Source: an uncultured Alistipes sp.
GTDB lineage: Bacteria > Bacteroidota > Bacteroidia > Bacteroidales > Rikenellaceae
Direction of reading: 5' to 3'
DNA length: 64,000 bases
Assembly (NCBI GenBank): GCA_947623305.1
Contig: CANQGQ010000013.1
Location: 1 to 64,000 of the forward strand
Below are positions 1 through 64,000 of the stretch, in pieces (positions within the stretch are counted from its first letter, which is position 1; every line of letters starts with the position of its first letter). A program made the position numbers and the translations under genes. Under the pieces are notes generated by a model, which had not been told where the DNA came from, searched no databases, and saw nothing but the letters and a program-made list of their open reading frames with translations.

Positions 1-174
1 CACTATAAAGTAGTCGACCGCTATTTCGCCTATTTCTTCCTCGATAAATCTATTACGTCGCGAGAGGTCGAATTGGTTCCCAACGACGGAATCGGCCTGC
101 GATTCGTTACCGATCCGGCTCGTATCGAACTTATAAACGAGGTACACCAATCTCATGAAATGCCCACCGAATAG
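1..174 (+). CDS. C-terminal fragment of an ICE protein upstream of TraQ (5' truncated by window edge)
   Basis: Frame 1 is open from base 1 (HYKVVDRYFAYFFLDKSITSREVEL...HEMPTE*) to TAG at 172-174, just upstream of the TraQ-like gene. Confidence 0.5.
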   Translation, partial: HYKVVDRYFAYFFLDKSITSREVELVPNDGIGLRFVTDPARIELINEVHQSHEMPTE

Positions 175-195
175 CAAACAAAATTCAAGAAAACC

Positions 196-615
196 ATGAA
201 AAAACGGCTTTATTTATTAACCGGTCTATTGCTAACGGCTGTCGCCTGCAACAACGAGCTGGATATACAACAGGCGTATGCTTTCCGATTGGAAACCATG
301 CCTGTGCAGACGCGCATCGTATGTGGAGAAACGGCTGAAATACGTTGCACGCTCGTCCGTGAGGGCGAGTACGACGGCGCACGATACACGATCCGCTACT
401 TTCAACCCGACGGCAAGGGAGAACTACGCATGGACGACGGAACGCTGTTCCTACCCAACGACCGCTATCCCCTCACGAGAGAGGAGTTTCGACTCTACTA
501 CACCTCCGCGTCGACCGACCAACAGACTATCGACATTTACGTCGAGGATAACTTTGGGCAGTGCGAACAGCTGACTTTCGCATTTCAAAACGAAAGTGAA
601 GAAACGGAAGAATAA
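196..615 (+). CDS. traQ: Conjugative transposon TraQ-like lipoprotein (DUF3872)
   Basis: MKKRLYLLTGLLLTAVACNNELDIQQAYAFRLETMPVQTRI...; lipobox TAVAC and sequence typical of Bacteroidetes TraQ/DUF3872. Confidence 0.8.
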   Translation: MKKRLYLLTGLLLTAVACNNELDIQQAYAFRLETMPVQTRIVCGETAEIRCTLVREGEYDGARYTIRYFQPDGKGELRMDDGTLFLPNDRYPLTREEFRLYYTSASTDQQTIDIYVEDNFGQCEQLTFAFQNESEETEE

Positions 616-677
616 ACCTATTTCATGGCCGAGACGCTCTTATTACGGGAGTGTCTCGGTCGATTTACTATACGACC

Positions 678-2558
678 ATGACCGAACAAGAAAAACAAGA
701 CATGGCATTCCTCGACAAAGGAATGCAAATCGCGGATCGACCATACGGCCTGTTAATCGACATTCCGCCGGAACGCCGTACGGCAAAAGTCTGCCACCAT
801 GCGGTGAAGCTCTCGGCACGGAATCTTAAACATGTTCCCGAAGCACTCAAAACGCCCCGTTTGTGCCGGACAGCAGTCCGGCGCGGAGGTGAAGCTCTCG
901 CATTCGTACCGAAAGAACGCATTACACCGAGATTATGCCGCATAGCCGTCGGTAATTACAGCTATGCGTTGGCTTCCGTTCCTGTTCCGCTCCGCACGCG
1001 GAACCTCTGTATGCAAGCGGTTCGCCGTAACGGCTGGGCATTGGCCGATGTTCCCGAAAAGGTCAAAACGCCGCGTATGTGTCGCGAGGCGTTGAAAAGG
1101 CTCGGAAGTTCTGATTCGGACATCTTGGCCCATATCCCGTTCCCGGAAGTCTGCATAGAGGGAATAAGAAAGTTCGAGCACGGATTCCATGACCCGCATC
1201 TGATTTTCTCGATCATTGACCCGGCCGTTCTGACCGAAGCACTTGCACTCGAAGGTATCCGCATGAGTGCGTCGTGCCTGACACTGCTGCCTCCAAAATT
1301 CCGAACGGAGAAAGTCTGCATGGCAGCAGTCGAGAAAAACGGAATCTTATTGCACGCAGTACCGGAGCATTTGCGAACGAAAGCATTGTGCGAAGCGGCC
1401 GTATCGTCGGACTTCCGTGCATTGGATGATGTTCCGCACGAATTGAAAACACCGGAACTATGTCGCAAAGCATTGGAAAAGACGGGCGACCTACGGCCGC
1501 TTTATCATATTCCGCATCGGGAAATCCATGAACACGTATTGGAAACCTACTGCGACGGTTATACGAAGACGAGAGAATTCATAGGCTGCATGAATCCGCT
1601 TTACATGACACCGCAATTGGCGGAACGTGTATTTCTGAAAGAGCCGGAGTTATTCGTTCTGCTACCCGAACATTGTAAGGATCGGGAACTGTGTGAAACG
1701 GCAGTTCGACATGAAGGGTCTTATCTGCGCTGTGTTCCCGAAACGATGAAAACGTGGGATTTGTGTATGGATGCCATACGATGCAGTCCGTATGCCATTC
1801 GGTATATTCCCGATGAAATGAAGACACCAGAACTTTATTTGCGGCTCGTTAAGGAGAATCCGCGTAATCTGAACGGAATTCCATTCGAGGAACGCACACC
1901 GCAGATGTGCCGGATAGCATTCGACAATACCTATGGCAAGGACAAGACGGACTTTTCCGTTATTTCGTCGCTGACCGATCCGGCGATGGTGCTGCAAGCG
2001 ATGCGAGAACAGAACGACCCGAAAAGGATCGGATTTCTGATGGATATATTACCGGCCCGCTTGATTACTGCCGAAATCGCATTGGGAGCCGTACGAAAAA
2101 ACGGCGACGTGCTGCATTGCGTACCGCAGGGAGCTATTACGCCCCAAATAGCGGAAATTGCCGTGCGGAACGAGCCGAGAAACATTCGATGGGTACCGCG
2201 AGAACTGCGCACACCGGATATGTGTTTGTGTGCCGAAGCTGCATACCCGGAGTTGCAAATTTATGTTCCCGACGAAATTGCGCAAGGGCACAACATCTAT
2301 TCGTTTCATCGCAAAGCCGATGAGACCTTGCGCCAACCGCTCGGATACGAGGAGTATAAACGGCTTTATGCAGGAGAACCTGTCCTTGTAAAAAATGTGC
2401 AGACGAGGATAGGTGTGCTGGATTGCTGCGAAGTCCGCTATGACCGCAAGGAAAAGCGACTGGCATTACGGATGATAACGCCGAAGCGAGAGAATGTATT
2501 GGAGAAAAGGAAGCCGACCATAAAGCCCCCGAAGAAAAGTAAGGGCATAAAGATGTGA
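678..2558 (+). CDS. DUF4116-like tandem-repeat protein
   Basis: Many ~24-aa units of the form VPxxxxTPxLCxxAVxxNGxAL; ORF track starts at GTG 651, ATG at 678 is the more likely start. Confidence 0.8.
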   Translation: MTEQEKQDMAFLDKGMQIADRPYGLLIDIPPERRTAKVCHHAVKLSARNLKHVPEALKTPRLCRTAVRRGGEALAFVPKERITPRLCRIAVGNYSYALASVPVPLRTRNLCMQAVRRNGWALADVPEKVKTPRMCREALKRLGSSDSDILAHIPFPEVCIEGIRKFEHGFHDPHLIFSIIDPAVLTEALALEGIRMSASCLTLLPPKFRTEKVCMAAVEKNGILLHAVPEHLRTKALCEAAVSSDFRALDDVPHELKTPELCRKALEKTGDLRPLYHIPHREIHEHVLETYCDGYTKTREFIGCMNPLYMTPQLAERVFLKEPELFVLLPEHCKDRELCETAVRHEGSYLRCVPETMKTWDLCMDAIRCSPYAIRYIPDEMKTPELYLRLVKENPRNLNGIPFEERTPQMCRIAFDNTYGKDKTDFSVISSLTDPAMVLQAMREQNDPKRIGFLMDILPARLITAEIALGAVRKNGDVLHCVPQGAITPQIAEIAVRNEPRNIRWVPRELRTPDMCLCAEAAYPELQIYVPDEIAQGHNIYSFHRKADETLRQPLGYEEYKRLYAGEPVLVKNVQTRIGVLDCCEVRYDRKEKRLALRMITPKRENVLEKRKPTIKPPKKSKGIKM

Positions 2559-2606
2559 TGGGATATTGAGCAAATGTTGGGGTTTTGCATAAACCGCATC
2601 TTTCAT

Positions 2607-2614
2607 TACCTTTG
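2607..2614 (+). promoter_or_regulatory. Bacteroidetes-type -7 box TACCTTTG
   Basis: TACCTTTG with an upstream TTTTGC at 2583-2588, ~19 bp spacing; 29 bp before the H1-like gene. Confidence 0.55.
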
Positions 2615-2642
2615 TGCTGCTAATCAACAAATAACTGAAGAT

Positions 2643-2819
2643 ATGAAAGAGTTAGTCGCAAAAATCCAAGAGACATACGCCGCATTCCAGAGCGATGCCG
2701 TCGCACAAGTCGAGAAAGGGAACAAAGCGGCCGGCACCCGCGCCCGTAAGGCATCGTTGCAGGTTGAAAAGTTGCTGAAGGAGTTTCGCAAGGTATCGGT
2801 AGAAGAAGCGAAAAAGTAA
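2643..2819 (+). CDS. Histone H1-like (Hc1-type) small basic DNA-binding protein
   Basis: MKELVAKIQETYAAFQSDAVAQVEKGNKAAGTRARKASLQVEKLLKEFRKVSVEEAKK. Confidence 0.8.
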   Translation: MKELVAKIQETYAAFQSDAVAQVEKGNKAAGTRARKASLQVEKLLKEFRKVSVEEAKK

Positions 2820-2839
2820 ATTTATCGGCTATCGAAAAC

Positions 2840-2873
2840 AAAGAGCTGTCAGTATAAACTGGCAGCTCTTTTT
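2840..2873 (+). terminator. Rho-independent terminator
   Basis: aagagctgtcag-tataa-actggcagctctttttt-type hairpin with T tract. Confidence 0.7.
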
Positions 2874-2903
2874 ATGAAGAAAAATTTACGTTTATCCTCA
2901 TCA

Positions 2904-4238
2904 TTATTCGGTTGTAACTTCCATCATCGGCCGACAATAGGTCTTATTGACGACACGATCGCGCATCAGTCGCATATCGTTGAAATTGCGCGAGATATTC
3001 TGAACGATTTCGATGTAGTTGTCCGTGCCGTCCGGTTTTTCGTAATAGAACGGCTTAATCGACACACAGTTTTTATGCTCAAAAAGCGTATTGAGCAATG
3101 TACGGTCAGAAATTCCGCACGAATGCCCCATAATATAAATCTGAAACGGTGCGGAATCTATGAACGAAAGCAATTTGCGATAGTTATCCGTTTCAAGGTA
3201 GCAAATGGATTTGATGTTCTTCAAATAGTCGTTATCGTTCAACTTGGCGATCGCCTTGTAATCGTCATCCAGCTCATCCCCGTAGCCGAATATAATCGGA
3301 TTCTTCTCGTTGCCCAACTCGCCATGAATATGGTTTACCTTGAACTCGGAGCCTTTCGTAAGATATAGGTCTGCGGTTTTTGTATAATTGAAATTCAACA
3401 ATAAGATTTGGTCGGGCCACAAAAAACAATCGGGAACAATACTTCGCTGTTTATTTACATTTTGGATGTGTTTTATAAAATCGAAAGATTTTGTTTTTTC
3501 AGAATCTTTCGACTCGACAACAACCGATTCTCCATAATTGTCAATGTCGGAATGGTTGTACAAATATTCCCATCCAAATCGGCTTAAAAAATACCGTATT
3601 TCATATTCATTTTTAGTAAATATATATTCTAACCGATTGATTAAAAACTGCTCGAATTTTGCATTTTCGCTATTCGATATATCGTTCGGATTGAATGGCT
3701 CATAGATAATTTGTCGAATGCAATCCTTTACAAGTTCCGGCTTAATGAATTTAGCCTGAATATATGCCAAATAAACAACAAGATTCTCTTCCAATATCTT
3801 CAACTCATCGTTGAGTTTATTCGGATCAGCATACTCGCATTCGTCCTGTTTGAAAATCTTTGTTAGCCAATGATAATATACAGCCTCAATATCCACCCAG
3901 GACTTTGTTTCGATAGCCTTGTTTATTGCTTCGAAAAATCTGCTTTCGTATTTGAAATGATCGTTGAAGAACGTATCATAGCGTTCTGTCATAGTGATCT
4001 CTCCCACATTGTTTACATATCGAAACATATTATTACTCAGCATCCACCGAAACTTCTCCATGAGTTTTCGATCTTCCGAATTGGAAATTTCGACAGAACA
4101 TAGACCATCGATTAGTTCGTATTCACCTTCCAATAATCTGAGTTTTAGAGTAAAATAATATCCGCGGATAAAATCCGCATAACTTGTTTTCAGTCCATGC
4201 GCCAAATCGAAACCGTTGCCGATAAGTATTATCCTGTT
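2904..4238 (-). CDS. abiH: AbiH family abortive-infection protein
   Basis: N-terminus MNRIILIGNGFDLAHGLKTSYADF is the AbiH signature; internal Met at 4238 chosen over ORF-track start 4271. Confidence 0.85.
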   Translation of the reverse strand, partial: NRIILIGNGFDLAHGLKTSYADFIRGYYFTLKLRLLEGEYELIDGLCSVEISNSEDRKLMEKFRWMLSNNMFRYVNNVGEITMTERYDTFFNDHFKYESRFFEAINKAIETKSWVDIEAVYYHWLTKIFKQDECEYADPNKLNDELKILEENLVVYLAYIQAKFIKPELVKDCIRQIIYEPFNPNDISNSENAKFEQFLINRLEYIFTKNEYEIRYFLSRFGWEYLYNHSDIDNYGESVVVESKDSEKTKSFDFIKHIQNVNKQRSIVPDCFLWPDQILLLNFNYTKTADLYLTKGSEFKVNHIHGELGNEKNPIIFGYGDELDDDYKAIAKLNDNDYLKNIKSICYLETDNYRKLLSFIDSAPFQIYIMGHSCGISDRTLLNTLFEHKNCVSIKPFYYEKPDGTDNYIEIVQNISRNFNDMRLMRDRVVNKTYCRPMMEVTTE

Positions 4239-4445
4239 CATATGTATTTTTGTTCTATAAGAGTTCAACAAAGATACACTGCTATCCCGATTGTTTGTTC
4301 TAAAAAGTCCGACATTTTCGGAATCACGAAGCTAATTCGCTATCTTTGCAGTCGGCAGCCTATTCATGTCGTATTGTACGGTATTTGTCTGCGATAAGTC
4401 AAATCAAAACAATGAAGATAAATGAATCCTCTAAATCGACCGTCC

Positions 4446-4709
4446 ATGAACGAGAAGCTGAATCGGGTAATCGGCATGTACGGCATTACCTTGACAGACA
4501 AACATTTTATTATCCCCAATAAGGAAGAATATGGTGTGCTTTATAACGACGGGGAGATCGGGTACGATGAAATCGCCGGTATAGACGTCGACGGGGCTTT
4601 CGTGCGGATCCGTTTGACGAACGGCTACCTGTTTCGGCTCTATTGTCGGGAACCGCTTTTGACTTGTACTTACATGAACAGTACGGCCAACGATCCGCTG
4701 TCGTTTTGA
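4446..4709 (+). CDS. Small hypothetical protein
   Basis: ORF MNEKLNRVIGMYGITLTDKHFIIPNKEEYGVLYNDGEIGYDEIAGIDVDGAF...; divergent from abiH. Confidence 0.45.
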   Translation: MNEKLNRVIGMYGITLTDKHFIIPNKEEYGVLYNDGEIGYDEIAGIDVDGAFVRIRLTNGYLFRLYCREPLLTCTYMNSTANDPLSF

Positions 4710-4763
4710 ATAACAGCGAGAGGTTATTATAAAAAATCCGACTTGAACGGAAGTCGGAGCGGA

Positions 4764-4800
4764 CAAAAAATCCGGCGGTTGTTACCGCCGGATTTTTTCG
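4764..4800. terminator. Hairpin terminator
   Basis: aaaaaatccggcggttgttaccgccggattttttcg. Confidence 0.75.
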
Positions 4801-4816
4801 CGCCATAAGGCCGGCC

Positions 4817-5008
4817 TTACTCGGAAGTCGTATCTTTCGCTTGCAGTTCGAGCAGTTGTTTCAGCATATAGGCATAATTCTCGCCTATGGTATGCCCCGA
4901 CGGCATTTTGTAGGGACTGTCAATGCAATCTCGGCATTGTTCGATGGCCTTGTCCAAATCGGTAACGGTTACGGGTTTTCCCTCCAAATCTTTGATATTC
5001 GTCTTCAT
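4817..5008 (-). CDS. Small ICE hypothetical protein
   Basis: MKTNIKDLEGKPVTVTDLDKAIEQCRDCIDSPYKMPSGHTIGENYAYMLKQLLELQAKDTTSE within ORF 4817..5260. Confidence 0.6.
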   Translation of the reverse strand: MKTNIKDLEGKPVTVTDLDKAIEQCRDCIDSPYKMPSGHTIGENYAYMLKQLLELQAKDTTSE

Positions 5009-5097
5009 TTTTCCAAACTTTATATGCCGCCGCGAAAGGCGGCGAAAAATTATAACGACCGGAGGGTGCAATAAAAAAGTCGCCCTCAGGTTATTAT

Positions 5098-5361
5098 TCA
5101 CTCTGCCGTTATTCGTTCGATACGCATGTTTTGCATCAACCACGCCCGAACATGCGGCATATTGTATTCGGAAGTGATGACCGCCGTACGGTCGTCGGCC
5201 CATGTAAAGCGGGTGCTTTCGTAGTTGTCTATCCACGCTTTCAAGGTCGAAACGCCCCATGTTCGGCTATCCTCGAAGAAAGTATCCACAACCGTTCTCG
5301 GTTCGGTGAAAGTTACGATTAACGTATCGTATGCGGGGTTATATGTTGCTTCGGTATTCAT
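5098..5361 (-). CDS. Small ICE hypothetical protein
   Basis: MNTEATYNPAYDTLIVTFTEPRTVVDTFFEDSRTWGVSTLKAWIDNYESTRF... within ORF 5098..5571. Confidence 0.5.
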   Translation of the reverse strand: MNTEATYNPAYDTLIVTFTEPRTVVDTFFEDSRTWGVSTLKAWIDNYESTRFTWADDRTAVITSEYNMPHVRAWLMQNMRIERITAE

Positions 5362-5378
5362 AATAGGATAAGGTTTTA

Positions 5379-5618
5379 TTATTCGTTTAACATTCGGTTT
5401 CTGTCCGCGAGCCAAGCATCGCGTTTTTCGCGGCATTTGTCGAGCGTCGGAGCGACGCACGAGAACAATTCGCCGTCCGTGTGGCGGTAGTCGTATTGGC
5501 AATACCGGTTCCGTTTGCGTGGACGTGGCATAAGGTCGAAATACTCGTATCGTTCCTCTCCCGTCGGGCAAACCGATACGCCGGTTACGGTCATCTTCGT
5601 TGTTTCCATCGTTATCAT
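5379..5618 (-). CDS. DUF3873-like ICE protein
   Basis: TKMTVTGVSVCPTGEERYEYFDLMPRPRKRNRYCQYDYRHTDGELFSCVAPTLDKCREKRDAWL. Confidence 0.7.
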   Translation of the reverse strand: MITMETTKMTVTGVSVCPTGEERYEYFDLMPRPRKRNRYCQYDYRHTDGELFSCVAPTLDKCREKRDAWLADRNRMLNE

Positions 5619-5628
5619 TGTTTAGGGG

Positions 5629-5892
5629 TTAAAACTCTGCTATCATCAGTCGATGCGCGAAACACTGCGTCGGGTCGCTGGCCTTGCGCTGATACACCCA
5701 AAAGTGATGCGCACCGAAGCCGTAGACAAAATAGTCGTCGAGCGGGATTTGGGCTTTCAGTTTCTCGATACCTTGCCGCAGTTCGTTCTCGTTGCCGGCT
5801 AAAAGTATCGTGTTTGTCAGTCGGAGGTAAGCCTCCGTTACTTCGTCGCAATAAGGACAAAAGATTGTTTCGATCGTTACGTTCATAATCAC
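5629..5892 (-). CDS. Small ICE hypothetical protein
   Basis: ORF in the same minus-strand ICE accessory operon; FCPYCDE motif near N-terminus. Confidence 0.55.
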   Translation of the reverse strand: MIMNVTIETIFCPYCDEVTEAYLRLTNTILLAGNENELRQGIEKLKAQIPLDDYFVYGFGAHHFWVYQRKASDPTQCFAHRLMIAEF

Positions 5893-5911
5893 ATGATTTT
5901 AGGATTGTTCG

Positions 5912-7193
5912 TTAGGCAATCATACGTTGTACGATAAGGGGCATGTTCTTTCGGACGAGTTTCACGATGCGCTTGTGGTACTCGGTTTGCGAATTGCAGA
6001 CGCCGCGACTTTGCACGATGTCGAATGTCGCCAACGATACCTCGACCGTTTCGATGCGCTGCCCGCCGATGGACGCCGAAAGAATAAGCGAATCGGGACG
6101 TTTGTAGTAGGCATTGCTGAACACGCAGTGGTGCATGGCCTTTCCCTCCTCGTAGAACTCCCGCACGCTCTCCAATACGCGGACGGTGATTTTCTTGTCC
6201 GAAAACGCCAGCCCGAAGAATCGGGACTTCTGCTCCCGATAGGTCGATTCGTTTTCACGGATGCGACGCTGCTGCTCTTCGAGGCGTTCGCGCTCGATAC
6301 GCTCCTGCCGTTTGTGCATCCAGCGGTCGTGCTCGGCCTGCAAGTCGGTCGGACAAACGTATTTCGGATTGTGCAGGTCTTTTCCGAAGTTCCGCAATTC
6401 GTCGAGGTAGTCGCACCACAACGAACCGTCGGGAACGATATAACCGTTGCGTGCTGCGATTTTGACGGACGGCCAATAGGTGTCTATCCGGTCGTAACTA
6501 TGGAGCGAGAAATGCTGCAAGAGGGGAATTTGTCCGATTTTGAGCAGCGTTTCCAGCCGATTGCAGGCAAGCAGTCCATGAATCAGCCGGAACGGGGGTA
6601 AGTCCGTAGGTCTTGCCTGTAAATCCGCGCTGCCGCAGTTCGGGAATAATCGACATACGGGGATAAATCGCCTGCGGCAAAACGTCGTACAACTGTTTGT
6701 CGGGACGCACTTCCAAATCGCTCGACCATATCCAGCTGTCCGACCAGCCGAACATCGGGCGCAGTTTGGCCAGTGGCACGGTACGTCCGTCTGGAGCAAT
6801 CCAACGCTGTACTACCTCATCCATCCAATAGCCTGCTTTATGCCCGATTTTGCGATAGGTATTCACGAAGAAGAAGCGCAATACTTGAAAGCCTTTGCAG
6901 GTCGTGAGGACGCAGAAATAGGCACTCTCGGCAAAGATACGTTTACGGGTCTGCACGACCTGCAACTTGGTACCGCAGTTCGGGCAGATACTGCCGCAAA
7001 GGCTGTCGGCCAACGCTCCGTCGCTCTGCCACGTGTGGCCGCACTCCGTGCAGGTAATAACGCCTTTGGCGGTTCTGCGGCCGATGTGGTCGAAGCAATG
7101 GTGGCAGGCATAGGCTTCCTGCGCTTTGGTGATGCGGGGCAAACGGCGGCTCAAACGGGCGACTTCTTTCTGTATTTTGGTCTTGGGTTTCAT
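5912..7193 (-). pseudogene. PcfJ-like protein, split by an apparent frameshift
   Basis: N-terminal part in ORF 6498..7193 (zinc-ribbon-like CxxC motifs), C-terminal part in ORF 5912..6799 (MHHCVFSNAYYKRPDSLILSA, typical of PcfJ); frames switch at the G5 run 6594-6598. Confidence 0.7.
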
Positions 7194-7209
7194 GGTGTTC
7201 TGCTTTTGA

Positions 7210-7620
7210 TTAGAATAATAGGTTCATTTGCCGGTTATTGTCGCTCTGCTTCTTGGCGGCAGGCTTGCGCTGAGTAAGTTTAGCGTAGGCTTCGTTCTCG
7301 GCGCGCTTCATGGCATCGCGGTGTGCCTGCGCTTTCTCCTCCTCAGTCAGTTCGATGGTGTGATTGACCACGACGCGGCAGTTTACCGATTTGCCGACCT
7401 CGATGTCGGGTTCGTCGTAGTAGTGGAGCGCCATCGAATAAATCTCCTCGTCGGCGAAGCCGTTGCAGCCGCTCGCCCGCACTTCGTTCAGAATGTAGGT
7501 TGTGCAATCGTCGATGTTCTTCTTCGGGTCGGCATAACGCGCGGCGAAAAGTTCGTCCGTAGCGGCGCGATACTCCAAATAGGTCTGTATCGTCTGCTTG
7601 AAATAGTCCGTTGTTTTCAT
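7210..7620 (-). CDS. PcfK-like family protein
   Basis: MKTTDYFKQTIQTYLEYRAATDELFAARYADPKKNIDDCTTYILNEVRASGCNGFADEEIYSMALHYYDE... Confidence 0.8.
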   Translation of the reverse strand: MKTTDYFKQTIQTYLEYRAATDELFAARYADPKKNIDDCTTYILNEVRASGCNGFADEEIYSMALHYYDEPDIEVGKSVNCRVVVNHTIELTEEEKAQAHRDAMKRAENEAYAKLTQRKPAAKKQSDNNRQMNLLF

Positions 7621-7664
7621 AATCGTCTCTTTTGCGGGGCGGTTACCCGCCCCTTGTTCAACCT

Positions 7665-8669
7665 CTATTCGTTCTTGCCGATAAGTCGGCGTACCTGCTC
7701 CTCTTTGCTCTTTTGGAATATCCAGCCCGCCTTCTTCTCGCCCTCGTGGGTCAGTCGGCTGTTGAAGCGTCCGCCGAGTGCGGATAACTCCGCCTTGATA
7801 GGCTTCGTGTCGCCGAATACGGCAATCGCCTTGTCGGAGTAGTCCACGAGGATGAAATCCCCCAGCACGACCGTTTCCGACCGCTTGCCCGACCGCTCCG
7901 CAGTCGCGCCCGACAAGCGGATGTTCTCCTCGTCGCCCGCCGTGTAGGCGAAATCTTCGATAGTCCGTTCGCGGTTGTATATGGGCGTTTTCTTGATAAT
8001 CCACCCGTAGTATTTGCTTTGGCCGAGATAGTAGCCTGCGCCCATCGAGTATTTCTCGCGGTGTTCGTACTCCTCGTTCGGTTCGGACAGATAGGCCGTT
8101 TCGGGGAAGTTGGCGGCATGTTTGCGCATCTCCGAAAACAAGTCCCGTGTATGCGAGGAGAAACCCAAAATCACGGTGCGGACGGTACGATAGGCGAAGT
8201 AGTCCGTCATGTGGTCGCTCTCGTCTTGGCGGAGTTCCGCGACGATGACCGCCTTTGCCGTCGGGGGCAGCATCGCGGCGAAGCGTTCGCGCCCGACAGC
8301 CTTTACTTGCTCGACCCGCTGCCGTTCCTGTTCGGCCTGCCGCGCCCGCTCTGCGGCTTTCTTCTCGGCTTCCTCCACGAGCAGGGCCACCTCGAAAGCG
8401 TCCATAAATTCGGGATTCTTATCGTCGTAGTATCTGCCGATGCCGTGCTTGCAGGAAAGAGGTTGCAGAATATCCGTGCGGTCTATTTCTTTCGTTTCGA
8501 GGTTCAGCAGATGATACATATAACCGTCTGCCGTATGCTCCACTTTGTAGACTACATAGCGGTTCATTGCCATGTAAGGCCCGTAACCGATGATGATTTG
8601 ATTCTCTTTGACTACCTGCACGGTCGTGTCCGTCGTCGTGCCGCCGAATAATGAAATGTACTTTGTCAT
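7665..8669 (-). CDS. Conserved Bacteroidetes ICE protein of unknown function
   Basis: 334-aa ORF ending LSALGGRFNSRLTHEGEKKAGWIFQKSKEEQVRRLIGKNE, upstream of the PcfK gene. Confidence 0.65.
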   Translation of the reverse strand: MTKYISLFGGTTTDTTVQVVKENQIIIGYGPYMAMNRYVVYKVEHTADGYMYHLLNLETKEIDRTDILQPLSCKHGIGRYYDDKNPEFMDAFEVALLVEEAEKKAAERARQAEQERQRVEQVKAVGRERFAAMLPPTAKAVIVAELRQDESDHMTDYFAYRTVRTVILGFSSHTRDLFSEMRKHAANFPETAYLSEPNEEYEHREKYSMGAGYYLGQSKYYGWIIKKTPIYNRERTIEDFAYTAGDEENIRLSGATAERSGKRSETVVLGDFILVDYSDKAIAVFGDTKPIKAELSALGGRFNSRLTHEGEKKAGWIFQKSKEEQVRRLIGKNE

Positions 8670-8681
8670 AGCTGTAAGTGT

Positions 8682-8933
8682 TTAGAAAATGCGTGTGAAT
8701 AGAAAGTGAAAGAAGCCGACGAGAGCCGCGAGAGAAACCAACCCGCGAAGCATCCCCAGCAGGATATTCCGGCAGAACACGAAGCCCAGCACTACCCAAA
8801 TGAAGCCCTCGCCCCACGTGTAAAACCCCAACGCCGCCGCGCCGAGCAGCAGCCATGTCGTCCGACTCGACCCTATGCCAAGTGGAAAGGTGGAGGATTT
8901 CTGTTTCCGTTTATTTTTCTCTGTGCTTCTCAT
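8682..8933 (-). CDS. Small membrane protein
   Basis: Two hydrophobic stretches (TTWLLLGAAALGFYTW; FIWVVLGFVFCRNILLGMLRGLVSLAALVGFFHFLF). Confidence 0.55.
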   Translation of the reverse strand: MRSTEKNKRKQKSSTFPLGIGSSRTTWLLLGAAALGFYTWGEGFIWVVLGFVFCRNILLGMLRGLVSLAALVGFFHFLFTRIF

Positions 8934-9412
8934 AACCTTCGACTTTTTTTTATATGCCGTAGCGGAGCCGGTATGGATGGAATCTGTTTCGGGAGCTCGG
9001 AAGGTTCGGAATCAGCTCGCAACAAGATTTTTGCGGAAAATACGCTTCGCATGTCGGGTGAAGGAAGATTTTCCGCAAAACCGACTTGTCGGCCCGATCT
9101 TGTAAGAGCGTCGATTCCGGGAATACCTTCGCTGCCGATAACAGATACATCCACTACCGGCCCGTACAGACAAAATGAAACGGGGAGAAGGTTATCGGGG
9201 AGAAGCACAGAGATAAATCGTTTCGCAGCGAGCGTAAAAATGGACCGTTCGCTACGCTTTACCCTTGCTATCTCGCGGCTCTCGTAGAAAACAGCCGCAT
9301 ACTGCCGGTTCGGTGCCTCAATGTACCGCTGCCGCTCATGCTACAACCCCATAGCTTGGTATTTGTCTATATTGCCGAACCGGGAAAGGAATAATCGAAA
9401 CAAATCGACATC

Positions 9413-9721
9413 ATGGACATTATCAGTATGGATACACGGCTTTTCGATACGCTTCTCCGGCGTATGAAAGCCATCGAAGAAAAAGTAACGGCTTTATGCG
9501 CTCGTGGGGAAGACCTGAAGCTGAAGCGTTGGTTGGACAATCAGGAGGTATGCGAGATTCTCGGAATCACGCAGCGTACATTGCAGACTTACCGCAATAA
9601 GGGATTGTTGGCATATACCTGCATTCGCCGCAAAATCTTCTACAAACCCGAAGATGTGGAAAACCTTTTACGGAGTGCCTATCACACTAAAGCCGCCGCA
9701 TCATGCAGAACTATCTCATAG
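9413..9721 (+). CDS. Helix-turn-helix (MerR/excisionase-like) protein
   Basis: WLDNQEVCEILGITQRTLQTYRNKGLLAYTCIRRKIFYKPEDVENLL. Confidence 0.8.
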   Translation: MDIISMDTRLFDTLLRRMKAIEEKVTALCARGEDLKLKRWLDNQEVCEILGITQRTLQTYRNKGLLAYTCIRRKIFYKPEDVENLLRSAYHTKAAASCRTIS

Positions 9722-10020
9722 GACAGCAGGAACCGTGCATCGAGGATTTGCTCGAACGTATGGAAAAGACGGAAAAAGCACTCGACCGACAGTTGAAAAC
9801 GGCAGTTGCCGATCGTGTTTTCGGCGGCGAACAATTCCTCTCCGACGTACAGTTGTCGCAACGGTTGCATATCAGTCGTCGCACGTTGCAGGATTATCGT
9901 TCTGTCGGAGTCCTGCCGTACTATCTCATCAGCGGAAAGGTTATTTACAAAGAATCGGATATTCAACGGATGTTGGAGAAAGCATACCGACCCATTTTCG
10001 ATAGTCGGAATCTGGTGTAG
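9703..10020 (+). CDS. Second helix-turn-helix protein, overlapping the first
   Basis: FLSDVQLSQRLHISRRTLQDYRSVGVLPYYLISGKVIYKESDIQRML. Confidence 0.8.
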   Translation: MQNYLIGQQEPCIEDLLERMEKTEKALDRQLKTAVADRVFGGEQFLSDVQLSQRLHISRRTLQDYRSVGVLPYYLISGKVIYKESDIQRMLEKAYRPIFDSRNLV

Positions 10021-10030
10021 TAAGAAAAGC

Positions 10031-10057
10031 AAAAGACGGCTCAACAGCCGTCTTTTG
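10031..10057. terminator. Bidirectional hairpin terminator
   Basis: aaaagacggctcaacagccgtctttt between converging genes. Confidence 0.75.
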
Positions 10058-10070
10058 TCTTATCGAGAGG

Positions 10071-10430
10071 TTAGTTCAATATTGCTCCGTCGGTAGTCGG
10101 TATCTTCCAGACGATTTCGGGCGTTGTCGTCCGTTCGATAATCCATTTGCGAAATACCTCTGCTTTTTCGGATTTCAGTCGAAATGCCAGTGCCGTAATC
10201 ATTTCAAGATTGTAGCGTTCGACGAAAGTTCCGTTTCGGCTGCGTGTGCGTTGGAAAACGCAGTCTTCTTGTAGAACACCGCTTTTAAGAATGGAGCGGA
10301 TATTCGCATGCACGGCGGAGGTGAATACGCCGAACAGGTCGGCGATCTGGTTTTGCGTAAGCCAAACGTCAGTTGCATTGGAGCGGATCATTACCCGCCC
10401 GTTTTCGATAGTTATGGGTCGTGCCGTCAT
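10071..10430 (-). CDS. RhuM-like protein
   Basis: WLTQNQIADLFGVFTSAVHANIRSILKSGVL...TFVERYNLEMITALAFRLKSEKAEVFRKW. Confidence 0.7.
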   Translation of the reverse strand: MTARPITIENGRVMIRSNATDVWLTQNQIADLFGVFTSAVHANIRSILKSGVLQEDCVFQRTRSRNGTFVERYNLEMITALAFRLKSEKAEVFRKWIIERTTTPEIVWKIPTTDGAILN

Positions 10431-11728
10431 AATCGTGCTCTTTTATCGGGTGCTTGCATTTTTGTATTCTGCGGTTCTTCATAAAGTTCGAGTTTGCGAC
10501 TGGCGGACAGTTGTCGTAATTGCTTCGTGTCCTCGTCTACTTTCTTATCCGTAACATGGGCATAGATTTGTGTCGTTACGAGCCGCTTGTGTCCCATCAT
10601 GCGGCTGACAGTTTCGAGCGGTACACCCAACGAAAGCGTAATATGCGTTCCGAAGTTATGTCGTGCCATATGAAAAGTCATATTTCCGATTCCATAGGCT
10701 GTACCTAATCGGGGAATCAGTCGTTGTAATTTCTTGTAAGGACAAATCGGCAGCAGTCGATCATCGGTACGCTCCGCTTTGTATTTCTCGATAATCCGCA
10801 TCGGTATATCCAGCAATCTAATAACTGATTCCGTGTCGGTCTTTTGGCGTCGGATATGTATCCACCAAACACCCTCGTCATCCTGCGATAAGTGCTTTGT
10901 AGATAGCTGTTTCAGGTCTGCATAGGCCAATCCCGTGAAGGTGGAGAAGATAAACCAATCCCGCACCCGTTGCAGTACCGGGTCGGCGACCTGCTCGGCA
11001 AGCAGACGTTTCAAGTCGTCGAGTTTCAAATGACGACTCTTGCGTTTGGGCAATTCCGGGTGCAGATTGCAATAGGGATCGCGGCGCAATGTTCTTTGAT
11101 TGACCGCCCGCACGGTCATCTTCTTCAACCGATACAAATGTTCGTGCACCGACTTCTGTTGTAAGTGCCGGTCTGTCCGCAAGAATAAATCGAACGCATC
11201 GTAGAACTCTTGGTCGAGGCTTCGTAAGGTTATATCTTCTTGCCCGCATTTCTCCTGCACGAACTCCAGCAGGTGGTTGTAAGACCGGATATAACTCTTG
11301 TAGGTTTCTTTCGTGCGGTCTATTCCCACTCGTTTGGAAAACTCTTCGTTGTGCTCCCGAAACAGAGCCAGCAGGGTCAGCGGCTTTTGCCCGATGCCTT
11401 TCAGGGCGTTCTTAACCAGCTCGGCCGTTACAAAACCGAGAGATAGGTTGATGCGATTGTAGTGCGTCTTGATTTCCTCTGTCAGAGCATCTATTGCTCG
11501 GTTCACTTCGTTGGCATTGCGGCTACGCCCGTCGGCACGCCCCGTCGTCGGGTTCCAAATGGCCGGATCGACCGCGACTTTGGTTCCGATTTGCGCCGCT
11601 TCGGCGTCGATACTTATTCTGCATAAGAGCTGACACATGCCGTCTTTTCGGACTTTCGTGCGATTGATATAGAACAGTATGGCGAATGTACTTCGGCGCA
11701 CTTTATTTTCAGTATTCGGAGCTTTCAT
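10427..11728 (-). CDS. Tyrosine-type site-specific integrase
   Basis: Catalytic C-terminus MARHNFGTHITLSLGVPLETVSRMMGHKRLVTTQIYAHV; start Met at 11728. Confidence 0.9.
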   Translation of the reverse strand: MKAPNTENKVRRSTFAILFYINRTKVRKDGMCQLLCRISIDAEAAQIGTKVAVDPAIWNPTTGRADGRSRNANEVNRAIDALTEEIKTHYNRINLSLGFVTAELVKNALKGIGQKPLTLLALFREHNEEFSKRVGIDRTKETYKSYIRSYNHLLEFVQEKCGQEDITLRSLDQEFYDAFDLFLRTDRHLQQKSVHEHLYRLKKMTVRAVNQRTLRRDPYCNLHPELPKRKSRHLKLDDLKRLLAEQVADPVLQRVRDWFIFSTFTGLAYADLKQLSTKHLSQDDEGVWWIHIRRQKTDTESVIRLLDIPMRIIEKYKAERTDDRLLPICPYKKLQRLIPRLGTAYGIGNMTFHMARHNFGTHITLSLGVPLETVSRMMGHKRLVTTQIYAHVTDKKVDEDTKQLRQLSASRKLELYEEPQNTKMQAPDKRARL

Positions 11729-11750
11729 TATTGTCGTAATTAAAGAGTGG

Positions 11751-12971
11751 TTAAATAGCGACTGTAAATCGTTCGGCAATCCGTTCGTCGAGCGACTGCG
11801 TGTCGGTGTCGATCTTGTTGTCGGTTACTTGTGCGTAGATCTGCGTCGTATCGACACGGCTGTGGCCTAACATCCTGCAGACCGTTTCCATCGGCACGCC
11901 GTGCGAGAGAGCGATCTCGGTGGCGTAGGTGTGGCGAGCCATGTGGAAGGTCAACTTCCGATCGATGCCGCAGACCGCAGCAAGACATTTCAACCCCTTG
12001 TTCAACTCTGAATTTCCGTACATAGGGAGTAACTTTCCATCGGGCATTATATCGCGGTATTTGTCGATGATATGCTGCGGCAGATCGAGCAGCGGGATCT
12101 CGAACTCTACACCGGTTTTCTCCCGCACCGCCTTGATCCAAACCGTTTCATCCTCGGCTATTTCGAGGTTTTCGACGGTCAGACGGCACATATCGCCGTA
12201 GCTGATGCCCGTATAACAGGAGAACAGAAACAGATCGCGGACGAGGTAGAGCCTACTGGCTGGAAGCGGCGTGGTCATCAACCGCTGCAACTCCTCTCGC
12301 GTGAGGTAACGTTGTTTGCGTTCGGGGCGCGGCGGTTCGTAACCGGCGAACGGATCGGCAGTGATGATTCCTGCGGCAAGGGCTTTATTAACGGCCGTAT
12401 GCAGACGCGACATATTCAGAATGATGCTGCGCGGAGCAAGTCGCTGTTCGGTGCGCAAGTATAGATCGAACTTGTCGATGAACGACCGATCCAACACGGA
12501 GAATGGAATATCCGACAGCCGCAGACGCTCTGACAGAAAGCGGACAAGATGATTGTAAGTATTGAGATAAGTTTGTGCCGACTTGGCCGACCGATTGATA
12601 CCCACACGTTTCTCGAACTGTTCGATATACGTGCCGAAATAGTCGAGCAAGGTTTCCTGCCCGGCAACCATACCCAACAACAAACACTTGACCTTCTCGG
12701 CCGTTATCTGTTCACGAACGGCCGACTGCTCGCGGTATATGGTGAGTGCCAACGCTCGGTATTCATCCAACTGCCGGTTGATTGCGGTCGCCTCGGTGCT
12801 TTTGCCTTTAGCCCGACCCGACAACCACAACGATGCGGGAACGGACAACTTGGCACTGAACACACTTTCCGACCTGCCAACCGTCAAACGGCCCATGACA
12901 GGGCAACGACCCTCGGCATTCTTTTCGTTCGATTTAAGGTAGAACGCGACCTTTACATCCACTTGATTCAT
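11751..12971 (-). CDS. Tyrosine-type site-specific integrase
   Basis: MARHTYATEIALSHGVPMETVCRMLGHSRVDTTQIYAQV; second of a tandem pair. Confidence 0.9.
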   Translation of the reverse strand: MNQVDVKVAFYLKSNEKNAEGRCPVMGRLTVGRSESVFSAKLSVPASLWLSGRAKGKSTEATAINRQLDEYRALALTIYREQSAVREQITAEKVKCLLLGMVAGQETLLDYFGTYIEQFEKRVGINRSAKSAQTYLNTYNHLVRFLSERLRLSDIPFSVLDRSFIDKFDLYLRTEQRLAPRSIILNMSRLHTAVNKALAAGIITADPFAGYEPPRPERKQRYLTREELQRLMTTPLPASRLYLVRDLFLFSCYTGISYGDMCRLTVENLEIAEDETVWIKAVREKTGVEFEIPLLDLPQHIIDKYRDIMPDGKLLPMYGNSELNKGLKCLAAVCGIDRKLTFHMARHTYATEIALSHGVPMETVCRMLGHSRVDTTQIYAQVTDNKIDTDTQSLDERIAERFTVAI

Positions 12972-13377
12972 AACTCTATTAACCGTTTACAAAATTAGTT
13001 GATATAGAGTTATTCGAATCCATGAAAAACGAAGCGAAACAAGGAATAAGATACTATGGTTCCGTATCTTATCCTGTCTTTTCTGAAAACTCTGCCAAAA
13101 ACGACTACCTTTGTCGTGAAGTTTTCCGAGAAATGCTCAGGCTCCTTGAAGTCGACAACGTTTTCGGCGGTCAGGCGAAAGACTTTCCGTACCCTTATTT
13201 CGGTCTTATTTCCTGTCCGAAAAAGGCAACGGATAAGTAATGTTTCTCTCGAACTATTCCGTAGAAATCGACTTTTCGCCACTTGGAAAACCGAAGTCCG
13301 ACGCTCCGTTACGATTCTTGTTCTAAACCTATTACGCTATCCTTGCCCCGATTACCCGTTTTCTGCAAAATTCTTCG

Positions 13378-13385
13378 TATCTTTG
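13378..13385 (+). promoter_or_regulatory. -7 box TATCTTTG upstream of truA
   Basis: TATCTTTG 9 bp before the truA ATG. Confidence 0.5.
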
Positions 13386-13393
13386 ACCTAAAT

Positions 13394-14155
13394 ATGAGGT
13401 ACTTTGCGGAATTGAAATACGACGGAGCCGCTTATTGCGGCTGGCAGCGGCAGCCCGATCAGCCTACCGTGCAGCAGACGCTTGAACGGGCGTTGTCTAC
13501 CCTGTTGCGGACGCCGATCGAGTTGACCGGTGCCGGACGTACCGATACGGGGGTCAACGCTTCGTATTACGTGGCGCATTTCGATGTCTCGGAACCGATT
13601 GCCGATCCTCGGCAGATTTTATACAAACTCGATTATCTGTTGCCGCCCGATATTGCGGTCGGGACGCTGACGCCGGTTCCCGATGAGGCTCATGCACGCT
13701 TCAGCGCGCGCGAACGGGAATATCGCTATTTCATCGAACCGTATAAAAATCCGTTTACGCGCCGCAGTTCGTGGCAATATTATGTGCCGTTGGACGTGCC
13801 GCGCATGAACGAAGCGGCGGCACGGTTGCTGGAATTCGATGATTTCACGTCGTTCGCCAAACTCAATTCGAACAACCATACGAACATTTGCCATCTTCTG
13901 CGGGCCGACTGGCAAGTGGAACCCTCCGGTACGTTGTGTTTCACGATTCGGGCCGACCGCTTTCTGCGCAATATGGTGCGGGCCATCGTCGGAACCTTAG
14001 TCGATGTCGGGCGGGGACGTTATACGCCGGAGCGATTCCGTGAAATCGTGGCGGCGCGCGATTTGTCCCGTTCGAGCGGCGGAGCACCTGCACAGGGGTT
14101 GTTCCTCAGCGATATACGCTACCCTACTGAACTTTTCGAACGACGGTGGCGTTGA
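13394..14155 (+). CDS. truA: tRNA pseudouridine synthase A
   Basis: MRYFAELKYDGAAYCGWQRQP...GAGRTDTGVNA...FLRNMVRAIVGTL. Confidence 0.93.
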   Translation: MRYFAELKYDGAAYCGWQRQPDQPTVQQTLERALSTLLRTPIELTGAGRTDTGVNASYYVAHFDVSEPIADPRQILYKLDYLLPPDIAVGTLTPVPDEAHARFSAREREYRYFIEPYKNPFTRRSSWQYYVPLDVPRMNEAAARLLEFDDFTSFAKLNSNNHTNICHLLRADWQVEPSGTLCFTIRADRFLRNMVRAIVGTLVDVGRGRYTPERFREIVAARDLSRSSGGAPAQGLFLSDIRYPTELFERRWR

Positions 14156-14212
14156 TTCGTCGCACTCCGGATACCGATTGCTTTTCGTCGGCGGTTGCGG
14201 CGATAATAAAAC

Positions 14213-14240
14213 AATGGGCCGAAAGTGATTTCGGCCCATT
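14213..14240. terminator. Bidirectional terminator between truA and lpdA
   Basis: aatgggccgaaa-gtga-tttcggcccatt. Confidence 0.75.
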
Positions 14241-14263
14241 TCATTTTGTCTGTGGAATTCGGA

Positions 14264-15640
14264 TTACAGATGAATCGCTGCGCCGAGGGCGGCTTCGGCA
14301 GCCTCCATGATCCCTTCGTTCATCGTCGGATGCGCATGGATGGTGCGGGCGATTCGGTGGGCCGTCGCTCCGAGTGCTTTGGCCAAGGTCGGTTCGGACA
14401 ACATCTCTGTAACGTGTGCTCCGACCAGGTGAGCTCCCAGCAATCGGTCGTCTGCTCCGAAAAGCAATTTAATAAATCCGTCGCGGTCGCCCGTCGCGGT
14501 TGCCTTGCCCGAGGCCGTGAAGGGGAAACGGCCGACTTTGTATTCGATACCCTGTTCTTGAAGCTGTTGTTCGGTTGCGCCGACCGATGCAACCTCCGGC
14601 GTGGTGAAGATGCACGACGGAATGGTCGTATAATCGACCGGTTGCGGATTCAGCCCGCAGATGTGTTCGACGCAGCAGATGCCCTCGGCCGAGGCCACGT
14701 GCGCCAATGCCGGCCCGGGTACGATGTCGCCGATCGCGTAGATTCCGGCCACAGTGGTGCGGTAGTATTCGTCGACCTTGATTTTGCCGCGTTCGACCTG
14801 CACGCCGACCTCTTCCAGTCCGATGCCTTCGATATTCGCCTGAATGCCGATTGCTGAGAGAACTTTGTCGGCCGAGAGCGTCTCCATGCCCTTTTTGCCT
14901 TCGATTTCCACCCGGCAAAAGCCGTCCGGCGAAACCTCGACTTGTTTGACCGTTGTCGAAGTGAGCACCGTCGCCCGTAGTTTGCGGAACGTGCGTTCCA
15001 CGACCTTCGACACCTCGTCGTCTTCGAGCGGCAGGATGCGCGGCAGGTATTCGATGACGGTAACTTTCACGCCCAGCGTGGCGTAGAACCAGGCGAATTC
15101 GATTCCGATCGCCCCCGAACCGATCACGATCATCGACTGCGGCAATTCAGTGAGTGTCAGCGCCTGTTTCGAGGTGATGACGTGTTCGCCGTCGATTCGC
15201 ATGAACGGCATTTCGCGCGGTCGGGCTCCTGTGGCGAGAAGGATGTGTTCGGCTTCGTAATCGGCGCCGTCGACATCCAAATGCCCCCGAGCCGTAAGCC
15301 GTCCGAATCCTTGGATTAGCTCGATTCCGTTTTTGTCGAGCAGAAACCGGATGCCTTTCGACATCGTTTGGGCGACTTCGCGCGACCTCGCGACGATTTT
15401 TTCCAAATCGGGTCGAACTTCGCCTGTAATGTTCACTCCGTAGCGAGCGGCAGCGGAACAATCGGCATAGATTTGTGCGCTTTTCAGCAGGGCTTTCGTC
15501 GGAATGCACCCCCAGTTGAGGCAGACGCCCCCGGGGTCCGCCCGTTCGACGAGGGCGACTTTCTTGCCTAATTGGGCGGCTCGTATAGCAGCCACATAGC
15601 CGCCGGGCCCGCTTCCTACAACGATGATGTCGTATTTCAT
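14264..15640 (-). CDS. lpdA: Dihydrolipoyl dehydrogenase
   Basis: VVGSGPGGYVAAIRAAQLG, GGVCLNWGCIPTKALL redox motif, HAHPTMNEGIMEA C-terminus. Confidence 0.95.
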   Translation of the reverse strand: MKYDIIVVGSGPGGYVAAIRAAQLGKKVALVERADPGGVCLNWGCIPTKALLKSAQIYADCSAAARYGVNITGEVRPDLEKIVARSREVAQTMSKGIRFLLDKNGIELIQGFGRLTARGHLDVDGADYEAEHILLATGARPREMPFMRIDGEHVITSKQALTLTELPQSMIVIGSGAIGIEFAWFYATLGVKVTVIEYLPRILPLEDDEVSKVVERTFRKLRATVLTSTTVKQVEVSPDGFCRVEIEGKKGMETLSADKVLSAIGIQANIEGIGLEEVGVQVERGKIKVDEYYRTTVAGIYAIGDIVPGPALAHVASAEGICCVEHICGLNPQPVDYTTIPSCIFTTPEVASVGATEQQLQEQGIEYKVGRFPFTASGKATATGDRDGFIKLLFGADDRLLGAHLVGAHVTEMLSEPTLAKALGATAHRIARTIHAHPTMNEGIMEAAEAALGAAIHL

Positions 15641-15650
15641 GATAGATTAC

Positions 15651-17351
15651 CTATTTTTTCGGTACGCGCAATACCTCTCCATTGTCCGCCGCGACGGCCC
15701 GTTTCCACTTTTCGTTGTATCCCGGGAATTGGATTTTGTCCGGAATCCGGCGTCCGCTGCCATTATCTACGAAATGAGCCGCACGGTTCGTGCCATCGAG
15801 ATAATCCAGCACATCGGCGTGCTCGCTCTTCACGTTGCCGTCGACATATTTTATTAAGAGGTACTCGTTCAGTTTTGACCAGCGTTCGAACAGGTTTTGA
15901 GCCGAATTTACGGAATAATCCGTCAGATAGCGGGTCCGTTTTTTTGCTGGAAGTTTAGCCGCTTCCAAATCTACGAGCGGTATCTGCACTTGCAGCTTGT
16001 CGGTCTCCCAGTCGTCGGCGACTTTGCGGATGTCGGCCGAAATCATGTCGTAACGCATGTAGGCGAAATTGGTCGTCCGGTTGAACAGCCAGAATGCCGA
16101 TGTCGGCGAGTAGTCGAGCATCGAACCGTTCGTTTCGCTGAAACATTCCGGTACTTCGGTTGCCGAGCAGTAGATCGGGGTCAGGCAGGAGGTGGCGGCA
16201 TCGTCGACCCCGAACCACAGAATCCCCATGTCGTCGGGCAGTTGCGGACGGGTTTGCGATACGAACCAGAATCCGGTTTGCTGTGTGGCGGTCGCCCGTT
16301 CGTTGACGTAGGTTTCGCCGTCGACCTCGAATTCCATCGGTCGCCAGCGATAGGGACAGGCGTGGCCGCCGGCTCCGAGATCGCGGGTCATATCCATCGG
16401 TGTACCTTCGTAATGATCGCGCATGCAGTCGAATACGGTTTTAGGCGACACCTTTGTCCGAGGTTCGACCCACAAGGGCATCTTGTTGGCCGGATTGTAC
16501 CCCATTGCATAATCCTGATAAGCATCCATTCCGTCGGCTACCGTGCGGAAAAAGGCCCATACACGGGCCTCGCAACCGCGCAGAGCACCGAAATCGGCCG
16601 GACAATAGGCATCGCAGAAACTGAAATTTTCATCCGCACCTTCATAATAACCCATTTCGCGCGCAAATGAAATGACATCGGGTGCATACAGACAGTTTTC
16701 GGGATCATCGAGCGGAAAATTCGTGATGCGCGATTGATTGGCATGGGCGCAGACATAGCCGTCGGGTATGCGTCGGGCGACCCATACGATGCCTTTTCGG
16801 AGGTTGCCGCCCGATTCGTCGTCTTGGTATCCCTTGCCGATCAACTCCATGATCCAGGCTTCCTCGGTATCGGCGATGGAGAACGATTCGCCCGACGATG
16901 CGTAACCGTAGGTGTCGGCCAGCTCGGCGATGATCCGGATTGCCTCACGAGCCGTGCGTGCACGTTGCAACGCAATGTAAATCAACGAACCGTAGTCGAT
17001 TTTTCCGGTCGGATCGGCCAGTTCGGCGCGACCGCCGAAGGTCGTTTCTCCGATGACCAACGAATGTTCGTTCATGTTGCCGATCGTGGAATAAGTCTCG
17101 GCGACCTGCGGAATGTCGATCAGATGGCGTCCCGTGTCCCATTCGTAAACGGGCATCATCGTGCCGGTCTTGTGTTTGCCGCCCGGGGTGCGGTAGAGCG
17201 CACCGTACAGCGCATGCGAATCGGCCGCATAGGAGACCATGATCGACCCGTCGGTCGAGGCGCCTTTGGTTATGATGAAGTTGGTGCAGGCCCATGCTGC
17301 GCCATACGCGAATGTTGCGATCGCAACGAGAAGGAAGCGGACTTTTTTCAT
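15651..17351 (-). CDS. C69-family peptidase (dipeptidase)
   Basis: ACTNFIITKGASTDGSIMVSYAADSH...; Cys nucleophile after signal peptide. Confidence 0.85.
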   Translation of the reverse strand: MKKVRFLLVAIATFAYGAAWACTNFIITKGASTDGSIMVSYAADSHALYGALYRTPGGKHKTGTMMPVYEWDTGRHLIDIPQVAETYSTIGNMNEHSLVIGETTFGGRAELADPTGKIDYGSLIYIALQRARTAREAIRIIAELADTYGYASSGESFSIADTEEAWIMELIGKGYQDDESGGNLRKGIVWVARRIPDGYVCAHANQSRITNFPLDDPENCLYAPDVISFAREMGYYEGADENFSFCDAYCPADFGALRGCEARVWAFFRTVADGMDAYQDYAMGYNPANKMPLWVEPRTKVSPKTVFDCMRDHYEGTPMDMTRDLGAGGHACPYRWRPMEFEVDGETYVNERATATQQTGFWFVSQTRPQLPDDMGILWFGVDDAATSCLTPIYCSATEVPECFSETNGSMLDYSPTSAFWLFNRTTNFAYMRYDMISADIRKVADDWETDKLQVQIPLVDLEAAKLPAKKRTRYLTDYSVNSAQNLFERWSKLNEYLLIKYVDGNVKSEHADVLDYLDGTNRAAHFVDNGSGRRIPDKIQFPGYNEKWKRAVAADNGEVLRVPKK

Positions 17352-17508
17352 TCTTTTGGCTTTTTGCGGTATAAAGATAGCAAACTATTCGCAAATGCCA
17401 AAAAACGGAGATTGGCCAGCACTCGAGAGAAATGAATAAAGCCGGTCGTTTTGTGTCGATCGGAGCGGTTTTGTCGACGCGGAATTTTCCTGTTGCAGGA
17501 TTTTTGCG

Positions 17509-17516
17509 TAATTTTG
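17509..17516 (+). promoter_or_regulatory. -7 box TAATTTTG upstream of yggS
   Basis: TAATTTTG immediately before the ORF. Confidence 0.4.
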
Positions 17517-17520
17517 TCGT

Positions 17521-18213
17521 ATGAATACCGATTCGAATTGTAAGATCGCTTGTCAGTTGTCGCTCGTGCGATCCACCTTACCCGAGAACGTAACGCTCGT
17601 TGCGGTATCGAAAACGCATCCCGTCGCAGCGCTTCGTGCGGCTTACGAGGCCGGACAACGCATTTTCGGCGAAAGCCGTCCCCAGGAACTGGCCGAAAAG
17701 GCGAACGTCCTGCCGAAAGACATCGAATGGCACATGATCGGCCATTTGCAAACCAATAAAATCAAACTGATTGTACCGTTCGTCGCTTTGATTCATTCGG
17801 TCGATAGCGCTCATCTGGCGGAAGCGATCCAGCGCGAAGCAGCCAAATGCGGTCGGACGATCGACATTCTCCTGGAAATTCGGGTCGCGGCCGAAGATAC
17901 GAAAACCGGCTGGGATTTTACGGAGTTGATGCAGTATGTACGATCGGCTCCTTTCGCGCGGATGGAAAACGTCCGAGTGCGGGGCGTGATGGGCATCGCA
18001 ACCCATACGACCGATGCGGAAGCCATTCGGCGCGATTTTACTGAACTGAAACGTTGCTACGACCTGCTACGACCCTATTTCGGCGCACGGTTCGATATTT
18101 TGTCGATGGGCATGTCCCACGATTACGGTTACGCGACGGAATGCGGGGCTACGATGGTGCGCATCGGATCGTTGATTTTCGGCGAGAGGAACTACACTCG
18201 GAAGGAGGATTGA
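17521..18213 (+). CDS. YggS-family PLP-dependent enzyme
   Basis: LVAVSKTHPVAALRAAYEAGQRIFGESRPQEL...WHMIGHLQTNK...SMGMSHDYGYA. Confidence 0.92.
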   Translation: MNTDSNCKIACQLSLVRSTLPENVTLVAVSKTHPVAALRAAYEAGQRIFGESRPQELAEKANVLPKDIEWHMIGHLQTNKIKLIVPFVALIHSVDSAHLAEAIQREAAKCGRTIDILLEIRVAAEDTKTGWDFTELMQYVRSAPFARMENVRVRGVMGIATHTTDAEAIRRDFTELKRCYDLLRPYFGARFDILSMGMSHDYGYATECGATMVRIGSLIFGERNYTRKED

Positions 18214-18251
18214 CCGCAGCGCAGGCCCGTTCGCGATTTTTACCGCCCGAT

Positions 18252-19325
18252 TTAACGAACGCGCAATGATTTGCCGGTCTGAATGACGGTCGTCGGTTTG
18301 ATTCCGTTCAATCGGCAAAGATTGGTAACGGTCGTTCCGTATTTTTTTGCCAATGAACTCAGCGAATCGCCTCGACGGATCGTGTGATAGCGTCGGGCTG
18401 CCTGTTCGGCGATCTCTCTTTGGTCCTGTTCTTCGTTGGCTATTTCATCATCGAAATCCTGACCGGCATTCGAATAGATGCTGAAGAACGATTTTTTCAG
18501 GAGAAACGTTTCCCGACAGAGAACCCCGCTTTTGAAGTCGATCAGCCGTTCGGGGTCGAACGAACGCCCGTAATAACGGGTCTCGAAATGCAGATGCGGG
18601 CCCGTCGAACGGCCTGTCGACCCGCCCAACCCGATGATCTGACCGGCTTCGACCCATTGATTCGCTTCGACCAATCGTTCCGCCAGGTGGCCGTAATAGG
18701 TTTCCAGACCGTTGTCATGGCGAATGATGACTAAATTGCCGTATCCGCCGTAATTGTATCGCGAAATGCGGACGCGCCCGCTGAAGGTGGCATAGATCGG
18801 ATCGCCGGTTTTCAGAGGCAGGTCGATGCCCTGGTGCTGACGGCGGCGGCGCGGGCCGAATTTTCCGTTCGGATGGATGGTTCCTTGGTAGGGACAGTGG
18901 TAGCTCGTTACGGAATCGAGCAGCTCGATGACGATGGATTGCGGCAACTCCGACAGATCGACCTCGCGATAGGGAAAGAGCGTCGTCGTGTCCCAATATT
19001 TTTCGAAGATCGTGCTGTCTCGAGCCACTTCGCGGTCGAGGATGTATTTCCAGGTGTTGTTGCTGTAGAGGATGACCCGCAACGCCTCGTTGCCCGAATC
19101 GAGCGTGTCGATGATCGTCAGGTCGTTGGTGTCGGTATTCGACAGAATCTGTTTGCGTTCCAAACGCAGACGCAGTGCCGCTACGGAATCGGCTGCATGA
19201 GCGTCGATTTGCGTCTCGATTTCGTTCGCTTCGGCAATCAGCGTTACGTCTTCGGGAGCTTCTCCGTGCGCCGTAAGCGGCAGCAGCGTTGTTGCGAGGA
19301 GGAAGGAAAAGATGAATCGGTCCAT
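18252..19325 (-). CDS. M23 peptidase with C-terminal LysM domain
   Basis: HQGIDLPLKTGDPIYATFSGRVRIS...GRSTGPHLHFETRY...YHTIRRGDSLSSLAKKYGTTVTNLCRLNGI. Confidence 0.9.
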   Translation of the reverse strand: MDRFIFSFLLATTLLPLTAHGEAPEDVTLIAEANEIETQIDAHAADSVAALRLRLERKQILSNTDTNDLTIIDTLDSGNEALRVILYSNNTWKYILDREVARDSTIFEKYWDTTTLFPYREVDLSELPQSIVIELLDSVTSYHCPYQGTIHPNGKFGPRRRRQHQGIDLPLKTGDPIYATFSGRVRISRYNYGGYGNLVIIRHDNGLETYYGHLAERLVEANQWVEAGQIIGLGGSTGRSTGPHLHFETRYYGRSFDPERLIDFKSGVLCRETFLLKKSFFSIYSNAGQDFDDEIANEEQDQREIAEQAARRYHTIRRGDSLSSLAKKYGTTVTNLCRLNGIKPTTVIQTGKSLRVR

Positions 19326-19331
19326 ATTTCG

Positions 19332-19907
19332 TTATATTGTAGAGTGCAAATAAGATTCGGCCGCTTCGAGCGCTCGGTAGAAATCCTCGCCGAATTTGCG
19401 GATGATAGGTTCCCGCAAGGCTTTGTAGACCGGTATGCCTGCTTGTTTGCCGCAAACTCGCGCCGCTTCGCAGACCGACCACCGGTGATAGTTGAGACCG
19501 GTGGCGCCGTTGGAAAACCGCACGAGCCGAATCGGATAGAGATGGCACGAGATGGGTTTCCGGAACGGGGTGCGGCCCTCCTTCCACGCCCGTTCGATGG
19601 CGCAAAAGGTGATGCCGTTTTCGCAACAGGAGTAGGCGCATTCGGCGTCGTCGACGAGCGGGGTCGTATAGTCGCCGTCTTCGTCGATGACCATGAAACC
19701 CTGCCGCTCGATGGCGGCAATGCCTTTCGGCGTCAGGTAAGGTTTGTAAGCCTCGTATTCGCGTTCGAGCGTGTCCACTTCGTCCATTTCGAGCGGGGCT
19801 CCGGCATTCCCTTCGACGCAGCACGCCCCCTTGCAGGCCGCGAGGTCGCAGGCGAAACATTCACGCAACAGGTCGGCGCTTACGATTTTATCGTCGATTT
19901 CGATCAT
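19332..19907 (-). CDS. DUF3109 family protein
   Basis: Cys-rich CFACDLAACKGACCVEGNAGAPLE...AYSCCENGITFCAIERAW...PISCHLYPIR. Confidence 0.85.
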   Translation of the reverse strand: MIEIDDKIVSADLLRECFACDLAACKGACCVEGNAGAPLEMDEVDTLEREYEAYKPYLTPKGIAAIERQGFMVIDEDGDYTTPLVDDAECAYSCCENGITFCAIERAWKEGRTPFRKPISCHLYPIRLVRFSNGATGLNYHRWSVCEAARVCGKQAGIPVYKALREPIIRKFGEDFYRALEAAESYLHSTI

Positions 19908-20887
19908 TTGCGGCAGGTGTCGGCGATAATCAGATCGTAGAGCGCACCGAGCGACAGGCCCATGGCGCGGGCCTGCTTCGGAACGATGCTTCCGGGGCTC
20001 ATGCCCGGAATCGAATTCAATTCGATGAAATAGGGCTTGCCATCCGGCGTAACGATGAAATCGACACGCACGACCCCGCTGCAACGGCAGATTCGGTAGG
20101 CATCGAGCGTCATGCGGTTGAGTTCCGCCCGTATTTCGGGGGCGATGCGGGCCGGTGTGATCTCTTCGGAACGTCCGGCCGTGTATTTCGCTTCGTAGTC
20201 GAAAAAGTCGTTTTTCGGCACGATTTCGGTTTCGGGAAAGAGGTATTCGCGGCCGCCGGCGATCATTACGCCGCATCCGATTTCTTGTCCCGTGATACAC
20301 TCTTCGATCAGAATCTCGTCGCCTTGGGCGAATGCCGCGGCGATGGCGGTGGGCAGCTCCTCCGCCGTGTGCACCTTCGTTACGCCGAACGACGATCCGT
20401 TGGCATTGGGCTTGACGAAGAGCGGCAGGCCCAGTTCGCGGACGATCTTTTCCGGGTCATATGCCTCGTCGCGACGGAGAAAAATTTCGCGGGCCAGATT
20501 GACGTGGCCGGCCAACGTGCGTTTGGTCGTGATTTTGTCGAACGTAATGACCGAGGAGAGCATCGAGCAGGAGGAATACGGAATCCCCATCATGTCGAGG
20601 TAGCCTTGCAGCCGGCCGTCTTCGCCCGGCGTCCCGTGGATGATGATCAGTGCATAATCGAAAGCTTTGCGGACGCCCTCGACCGTCAGTGAAAAATCGT
20701 TTTTATCCACCTGCCATTCGCGGCCGTCGGGCGCTGTGTAGTGCCAGTCGCGATGATGCAGGTCGATTAGCGTGATGTCGTATTTGTCGTGGTCGAGCGC
20801 CTGTTCGATCTGGGCGGCGCTTTGCAGGGCGATCGCCCGTTCGGGCGAATCCCCTCCGGCCAGAAGGGCTATTTTCAATCGTTTCAT
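19904..20887 (-). CDS. ddl: D-alanine--D-alanine ligase
   Basis: ATP-grasp with IIHGTPGEDGRLQGYLDMMGIPYSSCSM...FIELNSIPGMSPGSIVPKQARAMG. Confidence 0.92.
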   Translation of the reverse strand: MKRLKIALLAGGDSPERAIALQSAAQIEQALDHDKYDITLIDLHHRDWHYTAPDGREWQVDKNDFSLTVEGVRKAFDYALIIIHGTPGEDGRLQGYLDMMGIPYSSCSMLSSVITFDKITTKRTLAGHVNLAREIFLRRDEAYDPEKIVRELGLPLFVKPNANGSSFGVTKVHTAEELPTAIAAAFAQGDEILIEECITGQEIGCGVMIAGGREYLFPETEIVPKNDFFDYEAKYTAGRSEEITPARIAPEIRAELNRMTLDAYRICRCSGVVRVDFIVTPDGKPYFIELNSIPGMSPGSIVPKQARAMGLSLGALYDLIIADTCRK

Positions 20888-21699
20888 GGGTTATAAATAT
20901 CTTTGTAACGAAATGCGAGAATCTCTTGGATTATTTCGACGAATTGGCGGGCTTCGACATGCGCTGCGTCGATTTGCAGAATGCGGTTGAAATCGTTGAG
21001 CGCTGCCCCCCACTCGTTGAGCCGGTAGTGCAGTTTGCCGTGTTCCAGCAGCAAGGCAATATCGTCGGGCGTCTCGGCCAATCGAGCCGTGAGCGCAGCC
21101 AGTCGCGAGGTCGGACTCCAAAGCCCTTTTTGACGAATGTAGGCCGCCACGTCGGGATGCAGCCAATCGGTCGTATCCTCGCCGGATTCGATGCGTCGGC
21201 GAATTTCGGTGGAGGAGACATCCAGCAACGGCGCATCTTTCAAAAGGGTGATGCATGCCGCGTATTCTGCCGGAATCGGATACCCTTTCCGCGGATAGAC
21301 ATACACCGGATAGGCGAGAATCTTTTCGTACGCTTTCCAGCCGTCGAGCCGTTTCAGTTGATCGCTGCCCATCAGAATGGAAAAGTCCATTTCTTCGCCG
21401 TGATGCTCCGTAAGGTATTGCAGCGTGTCGATCGTGTACGACGGTCGCGGAAGCAGAAACTCGATGACCGACGGGCGGATGCAGTCGGGATAGGCGGATG
21501 CCTTGCAGGCGATTTCGGCCATTTCGTAACGTTCCAGCTCCGGTGCCAGCATCGACGGATCCTTGTACGGATTCTGCGGCGAAACGACCAGCGCGACTTC
21601 ATCGCACAAACCCTGTCCGATGACCCGTTCGGCCAACGTGATGTGGCCTTTGTGAACGGGGTTGAACGACCCGAAGTAGAGCATCATACGCCGTTTCAT
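20884..21699 (-). CDS. nadD: Nicotinate-nucleotide adenylyltransferase with C-terminal extension
   Basis: MMLYFGSFNPVHKGHITLAE...ILMGSDQLKRLDGWKAYEKIL...DVSSTEIRRRIESGED. Confidence 0.88.
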   Translation of the reverse strand: MKRRMMLYFGSFNPVHKGHITLAERVIGQGLCDEVALVVSPQNPYKDPSMLAPELERYEMAEIACKASAYPDCIRPSVIEFLLPRPSYTIDTLQYLTEHHGEEMDFSILMGSDQLKRLDGWKAYEKILAYPVYVYPRKGYPIPAEYAACITLLKDAPLLDVSSTEIRRRIESGEDTTDWLHPDVAAYIRQKGLWSPTSRLAALTARLAETPDDIALLLEHGKLHYRLNEWGAALNDFNRILQIDAAHVEARQFVEIIQEILAFRYKDIYNP

Positions 21700-22265
21700 C
21701 ACCGGATGCCGATAAAGGTTTCGAGAATGCGGGCGGTTTCGGCGATAGCCTCGTCGAGACGGTCGTTCAGTACGATGTGGTCGAATCCCGATGCCTTGGT
21801 CAGTTCGAATTCCGCCTTGGCGACCCGACGGTCGATGACTTCCGGTGCCTCGGTGCCTCGGTTTTCGAGCCGGCGGCGCAGCTCTTCGATCGAGGGCGGC
21901 ATGATGAAGATCGCGCACGCATCGTTTCCGAAGATGCGCCGGAGGTTCAGCCCTCCGATGACATCGACGTCGAACAGGATGGTGTGCCCCTTGGCCCAGA
22001 TGCGTTCCACTTCGGTGCGCAACGTGCCGTAGCAGGTGCCCTGATAGACCTCCTCCCACTCCACGAACCGGTTTTCGGCCACGGCCTGCATGAATTCCTC
22101 CTGCGTGAAGAAGTAATAATCCTTGCCGTGCCGCTCGCATCCGCGCGGGGCGCGGCTGGTGGCCGAAATCGAAAATTCGAGCTGCGGGTACCGCTCCAAG
22201 AGTGCCCGAACGATGGTGGTTTTTCCGGAACCGCTCGGCGCGGAGAATATGACGACTTTGCCCAT
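21699..22265 (-). CDS. gmk: Guanylate kinase
   Basis: GKVVIFSAPSGSGKTTIVRALLER...FSISATSRAPRGCERHGKDYYF. Confidence 0.95.
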   Translation of the reverse strand: MGKVVIFSAPSGSGKTTIVRALLERYPQLEFSISATSRAPRGCERHGKDYYFFTQEEFMQAVAENRFVEWEEVYQGTCYGTLRTEVERIWAKGHTILFDVDVIGGLNLRRIFGNDACAIFIMPPSIEELRRRLENRGTEAPEVIDRRVAKAEFELTKASGFDHIVLNDRLDEAIAETARILETFIGIR

Positions 22266-22267
22266 CG

Positions 22268-23140
22268 TTACAGAATGTTCAGTACCTGTTCCTTGATCTT
22301 TTCCAATTCGTCCTTCATCTTGACGACCAAAATCTGGATGTTCGTTTCGTTGGCTTTCGAACCCATCGTGTTGATTTCGCGACCGAGTTCCTGAGCGATG
22401 AATCCCAATTTGCGGCCTACGCCCTCTTCGGAAGCTGCCACCTCGCGGAAATAGTTGCAGTGGTTGGTCAACCGCACTTTTTCTTCGGTGATGTCGAGTT
22501 TTTCCAAATAGAAAATCATCTCCTGTTCCAGCCGGTTGCGATCGACTTCGACGTTGAGTTTCGACAGGTTGTCGAGCAGACGGGCTTTGATGTTCTCCGT
22601 CCGGCTTTGTTCGAAGGGAATCACTTCGTTTTTGTACCCCTCGATGAGGTCGATGCGGCGCAGCAGGTCGGCGATCAGGGTCGCTCCCTCCTGGGCACGG
22701 AAAGCGTCCAATTCGGCCGCAGCCTTTTCGGTAGCCGAAAGCAAGGCGGCGTGTTCTTCATCGGAGATGGCTCCGGCTTCGGTCGCCACGACGTCCGGCA
22801 AGTGCATGATGCAGGGTACCAATGCGTCGTAATCGGCGTCGATGCCCGAATAATTGAGTGCATCGGTCATCTGGCGCAAATATTCGCGAAACGCATCGCG
22901 GTTGATATGGGCGGAAGTTTCGACGGTCTGCATCTCGACCGTTACGAATACGTCCACCTTGCCTCGTTCGAGCGCACGGGCGATGATGCCGCGGATTTCG
23001 TATTCCGATTGTCGATAGACGGCCGGCAACCGCAGATTGAGATCCAACTGCTTGGAATTGAGCGACCGGATTTCGACCGTGATCTTTTTGTTCGAGAACG
23101 TAACCTCGGCTTTCCCGAAGCCTGTCATTGATTTTACCAT
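22268..23140 (-). CDS. YicC family protein
   Basis: MVKSMTGFGKAEVTFSNKKITVEIRSLNSKQLDLNLRLP...LGREINTMGSKAN. Confidence 0.92.
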   Translation of the reverse strand: MVKSMTGFGKAEVTFSNKKITVEIRSLNSKQLDLNLRLPAVYRQSEYEIRGIIARALERGKVDVFVTVEMQTVETSAHINRDAFREYLRQMTDALNYSGIDADYDALVPCIMHLPDVVATEAGAISDEEHAALLSATEKAAAELDAFRAQEGATLIADLLRRIDLIEGYKNEVIPFEQSRTENIKARLLDNLSKLNVEVDRNRLEQEMIFYLEKLDITEEKVRLTNHCNYFREVAASEEGVGRKLGFIAQELGREINTMGSKANETNIQILVVKMKDELEKIKEQVLNIL

Positions 23141-23305
23141 GAGGACGGAACGATTTTTCCCTGCAAAGGTAATAAAAACTATTCAATCTGCCGCAGGATC
23201 GTCGCTTCGGTTCGGCTATTTGCTATTTTCGCGACGTTTTGCGACAGACGGTTTTCGGCGGATCGACTATGCTTCATAATGAAGAAAATTGCTTGTGAAA
23301 AATAA

Positions 23306-23328
23306 GGCGATTATATATAAATTTACAC
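23306..23328 (+). repeat. 23-nt motif GGCGATTATATATAAATTTACAC (copy 1)
   Basis: Matches 56864-56886 with one mismatch; possible left end of a small inverted-repeat element. Confidence 0.5.
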
Positions 23329-23366
23329 CAACGATAATCCAAAGCCGTATAACGTTGCGGGTTCCG

Positions 23367-23435
23367 ACCGAAGCCCCCGCCAAGGCGGGGGTTTGGGGGT
23401 GGGTCAAAACTGAATACGCGGCTAAGCTGCGAGCG
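23367..23435 (+). repeat. Dispersed two-hairpin structured repeat, copy A
   Basis: ccgaccgaagcccccgccaaggcgggggtttgggggtgggtcaaaactgaatacgcggctaagctgcgagc; close match to copy B at 42881. Confidence 0.8.
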
Positions 23436-23545
23436 ACACGACCGACAGCAATGTAAGTACATTTGCCAACTCGATTCGGTGTAAAATGATATAATAGTTA
23501 CCGAAAATAATTCGCCTCGCTGTTGCGCGGTCGGGATATTTTCCC

Positions 23546-23553
23546 TACCTTTG
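23546..23553 (+). promoter_or_regulatory. Upstream promoter -7 box TACCTTTG (serC region)
   Basis: TACCTTTG with TTG at 23522-23524. Confidence 0.5.
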
Positions 23554-23623
23554 ACTTTGTCGAAGATAATGTAATTCGATACAATACACAAAATAAATTT
23601 GGTATTGCGCTCGGTTTACCCTA

Positions 23624-23631
23624 TCTTTGTG
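23624..23631 (+). promoter_or_regulatory. Proximal promoter -7 box TATCTTTG (serC)
   Basis: TATCTTTG with TTTG at 23600-23603, 20-bp spacing. Confidence 0.65.
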
Positions 23632-23682
23632 TTAGCGTTATAACAGACACCGAAAATGTCGAATCTCATAAACCGAACGGAT

Positions 23683-24753
23683 ATGAAAAAACACAATTTC
23701 AATGCGGGACCGGCCATTCTGCCGCAGGAAGTGCTCGAACAGGCTGCGAAAGCGATCATCGACTTCAACGGAAGCGGACTGTCGCTGCTCTCCATCTCCC
23801 ATCGTACCAAAGATTTCGATAACGTAGTTGCCGAGGCGGACGCTCTTTTCCGCGAATTGCTGCATATCCCGGACAATTATCGGATTTTCTACATCGGCGG
23901 CGGCGCCAGCACGATGTTCTACGAAGTGCCCGCCAACTTTCTCGGCAAGAAGGCCGGTTATGTGAATACCGGTGTCTGGTCGAAGAAGGCCATCAAGGAG
24001 GCCAAGTTCTTCGGCGAGGTGGAGACCCTGGCCTCGTCGGACGACCGGAATTTCACCTACATTCCCAAAGGATTCGCCATTCCGGAGGATTTGGATTATC
24101 TGCATATCACGTCGAACAATACGATCTACGGCACGGAATATCACGAGGATTTGACTGCTCCGGTGCCGCTCATCGCCGATATGTCGTCCGATATCCTGTC
24201 GCGTCCGGTCGATGTGTCGAAATATGCCATGATCTATGGCGGTGCTCAGAAGAATCTGGCGCCTGCGGGCGTAACGTTCGCCATCATTCGCGAGGATATG
24301 CTCGACCGGCAGGTGCGCGAATTGCCTACGATGGTCTCGTTCCGCACGCACGTCGAAAACAATTCGATGTTCAATACGCCGCCGGTATTCCCGATTTACG
24401 TCTTGTGCGAATCGTTGAAGTGGTTGAAATCCATCGGCGGTGTGCCCGAAATCCATCGGCGCAATCAGGAGAAAGCGGCTTTGCTCTATGCGGAAATCGA
24501 CCGCAACCCGTTGTTCCGCGGTACGGTCGTGAAGGAAGACCGTTCGTTGATGAATATCTGTTTCGTGATGGCTGACGGTTACGAAGAGTTGGCACCCGAA
24601 TTCCTCGAATTCGCCAAGGCTCGGGGCATGGTCGGCATCAAGGGACATCGCTTAGTGGGCGGCTTTCGCGCATCGTGCTACAACGCCCTGCCGAAAGAGA
24701 GCGTCGAGGCATTGATCGCTTGCATGCAGGAGTTTTCCAAAAAGTACGAATAG
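23683..24753 (+). CDS. serC: Phosphoserine aminotransferase
   Basis: [25 protein letters not shown]...[14 protein letters not shown]...[19 protein letters not shown]. Confidence 0.95.
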
Positions 24754-25779
24754 ATGGCAACCTATGCGAAAGTTCCTACGGGCTACGATGCGCTGACGGG
24801 CAAAGTCGAAGCGTGGGACTATGTTGAAACGAATGAAACGACGATTCTGAAAAGTATGAAAATTCTTGTTGCAACTGAAAAACCGTTTGCGAAAGAGGCC
24901 GTCGACGGCATTCGCGCAAGCATCGAAGGAGCCGGATTCGAACTGGTCCTGCTGGAAAAATACACGGAAAAAGCCCAGCTGCTGGAGGCTGTTGCCGATG
25001 CGGATGCGTTGATTGTCCGAAGCGACAAGGTAACGTCCGAGGTCATCGCTGCGGCGAAAAAGCTCCGGATCGTCGTTCGTGCCGGCGCGGGGTATGACAA
25101 CGTCGACCTCGCTGCGGCGACCGAACGCGGAATCGTGGTGATGAATACCCCCGGTCAGAATTCGAATGCCGTGGCCGAACTGGCGCTCGGCATGATGATT
25201 TACATGGCCCGCAATCGGTTTACGCCCGGTACCGGTTCGGAATTGCGCGGCAAGACGCTGGCCATTCATGCTTACGGCAATGTGGGTCGGTTGGTCGGCT
25301 GCAAGGGCAAGGCGATGGGCATGCGGGTGATCGCTTACGATCCGTTCATTCAAGATGCGCAGGTCTTCGAGGCGGACGGCGTGGAGAAGGTGGATACGGT
25401 CGAAGAACTTTACAAGCGGGCCGACTATCTTTCGCTGCATATTCCGGCGACCGAACAGACGAAAAACTCCATCGGTTACGACTTGTTGATGTCGATGCCG
25501 AAAGGGGCGACCTTGGTCAATACGGCCCGCAAAGAGGTGATCGACGAGCAGGGTGTGCTTCGGGCCTTGACCGAGCGCGAGGATTTGAAGTACATTACGG
25601 ACATCGCTCCGGCCCTTCAGTCGGAGATGGAGGCGCAATTCGGCAAACGATTCTTCGCCACCCCCAAGAAAATGGGCGCCGAAACAGCCGAAGCGAATAT
25701 CAATGCCGGTTTGGCAGCGGCCAATCAGATCGTCGCCTTTTTCAAAGAGGGGGTAACCCGTTTCCAGGTCAACAAATAA
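24754..25779 (+). CDS. serA: D-3-phosphoglycerate dehydrogenase family protein
   Basis: MKILVATEKPFAKEAVDGI...VRAGAGYDNVDLAAATERGIVVMNTPGQNSNAVAELALG; 34-aa upstream extension if ATG 24754 is used (alternative start 24856). Confidence 0.88.
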   Translation: MATYAKVPTGYDALTGKVEAWDYVETNETTILKSMKILVATEKPFAKEAVDGIRASIEGAGFELVLLEKYTEKAQLLEAVADADALIVRSDKVTSEVIAAAKKLRIVVRAGAGYDNVDLAAATERGIVVMNTPGQNSNAVAELALGMMIYMARNRFTPGTGSELRGKTLAIHAYGNVGRLVGCKGKAMGMRVIAYDPFIQDAQVFEADGVEKVDTVEELYKRADYLSLHIPATEQTKNSIGYDLLMSMPKGATLVNTARKEVIDEQGVLRALTEREDLKYITDIAPALQSEMEAQFGKRFFATPKKMGAETAEANINAGLAAANQIVAFFKEGVTRFQVNK

Positions 25780-25785
25780 AGAATC

Positions 25786-27033
25786 ATGGTACGCATCAAA
25801 CCTTTCCGCGGAATACGCCCTCCGAAGGAGTTCGCCTCCGAAGTGGCGTCGCGTCCTTATGACGTGTTGAACTCCGTCGAGGCCAAGGCCGAAGCGACGG
25901 AACGTTCGTTGCTGCACATCATCAAACCGGAGATTGATTTCGATCCGATCGCCGATGAACATGCGCCGGAGGTCTATGCGAAAGCGGTCGATAATTTCCG
26001 GCGTTGGCGTGAAAAAGGGTGGCTTCGGCAGGATCCCGAGGAGTATTATTATATCTATGCCCAGACGATGGATGGCCGTACGCAGTATGGATTGGCCATG
26101 TGCTGCCATTTCGAGGATTATCTTTCGGGAGCCATCAAAAAACACGAACTGACCCGTCCCGACAAAGAGGAAGATCGCATGATCCATGTGCGCAACCAGC
26201 AGGCGAACATCGAACCGGTGTTTTTCGCCTATCCCGACGACCCTGAGATCGACGCGATCGTTGTCGATGTCGTGCGGAATCAAGCTCCGGAATACGATTT
26301 CACGGCGGCCGACGGGTTCGGTCATAAGCTGTGGGTGATTCGGGATCGCAAGACCAATGAGCGCATTACGGAGTTGTTCGCGAAGATTCCGGCTTTGTAT
26401 GTCGCCGACGGACACCATCGTACGGCGGCTGCCGCGCGGGTGGGCGCCGAATGCAAGGCGAAAAATCCGCAGCATACGGGCGATGAAGAGTACAGTTACT
26501 TTTTGGCCGTTACGTTCCCTGCGAGCCAGTTGCGCATCATCGACTACAATCGGGTCGTCCGCGATCTGAACGGATTGACTGCCGAGCAGTTCCTGGATCG
26601 GTTGCGCGAAAAATTCGAGGTCGAGGACAAAGGTACCGAGGAGTATCGGCCTGCGGCGCTCCACAATTTCTCGATGTATTTCGAGGGCCGTTGGTGGAGT
26701 CTGACGGCCAAAGCGGGAACTTATGACGATGGGGACCCGATCGGCGTGCTGGACGTTACGGTACTTTCGAATCATGTATTGGGCCCTGTGCTGGATATTA
26801 CAGATTTGCGCACCTCCAAACGGATTGATTTCGTAGGAGGTATCCGCGGGCTGGGTGAATTGAAGCGACGCGTCGACAGTGGAGAGATGCGGGTGGCGTT
26901 TGCGCTTTACCCCGTTTCGATGCAGCAGTTGATCGACATCGCCGATACGGGCAACATCATGCCTCCGAAGACGACCTGGTTCGAACCGAAACTCCGTTCG
27001 GGAATCGTGATCCACTCGTTTGCGGAGGAGTAG
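25786..27033 (+). CDS. DUF1015 family protein
   Basis: MVRIKPFRGIRPPKEFASEVASRPYDVLN...YVADGHHRTAAAARVG. Confidence 0.92.
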   Translation: MVRIKPFRGIRPPKEFASEVASRPYDVLNSVEAKAEATERSLLHIIKPEIDFDPIADEHAPEVYAKAVDNFRRWREKGWLRQDPEEYYYIYAQTMDGRTQYGLAMCCHFEDYLSGAIKKHELTRPDKEEDRMIHVRNQQANIEPVFFAYPDDPEIDAIVVDVVRNQAPEYDFTAADGFGHKLWVIRDRKTNERITELFAKIPALYVADGHHRTAAAARVGAECKAKNPQHTGDEEYSYFLAVTFPASQLRIIDYNRVVRDLNGLTAEQFLDRLREKFEVEDKGTEEYRPAALHNFSMYFEGRWWSLTAKAGTYDDGDPIGVLDVTVLSNHVLGPVLDITDLRTSKRIDFVGGIRGLGELKRRVDSGEMRVAFALYPVSMQQLIDIADTGNIMPPKTTWFEPKLRSGIVIHSFAEE

Positions 27034-27056
27034 CGAAAAGGTCGCATTTTCCTTTA

Positions 27057-27093
27057 TCCCCGAATCCGACATCCGGTTCGGGGATGTTTTTTA
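27057..27093 (+). terminator. Terminator after the serC-serA-DUF1015 operon
   Basis: ccccgaatccgacatccggttcggggatgtttttt. Confidence 0.7.
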
Positions 27094-27132
27094 TTCGTTC
27101 GACCGCATTTTGCGTTTCTTCCGAAAAATTCT

Positions 27133-27140
27133 TATATTTG
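27133..27140 (+). promoter_or_regulatory. -7 box TATATTTG upstream of the oxidoreductase operon
   Basis: TATATTTG with TTTTG at 27108-27112, ~20-bp spacing. Confidence 0.65.
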
Positions 27141-27165
27141 TCGTATCATATCAAAACTGGATGTT

Positions 27166-27393
27166 ATGGCTAAAATCAAAGGTACGATCGTCGTCGACAG
27201 CGAACGCTGCAAAGGATGCGGGGTTTGTGTGGCTTCGTGCCCGTGCGATGTGCTCGCTTTGTCATCCGAGGTGAATGGAAAGGGTTATCCTGTCGTGCGG
27301 ATGGCTCGTCCCGATGCCTGCACGGGCTGTGCCTCGTGCGGCGTGATCTGTCCCGACAGTTGCATCACGGTGTACCGTCAAAAATTCGAATAG
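27166..27393 (+). CDS. 4Fe-4S ferredoxin subunit of 2-oxoacid:ferredoxin oxidoreductase
   Basis: CKGCGVCVASCPCDV and CTGCASCGVICPDSC. Confidence 0.9.
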   Translation: MAKIKGTIVVDSERCKGCGVCVASCPCDVLALSSEVNGKGYPVVRMARPDACTGCASCGVICPDSCITVYRQKFE

Positions 27394-27396
27394 ACT

Positions 27397-28491
27397 ATGG
27401 CAGAGAAAGAGGTGAAGTTAATGAAAGGCAACGAAGTGATCGCTCATGCGGCGATCCGCTACGGTTGCGACGGCTATTTCGGCTACCCGATCACGCCCCA
27501 GTCGGAGGTGATGGAGACCTTGATGGAACTGAAACCTTGGGAAACGACGGGCATGGTCGTATTGCAGGCCGAATCCGAAGTCTCTTCCATCAATATGTTG
27601 TACGGAGGGGCCGCGACCGGCAAACGGGTGATGACCTCTTCGTCGAGCCCCGGTATTTCGTTGATGTCCGAGGGGCTCAGTTACTTGGCCGGTGCCGAAC
27701 TCCCCTGCCTCATTATCAACTGCCAACGCGGCGGCCCCGGGTTGGGGACGATTCAGCCGTCGCAGGGCGACTATTTCCAGGCGACGAAAGGCGGAGGACA
27801 TGGCGATTATCATTTGATCGTGCTGGCGCCGAACTCCGTGCAGGAGATGCACGATCATGTGGCCGAAGCATTCGATCTGGCTTTCAAATATCGCAATCCG
27901 GCGATGATTCTGGCCGACGGCGCCATCGGTCAGATGATGGAAAAGGTGGTGCTGGCTCCGCAGCGTCCGCGCAAGACCGATGAGGAGACCCGTGCCGAAG
28001 CACGCGCGTGGGCTGCTTACGGCAAGCCGGCCGATCGCGAACGCAACATCGTTACTTCGTTGGAATTGCAGTCGGAGAAGATGGAAATCATCAACCAACG
28101 GTTGCAGGAGAAATATCGCACGATGGAAGAACTTGAGGTGCGTTACGAAGCGATCGAGTGCGACGATGCCGAATATGTGATCGTGGCGTTCGGTTCGTCG
28201 GCCCGCATCTGCTCGGCGACGGTCGAAATGGCTCGGGCCGAGGGTTTGCGTGTCGGCTTGTTACGTCCTATCACGCTCTACCCCTTCCCGAAGAAACAAA
28301 TCGCCGAATTGGCGGCCCGAGGCGTGAAGGGATTCCTTTCCGCCGAACTGAATGCCGGTCAGATGGTCGAGGATGTCCGGCTTGCGGTCAACGGAAAAGC
28401 TCCCGTAGAGCATTATGGACGCCAGGGAGGCATGCTTTTCAATCCCGACGAGGTGCTGGCGGCACTCAAAGAAAAACTGATTAAAAAGTAA
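27397..28491 (+). CDS. 2-oxoacid:ferredoxin oxidoreductase alpha subunit (VorB/KorA type)
   Basis: LMKGNEVIAHAAIRYGCDGYFGYPITPQSEVMETL... Confidence 0.92.
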   Translation: MAEKEVKLMKGNEVIAHAAIRYGCDGYFGYPITPQSEVMETLMELKPWETTGMVVLQAESEVSSINMLYGGAATGKRVMTSSSSPGISLMSEGLSYLAGAELPCLIINCQRGGPGLGTIQPSQGDYFQATKGGGHGDYHLIVLAPNSVQEMHDHVAEAFDLAFKYRNPAMILADGAIGQMMEKVVLAPQRPRKTDEETRAEARAWAAYGKPADRERNIVTSLELQSEKMEIINQRLQEKYRTMEELEVRYEAIECDDAEYVIVAFGSSARICSATVEMARAEGLRVGLLRPITLYPFPKKQIAELAARGVKGFLSAELNAGQMVEDVRLAVNGKAPVEHYGRQGGMLFNPDEVLAALKEKLIKK

Positions 28492-28496
28492 CGGCT

Positions 28497-29273
28497 ATGG
28501 CAGAGGTTGAGATAAAAGCGGAAAACAGGGTCTATGCGAAACCGCGATTAATGCTGGATAACACGATGCACTATTGCCCGGGGTGCAGTCATGGTACGGT
28601 ACACAAGCTGATCGCCGAGGTCATCGACGAATTGGGTTTGGCCGACCGGACGATCGGCATTTCACCCGTCGGGTGCTCGGTTTTCGCCTACAATTATATC
28701 GACATCGACTGGATGGAAGCCGCGCACGGTCGGGCCTTGGCGGTTGCTACGGCAGCCAAACGGCTCAATCCCGATCGGATGGTCTTCACCTATCAGGGCG
28801 ACGGCGACCTGTCGGCGATCGGTACGGCGGAATCCATCCATGCGGCGGCTCGCGGCGAGAATGTCGTGGCGATTTATATCAACAATGCGATTTACGGCAT
28901 GACCGGCGGGCAGATGGCGCCCACTACCCTGCTGGGTATGAAGACGGCGACGACGCCCTATGGACGCGACCCGCGATTGAACGGTTATCCGTATAAAATC
29001 GCCGAGATGATGGCCCATTTGGACGGTGCGACCTATATCACGCGCCAAAGCGTACACAAACCGGCCAACGTGCGCAAGTGCAAGGCCGCCATTAAAAAGG
29101 CGTTTCAACATGCGATGGACGGACAGGGCTTTTCGTTGGTGGAGGTCGTCTCGACCTGCAACAGCGGTTGGAAACTCTCGCCCGTGGCTGCGAACGAGTG
29201 GCTGGAACAGCACATGCTGCCCTACTACCCGTTAGGAGATATTAAAGACGTAAAATTGGATCCGACACGATGA
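28497..29273 (+). CDS. 2-oxoacid:ferredoxin oxidoreductase beta (TPP-binding) subunit
   Basis: YCPGCSHGTVHKLIAE...VFTYQGDGDLSAIGTAESIHAAARGENV. Confidence 0.92.
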   Translation: MAEVEIKAENRVYAKPRLMLDNTMHYCPGCSHGTVHKLIAEVIDELGLADRTIGISPVGCSVFAYNYIDIDWMEAAHGRALAVATAAKRLNPDRMVFTYQGDGDLSAIGTAESIHAAARGENVVAIYINNAIYGMTGGQMAPTTLLGMKTATTPYGRDPRLNGYPYKIAEMMAHLDGATYITRQSVHKPANVRKCKAAIKKAFQHAMDGQGFSLVEVVSTCNSGWKLSPVAANEWLEQHMLPYYPLGDIKDVKLDPTR

Positions 29274-29815
29274 AAGAGACATTAATCATAGCAGGTTTCG
29301 GAGGACAGGGTGTCCTTTCGATGGGGAAGATTCTTGCCTATTCGGGCGTGATGCAGGATTACGAGGTAACGTGGATGCCCTCTTACGGGCCCGAGATGCG
29401 GGGCGGTACGGCCAATGTTACGGTCATTCTTTCCGACCGGAAAATTTCGTCGCCCATTGCGCATGAGTTCGACACGGCGATCATTCTCAATCAGCAGTCG
29501 ATGGAGAAGTTCGAGCCGATGGTGAAACCGGGCGGCGTGTTGATTTACGACACGAACGGCATTACGCGCCATCCCGTGCGGACGGACATTGCGGTGTATT
29601 CCATCGACGCGACGGCCGAGTGCGCCCGCATGGGACAGTCGAAGTTGTTCAATACGATGATTTTGGGCGGGTATTTGAAGATTTGCCCCGTCGTTGCGAT
29701 GGAGAACGTGATGATCGGTCTGAAAAAATCGTTGCCCGAGCGCGCTTGGAAGATGCTTCCGGCCAACGAGGAGGCCATCCGGCACGGCGGCGAAATCATC
29801 CGGAAAATTCGTTAA
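29270..29815 (+). CDS. 2-oxoacid:ferredoxin oxidoreductase gamma subunit
   Basis: IIAGFGGQGVLSMGKILAYSGVMQDYEVTWMPSYGPEMRGGTANV. Confidence 0.92.
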   Translation: MKETLIIAGFGGQGVLSMGKILAYSGVMQDYEVTWMPSYGPEMRGGTANVTVILSDRKISSPIAHEFDTAIILNQQSMEKFEPMVKPGGVLIYDTNGITRHPVRTDIAVYSIDATAECARMGQSKLFNTMILGGYLKICPVVAMENVMIGLKKSLPERAWKMLPANEEAIRHGGEIIRKIR

Positions 29816-29838
29816 AAGAGATTTACGATATAAATAAA

Positions 29839-29868
29839 GGAGCCCGATTGAGAAAATCGGGCTCCTTT
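29839..29868 (+). terminator. Rho-independent terminator
   Basis: ggagcccgattgagaaaatcgggctccttt. Confidence 0.8.
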
Positions 29869-29935
29869 GTATCCGTAGTATGGGACAATGCGGATGTGGC
29901 TTTTTGACGAAAATTGCTCGAGCGTTTTCAGTGGG

Positions 29936-30607
29936 TTACTCCACCGCGGCGCATTCGTTGATGAACTCCTCGGCCAATTTGGTCAGAGCGATGTCGGTTT
30001 TTTTCTCTTCGGCCAGAATCGCCCCTAATACTTTTTGAACCTTCTTATCGGGCAGATAGGCGGCCAACGCATACAAAGTCCCGTAGGTGGCGATCTCGTA
30101 GTGCTCGACCTTCTGGGCGGCCAGGATCAAACCGGCATCCCGCACGAAGCTGTTGCGTTTCGTATCGGAAATGATCGATTCCACCTCTTCGAGCAGTCCG
30201 GCCATCGCTTCGCACCGTTTGGCTTCGGACTTCTCGCCCAGCAGGGAGAAAACGGTCTCCAATTCGGCGATTTGCTGATCTCCCTCGTCGTAATGTTTGC
30301 TGAATGCCTCGGACAGTTGTTCGGTCGTGGAGGCCTTGCACATCTTTACGAGCCCCTTTTTCAAGTGCAGTTCGGCCCAATAGATGTCTTTGAGCGCGTC
30401 CACGAAAAAGGTGTGGAAGTCCGATTCGGCGTCGCCCGTGTAGCGGCTTTTTGAGGCAGTCGAGGCGGTCGATTTCGAAACGCCGGTCGTTTTGGCTTTT
30501 GCGGTGGTTGTCTTGCGGGTACCGGTTTTTGTCGTGATCGTCGATTCCGACTTGCGGTCGGATTTGTCGGTTTTCACCTCTTTTTCGTCGTTGTCGTATG
30601 TTTTCAT
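29936..30607 (-). CDS. DUF892/YciF-like ferritin-like protein with basic Lys/Thr/Ser-rich N-terminal extension
   Basis: FHTFFVDALKDIYWAELHLKKGLVKM...AEKKTDIALTKLAEEFIN preceded by KKSESTITTKTGTRKTTTAKAKTTG-type tail. Confidence 0.85.
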   Translation of the reverse strand: MKTYDNDEKEVKTDKSDRKSESTITTKTGTRKTTTAKAKTTGVSKSTASTASKSRYTGDAESDFHTFFVDALKDIYWAELHLKKGLVKMCKASTTEQLSEAFSKHYDEGDQQIAELETVFSLLGEKSEAKRCEAMAGLLEEVESIISDTKRNSFVRDAGLILAAQKVEHYEIATYGTLYALAAYLPDKKVQKVLGAILAEEKKTDIALTKLAEEFINECAAVE

Positions 30608-30736
30608 AATCGTGAAAGTTGATTTGCCCGTTCATCCGGCAAATTGCATACCACAAAAACCGCGTCGGGGATGCACTTCTCGGCGGGGCATTGTATTTGC
30701 AGGAGCGGCAGGCGGAAAAAACAACAGTTTCTGATT

Positions 30737-31444
30737 ATGGAAAATCAAACATGTACTGCGATGCCGCTTATCGGTGATAAGGCTCCGTCGTTCGAAGCCG
30801 AGACCACGCAGGGAAAAATCCGTTTTCCCCAGGAATTCAAAGGGAAATGGGTGATTTTATTCAGCCATCCGTCCGATTTTACGGCGATATGTACGTCGGA
30901 ATTCGTCTTGTTCGGCGCGATGCAGCAAGAGTTCGAAGCGCTGAATTGCCGGTTGATCGGATTGTCGGTCGGCACGCTTTCGAGCCACATCGCCTGGTTG
31001 CGGTCGATTCATGACCGGATCGAATACCGAGGGCATAAAAAGGTCGATTTGCGTTTCCCTTTGATTGCCGATATGTCGATGGAGGTGGCCCGAAAGTACG
31101 GCATGGTACAACCGAATGCCAGTTCGACGACAGCCGTGCGGTCGGTTTTCTTCATCGACCCGACAGCGACGATTCGGGCGATCATCTGCTATCCGGCGCA
31201 GCTGGGACGGAATTTCGATGAACTGAAACGGGTGTTGGTCGGATTGCAGACCGTCGATAAGTACAAGGTGACTTTGCCTGCCGACTGGCGTCCGGGCGAA
31301 GACATTGTGGTTCCTGCTCCTACGACTTACGACGGAACGGAGCAGTCGGCCGAAGGCATGAAGTGTTACGAATGGTATTTCTGCATGAAGCCGCTGCCGC
31401 AGACCGACACGAAAGCCGAAAAGCCGCAACCGGTGGAAGCCTGA
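30737..31444 (+). CDS. 1-Cys peroxiredoxin
   Basis: PLIGDKAPSFEAETTQGKIRFPQEFKGKWVILFSHPSDFTAICTSEF...MKCYEWYFCMKPL. Confidence 0.9.
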   Translation: MENQTCTAMPLIGDKAPSFEAETTQGKIRFPQEFKGKWVILFSHPSDFTAICTSEFVLFGAMQQEFEALNCRLIGLSVGTLSSHIAWLRSIHDRIEYRGHKKVDLRFPLIADMSMEVARKYGMVQPNASSTTAVRSVFFIDPTATIRAIICYPAQLGRNFDELKRVLVGLQTVDKYKVTLPADWRPGEDIVVPAPTTYDGTEQSAEGMKCYEWYFCMKPLPQTDTKAEKPQPVEA

Positions 31445-31458
31445 ATGCGAATCGCAAA

Positions 31459-31492
31459 ACCTCCCCGTTTTGACAAGCGGGGAGGTTTTTCG
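31459..31492. terminator. Bidirectional terminator
   Basis: aacctccccgttttgacaagcggggaggttttt. Confidence 0.75.
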
Positions 31493-32461
31493 TTAATCGT
31501 GGAATCGGTAGGTCTCGATTTCGCGGAATCCCAACAACAAATCGTGTACGGACAGGCGGCGTTTGCCGGCAAGCTGGATTTCAGCTACTTTTATCCAGCC
31601 GTCGGCACAGGCGACGGCCAGTTCATCGGGCGCATTGCTGCGGATCGTGCCCGGAACGGCTTCGGTCGAAGCGGGCTCGAAGCGGACTTTGAAAATTTTG
31701 GCGGTGGTTGCCTCGGCATTCTTGCGGTACATCGGGCTCCAGGCTGCCGGATAGGGCGAAAGACCGCGAATGAAATCGACGATGCGTTCGCCGTTCCAAC
31801 TCCAGTCGATGCGGCAATCCTCTTTGAAAATTTTGGGCGCCGGTTTGAGGTCGTTTGTTTCGATCCGTGCCTGTTCCAAGGGCTGAATCTTTCCTGCGGC
31901 AAGTCGCTCGACCGTTTCCGATACGAGTTCCGGGCCTAAATTCATCAATCGGTCGTAAAGTGTACCGACGTTGTCTTCGGGTGCGATCGGAACCCGTTTC
32001 TGCCCGAGAATAGCCCCTCGGTCGATTTCGTGGTTGAGCAAAAAGGTGGTAATGCCCGTTTCGGTTTCGCCGTTGATGAGGGCCCAGTTGATAGGCGCCG
32101 CCCCCCGATATTGGGGCAATAACGAGGCGTGCAGGTTGAAAGTTCCCAATCGGGGCATGGCCCAAATCACCTCGGGAAGCATTCGGAAAGCGATGACGAT
32201 TCCCAAGTCGGGCCGAAGTGCGCGCATCGCGTCGACGAACTCCGGGGCTTTGAGCTTTTCGGGTTGCAAGATCGGCAGGCCCAACTCTTCGGCGGCGATT
32301 TTCACTTCGCTTTTATGCAGTTGTTGGCCGCGTCCGGCCGGTTTGTCGGGCGCCGTAACGACGGCCACGACGTGGTAGCCCTCGGCGACCAATCTCCGAA
32401 GCGAGGGTACGGCGAATTCGGGCGTACCCATGAATACGATGCGTAAATCCTTGGCGTTCAT
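31493..32461 (-). CDS. fmt: Methionyl-tRNA formyltransferase
   Basis: LRIVFMGTPEFAVPSLRRLV...FNLHASLLPQYRGAAPINWALINGETETGITTF. Confidence 0.95.
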   Translation of the reverse strand: MNAKDLRIVFMGTPEFAVPSLRRLVAEGYHVVAVVTAPDKPAGRGQQLHKSEVKIAAEELGLPILQPEKLKAPEFVDAMRALRPDLGIVIAFRMLPEVIWAMPRLGTFNLHASLLPQYRGAAPINWALINGETETGITTFLLNHEIDRGAILGQKRVPIAPEDNVGTLYDRLMNLGPELVSETVERLAAGKIQPLEQARIETNDLKPAPKIFKEDCRIDWSWNGERIVDFIRGLSPYPAAWSPMYRKNAEATTAKIFKVRFEPASTEAVPGTIRSNAPDELAVACADGWIKVAEIQLAGKRRLSVHDLLLGFREIETYRFHD

Positions 32462-32463
32462 GG

Positions 32464-33690
32464 CTATCTCTTGCAATGCAATCCCAATTTGTGGTGCATC
32501 CGCTCCTCTTTGGTCTCCAAATAGTGGAGGTTGTAGGGATTGGGCGCGATGACGATGGGCACGATCTCCTCGATGCTCAATCCGTAACCCTCTAAACCGG
32601 CTCGTTTCAACGGGTTATTGGTCATCAGACGCATCCGTTTGATGCCCAATTCGCGGATGATGCTCGCCCCGACTCCGTAGTCGCGCTCGTCGGGCCGGAA
32701 GCCCAATTCGATGTTGGCGTCGACCGTATCGAGTCCCTCCTCCTGCAATTTATAGGCCCGTATTTTGTTGAACAGGCCGATGCCTCGCCCCTCCTGATTG
32801 AGGTAAACGATGGCGCCCTTCCCCTCTTTTTCGATCATCTGCATCGCTTCGTGCAGTTGGGCGCCGCAGTCGCAGCGGCAGGAACCGAGAATGTCGCCCG
32901 TGGCGCAGGAGGAGTGTACGCGAATCAAAACCGGTTCGTCGTCCCGCCATTCGCCTTTGGTGATGGCCATGTGTTCCAGCCCGTTGCTCTTTTGGCGGAA
33001 GGCTGTGATCTTGAAATGGCCCCATTGGGTGGGCATGTCGGCCGTTTCGCCGCGTTCGATCAACGATTCCTCTTTGAGCCGGTAGGCGATGAGCGAGGCG
33101 ATGGAGATGATTTTCAATCCGAACCGCCGCGCGATTTCGACCAGCTGCGGTAGGCGGGCCATCGTCCCGTCGGGATTCATGATCTCGATCAAGGCTCCGG
33201 CAGGATGCAGACCGGCGAGCCGTGCCAGATCGACGGCCGCTTCGGTATGTCCGGGGCGTCGCAGGACGCCTTTCTGACGGGCCCGTAACGGATTAATATG
33301 TCCCGGCCGGCCCAGATCGGATGGACGGGTCGACGGGTCGGCGAGCGCACAGATGGTGGCCGCACGGTCGTGGATCGAAACGCCGGTCGTGCAACCGTGG
33401 CCCAACAGGTCGACCGTAACGGTGAACGGCGTCCCCAACAGCGAGGTGTTGTTCTGCTCCATCATGTTGAGTTCCAACTCCTCGCAACGCTCTTCCGAAA
33501 GCGGCGCACAAAGTACGCCCCGCCCCTCTTTGAGCATGAAATTGACGATTTCGGGCGTGATCTTCTCGGCGGCGACGATGAAATCGCCTTCGTTTTCCCG
33601 ATCTTCATCGTCGACGACGATGACGATTTTTCCATTCCGGAAGTCTTCGATGACCTCCTCTACCCTATTCAATACCGTCTCTTTTGTCAT
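32464..33690 (-). CDS. ribBA: Bifunctional DHBP synthase / GTP cyclohydrolase II
   Basis: [19 protein letters not shown]...[28 protein letters not shown]...[10 protein letters not shown]. Confidence 0.95.
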
Positions 33691-35167
33691 GACGTTTGCG
33701 TTTTATGGCGTGCAGTAATCCGACGATGCGCGGTTCGATCTTTTCGCGCAACGCTTTGATTTTCCCGATGTACCAATCGGTGTCGAGCAAACCGGAATCG
33801 TTGGTCGCCTTGTAGGTCAGGTAGGCGGCGATGGGGGTCAGTACCATCGTCGAAAGCCACATGCCGTAAACGGCATCCCACGTCCCCTCTTTGGCGAATT
33901 TCTCGCCCGAAAGGCTGATCATGTAGTAGATGACGAAGAAAATCACCGATACGACCACCGGCAGCCCCAATCCGCCTTTGCGGATAATAGCCCCTAACGG
34001 CGCTCCGATCAGGAAAAAGATCATGATGGAGACCGGAAGCGAAATTTTCTTGTGCCACTCCACCTTGCTGCGGTAGAGTTGGTTGAGCGACTCTTTCGAT
34101 GCCGATTCGTCGAAGGCGAACATGTTGCGGGAGTTCTTGGCCAATGTTCTGGCTCGGTTCCAGATGCGGTTTTTCTCCCGAACCGGCAGATCGACGAGCG
34201 AATCCGTAATCAGCGCATTCCGAAAGTCGCTTTTGTCGAAGCGAAGGCTGTCGGGGATCGGGAGAACCGAATTGTCGCGTACGAAAAGTTGCTCCTTCAA
34301 GAGCGGTTCATAGGAACGGGTCGTCGATGCGTTTACGGTGCGTTCCAGCGAGTCGATGTCCTGTTGCAGTTCGTTGATGTTTTTCGTCTGGCTGTTCGAA
34401 AACAGGCTGGCATCGGTGCGCCCCATCGCGAATCCGTCCATCGCGATTTTCTGCTCCTGCATGTCGAACCGGTGGTGTCGCAGTGAACTTTTGTTGAACC
34501 ACTGGCTGTTGCGGGTCTGTTCGTAGGTCTCTCCGTTGAAAAGCGTTACGAGCAGGTAACGTTTGTCGTCCGACAGGCGGATGTATCCCGAATCGGCGAC
34601 GACGGTATTCATGTTGCCGTTGATGGAACGGTTGTCGTAAATCAACACGTCGTGGAGCAGGTGCGTATCGGGATCCTGCCGCTCCACGCGGATCGACATG
34701 TTTTCGATGCCGTTGAAGAACAATCCGTCCTTGAATTCGAGCGCCTGCTTTTGCTGCCGGATGTCGAAGATGATGCTGAACATCTTTCGATTGGCATAAG
34801 GTACGAGGTTGTTCGTGATAAAGAAACTGCCGACGGCGATGAACCCGGTCAGGATGATCAACGGTTTGGTGATCTGGATCAACGACATGCCAGCCGATTT
34901 CATGGCCAGCAATTCGTAATTTTCGCCCAAGTTGCCCATCGTCATGATGGCGGCGAGCAGCATGGCTAACGGCAGGCCCATCGGAATCATGTTGGCCATC
35001 GCGTAGGTGAACAGCTCGATGATGATGCCCGTGCTCAACCCCTTGCCGACCAATTCGTCGATGTAGCGCCATACGAAATTCATCAGCAGGACGAACATCA
35101 CGATGAAAAACGTGAGGATCATCGGCCCGAGGTAGGCTTTCAGTACGAATTTATGAATGGTTTTCAT
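33665..35167 (-). CDS. LptF/LptG (YjgP/YjgQ) family permease
   Basis: [43 protein letters not shown]... Confidence 0.9.
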
Positions 35168-36008
35168 GCGAGGAGTTCCGTTTTTTGCCGACGTTTGCGC
35201 CCGACAAAGTTAATAGTTTTATCAGAATAAGCGCGACGGTGAGGATAAATATGATGGCAGCGCCGGGGGGCACTTCGTATTGATAACTGACGAGCAGGCC
35301 GGCGACATTGCCTGCGACGGCGACGGCGGGTGCCGCTGCGGCTAACGTGCGGTAGGAATGCGACAGCGCATTGACGATGACCACGGGCATGGTCAACAGC
35401 GAGATGAGCAGGACGATGCCCATGATGCGGATCGACAGAACGATGGTTACGGCGACCGAAACGGCCATCAGATAGGAGATGAGACGGGTCGGGATGCCTC
35501 GGCTGCGGGCGAATTCGCGGTCGAAAGCGACGTACATCACCGGCCGGAGCCAAAGCAAAGCGCCTATGAGAATGGCGAAGGTCAGTCCGGCGAGGGCGAG
35601 GACGTCGCTTCGGGTTACGGTAACGATGCTGCCGAAAAGGTAAGCCGAGAGGTCGCCCGAGGTGTAGCCCGGGCGCAGGCTCATGAAAAGCGCTCCGATC
35701 GCCATGCCGACTGACCAGATGATGCCGATGGCGGAATCTTCGCGAATCCGGCCGCGACTTCCGGCCCATTCGATGCCGAGGGCCGACAGAACGGCGAAAA
35801 TCATCGCTCCGCCGATGGGATTGGCCCCGAAGAAGAAGGCGATGCCCAATCCCCCGAACGAAGCATGGGTGATCCCTCCGGCCAGGAACACCATGCGCCG
35901 GCATACGATATAGGTGCCGATGATTCCGCAGGTGATGCCCGACAGTATGCATGCGATGAACGCATTGGACAGATAGCCGTATTGGAGCAGATCGCTGAAA
36001 AAATCCAT
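35151..36008 (-). CDS. Metal (Zn/Mn-type) ABC transporter permease
   Basis: YLSNAFIACILSGITCGIIGTYIVCRRMVFLAGGITHASFGGLGIAF; start Met at 36008. Confidence 0.9.
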   Translation of the reverse strand: MDFFSDLLQYGYLSNAFIACILSGITCGIIGTYIVCRRMVFLAGGITHASFGGLGIAFFFGANPIGGAMIFAVLSALGIEWAGSRGRIREDSAIGIIWSVGMAIGALFMSLRPGYTSGDLSAYLFGSIVTVTRSDVLALAGLTFAILIGALLWLRPVMYVAFDREFARSRGIPTRLISYLMAVSVAVTIVLSIRIMGIVLLISLLTMPVVIVNALSHSYRTLAAAAPAVAVAGNVAGLLVSYQYEVPPGAAIIFILTVALILIKLLTLSGANVGKKRNSSHENHS

Positions 36009-36104
36009 AACCCGTTTCGGTAAAGCCTGCAAATTTACGTTTTTTTGGCGGGTGTTCCAAAAATTGCGTAAATTCGCGGACGAATTCAGCGTCCGACAAT
36101 CGCC

Positions 36105-37403
36105 ATGCAATCCCGAAAAGTCAATTTCCATACGCTCGGCTGCAAACTCAATTTCTCGGAGAGTTCGACGTTCGCCCGTCAGTTCGAAGCGGGCGGCTTC
36201 GAACGGGTATCCCCCGATGCACCGGCCGATATTTGCGTCATCAACACCTGTTCCGTAACGGAACATGCCGACAAGAAATGCCGCAATCTGATCCGTAAAC
36301 TCCACCGCCGCAATCCGCAGGCCATCATTGCCGTAACCGGATGTTACGCCCAGCTCAAACCGTATGAAATCGCAGCGATCGAAGGGGTCGATCTCGTGTT
36401 GAGCAACAACGACAAGGGCGAACTTTACCGTCGGGTCTGCGGACTTTCCGGCAAGGGGCGTGCGCAGGTGTACAGTTGCGAAACCGACGAATTGACGTCG
36501 TTTTTCGCCGCGTTTTCGAGCGGAGACCGCACCCGCGCATTTCTGAAAGTGCAGGACGGTTGCGATTACTGCTGTTCGTACTGCACGATTCATTATGCCC
36601 GCGGATCGAGCCGGAACATGCCCATCGCCGATTTGGTGAAGGAGGCGCGGCAGATCGCGGCAGCCGGACAGAAGGAGATCGTCATCACGGGGGTCAATAC
36701 AGGCGATTTCGGCCGTACGACGGGCGAACGGTTCGTCGACCTGCTGCGGGCGCTCGATGAAGTGGAAGGCATCGAACGCTATCGTATTTCGTCCATCGAA
36801 CCCAATTTGCTGACCGATGAGATTATTGCGTTCTGTGCTTCGTCGCCTCGGTTCCAGCATCATTTCCATATTCCGATTCAGAGCGGTTCCGACCGGATTC
36901 TCGCGGCGATGCGGCGACGTTATACGACGGCCCGTTTCGCCGACCGTATTGCAGCCGTACGTCGGGCGATGCCCGATGCCTTCATCGGGATCGACGTCAT
37001 CGTCGGATTCCCGGGCGAGACGGATCAGGATTTCCGCGACACATATCGTTTCTTAGAGGATTTGCGGCCTGCTTTCCTGCATATTTTCCCTTTCTCGGAG
37101 CGCCCCGGAACGCCGGCGGTCGATTTGCCGGATAAGGTGCAGGCTTCCGTGGCGACCCGTCGGGTCGAGGAACTCGAAGCGTTGTGCGACCGCTTGCATG
37201 GCGATTTCTGTGCCGCGGCGGTCGGTTCGGAGGATACGGTGCTTTTCGAAAGCACGCGCCGGAATGGCATGATGTTCGGATATACGGGCAACTACCGACG
37301 GGTGAAAGTCCCTTACGATCGGTCGCGGATCAATACGATTTGCCGCGTGAAGCTCGGCGCGATGGATGAATTTCACGACCTGGCAGGCGAAATCTTGGAC
37401 TAA
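36105..37403 (+). CDS. mtaB: tRNA threonylcarbamoyladenosine methylthiotransferase MtaB
   Basis: KVNFHTLGCKLNFSESS...INTCSVTEHADKKC...QDGCDYCCSYCTIHYARG. Confidence 0.93.
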   Translation: MQSRKVNFHTLGCKLNFSESSTFARQFEAGGFERVSPDAPADICVINTCSVTEHADKKCRNLIRKLHRRNPQAIIAVTGCYAQLKPYEIAAIEGVDLVLSNNDKGELYRRVCGLSGKGRAQVYSCETDELTSFFAAFSSGDRTRAFLKVQDGCDYCCSYCTIHYARGSSRNMPIADLVKEARQIAAAGQKEIVITGVNTGDFGRTTGERFVDLLRALDEVEGIERYRISSIEPNLLTDEIIAFCASSPRFQHHFHIPIQSGSDRILAAMRRRYTTARFADRIAAVRRAMPDAFIGIDVIVGFPGETDQDFRDTYRFLEDLRPAFLHIFPFSERPGTPAVDLPDKVQASVATRRVEELEALCDRLHGDFCAAAVGSEDTVLFESTRRNGMMFGYTGNYRRVKVPYDRSRINTICRVKLGAMDEFHDLAGEILD

Positions 37404-37464
37404 AATGCGTATATTTGCATGCTGTCGGAAAGATGAAATACGGTATTAATAATACGTTGTTGAA

Positions 37465-38250
37465 ATGACGGGGTTGCGTAAACGGGTTACGGTCGGCTTT
37501 TTGAGCATCGTTTGTCTGCTCTTTTTCTCGGGGATGGTGTCGTTCCTGGAATTGAGCCATCTGAGCCGCGATACGGGCGATATTCTGGAGGCCAATCGAC
37601 GGAATATCTCTTTGGCCAAAGAGATGCTCGATGCCGCCCACGAGCAGAATGTGGCGTTGATCCATTATTCGGTCTTCGGCGATCGCTCCTACGACAGCCT
37701 GTGCCGGGCCAGTCAGGAGCGGTTGGAAAACATGCTGTCGATTGCGCAGCATGAGGCGGTCGATAAATCGTTTCTCGATTCGCTGGCGTTCGCTACGACG
37801 GAATTGCGGCTGCTGACCGATTCCTATTTGGCTTTCGCCGATGTCGAACGCGATTCGCTCGCTTTGGATCGAGGCGAAACGGCCGGCAGCCGATGGTATA
37901 ACAACGAATACGAGGCGCTTTACGTTCGATTGACGGCCGCCATCAAGAATTACATGACTTCGACCCAGAGCTCGTTGGCCCCGCGGGCGGAACAGATGAA
38001 GAAGAATGCCTATCGGGCCGTTACGCCGGTCTTGATCTCGTTGGTCGTGATGATTGCCATCGTGTTGATGCTTTACTATTTCATGTCGATCTATTGCGTG
38101 CATCCCATTGTAAGGATGAACAAGGGGCTGGGCGATTTCCTGACGTTCCGCATTCCGTTTACCGTGAAGGGAGAACTGAAGGACGAGGTGTTGGAGCTGA
38201 AAGAGAAAATCGACACGTTGATCGCCCTCTCCAAACAGACCAAATTCTGA
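37465..38250 (+). CDS. MCP/sensor-kinase-like sensory module without a recognisable output domain
   Basis: N-terminal TM, helical periplasmic region (EANRRNISLAKEMLDAAHEQN...), second TM AVTPVLISLVVMIAIVLMLYYFMSIY, short HAMP-like cytosolic tail. Confidence 0.6.
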   Translation: MTGLRKRVTVGFLSIVCLLFFSGMVSFLELSHLSRDTGDILEANRRNISLAKEMLDAAHEQNVALIHYSVFGDRSYDSLCRASQERLENMLSIAQHEAVDKSFLDSLAFATTELRLLTDSYLAFADVERDSLALDRGETAGSRWYNNEYEALYVRLTAAIKNYMTSTQSSLAPRAEQMKKNAYRAVTPVLISLVVMIAIVLMLYYFMSIYCVHPIVRMNKGLGDFLTFRIPFTVKGELKDEVLELKEKIDTLIALSKQTKF

Positions 38251-38254
38251 AAGC

Positions 38255-39700
38255 ATGCGGGTGGATGTCGTTTTACGCTATGTCGGTATCGTGATGCTCT
38301 TCATCGCGGCGTTCCTGTTATTGTCGGCGGGAATTTCCTACTTCAACAACATGGATTCGGCATTCTATCCGCTGCTGCTTTCGGCCTTGTTGACGACGTT
38401 GTTGGGAATTTTCCCGTTGATTTTCGTCGAACGCCAGGAACAACTGACGACCAAAGAGGGTTTCTGCATCGTTGTCGGGGCGTGGTTGTTGGCGTGCGTC
38501 GTCGGCATGTTCCCCTACTTGATTTGGGGCGGTGAATTTTCGCTAATCAATGCTTGGTTCGAAAGCGTTTCCGGCTTTACGACGACCGGAGCGACCGTGC
38601 TGAACGACATCGAATCGCTGCCGCGCGGACTGCTTTTTTGGCGCATGGCGACGACCTGGATCGGCGGTATCGGGGTCGTCATGTTCGTACTCGTCATTCT
38701 CCCTTCGATGGGCCGCAATAAATTGACATTGACCAACGTGGAACTTTCTACGCTGGCCAAAGACAATTATCGTTACCGTACGCAGACCATCGTACGGATC
38801 CTGTTGGGCGTTTATGTGGGCCTGACGGCCGTTTCGATGCTGCTGCTCAAATTGGCCGGCATGAACTGGTTCGATGCGCTGTGTCATGCCATGTCGGTCA
38901 GCGCGACGAGCGGCTTCTCGACGAAAAACGCTTCGATCGCCTATTTCAACAGTCCGGCAATCGAATGGGTGCTGATTTTTTCGATGATGGCAGCGGGCTT
39001 GCATTTCGGATTGATTTTCGCCACGGTAACCGGCCGGCGGAACAATCTGTTCCGGTCGGAGGTGGCGCGATGGTATTTCGGCATGCTGTTTTTTTGCGGA
39101 TTTTCGATTGCGGTAAGCCTCTTTGCGGCAGACCTCTACCCTACTTTTTCCGCCGCTTTCCGCGGAGGCTTGTTTCAGTTCGTTTCATTGTTCACGACGA
39201 CCGGTTTCGCGACGGCCGACACCAATCAATGGACGTCGTTCGCGATCGTGCTATTGTTGTTCGGCTCGTTGGTGTGCGCTTGTGCCGGATCGACTTCGGG
39301 CGGTTTGAAAATCAACCGCCTCATCCTTTCGTTGAAGATGATTCGGGCGCGGTTGAGCCAGCAGCAGCACCCCAATGCCATCATCCGCATCCGGCTCGAC
39401 GGAGCGATACAGGATCGGGAGGCGTTGTATTCGGTGCCGGTTTTCATCGTTACTTATTTGCTGCTGATCTTGATCGGTACGGTGTTCGGCACGATGCTCG
39501 ATGTCGATCTGATGACCAGTTTCTCGGGGTCGATCGCTTCGATGGGCAATGTCGGTCCCGGATTCGGCGCTGTCGGGTCGATGGATAATTTTTCCGCGCT
39601 GCCGGCAGCATTCAAGTTGTCCAATTCGTTGCTGATGTTGTTCGGACGTTTGGAGATTTTCGGTTTGATACAGCTCTTTTTTATAAAATGGTGGAGATAA
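38255..39700 (+). CDS. trkH: TrkH family potassium transporter
   Basis: FESVSGFTTTGATVL...MSVSATSGFSTKNAS...TTTGFATADTNQW...GSTSGGLKINR. Confidence 0.92.
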   Translation: MRVDVVLRYVGIVMLFIAAFLLLSAGISYFNNMDSAFYPLLLSALLTTLLGIFPLIFVERQEQLTTKEGFCIVVGAWLLACVVGMFPYLIWGGEFSLINAWFESVSGFTTTGATVLNDIESLPRGLLFWRMATTWIGGIGVVMFVLVILPSMGRNKLTLTNVELSTLAKDNYRYRTQTIVRILLGVYVGLTAVSMLLLKLAGMNWFDALCHAMSVSATSGFSTKNASIAYFNSPAIEWVLIFSMMAAGLHFGLIFATVTGRRNNLFRSEVARWYFGMLFFCGFSIAVSLFAADLYPTFSAAFRGGLFQFVSLFTTTGFATADTNQWTSFAIVLLLFGSLVCACAGSTSGGLKINRLILSLKMIRARLSQQQHPNAIIRIRLDGAIQDREALYSVPVFIVTYLLLILIGTVFGTMLDVDLMTSFSGSIASMGNVGPGFGAVGSMDNFSALPAAFKLSNSLLMLFGRLEIFGLIQLFFIKWWR

Positions 39701-41259
39701 CCCGTCTATTGCGTAAAATCGTTTCATTCGCGGCAGCCGTTCTTCCCGTTGCAGGCTGGTTGTATGCCCAGCAGCCGGTTGTGGAACCCCGCCCGACGAG
39801 ATTGGAGGCCGATCGGCAATATGCTGCTCTTTTGGAAGAAGACAAGGCGTTGCAGGCGCAGCAGGATTCGATCGCTCGGGCGATGGAGAATCTGCGGATT
39901 CTGCTGCGGACGAATCCCGCGGAGCGCAGCCGTATTTCGGAAGAAATTTTGCAATTGGAAAATCGGATGTTCGAAATCCGGAGTGCCAAGAGCCGGGTCG
40001 TTGATCGAATCAATGCGCTGGAGCAGGAATGGGTGTTGGCTCAACTGGAAGGTTCCGATACGTTGGAGGATGCCGCGTGGCCGGAGGAACCGACGAAGCA
40101 AGTGATTGTCGTCTCCAAAGGGCCGAAGTCGCGCAACTTGGTTTACAACAGCTATTTCCGTGAAAATCTGCCGGAAGCCGATTTCGCCGCTTTGATCGAG
40201 GCGCAGCGTTTGGAGAGGCAGGCCGAAGAGTTCGCAACCCGTTATTTCGTTCGTTACGACACGTTGTCGATGTTGGCGCGGTCGTATGCGGAAGCGACTG
40301 CCGAAGAAGAAGCCGCGGCGATTTATGCACGACTTGATTCGCTGGCCGATTCGAACCGCTCGTTGGCGGATTCGCTCGCCGCGACGTGGAACTATATTTT
40401 CGACAACAAGAGTTACGCCTATGGGTATCTGCTGGACAAACTCGGCTGCGAACAGCAACTGACGGATCAGGAAACCCGCCTTTCCGAAGCGATGTTGCAG
40501 TTGGCCGAATTGCGCGATAAGACGACCTCCGATCAGCTGGCCGACTATTTCTTGCGCAAGCGGGTGTCGGTCGATTCCGAAGTGGAGGTCGCACGATTGC
40601 TCGGTTTGGATGCGGCTTGCGATTCGCTCATGCAAGTGGCTGCCCGATTGAAGTCGGTCGATTTCCGCGTACCGAAGATCGAGGTTGCCGAACGATTCTT
40701 CATTGATTACGAGGAGCTCGCATTTTCGAAAGTTCCGAAATATACGATTCGGCACCCCATTCCCGAATGTCGGATTTATGAACGCGGCACGATCTATCGG
40801 ATTTTGCTCGGTACGTTCAATACGAAACGGGCGGTTTCGTTGTTCAAGGGGGCTTATCCGCTCTATTACCGAATCGACGATGCAAAGAAGTGGAACTATT
40901 ATGCCGGCGGCTTCGCAACGCTCGCTGAGGCGGAAGCCGCGCAGCAACAGCTGAAAGAGAAGGGTTTCGCTCATCCGGAGATCGTCGTTTGGACGCATGG
41001 CGCTTACCGCAATCTGGCTGAATCGCCCGATGTGCATGCGCAGGCTTATCGGGTCGAAATAACGAACACCGAAGTCCTCTCCGAAGCGGTTCGGACTGCG
41101 ATTGCAGCTGTTGCCGGCGATGCGGAAATCTCCAAAGTCGGTCAAAATCTCTTTGTCGTGGGGCTTTTTTATGATCGGGCGATCGCCGATGCCGTGGCGG
41201 AAACCATTCGGAAAACGGATGACCGGTTGCAAATAAATGTGGCCGAAATGCCGCAATAA
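39688..41259 (+). CDS. Signal-peptide protein with C-terminal SPOR-like domain
   Basis: Long helical region followed by IYRILLGTFNTKRAVSLFKGAYPLYYRIDDAKKWNYYAGGFATLAEAEAAQQQLKEKGF. Confidence 0.7.
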   Translation: MVEITRLLRKIVSFAAAVLPVAGWLYAQQPVVEPRPTRLEADRQYAALLEEDKALQAQQDSIARAMENLRILLRTNPAERSRISEEILQLENRMFEIRSAKSRVVDRINALEQEWVLAQLEGSDTLEDAAWPEEPTKQVIVVSKGPKSRNLVYNSYFRENLPEADFAALIEAQRLERQAEEFATRYFVRYDTLSMLARSYAEATAEEEAAAIYARLDSLADSNRSLADSLAATWNYIFDNKSYAYGYLLDKLGCEQQLTDQETRLSEAMLQLAELRDKTTSDQLADYFLRKRVSVDSEVEVARLLGLDAACDSLMQVAARLKSVDFRVPKIEVAERFFIDYEELAFSKVPKYTIRHPIPECRIYERGTIYRILLGTFNTKRAVSLFKGAYPLYYRIDDAKKWNYYAGGFATLAEAEAAQQQLKEKGFAHPEIVVWTHGAYRNLAESPDVHAQAYRVEITNTEVLSEAVRTAIAAVAGDAEISKVGQNLFVVGLFYDRAIADAVAETIRKTDDRLQINVAEMPQ

Positions 41260-41312
41260 TCGAAATTATTGATTATCTTTAAACCCGTTAATTATTCCCA
41301 ATCGTCGCGATC

Positions 41313-41774
41313 ATGTTTTATATCGTCTTGCTCATTTTTTTAGGGTTGCTTTTTCTGGTGGCGGAATTGGTGCTGTTGCCGGGGGTGTCGATCGGCGCTT
41401 TGTTGTCGTTGGTATGTTACGGCAGTTCGATTTATTTGGCTTTCCGCGATTACGGCCCGTTGACCGGATTCATCGTCGTACTTGTGATTTTGGTTTTGTC
41501 GGTCGTGTCGGTCGTCTTTTCCTTGCGGGCCAAGACGTGGCAGCGCTTCTCGCTCAAACAGGAGATCCGATCGTCGTCGATGCCCGAACCGGACAAAGAA
41601 TTGCAGGTCGGCGCTCGTGGAAAAAGCGTTTCGCGTCTCTCTCCGATGGGAAAAATCAGAATCGACGGTCGACTCTATGAAGCCAAGTCGCAGGATGTCT
41701 ATATTGATCCGCGCAGCGACGTGGAGGTCGTCGGTTTCGAAAATTTCAGCGTGATTGTCAAAAAAGTCGAATAA
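41313..41774 (+). CDS. NfeD-like membrane protein
   Basis: Hydrophobic N-terminus; LSPMGKIRIDGRLYEAKSQDVYIDPRSDVEVVGFENFSVIVKKVE; upstream of floA. Confidence 0.85.
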   Translation: MFYIVLLIFLGLLFLVAELVLLPGVSIGALLSLVCYGSSIYLAFRDYGPLTGFIVVLVILVLSVVSVVFSLRAKTWQRFSLKQEIRSSSMPEPDKELQVGARGKSVSRLSPMGKIRIDGRLYEAKSQDVYIDPRSDVEVVGFENFSVIVKKVE

Positions 41775-41792
41775 TTCAATAAATCTGCGATT

Positions 41793-42761
41793 ATGATGGA
41801 TCAAGGAATGCTTGCTTTGGTTGTTTTCGTGAGCCTCGTTGCCGTATGGCTCATCTTCTATTTCATCCCTGTGGGGCTGTGGTTTTCTGCGCTGGTGTCC
41901 GGTGTGCGGATCAGCCTGTTGCAGTTGATTCTGATGCGTTGGCGCAAGGTGCCGCCCTCGACCATCGTGTCGTCGATGATCGAAAGCACCAAGGCCGGCC
42001 TTTCGCTCAACCCCAATGAACTGGAAGCACATTACCTGGCCGGCGGTAATGTAACGAATGTCGTTCATGCGTTGGTGTCGGCCCAGAAAGCCGGTATCGT
42101 ACTCGATTTCCGGATGGCGACGGCGATCGACCTGGCCGGTCGCGATGTGTTCGAGGCCGTGCAGATGTCGGTGAATCCCAAAGTCATCAATACGCCGCCG
42201 GTCGCTGCGGTTGCCAAAGACGGTATCCAGTTGATCGCCAAGGCCCGCGTTACGGTGCGCGCGAATATCAAGCAGCTGGTCGGCGGTGCCGGTGAGGAAA
42301 CGGTGCTGGCGCGTGTCGGCGAGGGAATCGTCTCGTCCATCGGTTCGGCCGATACGCACAAAATCGTGTTGGAAAATCCCGATTCGATCTCTCGCGTCGT
42401 ATTGGAAAAGGGCCTCGATGCCGGAACGGCTTTCGAAATCCTGTCGATTGATATTGCGGACATCGACGTCGGTAAGAATATCGGCGCTCAGTTGCAGATG
42501 GATCAGGCGCAGGCCGATAAGAACATCGCACAGGCCAAGGCCGAAGAGCGTCGCGCGATGGCGGTCGCCCTTGAGCAGGAGAACAAGGCCAAGGCGCAGG
42601 ATGCTCGTGCCAAAGTGATTCTGGCCGAGGCCGAAGTGCCGCTTGCGATGGCCGAGGCGTTCCGTAACGGCAATCTCGGGGTGATGGACTATTACAAGAT
42701 GAAGAACATCATGGCCGATACGTCGATGCGCGAGACGATCGCCAAGCCGGAAAAGAAATAA
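41793..42761 (+). CDS. floA: Flotillin-like protein FloA
   Basis: [47 protein letters not shown]...[33 protein letters not shown]. Confidence 0.93.
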
Positions 42762-42785
42762 GCGGAGCGGTTCGCTTCCGTAGAC

Positions 42786-42820
42786 ATCCTTGCAGGAAAA
42801 TCCCCTGCAAGGATTTTTTT
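42786..42820 (+). terminator. Terminator after floA
   Basis: atccttgcaggaaaatcccctgcaaggattttttt. Confidence 0.8.
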
Positions 42821-42880
42821 TGTAAATCTATACTTCTGTGTATCAACCAACGGTCCGGAAAATCGGTTTGTTTCGGCATC

Positions 42881-42951
42881 CCGACCGAAGTCCCCGCCAA
42901 GGCGGGGATTTAGGGGTGGGTCAAAACTGAATACACGGCCGAAGGCCGTGA
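42881..42951 (+). repeat. Dispersed two-hairpin structured repeat, copy B
   Basis: ccgaccgaagtccccgccaaggcggggatttaggggtgggtcaaaactgaatacacggccgaaggccgtgagg. Confidence 0.8.
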
Positions 42952-43013
42952 GGAACGGCGGTCGGATTTGAAAATTCGGGCCAAAAACGCGGGTACTTTG
43001 TAAGAAACTCCAA

Positions 43014-43775
43014 TCAATGCACCTTTTCCGGCAGGGTCTCGCCGACCGGTTCGCTTTCGAGTCGGTCGCGCCACTTGATGGCTGCGTGGGTGCCGTCGCA
43101 ATAGGGCTTGTTGGCCGATTGACCGCAGCGACAAAGCACTACCCGATTGCGGATTTCGTAGGTGTCGCCTGATGGATGCAGGATCGGTATGCCTCCGCGT
43201 ACCCATAGCCCGCCGCTGGAACCGATGGCGTCATCCTCGATCAGTCCGAGGCTGGGCTCGAATCGGAACTCGAACGGTTGCAAGGTCCGACGATCTCGAG
43301 CAGTCAGTCGTCCGCTCGGACACATCGAGGCTTCGCGGATCGCCAGGCGGCGGGCCTCCGGTGCTTCGGAATGCTCCGTCAGTTCCCAGGCGTCGCCGTG
43401 CGGATGGCAGAATCGGGCGAAAACACACAGTTCGGCACGATCCAACAGATCGACCGTTGCCCCTTCGATCGTTTCTATAGTGTCTGGATCCGTCTCGGTC
43501 GGGGCCGTAAGTTGCGGATCCCATTCCGCCTGCGTATGGCTGCCGTCGCAGTACGGATGTCGTCGGGATGCGCCGCAGCGGCAAAGTGCGGTCGGTTCCG
43601 TCTCGGTGGAGAAATGGCGCCCCTCCTGAAAGTACCAGCTTTCGTTGTTGTCGTCCGGCATGATGTATTGGGCCGAGAGCGGCGGGCGTCCGTAGACTAA
43701 ATAGGGCCCTTGTTTCGAAATGGCGATTCGGATCGTTTCGTCGGTGTCGTTTGCGTCGTTTTTCGGATGCTGCAT
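43014..43775 (-). CDS. CDGSH iron-sulfur protein with two CDGSH motifs
   Basis: LCRCGASRRHPYCDGSH and LCRCGQSANKPYCDGTH; Met at 43775. Confidence 0.9.
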   Translation of the reverse strand: MQHPKNDANDTDETIRIAISKQGPYLVYGRPPLSAQYIMPDDNNESWYFQEGRHFSTETEPTALCRCGASRRHPYCDGSHTQAEWDPQLTAPTETDPDTIETIEGATVDLLDRAELCVFARFCHPHGDAWELTEHSEAPEARRLAIREASMCPSGRLTARDRRTLQPFEFRFEPSLGLIEDDAIGSSGGLWVRGGIPILHPSGDTYEIRNRVVLCRCGQSANKPYCDGTHAAIKWRDRLESEPVGETLPEKVH

Positions 43776-43892
43776 ACTATTTCCGTTTGTTTTTCGTTCG
43801 TTCACCGATGGCAAGAATTGTTCCATCCGGATTTCCGGAAGCCGGAGACGGAATTTATGAAACAATAATTTGTTTCTGCGTCCGGCTTATGC

Positions 43893-43900
43893 TATCTTTG
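43893..43900 (+). promoter_or_regulatory. -7 box TATCTTTG
   Basis: TATCTTTG with TTTG at 43869-43872, 20-bp spacing. Confidence 0.65.
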
Positions 43901-43918
43901 CCGCAGAATGTGCTGACT

Positions 43919-45373
43919 ATGAAAGATACGAAAGTTTTTTTTCTAAAATGGGGTTTCGTCGTAGCGATGACGATGGTGGCGGCGATGGCCGTTTCGTGCA
44001 GCGACGATGACGAGGAGGACGGCGGTCTGTTGTCGTTCGAGGTGCCGTCGGTCTATTTTTCCGGAGCGGGTTCGCAAACCGTCGTTCCCTTTTCGGCGAG
44101 TGGGGTCGAACGCTTCTATATTTCGAGCAAACCCCAGGGCTGGGGCGATGACAATGTGGTGATCGACGCCGTGAAAAAGGAGCTGACGATCGTTGTTCCT
44201 GCACCGTCCGAGGATGGCAGTGTCGAGCTGTCGGGAACGGTAACGCTCAGCGGTTATAACGCGGCGAATAAAGTGAAAAGCGCTTCGCTTTTCGTCGGTG
44301 TCGTTGCCGAAAAATCGCTCGAAGGCCCGGCCAACAGCTTTATCGCCAATGAAAAAAATACGCATTACTCGTTCAGCCCGGTGCGGGGCGACGGGGTCGG
44401 GGTGGAGCCGGCCAATGTCGGTGTGATCTGGCAAAGTGCCAGCAAGTTGCTGCAATACGTTTATCTCGATGAGAACGATCGGATTTCTTTCTATGTCGGT
44501 GCGGATGCCGAACGGACGGACGAAATCATGCGCGGCAATGCACTGATCGGCGCTTACGATGCGACGGGAACCTTGTTGTGGAGTTGGCACGTCTGGACTG
44601 TGCCGTATGATCCGGAGCTGGATGTCGTCGAGTGGAACGGTTTTCAGCTGATGGGGCGGAATCTCGGAGCCCTCGATCAGTCCAATGCGTCCGCCGAAGA
44701 ACGGCTCGCTTCCTACGGCCTGTTCTATCAATGGGGCCGGAAGGATCCGTTTGTCGGGCCGGCCGGTTATCGGGCGAATAACGGATCGTCCGCAACGATT
44801 TACGATGCGGAGAATACGATTACGAAATTGTCGTTCGTTGAATCTTCCGAGGAGACCGGAACGGAGGCGTATGCCCAGCAGCATCCGTTGAATTTCATCA
44901 CGAGTACGAGCGAGAGCGGGTACGACTGGATGTGGAATGCGACCGAGACCGGATGGAGCAAGAAGAACGATCCATGCCCTTATGGATGGAGGGTCGCACC
45001 GGCAGCCGCATTCAGAGGCTTGCAGCTGGACGGAGTGCCGACCGCTGCCGATGACGATCTTTTCGGATGGCCGTTGACCGATGGCGCTACGAGCTCGCTC
45101 TTCATGGCGGCCGGACGTCGGGTCTATCTGAACGGCAAAATTCAGAACATCTATCAGCCCGAACCAGCTCCGGAAACGATCGCTGCGCGCGGCAATTCGG
45201 CGGAAGAAGCGCAACCCTGGGTCGGCCTGTATTGGTCGGCGGATGCGGTCGATGCGCGAAAGTCGGCGGCGCTCTATTTCTGGTACGATAAGCAAAATGC
45301 GACGGGCGGAATCGCTCCTTTGGTATCCTATGCGCGTGCGAACGGTTTGTCGGTACGGTGCGTGAAAGAGTGA
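43919..45373 (+). CDS. Bacteroidetes surface lipoprotein of unknown function
   Basis: MKDTKVFFLKWGFVVAMTMVAAMAVSCSDDDEEDGG lipobox; C-terminal WMWNATETGWSKKNDPCPYGWRV. Confidence 0.75.
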   Translation: MKDTKVFFLKWGFVVAMTMVAAMAVSCSDDDEEDGGLLSFEVPSVYFSGAGSQTVVPFSASGVERFYISSKPQGWGDDNVVIDAVKKELTIVVPAPSEDGSVELSGTVTLSGYNAANKVKSASLFVGVVAEKSLEGPANSFIANEKNTHYSFSPVRGDGVGVEPANVGVIWQSASKLLQYVYLDENDRISFYVGADAERTDEIMRGNALIGAYDATGTLLWSWHVWTVPYDPELDVVEWNGFQLMGRNLGALDQSNASAEERLASYGLFYQWGRKDPFVGPAGYRANNGSSATIYDAENTITKLSFVESSEETGTEAYAQQHPLNFITSTSESGYDWMWNATETGWSKKNDPCPYGWRVAPAAAFRGLQLDGVPTAADDDLFGWPLTDGATSSLFMAAGRRVYLNGKIQNIYQPEPAPETIAARGNSAEEAQPWVGLYWSADAVDARKSAALYFWYDKQNATGGIAPLVSYARANGLSVRCVKE

Positions 45374-45432
45374 TCGGGCGATGTTTCGCGATATTTTGTG
45401 AAAAATAATTTTGCGGATTCGGAAATTCGGCT

Positions 45433-45440
45433 TATCTTTG
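45433..45440 (+). promoter_or_regulatory. -7 box TATCTTTG upstream of tRNA-Pro
   Basis: TATCTTTG with TTTTG at 45409-45413. Confidence 0.65.
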
Positions 45441-45474
45441 TGCGCTTTTAAAAGATAAGGGTATTTTATTTGTT

Positions 45475-45549
45475 CGGGGTGTAGCGCAGTCCGGTTAGCG
45501 CGCCAGCTTCGGGAGTTGGAGGTCGCTGGTTCGAATCCAGTCTCCCCGA
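45475..45549 (+). tRNA. tRNA-Pro (anticodon CGG)
   Basis: Cloverleaf from CGGGGTGTAGCGCAGTCCGGTTAGCGC; anticodon arm CCAGC-TTCGGGA-GTTGG; T arm GCTGG-TTCGAAT-CCAGT. Confidence 0.9.
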
Positions 45550-45556
45550 CAAGATG

Positions 45557-45591
45557 AAAAAGATTTCCGCAGAAAAGCGGAAATCTTTTTT
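45557..45591 (+). terminator. Terminator after tRNA-Pro
   Basis: aaaagatttccgcagaaaagcggaaatctttttt. Confidence 0.75.
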
Positions 45592-45626
45592 GTTGAGTGC
45601 CGAATCCAATCCAGAACATGCGCAAT

Positions 45627-46322
45627 ATGAAAAAACTGGTCGTTTTTACCGGCGCCGGCGTGAGTGCCGATAGCGGATTATCGACTTTCCGCGATGCGGA
45701 GGGTTTGTGGGCGAATTATCGGATCGAAGACGTTTGTACGCCCGAGGCTTTGGCGCGGGATCGTGTTACGGTCGTGAAGTTCTATAACGAACGGCGCCGT
45801 GAAATGCTGGCTGCGAAGCCCAATGCGGGGCATGGCGCGATCGCTGCTTTGGAACAGGATTTCGCCGTCGAAGTGGTAACGCAAAATGTCGATAATCTGC
45901 ACGAACGGGCCGGTTCGACCCATGTAACTCATCTGCATGGCGAATTGACCAAGTTGCGATCTTCCCGTAATCCGGATTTGATCGTGCCGCTCGATGGCTG
46001 GGAGCAACGGCTGGAAGCTACGGCCCCCGATGGTTCGCTGCTGCGACCGCATATCGTCTTTTTCGGCGAGGCGGTTCCTCAGTTCGAACGGGCTGCGGAA
46101 ATCGCGGCACAAGCCGATTTGATGGTAGTCGTCGGTACTTCGTTGGCGGTCTATCCTGCTGCCTCTTTGGTGCGTTATGTCCGTCCGGAAATACCGCTTT
46201 TCGTGGTCGACCCGGGTAATCCGGATACCTCCGGCATCCGAAATCCGCTGACCGTTATTCGTAAACGGGCAGCCGAGGGGATGCCCGAGCTGGCCGCGCT
46301 GTTGCGGGAAAAATATCGTTGA
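45627..46322 (+). CDS. cobB: Sir2-family NAD-dependent deacylase
   Basis: MKKLVVFTGAGVSADSGLSTFRDAEGLW...VVTQNVDNLHERAGS...HLHGEL; alternative start 45597. Confidence 0.93.
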   Translation: MKKLVVFTGAGVSADSGLSTFRDAEGLWANYRIEDVCTPEALARDRVTVVKFYNERRREMLAAKPNAGHGAIAALEQDFAVEVVTQNVDNLHERAGSTHVTHLHGELTKLRSSRNPDLIVPLDGWEQRLEATAPDGSLLRPHIVFFGEAVPQFERAAEIAAQADLMVVVGTSLAVYPAASLVRYVRPEIPLFVVDPGNPDTSGIRNPLTVIRKRAAEGMPELAALLREKYR

Positions 46323-46359
46323 AATGGAAAAGGGTCGCTTTATGGAGCGGGGGAAAGCC

Positions 46360-46572
46360 CTATAATTTATGGTAATGGCAATAGAGCAGCTGCCCGTTGT
46401 CATCATGCAGGTGCATGCCGCCGCCCAAACAGTAACGGAACATCTTGCAGTCGGCGCATCCGTCTTGTCGAGCCCATTCGCGGCCGTAGAAAGCGGCTAT
46501 CATCTTTAAACAGCATGAACCGCAATCCATGGCGTCGGGCTGCCGGTCAAGAGGAAAACGATGGAGCTTCAT
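46360..46572 (-). CDS. Chimeric ORF: C39-peptidase-like N-terminus fused to a copy of the radical SAM/SPASM C-terminus
   Basis: MKLHRFPLDRQPDAMDCGSCCLKMIAAFYG (C39-like) + REWARQDGCADCKMFRYCLGGGMHLHDDNGQLLYCHYHKL (same as the tail of 48990..50066). Confidence 0.75.
   Translation of the reverse strand: MKLHRFPLDRQPDAMDCGSCCLKMIAAFYGREWARQDGCADCKMFRYCLGGGMHLHDDNGQLLYCHYHKL
46361..46483 (+). repeat. Direct repeat (copy 1) of the radical SAM gene 3' end
   Basis: About 5 mismatches over 123 nt against 48991-49113. Confidence 0.9.
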
Positions 46573-48899
46573 CGCATTCGGTCGATTTCCGTCCGGCTAC
46601 CCGATTTCGACCGGTACTGATATTGGGATTTGCCGAATTTATAAGTTATGTTCAGACTGACGTACCGTGAATCGTCCGTGAAAAGATTCCAGTTGCCGCC
46701 CGGCAAAACGGAGCGCTGATACCCCTGCGATTTGCGGAAAAGGTCGTTGGCCGTAATCCGGCATGACAGGGCCCCTTCCAGGAAATCCTTGCGCAAAGAG
46801 GTATACAGATTCCAATAGGAACCGGAGTAATAGGTTCCCCGGCTACCGGCGCTGCACCAGTCGAAACTCACGTCCCACATCAGCTTTCCGGGCAAGATGA
46901 ACGTATTGGTTGTATACACCGCCCAATGGGGCGTATCGTTGTTCCGGCGAATACCCTCCATGTCGACATATTTGTATTCCGACCCGGACAGGCCTGCATA
47001 GAGCGAAGTCGTCCACCACTTGCAGAGATCTTTGTTATAGCTCGCGCTGACCACGAACGACCGGGACTTCGGTTCGTTGACATAACCCACGGTATGTACA
47101 TAAGGATTCTCTTCGTCGCGGGAAACGGTGAAAAAAGTCGGGTGGATATGGTAATTGTAGCCGAGACGAATGTTCAAATCTTTCCACAAACCCAGCGTCA
47201 GTTGAAATACATGCGACTTTTCCGATTTCAGGTCGGGATTCCCCTTTCGGGTCATGAGCGAATCGGCGGAAACCAACGTCGGATCGAGTTCAGTCAGCGA
47301 CGGACGGTTCAAACGTTTGGTATAAGAGATGCCGATTTTGAGATTTTCGGATAGGTCGTATCCGAGAAGCACGCTCGGAAACCAATCCAGCGTCGAACGG
47401 GCAACATACCGGATGCTGTTGTTGCGCCCCTCCCGGCTGTTGTATTCGGCTCTCAGACCTCCACGCAACTCGATCTTGTCGTTGACGCGGGCCGTCAGCG
47501 AAACATAACCAGCCATATTCCACTCCGTAGACCTGTAATCCTGCGAAGAGTTGGTGCTGCCGGTCTGAACGGTAAGATTATCGGCCTCGATCCGATAATA
47601 TTTCAAGCCGGTTTCCATCCGCCATGTTTTGCCGATCGGCTTGCAGTAATCGGCTCTCAACGAATAGAGGTCGTTGGTTCCGGCATTGTCGTTCGTGTTG
47701 ATGAACGGCTTTTCCGGAACGGGCGTACCTTCCGGCACGTTATAATAAGGATGGGTGCTTTTGCCGTCGGAACGGTAGAAATCGCCCACCACGGCGAATG
47801 TTTGCCCCAGCGTATCTATCTGCCAATCGTAATAAACCGACTGCCCGATTTGCCAGGAGCGGGTATTATCGTCGGAATAGGTTGCGAACGGTCGTAGCCG
47901 CGGATCGTCCGACCAAGAATAGGAATAGTCGTCGCCTATGCTGCGTGCATGGTATCCCGTACTTTGCAATCCGACGGTGTGCCCTTGCGCCGGGGTGTAG
48001 GACAAGGCGACATGATATTGCTGGTTCCGTTCGCGGAAAAGATACTCCGTATCATGAAATATCTTATAAACGTCGTCTGGTGAAATATGTCCGTACTCGC
48101 CATTGTTGCCGCGATCGCTGCGGTAACCGTAATATAAGGAGACGCTGAATTTGTCTTTGGACCAATGCCCTTCGGCGAAACCTCCGGCACTCGTTTTTCT
48201 GGACTGCGTGAACGTGCCCCCGAGCCGGACGGAATAACGATCTTCTTGTCGGATCGTGCGAATGAGAATGACGGCGTTGCCTTGGGCATCGTATGCGGCG
48301 GGAGGATTGTCGATGATTTCGATGCTCTTGATATTCTGCGGATTGAGCATCTTGATCTCTGCGGCCGACTGCACGCGGCGATTATCCAGATAGATCGTAG
48401 CGGCTCCTTTCCCGAAAACGCCGATGTCTCCGTTGCGGTCCACCGTCAATCCAGGCGTTTTTCGGAGCATCTCCACGCCGTCCGCTGCACTGTTCAAGAT
48501 GCTCCCTTCAACCTGCACGATCATTCGATCCGGCTTGCTTATGATCGCAGGGCGGCGGGCCTTCACCACGACTTCGTCGATGGTCTCGACGGCCGGCATC
48601 AAGATCAAGGTTCCGACATCCTCCTGTCCTCCCCGCAGAGTCAAAGGCCGCATCAGATCCTCGTATCCCAATCCGGAAAGTTGCAGCAGAACGCTGCCCG
48701 CAGCTTCGGTTTCGACCGAAAGATTCCCATTGAAACACGCCGTGCCGGCAATGAACAATGAATCGGAAGCCCTGAGAATCATCGCATTGAAACAATCGAT
48801 CGGAACTCCGTCCTTGTCTTGCACCGTTCCCCGGACATGCGTTTGCGAAAAGGCACTATTGCCCAATACCGCCAATATGCAGCAAAGAAAAAACCTCAT
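46569..48899 (-). CDS. Outer-membrane beta-barrel protein (TonB-receptor-like)
   Basis: Signal peptide, carboxypeptidase-like region, VETIDEVVVKARRPAIISKPDRMIVQVEGSILNSAADGVEMLRKTPGLTVDRNGDIGVFGKGAATIYLDNRRV plug-like region, long beta-rich C-terminus. Confidence 0.88.
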   Translation of the reverse strand: MRFFLCCILAVLGNSAFSQTHVRGTVQDKDGVPIDCFNAMILRASDSLFIAGTACFNGNLSVETEAAGSVLLQLSGLGYEDLMRPLTLRGGQEDVGTLILMPAVETIDEVVVKARRPAIISKPDRMIVQVEGSILNSAADGVEMLRKTPGLTVDRNGDIGVFGKGAATIYLDNRRVQSAAEIKMLNPQNIKSIEIIDNPPAAYDAQGNAVILIRTIRQEDRYSVRLGGTFTQSRKTSAGGFAEGHWSKDKFSVSLYYGYRSDRGNNGEYGHISPDDVYKIFHDTEYLFRERNQQYHVALSYTPAQGHTVGLQSTGYHARSIGDDYSYSWSDDPRLRPFATYSDDNTRSWQIGQSVYYDWQIDTLGQTFAVVGDFYRSDGKSTHPYYNVPEGTPVPEKPFINTNDNAGTNDLYSLRADYCKPIGKTWRMETGLKYYRIEADNLTVQTGSTNSSQDYRSTEWNMAGYVSLTARVNDKIELRGGLRAEYNSREGRNNSIRYVARSTLDWFPSVLLGYDLSENLKIGISYTKRLNRPSLTELDPTLVSADSLMTRKGNPDLKSEKSHVFQLTLGLWKDLNIRLGYNYHIHPTFFTVSRDEENPYVHTVGYVNEPKSRSFVVSASYNKDLCKWWTTSLYAGLSGSEYKYVDMEGIRRNNDTPHWAVYTTNTFILPGKLMWDVSFDWCSAGSRGTYYSGSYWNLYTSLRKDFLEGALSCRITANDLFRKSQGYQRSVLPGGNWNLFTDDSRYVSLNITYKFGKSQYQYRSKSGSRTEIDRMR

Positions 48900-48977
48900 G
48901 ACAAATCGTACTATTTAGTTCCTGAAGCTCGAAAAATTATTTCCCATAATTGTTTGAGATGTTGGAATGAGAAGCCT

Positions 48978-48989
48978 CCGCCAAGGCGG
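48978..48989. repeat. Short hairpin CCGCCAAGGCGG, possible degenerate relative of the dispersed repeat
   Basis: Same 12-mer core as hairpin 1 of copies A and B; abuts the radical SAM stop codon. Confidence 0.4.
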
Positions 48990-50066
48990 TTATAATTTAT
49001 GGTAATGGCAATAGAGCAGCTGCCCGTTGTCATCATGCAGGTGCATGCCGCCGCCCAAGCAGTAACGGAACATCTTGCAGTCGGCGCATACGCCTTGCCG
49101 AGTCCATTCGCGGTTGCGGAAAGGGCCGAACCGATTTTCCCAAACCTCCCAGAAATCATCGCGATAGATATTTCCTTGATGGAAGTTGGCTCGGATAGAG
49201 GTACATCCCGATATGGCTCCGTCGACCCGGATGGATGCCACGGATATTCCGGCGGCGCATTGATAGAAATGATCGCGCACCTCGGCTTCGTAATCGCCTA
49301 AAAAACCTTCGCACGCGTAGCTGACATCAATCGTCTTTTCGCGGCGGGTGCGGCGGATGAAATCCAATAACGTGCGGAATTGTTCATCGCTCAAGCGTAA
49401 CGATGCGTCGTCGCGTGCACGTCCCATTGGAAAAATCGAGAAAATCCGCCAATGTTCGACGCCTTCGGCGATCAACCGGTCGCGAAACGGCTCCAAACGG
49501 GGAATAAGAGCACCTGTGGCACAGGTGATTACGTCATACGCCAAAGTCGGTTTCTGCACGATGAGCCGGATGGCCTGCATCGCCCGTTCGAAGCTCGACG
49601 AATTGCCCCGCAGGTAATTGTGCTCCTGTTCGAATCCGTCTAAACTGACGGAGATACTTCGCAAACCGGCGTGCATCAATCGTTCGAACCGCTGCGGTGT
49701 CAGTGCCATGCCATTGGTAACCATGCCCCACGGATACCCGCGGCGCGTTACTTCGCTACCGGCCTCCTCTAAATCCTCCCGGACCAATACCTCGCCGCCC
49801 GAAAAGATGATGAACACCTTGCTCGGATCGACGTGGGGCGTGATTTGTTCGTCGAGTACCTTCAAAAAGTCCGCTAACGGCATGTCCGGCACGTCGGGAG
49901 CGACCCGGCAATCGCTTCCGCAATGCCGACACGAAAGATTGCAGCGCAAGGTGCATTCCCAGAAAAGCGTGTTCAACCGATGTTCGGCAACCGTTTCCTT
50001 ATAAAGATTCGAGAAAAGATCGAGGGCCCACCGTTTCCGGAGTCCCAATTTGCGGCCGGAACCCAT
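48990..50066 (-). CDS. Radical SAM/SPASM protein, rSAM/lipoprotein-system type
   Basis: FWECTLRCNLSCRHCGSDC (CxxxCxxC), FSGGEVLVREDL, SPASM-like CADCKMFRYCLGGGMHLHDDNGQLLYCHYHKL. Confidence 0.88.
   Translation of the reverse strand: MGSGRKLGLRKRWALDLFSNLYKETVAEHRLNTLFWECTLRCNLSCRHCGSDCRVAPDVPDMPLADFLKVLDEQITPHVDPSKVFIIFSGGEVLVREDLEEAGSEVTRRGYPWGMVTNGMALTPQRFERLMHAGLRSISVSLDGFEQEHNYLRGNSSSFERAMQAIRLIVQKPTLAYDVITCATGALIPRLEPFRDRLIAEGVEHWRIFSIFPMGRARDDASLRLSDEQFRTLLDFIRRTRREKTIDVSYACEGFLGDYEAEVRDHFYQCAAGISVASIRVDGAISGCTSIRANFHQGNIYRDDFWEVWENRFGPFRNREWTRQGVCADCKMFRYCLGGGMHLHDDNGQLLYCHYHKL
48991..49113 (+). repeat. Direct repeat (copy 2), 3' end of the radical SAM gene
   Basis: Matches 46361-46483. 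Confidence 0.9.
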
Positions 50067-50072
50067 GAACGG

Positions 50073-50333
50073 TTATTTTTCGTTCGGTTGCGGTTGCGAT
50101 TCCGAAACCTGTGCGGTGCTGTCCTGTTGCAGGACGGAATTCAAGGATTTGTGCTCGGTCGGAGCGTCGGGGATGCGAACTCCGTACATGACGATAACAG
50201 GACGGTCGATTCGAACTGTGTCGGCTGGTGCCTCCGTATCGCCCGATCCTTTCGAAGGCGCGTTTTTTACGGTGGAGCAAGCCGCCGAGAACCCCAGCAG
50301 AGCCGCCAATGCGAGTTTCAGTTTCCTGTTCAT
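50073..50333 (-). CDS. Small putative lipoprotein, likely partner of the radical SAM enzyme
   Basis: MNRKLKLALAALLGFSAACSTVKNAPSKG...PVIVMYGVRIPDAPTEHKSLNSVLQQDSTAQVSESQPQPNEK; 7 bp upstream of the radical SAM gene on the same strand. Confidence 0.75.
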   Translation of the reverse strand: MNRKLKLALAALLGFSAACSTVKNAPSKGSGDTEAPADTVRIDRPVIVMYGVRIPDAPTEHKSLNSVLQQDSTAQVSESQPQPNEK

Positions 50334-50469
50334 GATCTTGTAACCGATGATTTCGATACGACAAATATAAAAAATTTATTTCGTAGACGAAAAAATAGGC
50401 CGAAAAGTTTTGACGGCGCAGGTTTTTTACGTTACTTTGCCGTGTATTTAACACTTAATAACTTTTTTT

Positions 50470-50670
50470 ATGACAGGTACGGTAAAATGGTTCGATAGCA
50501 AGAAAGGCTACGGATTCATTACGGAAGAGAGCGGCAAGGAGGTATTCGTGCACTACTCTGGAATTGTTGCAGGAGGATTCAAGTCGCTTAACGAGGGCCA
50601 AACGGTGGAGTTCGAGGTTGCCGATGGTGCCAAGGGCGAACAGGCCGTGAATGTAACCGTCGTTAAGTAA
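50470..50670 (+). CDS. Cold-shock protein
   Basis: [32 protein letters not shown]. Confidence 0.95.
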
Positions 50671-50776
50671 ACGATAGAAGGCTACAGAATGTGGGGCGAT
50701 TTCCGGTTCGGGATTCGTCCCTTTTTATTGGCTGAAAATTCGATCGGAAGCGTGCAGCTAATTCCGAAAAAAAACG

Positions 50777-50784
50777 TACCTTTG
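50777..50784 (+). promoter_or_regulatory. -7 box TACCTTTG upstream of pfk
   Basis: TACCTTTG about 95 bp before the ATG. Confidence 0.5.
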
Positions 50785-50879
50785 ATACTTGTTCCGATTT
50801 TGAGAGAAATCGGAGGAAATTGGAGAATGCAAAACAGTTCAATTTCATAACATAAATCAATAAAACAGATTCAACGAAG

Positions 50880-52115
50880 ATGAAAGAAGCAATTGCTATT
50901 CTGACCGGCGGCGGTCCGGCACCCGGTATGAATACCGTGGTCGGCAGCGTCGCTAAGACGTTTTTGCGCAAAGGGTATCGCGTGATCGGGTTGCACGAGG
51001 GATACACCGGCCTGTTCATTCCCGATCCCCGTACGGTGGATATCGACTACCGGATGGCCGATGGAATTTTCAACCAGGGCGGTTCGTTCCTTCAGATGAG
51101 CCGTTTTAAACCGAAGGATTCCGATTTCGAGCACAATTTCAATCTGAAGTTCTTCACCGACAACAACGTCAAGCTGCTCGTAACTGTGGGCGGCGACGAT
51201 ACCGCCTCGACGGCCAATCGCATCGCCAAGTTCTTGGAGGCGAAGAAGTATCCGATCGCCAATATCCATGTGCCGAAGACCATCGACAACGACCTGCCGC
51301 TTCCGAACGGAACGCCGACATTCGGTTACGAATCGGCCAAAGACAAGGGGGCTGTCATCGCTCGTGCCGTCTATGTCGATGCTCGTACCAGCGGCAATTG
51401 GTTCGTATTGGCTGCTATGGGCCGCAGTGCGGGGCACCTGGCTTTCGGTATCGGCGAAGCCTGCCACTACCCGATGATCATCATTCCCGAGATGTTCGAC
51501 CAAACCGAAATCACGATTGATAAGATCGTGCGATTGGTTATTTCGTCGATCGTCAAGCGTAAAATCATGGGCATGGATTACGGGGCGGCCGTAATTTCCG
51601 AGGGCGTGTTCCATGCGCTTTCCGACGAGGAAATCCGCAAGAGCGGCGTGCACTTCACCTACGACGAGCACGGTCATCCCGAGTTGGGTAAGGTTTCGAA
51701 AGCGCATATTTTCAATGAATTGATTGAAAAGCGGGTCAAAGAGTTGGGCCTCAAAGTCAAGAGCCGTCCTGTGGAACTGGGTTATGAAATCCGATGCCAG
51801 ACGCCGATCGCCTATGACCTGACCTATTGCTCCGAACTCGGTTTGGGCGTTTACAAACTGTTTTCGGAGGGCAAGACGGGCTGTATGGTCTATGTCAATT
51901 CCGAAGGGAACGTTTCGCCGCTCTATCTGAAGGATTTGCAGGATCCGACGACGGGCAAGATCCCGCCTCGCTTGGTCGATATTCGTTCGGACAAATTCAG
52001 TGCGGTGGTCGAGAATATCCTCAATGCCATCGTGCCGGCGGATTACGAGGCTGCCAAAGCCTATCTGCCCGATCCGGAAGCGTTCGATTTTCATAAGATT
52101 CTAAACTGGAAATAA
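50880..52115 (+). CDS. pfkA: 6-phosphofructokinase family
   Basis: AILTGGGPAPGMNTVVGS...VTVGGDDTASTANRIA...PKTIDNDLPLPNGTPTFGYESAKDKG. Confidence 0.92.
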   Translation: MKEAIAILTGGGPAPGMNTVVGSVAKTFLRKGYRVIGLHEGYTGLFIPDPRTVDIDYRMADGIFNQGGSFLQMSRFKPKDSDFEHNFNLKFFTDNNVKLLVTVGGDDTASTANRIAKFLEAKKYPIANIHVPKTIDNDLPLPNGTPTFGYESAKDKGAVIARAVYVDARTSGNWFVLAAMGRSAGHLAFGIGEACHYPMIIIPEMFDQTEITIDKIVRLVISSIVKRKIMGMDYGAAVISEGVFHALSDEEIRKSGVHFTYDEHGHPELGKVSKAHIFNELIEKRVKELGLKVKSRPVELGYEIRCQTPIAYDLTYCSELGLGVYKLFSEGKTGCMVYVNSEGNVSPLYLKDLQDPTTGKIPPRLVDIRSDKFSAVVENILNAIVPADYEAAKAYLPDPEAFDFHKILNWK

Positions 52116-52125
52116 AATTACGGTC

Positions 52126-52971
52126 ATGTTTAAACCCAATTTACTTTCGAAGGCAGCCCGTCGCATGTGGCTTGTTGTGATGATCTGCTCGGTTTCGTTC
52201 GCTCAAGCGAAAGACCGCGGCGACCGGGAACTGCCGGTGCGTCGGCCATTCAGCAATTTCGCCATCGGTGTGAATGCCGGTACGGTCGGTTTCGGTGCCT
52301 CGGTCGCTACCCCACTCTGCAACTATGTTTCGTTGCGGGGAGGGTTCTCGGTAGCCCCGTTCAGTTATAGCTATACTTATGACGATTTCGATTTCTCCGA
52401 TATTTTGTCGAAAATTCCCGGTGCACCTGCATCGTTGGTCGATCAGTTGAACAGTGTCGAACTCGGTCTGAAAGCCGAATTGCAGATGACCTCGGGGCAT
52501 CTGCTGTTCGATATCGTTCCGTTCCGGAGGGGCAACTCTTCGTTTTTCATTTCGGCCGGCCTCTATTTCGGTACGGGAAAGCTGATTACCGTAAGCGGTC
52601 GATTCGATGACGCCACGATGCGTGAGCTTGAGAACTATGGCGTGGATATAACGAAACTTTCTGTCGAGATCGGCGATGTCGAAGCAATGATGAACCCGGA
52701 CGGTTCGGTGAGTGCCGATTTGAAAGTGCGGTCGGTAAAGCCTTATGTGGGGCTCGGCTTCGGACGTGCCATTCCGCGGAGACGGGTGGGCTTCCGTTTC
52801 GAGTTAGGCGCTTTGTTCCACGGTACGCCCAAAATCGTGTCGGATAATATTTCGGATACGAACAGCGAAGAGTTGAGCGATGTGAACAAGTTCTTGAAGG
52901 ATTTCAAGGTCTATCCGCAACTCAATTTCCAGGTAACGGTTCGCTTGTTGAAGGACAAAACGAGAAGATAG
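52126..52971 (+). CDS. Predicted outer-membrane beta-barrel protein
   Basis: Signal peptide; GVNAGTVGFGASVATPLCNYVSLRGGFS...; alternating beta-rich pattern. Confidence 0.65.
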   Translation: MFKPNLLSKAARRMWLVVMICSVSFAQAKDRGDRELPVRRPFSNFAIGVNAGTVGFGASVATPLCNYVSLRGGFSVAPFSYSYTYDDFDFSDILSKIPGAPASLVDQLNSVELGLKAELQMTSGHLLFDIVPFRRGNSSFFISAGLYFGTGKLITVSGRFDDATMRELENYGVDITKLSVEIGDVEAMMNPDGSVSADLKVRSVKPYVGLGFGRAIPRRRVGFRFELGALFHGTPKIVSDNISDTNSEELSDVNKFLKDFKVYPQLNFQVTVRLLKDKTRR

Positions 52972-52997
52972 CACCTATTCGGTTGCGAACCGATGAT

Positions 52998-53032
52998 AAC
53001 CGTTCCGACTGCAAAAGTCGGGACGGTTTTTC
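52998..53032 (+). terminator. Hairpin terminator
   Basis: aaccgttccgactgcaaaagtcgggacggttttt. Confidence 0.7.
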
Positions 53033-53049
53033 GTTTCGTCCTGGTTTTA

Positions 53050-53559
53050 TCAGAACAATTCCGGAACCGGATAAGCCGTCAGCGGGGTCGCCGGATGGAG
53101 ATGAATCAACTTGCGATTCTGAGCCAGGGCTCGTTCGACCGTATAGCGGGTTCCGCCGGTCGAACCGTCGTACCAGGTTATGAGCGTGGCCGCATGCGCT
53201 ATCAGATAGTTGTTGCGGATGGCATAGCTTCCGCGATGGTAGGATTCGGATAGCAGGATCGTCTCGTCTGCTTCGGCGAGGATTCGTTCGAAACGAGTTC
53301 GGTCATAGGCCGAAAATCGCAATTGTTGTCCGCGAAACGGAACGACGGCAATCAATCGTATGTCTGTATGGGCTGCTTTGCAGCTCAAGACGGCTTCCGC
53401 TGCGGCCAAATCGAATCCTACGGCCATCCCGCTCAAAAACGTGCGGATGCCGGTCGCATGAAGCATCGTAACTGTGCGGCGTATCAGATCGTCGGCTTCG
53501 TGGCGGTAGGTGCGATGTCCGGTGAATGCGGTACAAGTGATTGAAGTTGCAGTATCCAT
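53050..53559 (-). CDS. SLOG-family (DUF1273-like) protein
   Basis: CTAFTGHRTYRHEADDLIRRTVTMLHATGIRTFLSGMAVGFDLAAAEAVLS...ADETILLSESYHRGSYAIRNNYLIAHA. Confidence 0.8.
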   Translation of the reverse strand: MDTATSITCTAFTGHRTYRHEADDLIRRTVTMLHATGIRTFLSGMAVGFDLAAAEAVLSCKAAHTDIRLIAVVPFRGQQLRFSAYDRTRFERILAEADETILLSESYHRGSYAIRNNYLIAHAATLITWYDGSTGGTRYTVERALAQNRKLIHLHPATPLTAYPVPELF

Positions 53560-53713
53560 AGCGGTAATAATGAACAAAGATACGAAAAGGCGAGTGCAGA
53601 AGCAAGCGTTAGCTCGGTTATGCCGAGGCGAAGTATCTTCGGCGAAGCCAAAGATACGAATTCTGGCGCGGACTTTGTATTTTCCGGATCGAATTTCAAA
53701 AACATTTTCGATT

Positions 53714-53923
53714 ATGAAACACACAGGTATTGTCGTTGCATCGCTGCTCGGCGGTGCATTGATCGGTTCCGCGATCGCCATCCTCTTTACGCCCCATTCG
53801 GGCCCGGAGATGCGCCGCCGCATCAAGGATTTCGTCGATGACGAGATGGATAAGGTGAAGGAGGAATTCGAACGGCTCCGTTGCAAATGCGACGAGAACG
53901 GCCACTGCGACTGTGCGGATTAA
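53714..53923 (+). CDS. YtxH-domain protein
   Basis: MKHTGIVVASLLGGALIGSAIAILFTPHSGPEMRRRIKDFVDDEMDKVKEEFERLRCKCDENGHCDCAD. Confidence 0.8.
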   Translation: MKHTGIVVASLLGGALIGSAIAILFTPHSGPEMRRRIKDFVDDEMDKVKEEFERLRCKCDENGHCDCAD

Positions 53924-53947
53924 AAACAGGTAAGGCGCATATCGCTC

Positions 53948-54292
53948 ATGGCAACGCAAAAATCATCCGGCGGTAATCTTCTCGTATCGCTGTTGCTGTT
54001 CATCGCTACGGCTGGAATCGCCATCCTTCTGTTGCTCGTATCGGCAGTCGTATGGTTATCGGTCATCTTAGATTCGGTCGTTTGGTCGACGTTGATTCTC
54101 GGCGGTGTGTTTGCAGCTGTCGCCGCAGCGGTTTATTATCTGCTCGTGCGGAAATCGCTCGTGTCGGTTCGCCGACAGCTCGAAACGGTTTACGAGGTGG
54201 CCCGACTGGTGCAGAACGCATACGAATGGGTAGCGGATAAATTGCGTTGGATCGGGGCATTGTGGAACTTGTTCCGCGAAAGGCCGGAATAG
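53948..54292 (+). CDS. Small membrane protein (holin-superfamily-like)
   Basis: Two TM segments; downstream of the YtxH gene. Confidence 0.6.
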   Translation: MATQKSSGGNLLVSLLLFIATAGIAILLLLVSAVVWLSVILDSVVWSTLILGGVFAAVAAAVYYLLVRKSLVSVRRQLETVYEVARLVQNAYEWVADKLRWIGALWNLFRERPE

Positions 54293-54324
54293 GAATCGCA
54301 AAGGAGATTCCCTTGCCGGAGAAA

Positions 54325-54368
54325 ATTCGATCGTTTTCGAGAAATCCCGAAAACGATCGAATCTTTTT
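54325..54368 (+). terminator. Strong terminator
   Basis: attcgatcgttttcg-agaaatcc-cgaaaacgatcgaat + ctttttat; perfect 15-bp stem. Confidence 0.85.
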
Positions 54369-54529
54369 ATTTCGAAGAAAATTAAATGTTTCGTTTTGTA
54401 AAAATCGGAAATAATTTATAAATTCGCTTCAAATGCAAACAGATCGGGCGACTGCAAAGGGCGGTTTCGGGAAGATGCGGATTGTTTTCGGTGAGCGTTT
54501 TCGAATTGGAATAAAAATCATATACGATT

Positions 54530-55708
54530 ATGGAAAAAACCTGGAGATGGTTCGGAAAGAAGGATAAGATCACTTTGGAGATGTTGCGGCAGATCGGAGT
54601 GGAAGGAATCGTAACGGCATTGCATGAGATTCCCAACGGCGAGATTTGGAGCGAGGAGGCGATCCGCGACTTGCAGCGTTACATCGAAAGTTACGGTTTG
54701 CGATGGTCGGTCGTCGAATCGTTGCCGGTATCGGAGGCAATCAAGTATGCCGGCCCTGAACGCGACGAATTGATTGAAAAATACAAAATCAGTCTGGCGA
54801 ATCTGGGTAAATGCGGCGTGAAGACCGTATGTTACAATTTTATGCCCGTGATTGATTGGATTCGTACGGATTTGGCCCATCCGTGGGCGGACGGTACGAC
54901 GTCGTTGTATTTCGATCGGGTGCGTTTTGCTTACTTCGACGTGAAAATCCTCGCTCGCGAGGGCGCCGAGGCGGATTATTCGTCCGAAGTGTTGGCCAAG
55001 GTCGAAGAACTCGACCGGACGATTACCGAAGCCGAGAAGGATGAGTTGATCGATTCGATCATCGTCAAGACGCAGGGCTTTGTCAACGGCAATATCCATG
55101 AGGGCGATTTCGATCCCGTAGGCATTTTCCGGCGTCTGTTGGCGCAATATGCCGGAATCGACCGAGAGCAGTTGCGTGAGAACATGCGTTATTTCCTGGC
55201 TGCCGTCATGCCTGTCTGCGAGGAGTACGACGTGAATATGTGCGTCCATCCCGACGACCCTCCGTTCCAGGTCTTGGGCTTGCCCCGTATCGTTACCTCG
55301 GCCGAGGACATCGAGTGGTTCCTCGGCGCGGTGGACAATCCGCATAACGGATTGACATTCTGTGCCGGTTCCTTGTCTGCCGGTGCGCACAACGATGTCG
55401 TCAAGATGGCCGAGCGGTTCGTAGGACGTACGCATTTCGTGCATTTGCGGAGCTGCGACATCCTGCCCAATGGCAACTTCATCGAGGCTTCGCACCTCGG
55501 AGGGCGTGCCAATCTGGTCGAATTGATCCGGATATTCGAACGCGAGAAGCCTGGTTTGCCCATGCGGGTCGACCACGGACGAACGATGTTAGGCGATGAA
55601 AAGCAGGGCTATAATGCCGGTTATTCATTCCACGGTCGGATGTTGGCTTTGGGCCAGGTCGATGGGATGATGGCGGTCGTTAGAAACGAACTTCAAAATC
55701 AGAGATAG
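54530..55708 (+). CDS. uxuA: Mannonate dehydratase
   Basis: MEKTWRWFGKKDKITLEMLRQIGVEGIVTALHEIPNGEIWS...CVHPDDPPFQVLGLPRIV. Confidence 0.95.
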   Translation: MEKTWRWFGKKDKITLEMLRQIGVEGIVTALHEIPNGEIWSEEAIRDLQRYIESYGLRWSVVESLPVSEAIKYAGPERDELIEKYKISLANLGKCGVKTVCYNFMPVIDWIRTDLAHPWADGTTSLYFDRVRFAYFDVKILAREGAEADYSSEVLAKVEELDRTITEAEKDELIDSIIVKTQGFVNGNIHEGDFDPVGIFRRLLAQYAGIDREQLRENMRYFLAAVMPVCEEYDVNMCVHPDDPPFQVLGLPRIVTSAEDIEWFLGAVDNPHNGLTFCAGSLSAGAHNDVVKMAERFVGRTHFVHLRSCDILPNGNFIEASHLGGRANLVELIRIFEREKPGLPMRVDHGRTMLGDEKQGYNAGYSFHGRMLALGQVDGMMAVVRNELQNQR

Positions 55709-55712
55709 AAGC

Positions 55713-56531
55713 ATGAACGAACAATTCAGTATTGCCGGCAAGGTAGCTGTGATTACCGGTGCCGGTGGAGTTTTGGGCGGCAACGTCGCAAAGAGTTTCG
55801 TGGAGCAGGGTGCACGGGTCGTGGCGCTCGATATTCGGCAGGAACCGTTGGATCGACGGGTCGAAGAGTTGCGGGCCATTGGCAACGGTGAGGTCCTGGG
55901 CCTGTTGTGCAACGTGCTCGATCTGGATTCCATCCGCAAGGTGGCGGACGAGGTGGTCGCCAAGTGGGGACGCATCGACATCCTCATCAATATTGCGGGT
56001 GGCAACATGCCCGGTGCCACGTTGCGTCCAGACCAGCCGATTTTCGAGATGAAGATCGAGGACTGGAACAAGGTTACGAATCTGAATATGAACGGTACGG
56101 TCTACCCTTCGATCATCATCGGCGAGGTGATGGCCAAGCAGAAGAAGGGGGCGATCGTCAATATTTCGTCGATGGCCGCTTTGCAGGCTTTGACGAATGT
56201 TCCGGGATATTCGGCTGCCAAGGCTGCCGTTACGAATTTCACGCAATGGCTCGCTACGGACATGGCGCTCAAATACGGCGACGGTATCCGCGTGAATGCG
56301 GTAGCTCCCGGGTTTTTCATCGGCGACCAGAATCGGGCCGTGTTGTTGAATCCCGACGGGTCGTTGACCGAACGGAGCCATAAGGTTTTGGCTAATACGC
56401 CGATGCGGCGCTTCGGAGACATCACCGAGTTGAACGGCGCCATCCAGTTCTTGTGTTCCGATGCAGCTTCGTTTATCACGGGCGTCAACCTCCCGATCGA
56501 CGGTGGCTTTTCCATCTTCAGCGGGGTGTGA
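55713..56531 (+). CDS. SDR-family oxidoreductase (probable fructuronate reductase)
   Basis: AVITGAGGVLGGNVAKSF...SAAKAAVTNFTQWLATDMALKYGDGIRVNAVAPGFF; downstream of uxuA. Confidence 0.88.
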   Translation: MNEQFSIAGKVAVITGAGGVLGGNVAKSFVEQGARVVALDIRQEPLDRRVEELRAIGNGEVLGLLCNVLDLDSIRKVADEVVAKWGRIDILINIAGGNMPGATLRPDQPIFEMKIEDWNKVTNLNMNGTVYPSIIIGEVMAKQKKGAIVNISSMAALQALTNVPGYSAAKAAVTNFTQWLATDMALKYGDGIRVNAVAPGFFIGDQNRAVLLNPDGSLTERSHKVLANTPMRRFGDITELNGAIQFLCSDAASFITGVNLPIDGGFSIFSGV

Positions 56532-56556
56532 AATCGGAGATTTCCATGTTGTAAGC

Positions 56557-56594
56557 AGAGCCGACGGATTTACTTTTCCGTCGGCTCTGTTTTG
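56557..56594 (+). terminator. Strong terminator after the uxuA-SDR operon
   Basis: agagccgacggatttacttttccgtcggctctgtttt. Confidence 0.85.
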
Positions 56595-56863
56595 TGCAAT
56601 ATGGGACAAATTGTGCGCAAAAAATCAACGATTGTGTATTCGTTTCGCAACTCGTTGATTTCAGAGCGGAAAACGGAAACTGAACCTTTCGTTTCTTTTC
56701 GTTATGTATCAATATGTTCCGGCAATTTTCCTATTTTTAGGTCACTAACCCGTAGTGTCCGTCTTGCACTACAATACATCTCTATGCTACAATACAAAAT
56801 ATTACTTATAATTTTAATATCAAAATATGGTTTGTAAGATTTGGAGAGTCGTAACAAATATTG

Positions 56864-56886
56864 GCGATTATAAATAAATTTACACT
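56864..56886 (+). repeat. 23-nt motif GGCGATTATAAATAAATTTACAC (copy 2)
   Basis: One mismatch to 23306-23328. Confidence 0.5.
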
Positions 56887-56950
56887 GCTATAACTATTTA
56901 CAAAGATACGCATTTTAATTCGACCAGCCTCCAATCCCGTTCGGAAATAA

Positions 56951-57232
56951 GGTGTAATAGTCAACACTTAGTCTGACAGTGGTTTTAGTATCGAGCCGGA
57001 AAACTGTCAGAAGTCTGTTGTGAAGTTTCACAACAGACTTCACACTCACAACCGCACGAGCTTGATAAAAGCTCATGCGGTTTTATTATTTTCTGATTTT
57101 GCAGTTGATATTTTTCTTGCAACAGCGATCCCTTTAATAAAAGTCTGCATGGGCGTTTTCCCGAAACAGTATTTTCCGGAATGAGTTCTTTGGGTGTTGT
57201 AAGCGTTCAGCCACGCATCAAGGATGCGCAAG
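56951..57232 (-). mobile_element. Insertion-sequence remnant with C-terminus of a DDE transposase
   Basis: Reverse strand of ~57073-57220 reads TSKGERSLRILDAWLNAYNTQRTHSGKYCFGKTPMQTFIKGIAVARKIS...*, typical of IS3/IS481-like integrase-core C-termini; no full-length ORF. Confidence 0.65.
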
Positions 57233-57427
57233 CTGCGCTCGCCTTTGGACGTTGACCGCAGTTATTGTGATTTTTACCGCATACCGCATCTTCGACGAAA
57301 CATTCCTCGGCATCTTCCCCGATTTTGTAGAGCGTTCAACGAGCTGCTCAAAGAACAGGCGCGTTTTCCGGAGCGCTGCCGGACTTCCGTCATATCCCTG
57401 TCGGATGTCCGGCAAAAGCCTGGAGTT

Positions 57428-59230
57428 TTAGTGTTCCCCGCGTACGATCACATAATCGCCGGGTGCGAGCGACATTCCGTCGAGACCGTCGAGTACGCCT
57501 GCTTTCTGCCGCTTGCCGTTTGTGAGGCGGTAGAGCGTGTATTTACCCTCCTTCCAGGCCTTGAGCCGGATGCTCATGGTGTTCGGCGTGTCGTAGTCGA
57601 GTGCGCTGACTGTGCCCTTGGTACGGCTGTTCCACGGCTCTGAAAGCCACCGGTGGTTGGGCTCCAGCGTGATGAACAGCTCGCCGTCCCGTTCGTCGAT
57701 GAAATAGATGCCCGTCCCGGTGTAGGTCACCAGCGACGAACTGCCTGTGCCGGCGATGCTTTTAACCCCGTCGCTGACGTTCAGCGGGCACCATTGCGTC
57801 ACGTCGCCCGAATGGTAGAACTTTTCCGGCGAGGAGAAGATGCTCACGTCGCGACTTTTCGAGATGGCGAAGTTGCTGCCCAGCTGCTCGTTGAGCAGCC
57901 GGTCGTACATCTGTCCCGCTGGGGTGGATTTGTATATCTCGCCGGCGACGATGAAGCTGGCCGCTTTCTTCGGCGTGCAGGTGAGGCTTAAGAAATGCGA
58001 CCCGCTGTGATAGGGGGCGTATTCCTGCATGGTGTATGTCCACATCGAAGCGCACTGTACGCCCAGTGCCCGGAAATACTGTGCCTGAATGGGGTAGAGG
58101 TATGCGCTCTGGTTGAAGAAAGTTTCGAATTCGTAAACTACCTTCGCCTTGCCGGCGTATTCAGGGAGCGTCATCCACCCGTAGCCGTTCACGTCATCGA
58201 AATACCGGTTGAACCAACCCGAATAATCCTGCGACGTGAGGTCTTTGGGGTTATTCCAATAGTCCTGCGGCACGAGATCCTGCCCGGGGTAGTTGCAGAA
58301 GGCCACGGCTTCGGCCTTCGAGGCGAGGGCGCCTCTGAAAATATCTAGGTTACCGTTGCGGTAACGGTGCCAGTTGTGGCTCCAGACAACGGGCTGCTTC
58401 GCTCCGGCTGCCCGTATGAGGTCGTGCATGCCGTCGATGTAGTCCTGGATGAGTTTCTCCCGGAAGAGTGCGTACGAAACGTCGTTGTCCTGCCGTCCGT
58501 TGCCGGCCGCCCAGGCCTGGAAATCGGCATAGCAGGCTGGGTTGGTCTTTATGTCGGTATAGCTGAAGGCTTCGGGTTCGTTGATCAGCTCCCACAGGGC
58601 GATGTGTTTCTCTGCCGCATAAGTCGTCCCCGAATAGCTGTTTTTGCGCGCGAGCAGCTGGCGGATATAGTTTTTCGATTTCCGCACGACCTCCTTGTCA
58701 TGCACCCATTCCTGGCGGGTGGCGGTCATGAATACCGAATTGGGTACGTAACCGTTGCCCATGTGGTTGATGAATGCAAGCGTGACGTAAATGCCCCGTT
58801 CGGCAGCCTTGGCGACCATGTAGTCCAATACGTCTAAGTAGGGCGTTTCGACCAGGTTGCCTTCGGCGTCGGTGAAGTCGGCCGGGGTCAGGTGGCAGCG
58901 GATGACCGAAACCTTGAGTTTGGCCACCTCTTCGAGGTTATTCTCGGCCACGCGTTTGAGCGCTTCGGCCGTTTCCGGAATCCCACATCTTTTAAGCCGG
59001 TCGTTGTATTCCCAACTCAAACAGGGCTGGTAGTTGACGCCCCAGAGCGCTAATTCCTCGCCGTCAGGCGCATATAATTTTCCGTTCTGTACGAATACGT
59101 AATTCCCTGTCGCGGGCGGCGTCGGGGGCGTCGGCGGGTTGGGGTCGGGCGTTTCGTCCGTCCCGGAGTTGGAACAGCAGGCCAAGGTCATCAGCAGACC
59201 TATTGCAACGATAAAGCGCGTCTTGATCAT
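57428..59230 (-). CDS. GH5-like (cellulase/mannanase-type) lipoprotein
   Basis: Lipobox LACCS; LALWGVNYQP, HIALWELINEPEAF (acid/base), KVVYEFETFF (nucleophile). Confidence 0.85.
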   Translation of the reverse strand: MIKTRFIVAIGLLMTLACCSNSGTDETPDPNPPTPPTPPATGNYVFVQNGKLYAPDGEELALWGVNYQPCLSWEYNDRLKRCGIPETAEALKRVAENNLEEVAKLKVSVIRCHLTPADFTDAEGNLVETPYLDVLDYMVAKAAERGIYVTLAFINHMGNGYVPNSVFMTATRQEWVHDKEVVRKSKNYIRQLLARKNSYSGTTYAAEKHIALWELINEPEAFSYTDIKTNPACYADFQAWAAGNGRQDNDVSYALFREKLIQDYIDGMHDLIRAAGAKQPVVWSHNWHRYRNGNLDIFRGALASKAEAVAFCNYPGQDLVPQDYWNNPKDLTSQDYSGWFNRYFDDVNGYGWMTLPEYAGKAKVVYEFETFFNQSAYLYPIQAQYFRALGVQCASMWTYTMQEYAPYHSGSHFLSLTCTPKKAASFIVAGEIYKSTPAGQMYDRLLNEQLGSNFAISKSRDVSIFSSPEKFYHSGDVTQWCPLNVSDGVKSIAGTGSSSLVTYTGTGIYFIDERDGELFITLEPNHRWLSEPWNSRTKGTVSALDYDTPNTMSIRLKAWKEGKYTLYRLTNGKRQKAGVLDGLDGMSLAPGDYVIVRGEH

Positions 59231-59312
59231 GAATTTGGTTTTATTCGGTTTTCAAAGATAATTCAAATGCGGCAGAACCCCGTCCTTTGGCCGGACGGGG
59301 TTCTGTGTCGTG

Positions 59313-61574
59313 TTATTTTTCCCAGGCGAGTTTGGGGTATCCGCCGCCCGAGCTGCCCAGCGTGCGCCAGTAGGCATCCGCGGCTTCGGCCGTGGTTCGC
59401 CATGCCTGGTGCGTCGAGGGCTGGGGCCATGCGGCGCCGAACTTCGCATTGTCGGTCTGGCTGCCGCCCCCGCCGGCTGGGATGCCGTCTATGTCGCCGT
59501 TCCAGTAACAGTAGGAGATGCTGCCGGAGTTGTGTTCGCCGACGATAGCGCCGATAGCGCTGTCGCCCTTCACCTGTCCGATGTGGTAGCAGGCCGTGAT
59601 GGTTCCCTTGTGGAATCCGCAGATGCCGCCTGCACCGGCCCAGCCCGAGGTCTGGCTCTCGATCAGTCCGTCGTTGTGGCAGGCGATGATCTCTGCATCG
59701 GTGCTCTGGCCTGCGATGCCGCCCGAGTTCCATTTGGCGCCTACCTTGCCTGCATTGTAGCACGAGCTGATCGTTGCCCCACGGTTGAGTTGCCCGCAGA
59801 TGCCTCCGGCCTGCGACCCTTCGACGGTGACGGTGCCCGTGTTGTAGCAGCGCGTGATGAGCGTGGCATTGTACGTGAGTCCCGCGATTCCGCCGTTATT
59901 GTCGCCTGCACCCCACGGCAGGATTAGGTCGCCCGTGTTGTAGCAGTCGGCAATTTCACATCCGTCAGCCTGCCCCGTGATACCACCCGTTTTGCTGGGC
60001 TTGCCGCCGATGCCGCCTGCGTTGCCGCAGCCGCTGATCGTTCCCCTAGCGCAGTAGCCGACGATGCCGCCCGTGCCGTCCGACGGTACGGTGGCGTCGA
60101 TGGTCAGCCTGCCCGTGTTCAGACATTCCGAGATGGTGCCGCTGTTGTTGTACCCGCAGATGCCGCCCAGCGTGTTGTTGCCGCCATCGGTCACCGAAGC
60201 GCGGTTGGTGCACCGCTCGATTGTTCCGGTGTTCTCTCCGCAGACCATGCCCGCATGCCACTGCCCCTTGAGTGCGCTGGCCGAGGCGATCGCCACGTTC
60301 CGGATGGTCCCCGCATTCGCGGCGAAGAGTCCGGCGTTGCCGTTTCCGAGCGACACCTTGAGGCGGCTGACGGCAAAGTTGCCGCCGTCGTAGATACCGT
60401 TCAGTTTCGAAATGGGCGTCCACTCGGCGTCAAGCAGGTCGATATTGCTCTGTTGGAGGTATTTGTTCCCGCGGCTGGCGTCGTCGAGGTCAATCATCTT
60501 CAGCTCGGCGATTGTGTTGACGGGGATAAAGCCGTTGTCGTCCGCATCGCGGAAAGCAACTTTCCCGTCGACGATTCGGAGGCTGATTTCGCTGCTCTCG
60601 TGGCGTCCGATTTCGTATTCCATGCCGTTGCAGACGATTCTGGCGATGGTGCCGACCGGAACCCCGGGCTGTTCCAGGGCTTCGCCCCTTGCGTCGAGCG
60701 TAATTTCCGTCGGGCTGTCCGATCCTGCCAAGTAAACCTTGACGGTGCGGTTTTCAAGCCCTTTGAGCCGGTAATGCGTAGGGGTCATGTCCTGAGCCGT
60801 TCCTCCAGCACCCTCGGCCCAACTGCCCACGCCGACGGTTCCCAGCGTCAGTTTGCTGCCGTTGAGCACCAGCGGTACCGTGTAACGGTAATCGGCAAGG
60901 AACACTCCGTCGGTGGGGGATGCTGCGGCGCTCACCTCCGTGGTGCTGATGGCCCCGTTGACCGTAACCGAAACTGTAAACCGTGGTGTCGACGGTTCGA
61001 TGATTGCCTGCCATTTGTTGCCGTTTACGACATGGTAAGCCTTTATTCCGTCCACCGTGAGCGTTGTGGCCGCAATCGTGCCCATCTCGAATTCCACCAT
61101 GGTTTTCAGGTGCCTCATCGGGACGTTGTCCATCTCCCGCAGCGGTACTTGGGCAGGGTTGTCCCATCCCAGCTGGTCGGCGTCGACGAGTCCCTGCGCC
61201 GTGCCGTCCTGTATGGCTGCGCCCTCCTTTTTGAGGGTGATTCCTATGGGCTGGCGCTTGTTGTCGGGGAATACCACCGCGTCCCCGTCCGGCACCCATT
61301 TTCCGCCATCGTATTTATATATGGCCTGCATGCGGTCGCTGCCGCTGCCGAGCGTCACCGACATCGTGTGTCCCGCGCGGGTCGATGCCGCGCCCATCGT
61401 GGGGTCGTCGTTGCCGGCCTCGGCGCGTGAAACCTCGGCCATTCGGATGCGGATGGAGATGCTTTCCACCGTCGTTGGCTCCGGCCGGCCGTTCTTTGCG
61501 GTGTCGTCGTCGGAGCATCCTGTCGCTGCCGTGCCCAGTGCGAGCATGGCGAGATAGAAGATATGTCGTTTCAT
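59313..61574 (-). CDS. Fimbrillin-like / GLUG-repeat surface lipoprotein
   Basis: Lipobox ATGCSDDD; repeated GGICGYNNSGTISECLNTG / GGIAGLTYNATLITRCYNTG units. Confidence 0.85.
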   Translation of the reverse strand: MKRHIFYLAMLALGTAATGCSDDDTAKNGRPEPTTVESISIRIRMAEVSRAEAGNDDPTMGAASTRAGHTMSVTLGSGSDRMQAIYKYDGGKWVPDGDAVVFPDNKRQPIGITLKKEGAAIQDGTAQGLVDADQLGWDNPAQVPLREMDNVPMRHLKTMVEFEMGTIAATTLTVDGIKAYHVVNGNKWQAIIEPSTPRFTVSVTVNGAISTTEVSAAASPTDGVFLADYRYTVPLVLNGSKLTLGTVGVGSWAEGAGGTAQDMTPTHYRLKGLENRTVKVYLAGSDSPTEITLDARGEALEQPGVPVGTIARIVCNGMEYEIGRHESSEISLRIVDGKVAFRDADDNGFIPVNTIAELKMIDLDDASRGNKYLQQSNIDLLDAEWTPISKLNGIYDGGNFAVSRLKVSLGNGNAGLFAANAGTIRNVAIASASALKGQWHAGMVCGENTGTIERCTNRASVTDGGNNTLGGICGYNNSGTISECLNTGRLTIDATVPSDGTGGIVGYCARGTISGCGNAGGIGGKPSKTGGITGQADGCEIADCYNTGDLILPWGAGDNNGGIAGLTYNATLITRCYNTGTVTVEGSQAGGICGQLNRGATISSCYNAGKVGAKWNSGGIAGQSTDAEIIACHNDGLIESQTSGWAGAGGICGFHKGTITACYHIGQVKGDSAIGAIVGEHNSGSISYCYWNGDIDGIPAGGGGSQTDNAKFGAAWPQPSTHQAWRTTAEAADAYWRTLGSSGGGYPKLAWEK

Positions 61575-61592
61575 GATATGCACTTTAATAGA

Positions 61593-62315
61593 TTAGAAGT
61601 TGATTTCGATCGTGTGGTTTTGCCCGGCTGTCAGGGCCGGCATCGTCTTGATGACGAAGTTCCGGGGATGCTCCTGTCCGCCGATTGTGACGGTGCCGAT
61701 GGTTTCGGGGATGATTTCCGTATTTCCAGGCAGCATAATCAACTCTCCGTTGCCTGTCTGCGGGTCGCAATAAGCGTCGTATCCTGCCACGGAGAGCGAC
61801 GTGATTTTGCTGCCCGACATCGTGCCGACGAGCGTGAATGTGAGTTTTGACCGTTCGTGTCCCAGCGTCAGGGGAATGGCCTGCGCAGGGGCGACATCTT
61901 TCAGCTCGGCTGAAAGCCAGTCCGCGGCGAGGAATGCCTCCTTCGTCTGCTGGTCTTTGGCCAAGGTTCCGCCCTGGGCCTGCCGCACCGCTTCTGCCGG
62001 CCAGCTTACCCTGATGGTGGACAGGGCGCTTCCGTCCACGGGGAAGTAGAGCACATCGTCTTGCGTGGCTCCGGCCAGCGTATTGTCCGCATAGGCGTAG
62101 GTCGCCGTCCGTGCATTAACGGTTACCGAGGCTTCGCCCAGCTCCGGAATCCCGAAATAGTCGTCTGCCGCATAGTGCGTCGCGGCCCGGCTTCCGGTGC
62201 CGATTCCCGCGATGCGGAACCGGACGGGTGTGCCCGTATCGATCGTTTCCTGTTCCGAGCAGGAGGTTCCGGCAAGGAGTGCAGCAACGGCACAAAAGAA
62301 TAAGAGTCGTTTCAT
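61593..62315 (-). CDS. Fimbrillin family lipoprotein
   Basis: MKRLLFFCAVAALLAGTSCSEQETIDTGTPVRFRIAGIGTGSRAATHYAADDYFGI... Confidence 0.8.
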   Translation of the reverse strand: MKRLLFFCAVAALLAGTSCSEQETIDTGTPVRFRIAGIGTGSRAATHYAADDYFGIPELGEASVTVNARTATYAYADNTLAGATQDDVLYFPVDGSALSTIRVSWPAEAVRQAQGGTLAKDQQTKEAFLAADWLSAELKDVAPAQAIPLTLGHERSKLTFTLVGTMSGSKITSLSVAGYDAYCDPQTGNGELIMLPGNTEIIPETIGTVTIGGQEHPRNFVIKTMPALTAGQNHTIEINF

Positions 62316-62538
62316 GGTTTATCGGGTTTAGGTTGTCTTCTCCGGTTGTGCGGTGTAACAAAAATAGTCCGCTCCGGCGACTTAAATTATCCCGGAATTA
62401 TCAAATACTATTACGTTTCCACCATTTACCCTTCCTGCACGGTCGCAAAGGCCTGCCGTCTTTGTTCCGGGCAGACAAGGAATACGAAAAAACGGCCGGA
62501 TAGGTGTCCGGCCGCTTCTCCGTCCGTTCGGGGCTGCT

Positions 62539-64000
62539 CTATTTCCTGCGGTATTTCTCGGCGTATTCCTTGGGCGAAAGCCCGAAGTGCTCGCGGAAGC
62601 ATTTGGTGAAATAGGAGTGGGAGTTGAACCCCACGCTGTACATGATTTCCGAGATGCGAGTGTCGCTCTGCGCCAGGTACTGCGCCGCCCGCTTGAGCCG
62701 TACGGTGCGAATGAATTCGTTGATCGACTCCCCGGTCAGCGCCTTGACCTTGCGGTAAACCTGCTGGTAGGGATAACGTAAAATCTCGCACAGTTCCTGT
62801 AGGCCGAATTCCGAGTTGTCGATATTCTGCTCGATGGCCTTGACCAGCGTGATGATGAATTTGTCGTTCTCCGATTCGATCGGGATTTCCGAAGGGTCGG
62901 TGAGCAACTTCTGCCGGTAGCGTTCGTGTAATTTGATGCGTTGCTCGATCAGCGAGTTGATTCGTGTGCGCAGCGTCTTGATGCTGAACGGCTTGGCGAT
63001 ATATCCGTCTGCGCCGGCCGAATATCCCTCGGCGCGGTTCTCCTCGTCGCCCTTGGCCGTGAGCAGCAGGAACGGAATGTGGCACGTACGCAAATCGGCC
63101 TTGCTGCGGCGGCATAGTTCGAAGCCGTCCACTCCGGGCATCATGACGTCGCTGATTACCAGGTCGGGGTAGATGTTGCGGATTTGCTCCCAGCCGTCGT
63201 CCCCGTCGTGCGCCGTGTATATTTCGTACTGCTCTTCGAGGTTTACGCGCAGGAAATTCCGCATGTCCTCGTTGTCCTCGACGATAAGTACCTTCGGGTT
63301 GCGCTTGGCGGACTCCGCTCCGAGCTGCCTTTCCGCCGCCTTGCCTGCGGACAGCGCTTCCGCAGGGTCGGCTGGGAGCGTGAACGTGAAGGTACTGCCT
63401 TTGCCCGGGGCGCTTTCGAGAGTAAGCGTGCCGCCGTGCAGCTCGACGAAATCCTTTGCCAGCATCAACCCGATGCCCGTGCCGCGGATCGATTCGAACG
63501 ACGGGTTGCTGCCCTGGTAGAACCGCTCGAAGATGTGTTCCCGGTCGGCTTCCGTAACACCTATTCCGGTGTCCGACACCTTGACTATGGCAAACCGCCC
63601 GTCGTCGCTACGGCGCAGTGAAACCGTTACGCCGATATGCCCGTTGTCGGGCGTGAACTTGAAGGCGTTGGACAGCAGGTTGTACAGCACCTTTTCGACT
63701 TTGTCGCTGTCGAACTGGAAGGTGAGCTCGGTTTCGGAGAACTCGAAATCGTAGTCGATGCCCCGGCGTTGCGCCTGGTAGGCAAATGAATCGTAAATCA
63801 TGCGCACGAAGGAAACGAATTCGCCCGTGCTGGGGTTGAGTTGCATCTTCCCGTTGTCGAATTTGCGCAAATCCATGATTTGGTCGATCAGCCGCAGCAG
63901 CCGTTCGCCGTTCTGCCGCATCAGCGCGAGTTGTTCCAGTTGGCGCTTGTCCTGAATCTGCTCCCCGAGGCTTTCGATGGGGCCCAGAATCAGCGACAGT
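62539..64000 (-). CDS. Hybrid two-component regulator (histidine kinase + receiver + AraC HTH), 5' end outside window
   Basis: GTGIGLMLAKDFVELHGG, VLIVEDNEDMRNFLRVNLEEQYEI...PDLVISDVMMPGVDG, AraC tail MYSVGFNSHSYFTKCFREHFGLSPKEYAEKYRRK; frame open to base 64000. Confidence 0.93.
   Translation of the reverse strand, partial: LSLILGPIESLGEQIQDKRQLEQLALMRQNGERLLRLIDQIMDLRKFDNGKMQLNPSTGEFVSFVRMIYDSFAYQAQRRGIDYDFEFSETELTFQFDSDKVEKVLYNLLSNAFKFTPDNGHIGVTVSLRRSDDGRFAIVKVSDTGIGVTEADREHIFERFYQGSNPSFESIRGTGIGLMLAKDFVELHGGTLTLESAPGKGSTFTFTLPADPAEALSAGKAAERQLGAESAKRNPKVLIVEDNEDMRNFLRVNLEEQYEIYTAHDGDDGWEQIRNIYPDLVISDVMMPGVDGFELCRRSKADLRTCHIPFLLLTAKGDEENRAEGYSAGADGYIAKPFSIKTLRTRINSLIEQRIKLHERYRQKLLTDPSEIPIESENDKFIITLVKAIEQNIDNSEFGLQELCEILRYPYQQVYRKVKALTGESINEFIRTVRLKRAAQYLAQSDTRISEIMYSVGFNSHSYFTKCFREHFGLSPKEYAEKYRRK

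Follow-up and report, generated by a model that had tools for sequence, protein, structure and literature searches.

This locus raises the question of what a 70-aa ORF on the minus strand (46360..46572) of the 64-kb window, by which we mean the whole stretch of DNA that was analysed, represents. The initial annotation had read it as a chimera of a C39-peptidase-like N-terminus and the C-terminus of a neighbouring radical SAM enzyme (rSAM), and the ORF is present at 46360-46572 as it was translated there. Residues 6-33 matched Peptidase_C39 (Pfam PF03412) with 23.0 bits (E 7.6e-5; gathering cut-off 22), the match covering only positions 2-29 of the model, and residues 5-34 shared 70% identity over 30 aa with the N-terminal end of the 736-aa C39 ABC exporter of a congener (G071), which confirms the proposed N-terminus. 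On these matches and the alignment, 46483..46572 (minus strand) holds codons 1-30 of a C39 peptidase ABC exporter. Residues 26-70 matched the last 45 positions (305-349) of TIGR04133 with 60.9 bits (E 9.5e-17), below the cut-off of 425 for this family; the tail keeps part of the SPASM ligands and has no radical SAM CxxxCxxC core. At the DNA level, 46360..46482 (minus strand) repeats the last 123 nt of the rSAM gene, its stop codon among them, and differs from 48990-49112 at 6 of 123 positions; the likeness to the tail of the radical SAM protein 2.6 kb away was thus borne out at 117/123 identical nucleotides, and this pair is the only direct repeat of at least 60 nt in the window. The shared part consists of 40 codons plus the stop, from codon 31 (CGC GAA TGG) onward, and identity to the rSAM gene begins within the joint CCGCGAATGG (46474..46483, minus strand), which is itself identical to the rSAM gene and would also have matched the lost C39 sequence over a short stretch, as judged from a YGR/YGK motif. 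With the stop codon that the tail copy brings, the remnant forms an uninterrupted frame of 70 aa.

The minus strand carries, in this order, a lipoprotein gene (50073..50333), an intact gene for a TIGR04133 radical SAM/SPASM protein (48990..50066; 596 bits, cut-off 425), a spacer of 90 nt, an intact gene for a 776-aa outer-membrane beta-barrel protein, OMP_b-brl_3 (46569..48899; PF14905, E 1.8e-68), the 70-aa ORF, and 37 nt; then come a Sir2-family gene on the opposite strand (45621..46322, plus; PF02146) and tRNA-Pro(cgg) (45475..45550, plus), a syntenic landmark downstream of the rSAM gene in relatives. The ATG of the ORF had been reported to overlap the stop of the barrel gene, and this is correct, the overlap being the 4-nt ATGA at 46569..46572 (minus strand). 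The barrel gene is the surviving gene of a lost exporter cassette, and the rSAM end at 48990-49112 is the source or the sister of the copied tail. Despite the conservation of the pair, the lipoprotein that accompanies the TIGR04133 enzyme across the genus matched no NCBIfam or Pfam family. A short palindrome, CCGCCAAGGCGG, occurs five times in the window against 0.6 expected, exactly at 23377, 42894, and 48978 and with one mismatch at 21812 and 33972; the rSAM stop is directly followed by one of these copies.

A full-length cassette was found in G071 at L047 (G071:C2) 4701-11471, where a 60-aa double-glycine precursor (GG-type, MSKILGG followed by NAEMGCVCRCGTN...), a SPASM radical SAM enzyme, a barrel gene, and the 736-aa C39 ABC exporter follow one another; the barrel is 27-29% identical to that of the window. 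A 162-aa ORF without a Pfam match stands there in the usual position of a membrane-fusion protein, and genes that we take, from reading them, to be TraG- and MobA-like adjoin the cassette. Among the 19 Bacteroidales exporters whose N-termini were nearest to the stub and in which the motif could be located, five have an OMP_b-brl_3 gene ending right before the exporter start, and barrel-plus-PCAT arrangements have been described for Bacteroidales RiPP clusters (PMC10352776). The barrel gene of the window is rare: with one genome per species, 4 of the 180 genus genomes, counting that of the window, matched at E 1e-60, and among them G060 (75% amino acid identity) and G012 (71%) hold orthologs. 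A scan of named genomes for such orthologs gave the equivalents of G060 and G012 together with two distant matches; the G012 contig ends inside the barrel gene and is uninformative on a downstream C39 sequence. In G060, the ortholog lies at another site, behind mnmE, and is followed, after the same 4-nt ATGA overlap, by a C39 relic whose start is broken by a CAG-to-TAG stop and by a frameshift. In a second frame, this relic can be aligned to the G071 exporter up to residue ~57, with a score that 0 of 2000 base shuffles reached; the common ancestor therefore had C39 sequence past the point at which the window copy breaks off, and the exporter losses in the window and in G060 differ. Compared with G060, the barrel gene gave a dN of 0.156 and a dS of 0.969, values that show evolution under constraint, though the greater part of this evolution may date from before the exporter was lost.

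A search of the window's own genome for other pieces of the lost exporter found none beyond the 30-residue stub, and a translocation of the remainder was accordingly not found there. In this genome, neither a barrel gene nor a C39 relic lies at the mnmE locus, and a move of the barrel segment from that site was rejected on this ground. Contig 14 of the same genome carries a separate intact C39 exporter, 48-54% identical to the G071 exporter and unrelated to the stub. It lies in a cluster (L035, G000:C14, 874-12368) that, as we name the genes from their translations, presumably comprises TolC-like and membrane fusion-like proteins, the C39 exporter, a thioredoxin/VKOR-like protein, a TonB-type barrel, and two GLPGLI-type proteins. 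Short C39 starts were also seen in other genomes: L109 (G301:C78) has another broken exporter start of ~30 residues at ~3324-3500, with later frames that resemble a distant domain part, and L111 (G496:C4) has a cluster in which a full exporter is accompanied by three shorter frames with a C39 start (253, 147, and 94 aa), one short frame standing directly behind a barrel gene.

The ORF is very likely a non-functional recombination joint, in which the start of a C39 exporter was fused to a copied rSAM end after the exporter had been lost. A segment with a barrel and a C39 exporter of the double-glycine peptide export kind would have come between the TIGR04133 rSAM and Sir2 genes; the exporter and everything behind it would then have been lost from codon 31 onward, and the break joined to sequence copied from the 3′ end of that same rSAM gene, probably at the short match CCGCGAA(TGG). 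C39 exporters show Y-G-R/K at the joint position in the alignment, which would make a match of some seven bases plausible there. The likeliest route would be a single illegitimate exchange in which a chromosome with the cassette recombined with a copy of the locus that lacked it and carried the rSAM tail, flank, and Sir2 gene. A tandem duplication followed by a deletion could have given the same product, in two steps where the exchange requires one. The initial annotation had proposed a deletion scar, and this proposal stands, given the longer C39 relic in G060, the full-length barrel-exporter order in G071, the lack of a remainder in the own genome, and the absence of the chimera from the other 179 genus genomes.

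Relatives show the site without the cassette. In G176 and G075, the rSAM and Sir2 genes are convergent, with ~100 and ~80 nt between their ends and nothing in between; the G176 proteins are 95% (rSAM) and 96% (Sir2) identical to those of the window. In G048 and G070, the gap holds an SPFH/Band 7 gene. Because relatives have either arrangement, the barrel and stub would most simply be an insertion in the lineage of the window. The SPFH/Band 7 gene itself is present or absent between rSAM and Sir2 among close relatives (L049 8101-9066; L122 4055-5017), and in L049 a small ORF overlaps its end. An insertion flanked by direct repeats of a gene 3′ end could also be the remnant of an integrative element that used the rSAM 3′ end for attachment, with the 123-nt repeats as attL/attR and the exporter truncated at the element end; the copy nearer Sir2 may moreover carry the native flank (TAGGGC versus TAAGGC in G176). 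We consider such an element quite improbable, as only the barrel gene and stub, and no integrase or mobility gene, lie between the repeats, the repeat starts inside the exporter reading frame, and the G060 barrel segment sits elsewhere with no duplicated gene end, which would have pointed to an attachment-site element. The flank after the copied stop (GGGC...) is closer to that of G176 (AGGC...) than to the sequence behind the full rSAM gene of the window (ACCG...), which hints that the copy and the Sir2 side may have come from a cassette-free allele.

The 70-aa product could instead be a small Cys-rich protein with a function, such as a regulator that binds metal or Fe-S or a decoy for the lipoprotein maturase. 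The frame is open, its start is coupled to the barrel stop, and the SPASM tail supplies several Cys residues; the open frame does count against reading the ORF as a relic, since a working small protein would look alike. However, none of the 179 other genus genomes carries the chimera, so that the same ORF was not seen in many genomes, an occurrence that would have spoken for a maintained gene. A search of viral contigs gave no instance of the exact joint. C39 peptidases need Cys, His, and Asp, the latter two being His101 and Asp117 in LahT (PMC6363468); the stub has a Cys at the nucleophile position (Cys17, in DCG), but the alignment gives no counterpart of the triad His and Asp, and the tail lacks the radical SAM core. 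Furthermore, relative to G048 and the rSAM gene, three bases are private to the tail copy, each of them changing an amino acid and none silent, which are too few for a selection test; the rSAM gene has two in the same comparison, both silent. A functional product is therefore very improbable, and the initial suggestion of a tiny Cys-rich protein is left without support. There is very little probability for the variant in which the ORF is a recent expressed fusion whose SPASM tail docks on partners of the TIGR04133 lipoprotein system, so that a novel Cys-rich regulatory peptide is translated together with the barrel protein.

The initial annotation had also allowed for a second maturase, and a TIGR04133-like enzyme of the exporter cassette could have stood downstream and left its tail behind, given that a SPASM enzyme accompanies the full-length cassette of G071. 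When related genomes were checked for a barrel, a C39 exporter, and a radical SAM gene together, as had been proposed, this cassette was indeed found in full length, but its enzyme lies upstream of the barrel and belongs to another family (best NCBIfam match, TIGR04463). In addition, the tail copy is nearer to its own rSAM gene than to any relative (11/123 differences for the next nearest, G048 and G176, and 11/123 or more for the others). A lost second maturase is exceedingly improbable and is not needed, since the 123 nt of the tail were recently copied from the end of the neighbouring gene itself. At one of the three copy-private positions (tail codon 9, T to A), G176, G075, and G070 share the base of the copy. 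The copy may therefore derive from another strain or be older than a change in the resident rSAM gene, and its dating is uncertain; the proposal that it clearly postdates the split from G048 was weakened by the same base. The resident enzyme is likewise not the maturase of the cassette, contrary to the link to the exporter that had been implied: the lipoprotein-rSAM pair beside csp and pfk (pfk-csp-lipo-rSAM) is conserved in many genus genomes without a barrel or C39 gene, and a connection of TIGR04133 to the exporter cassette was rejected for this reason. The neighbouring radical SAM gene provided the tail and is otherwise a bystander. The literature yielded nothing useful on TIGR04133. An assembly error that joined two repeat-bearing contigs can practically be dismissed in spite of a draft assembly of 87 contigs and a repeat of ~123 nt, because the copy has bases of its own and unique sequence on both sides, which mark it as distinct and short enough for reads to span.

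The ORF is very probably an ordinary genome scar, a pseudogene joint and not a new protein, of modest value as a record of cassette decay. Both of its parts come from separate genes known intact elsewhere, and in relatives the ORF is absent or, in G060, replaced by a differently broken C39 relic. In this genus, the exporter of peptide-export cassettes is lost and an intact outer-membrane barrel gene remains, and two species have independently broken C39 relics behind orthologous barrel genes at different chromosomal sites. The 70-aa ORF should be annotated neither as a bacteriocin exporter nor as a radical SAM protein, and the neighbourhood gives no ground for tying the TIGR04133 lipoprotein system to peptide export.

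Among known systems, the ORF resembles the C39 peptidase-containing ABC exporters (PCAT/AMS; PF03412) with a coupled barrel (PMC10352776) in its exporter start, in the barrel-then-exporter order, and in the ATG overlap, but only 30 codons are left, without the peptidase His and Asp, the membrane domain, or the ATPase domain. Unlike in the barrel-coupled RiPP clusters of Bacteroidales (PMC10352776), no precursor or cassette maturase lies beside it. Its last 40 codons copy the enzyme end of the TIGR04133 rSAM/lipoprotein system, whereas the radical SAM core is missing and the SPASM ligands are partial, the tail having been acquired. The ORF is also like the chimeric pseudogenes that arise from illegitimate or homology-facilitated illegitimate recombination, in which parts of two unrelated genes meet at an apparent short match and sequence is lost; it differs from them in that its donor end is a copy, almost unchanged, of sequence from a gene of this locus that lies 2.6 kb away, joined by what would be a comparable route.
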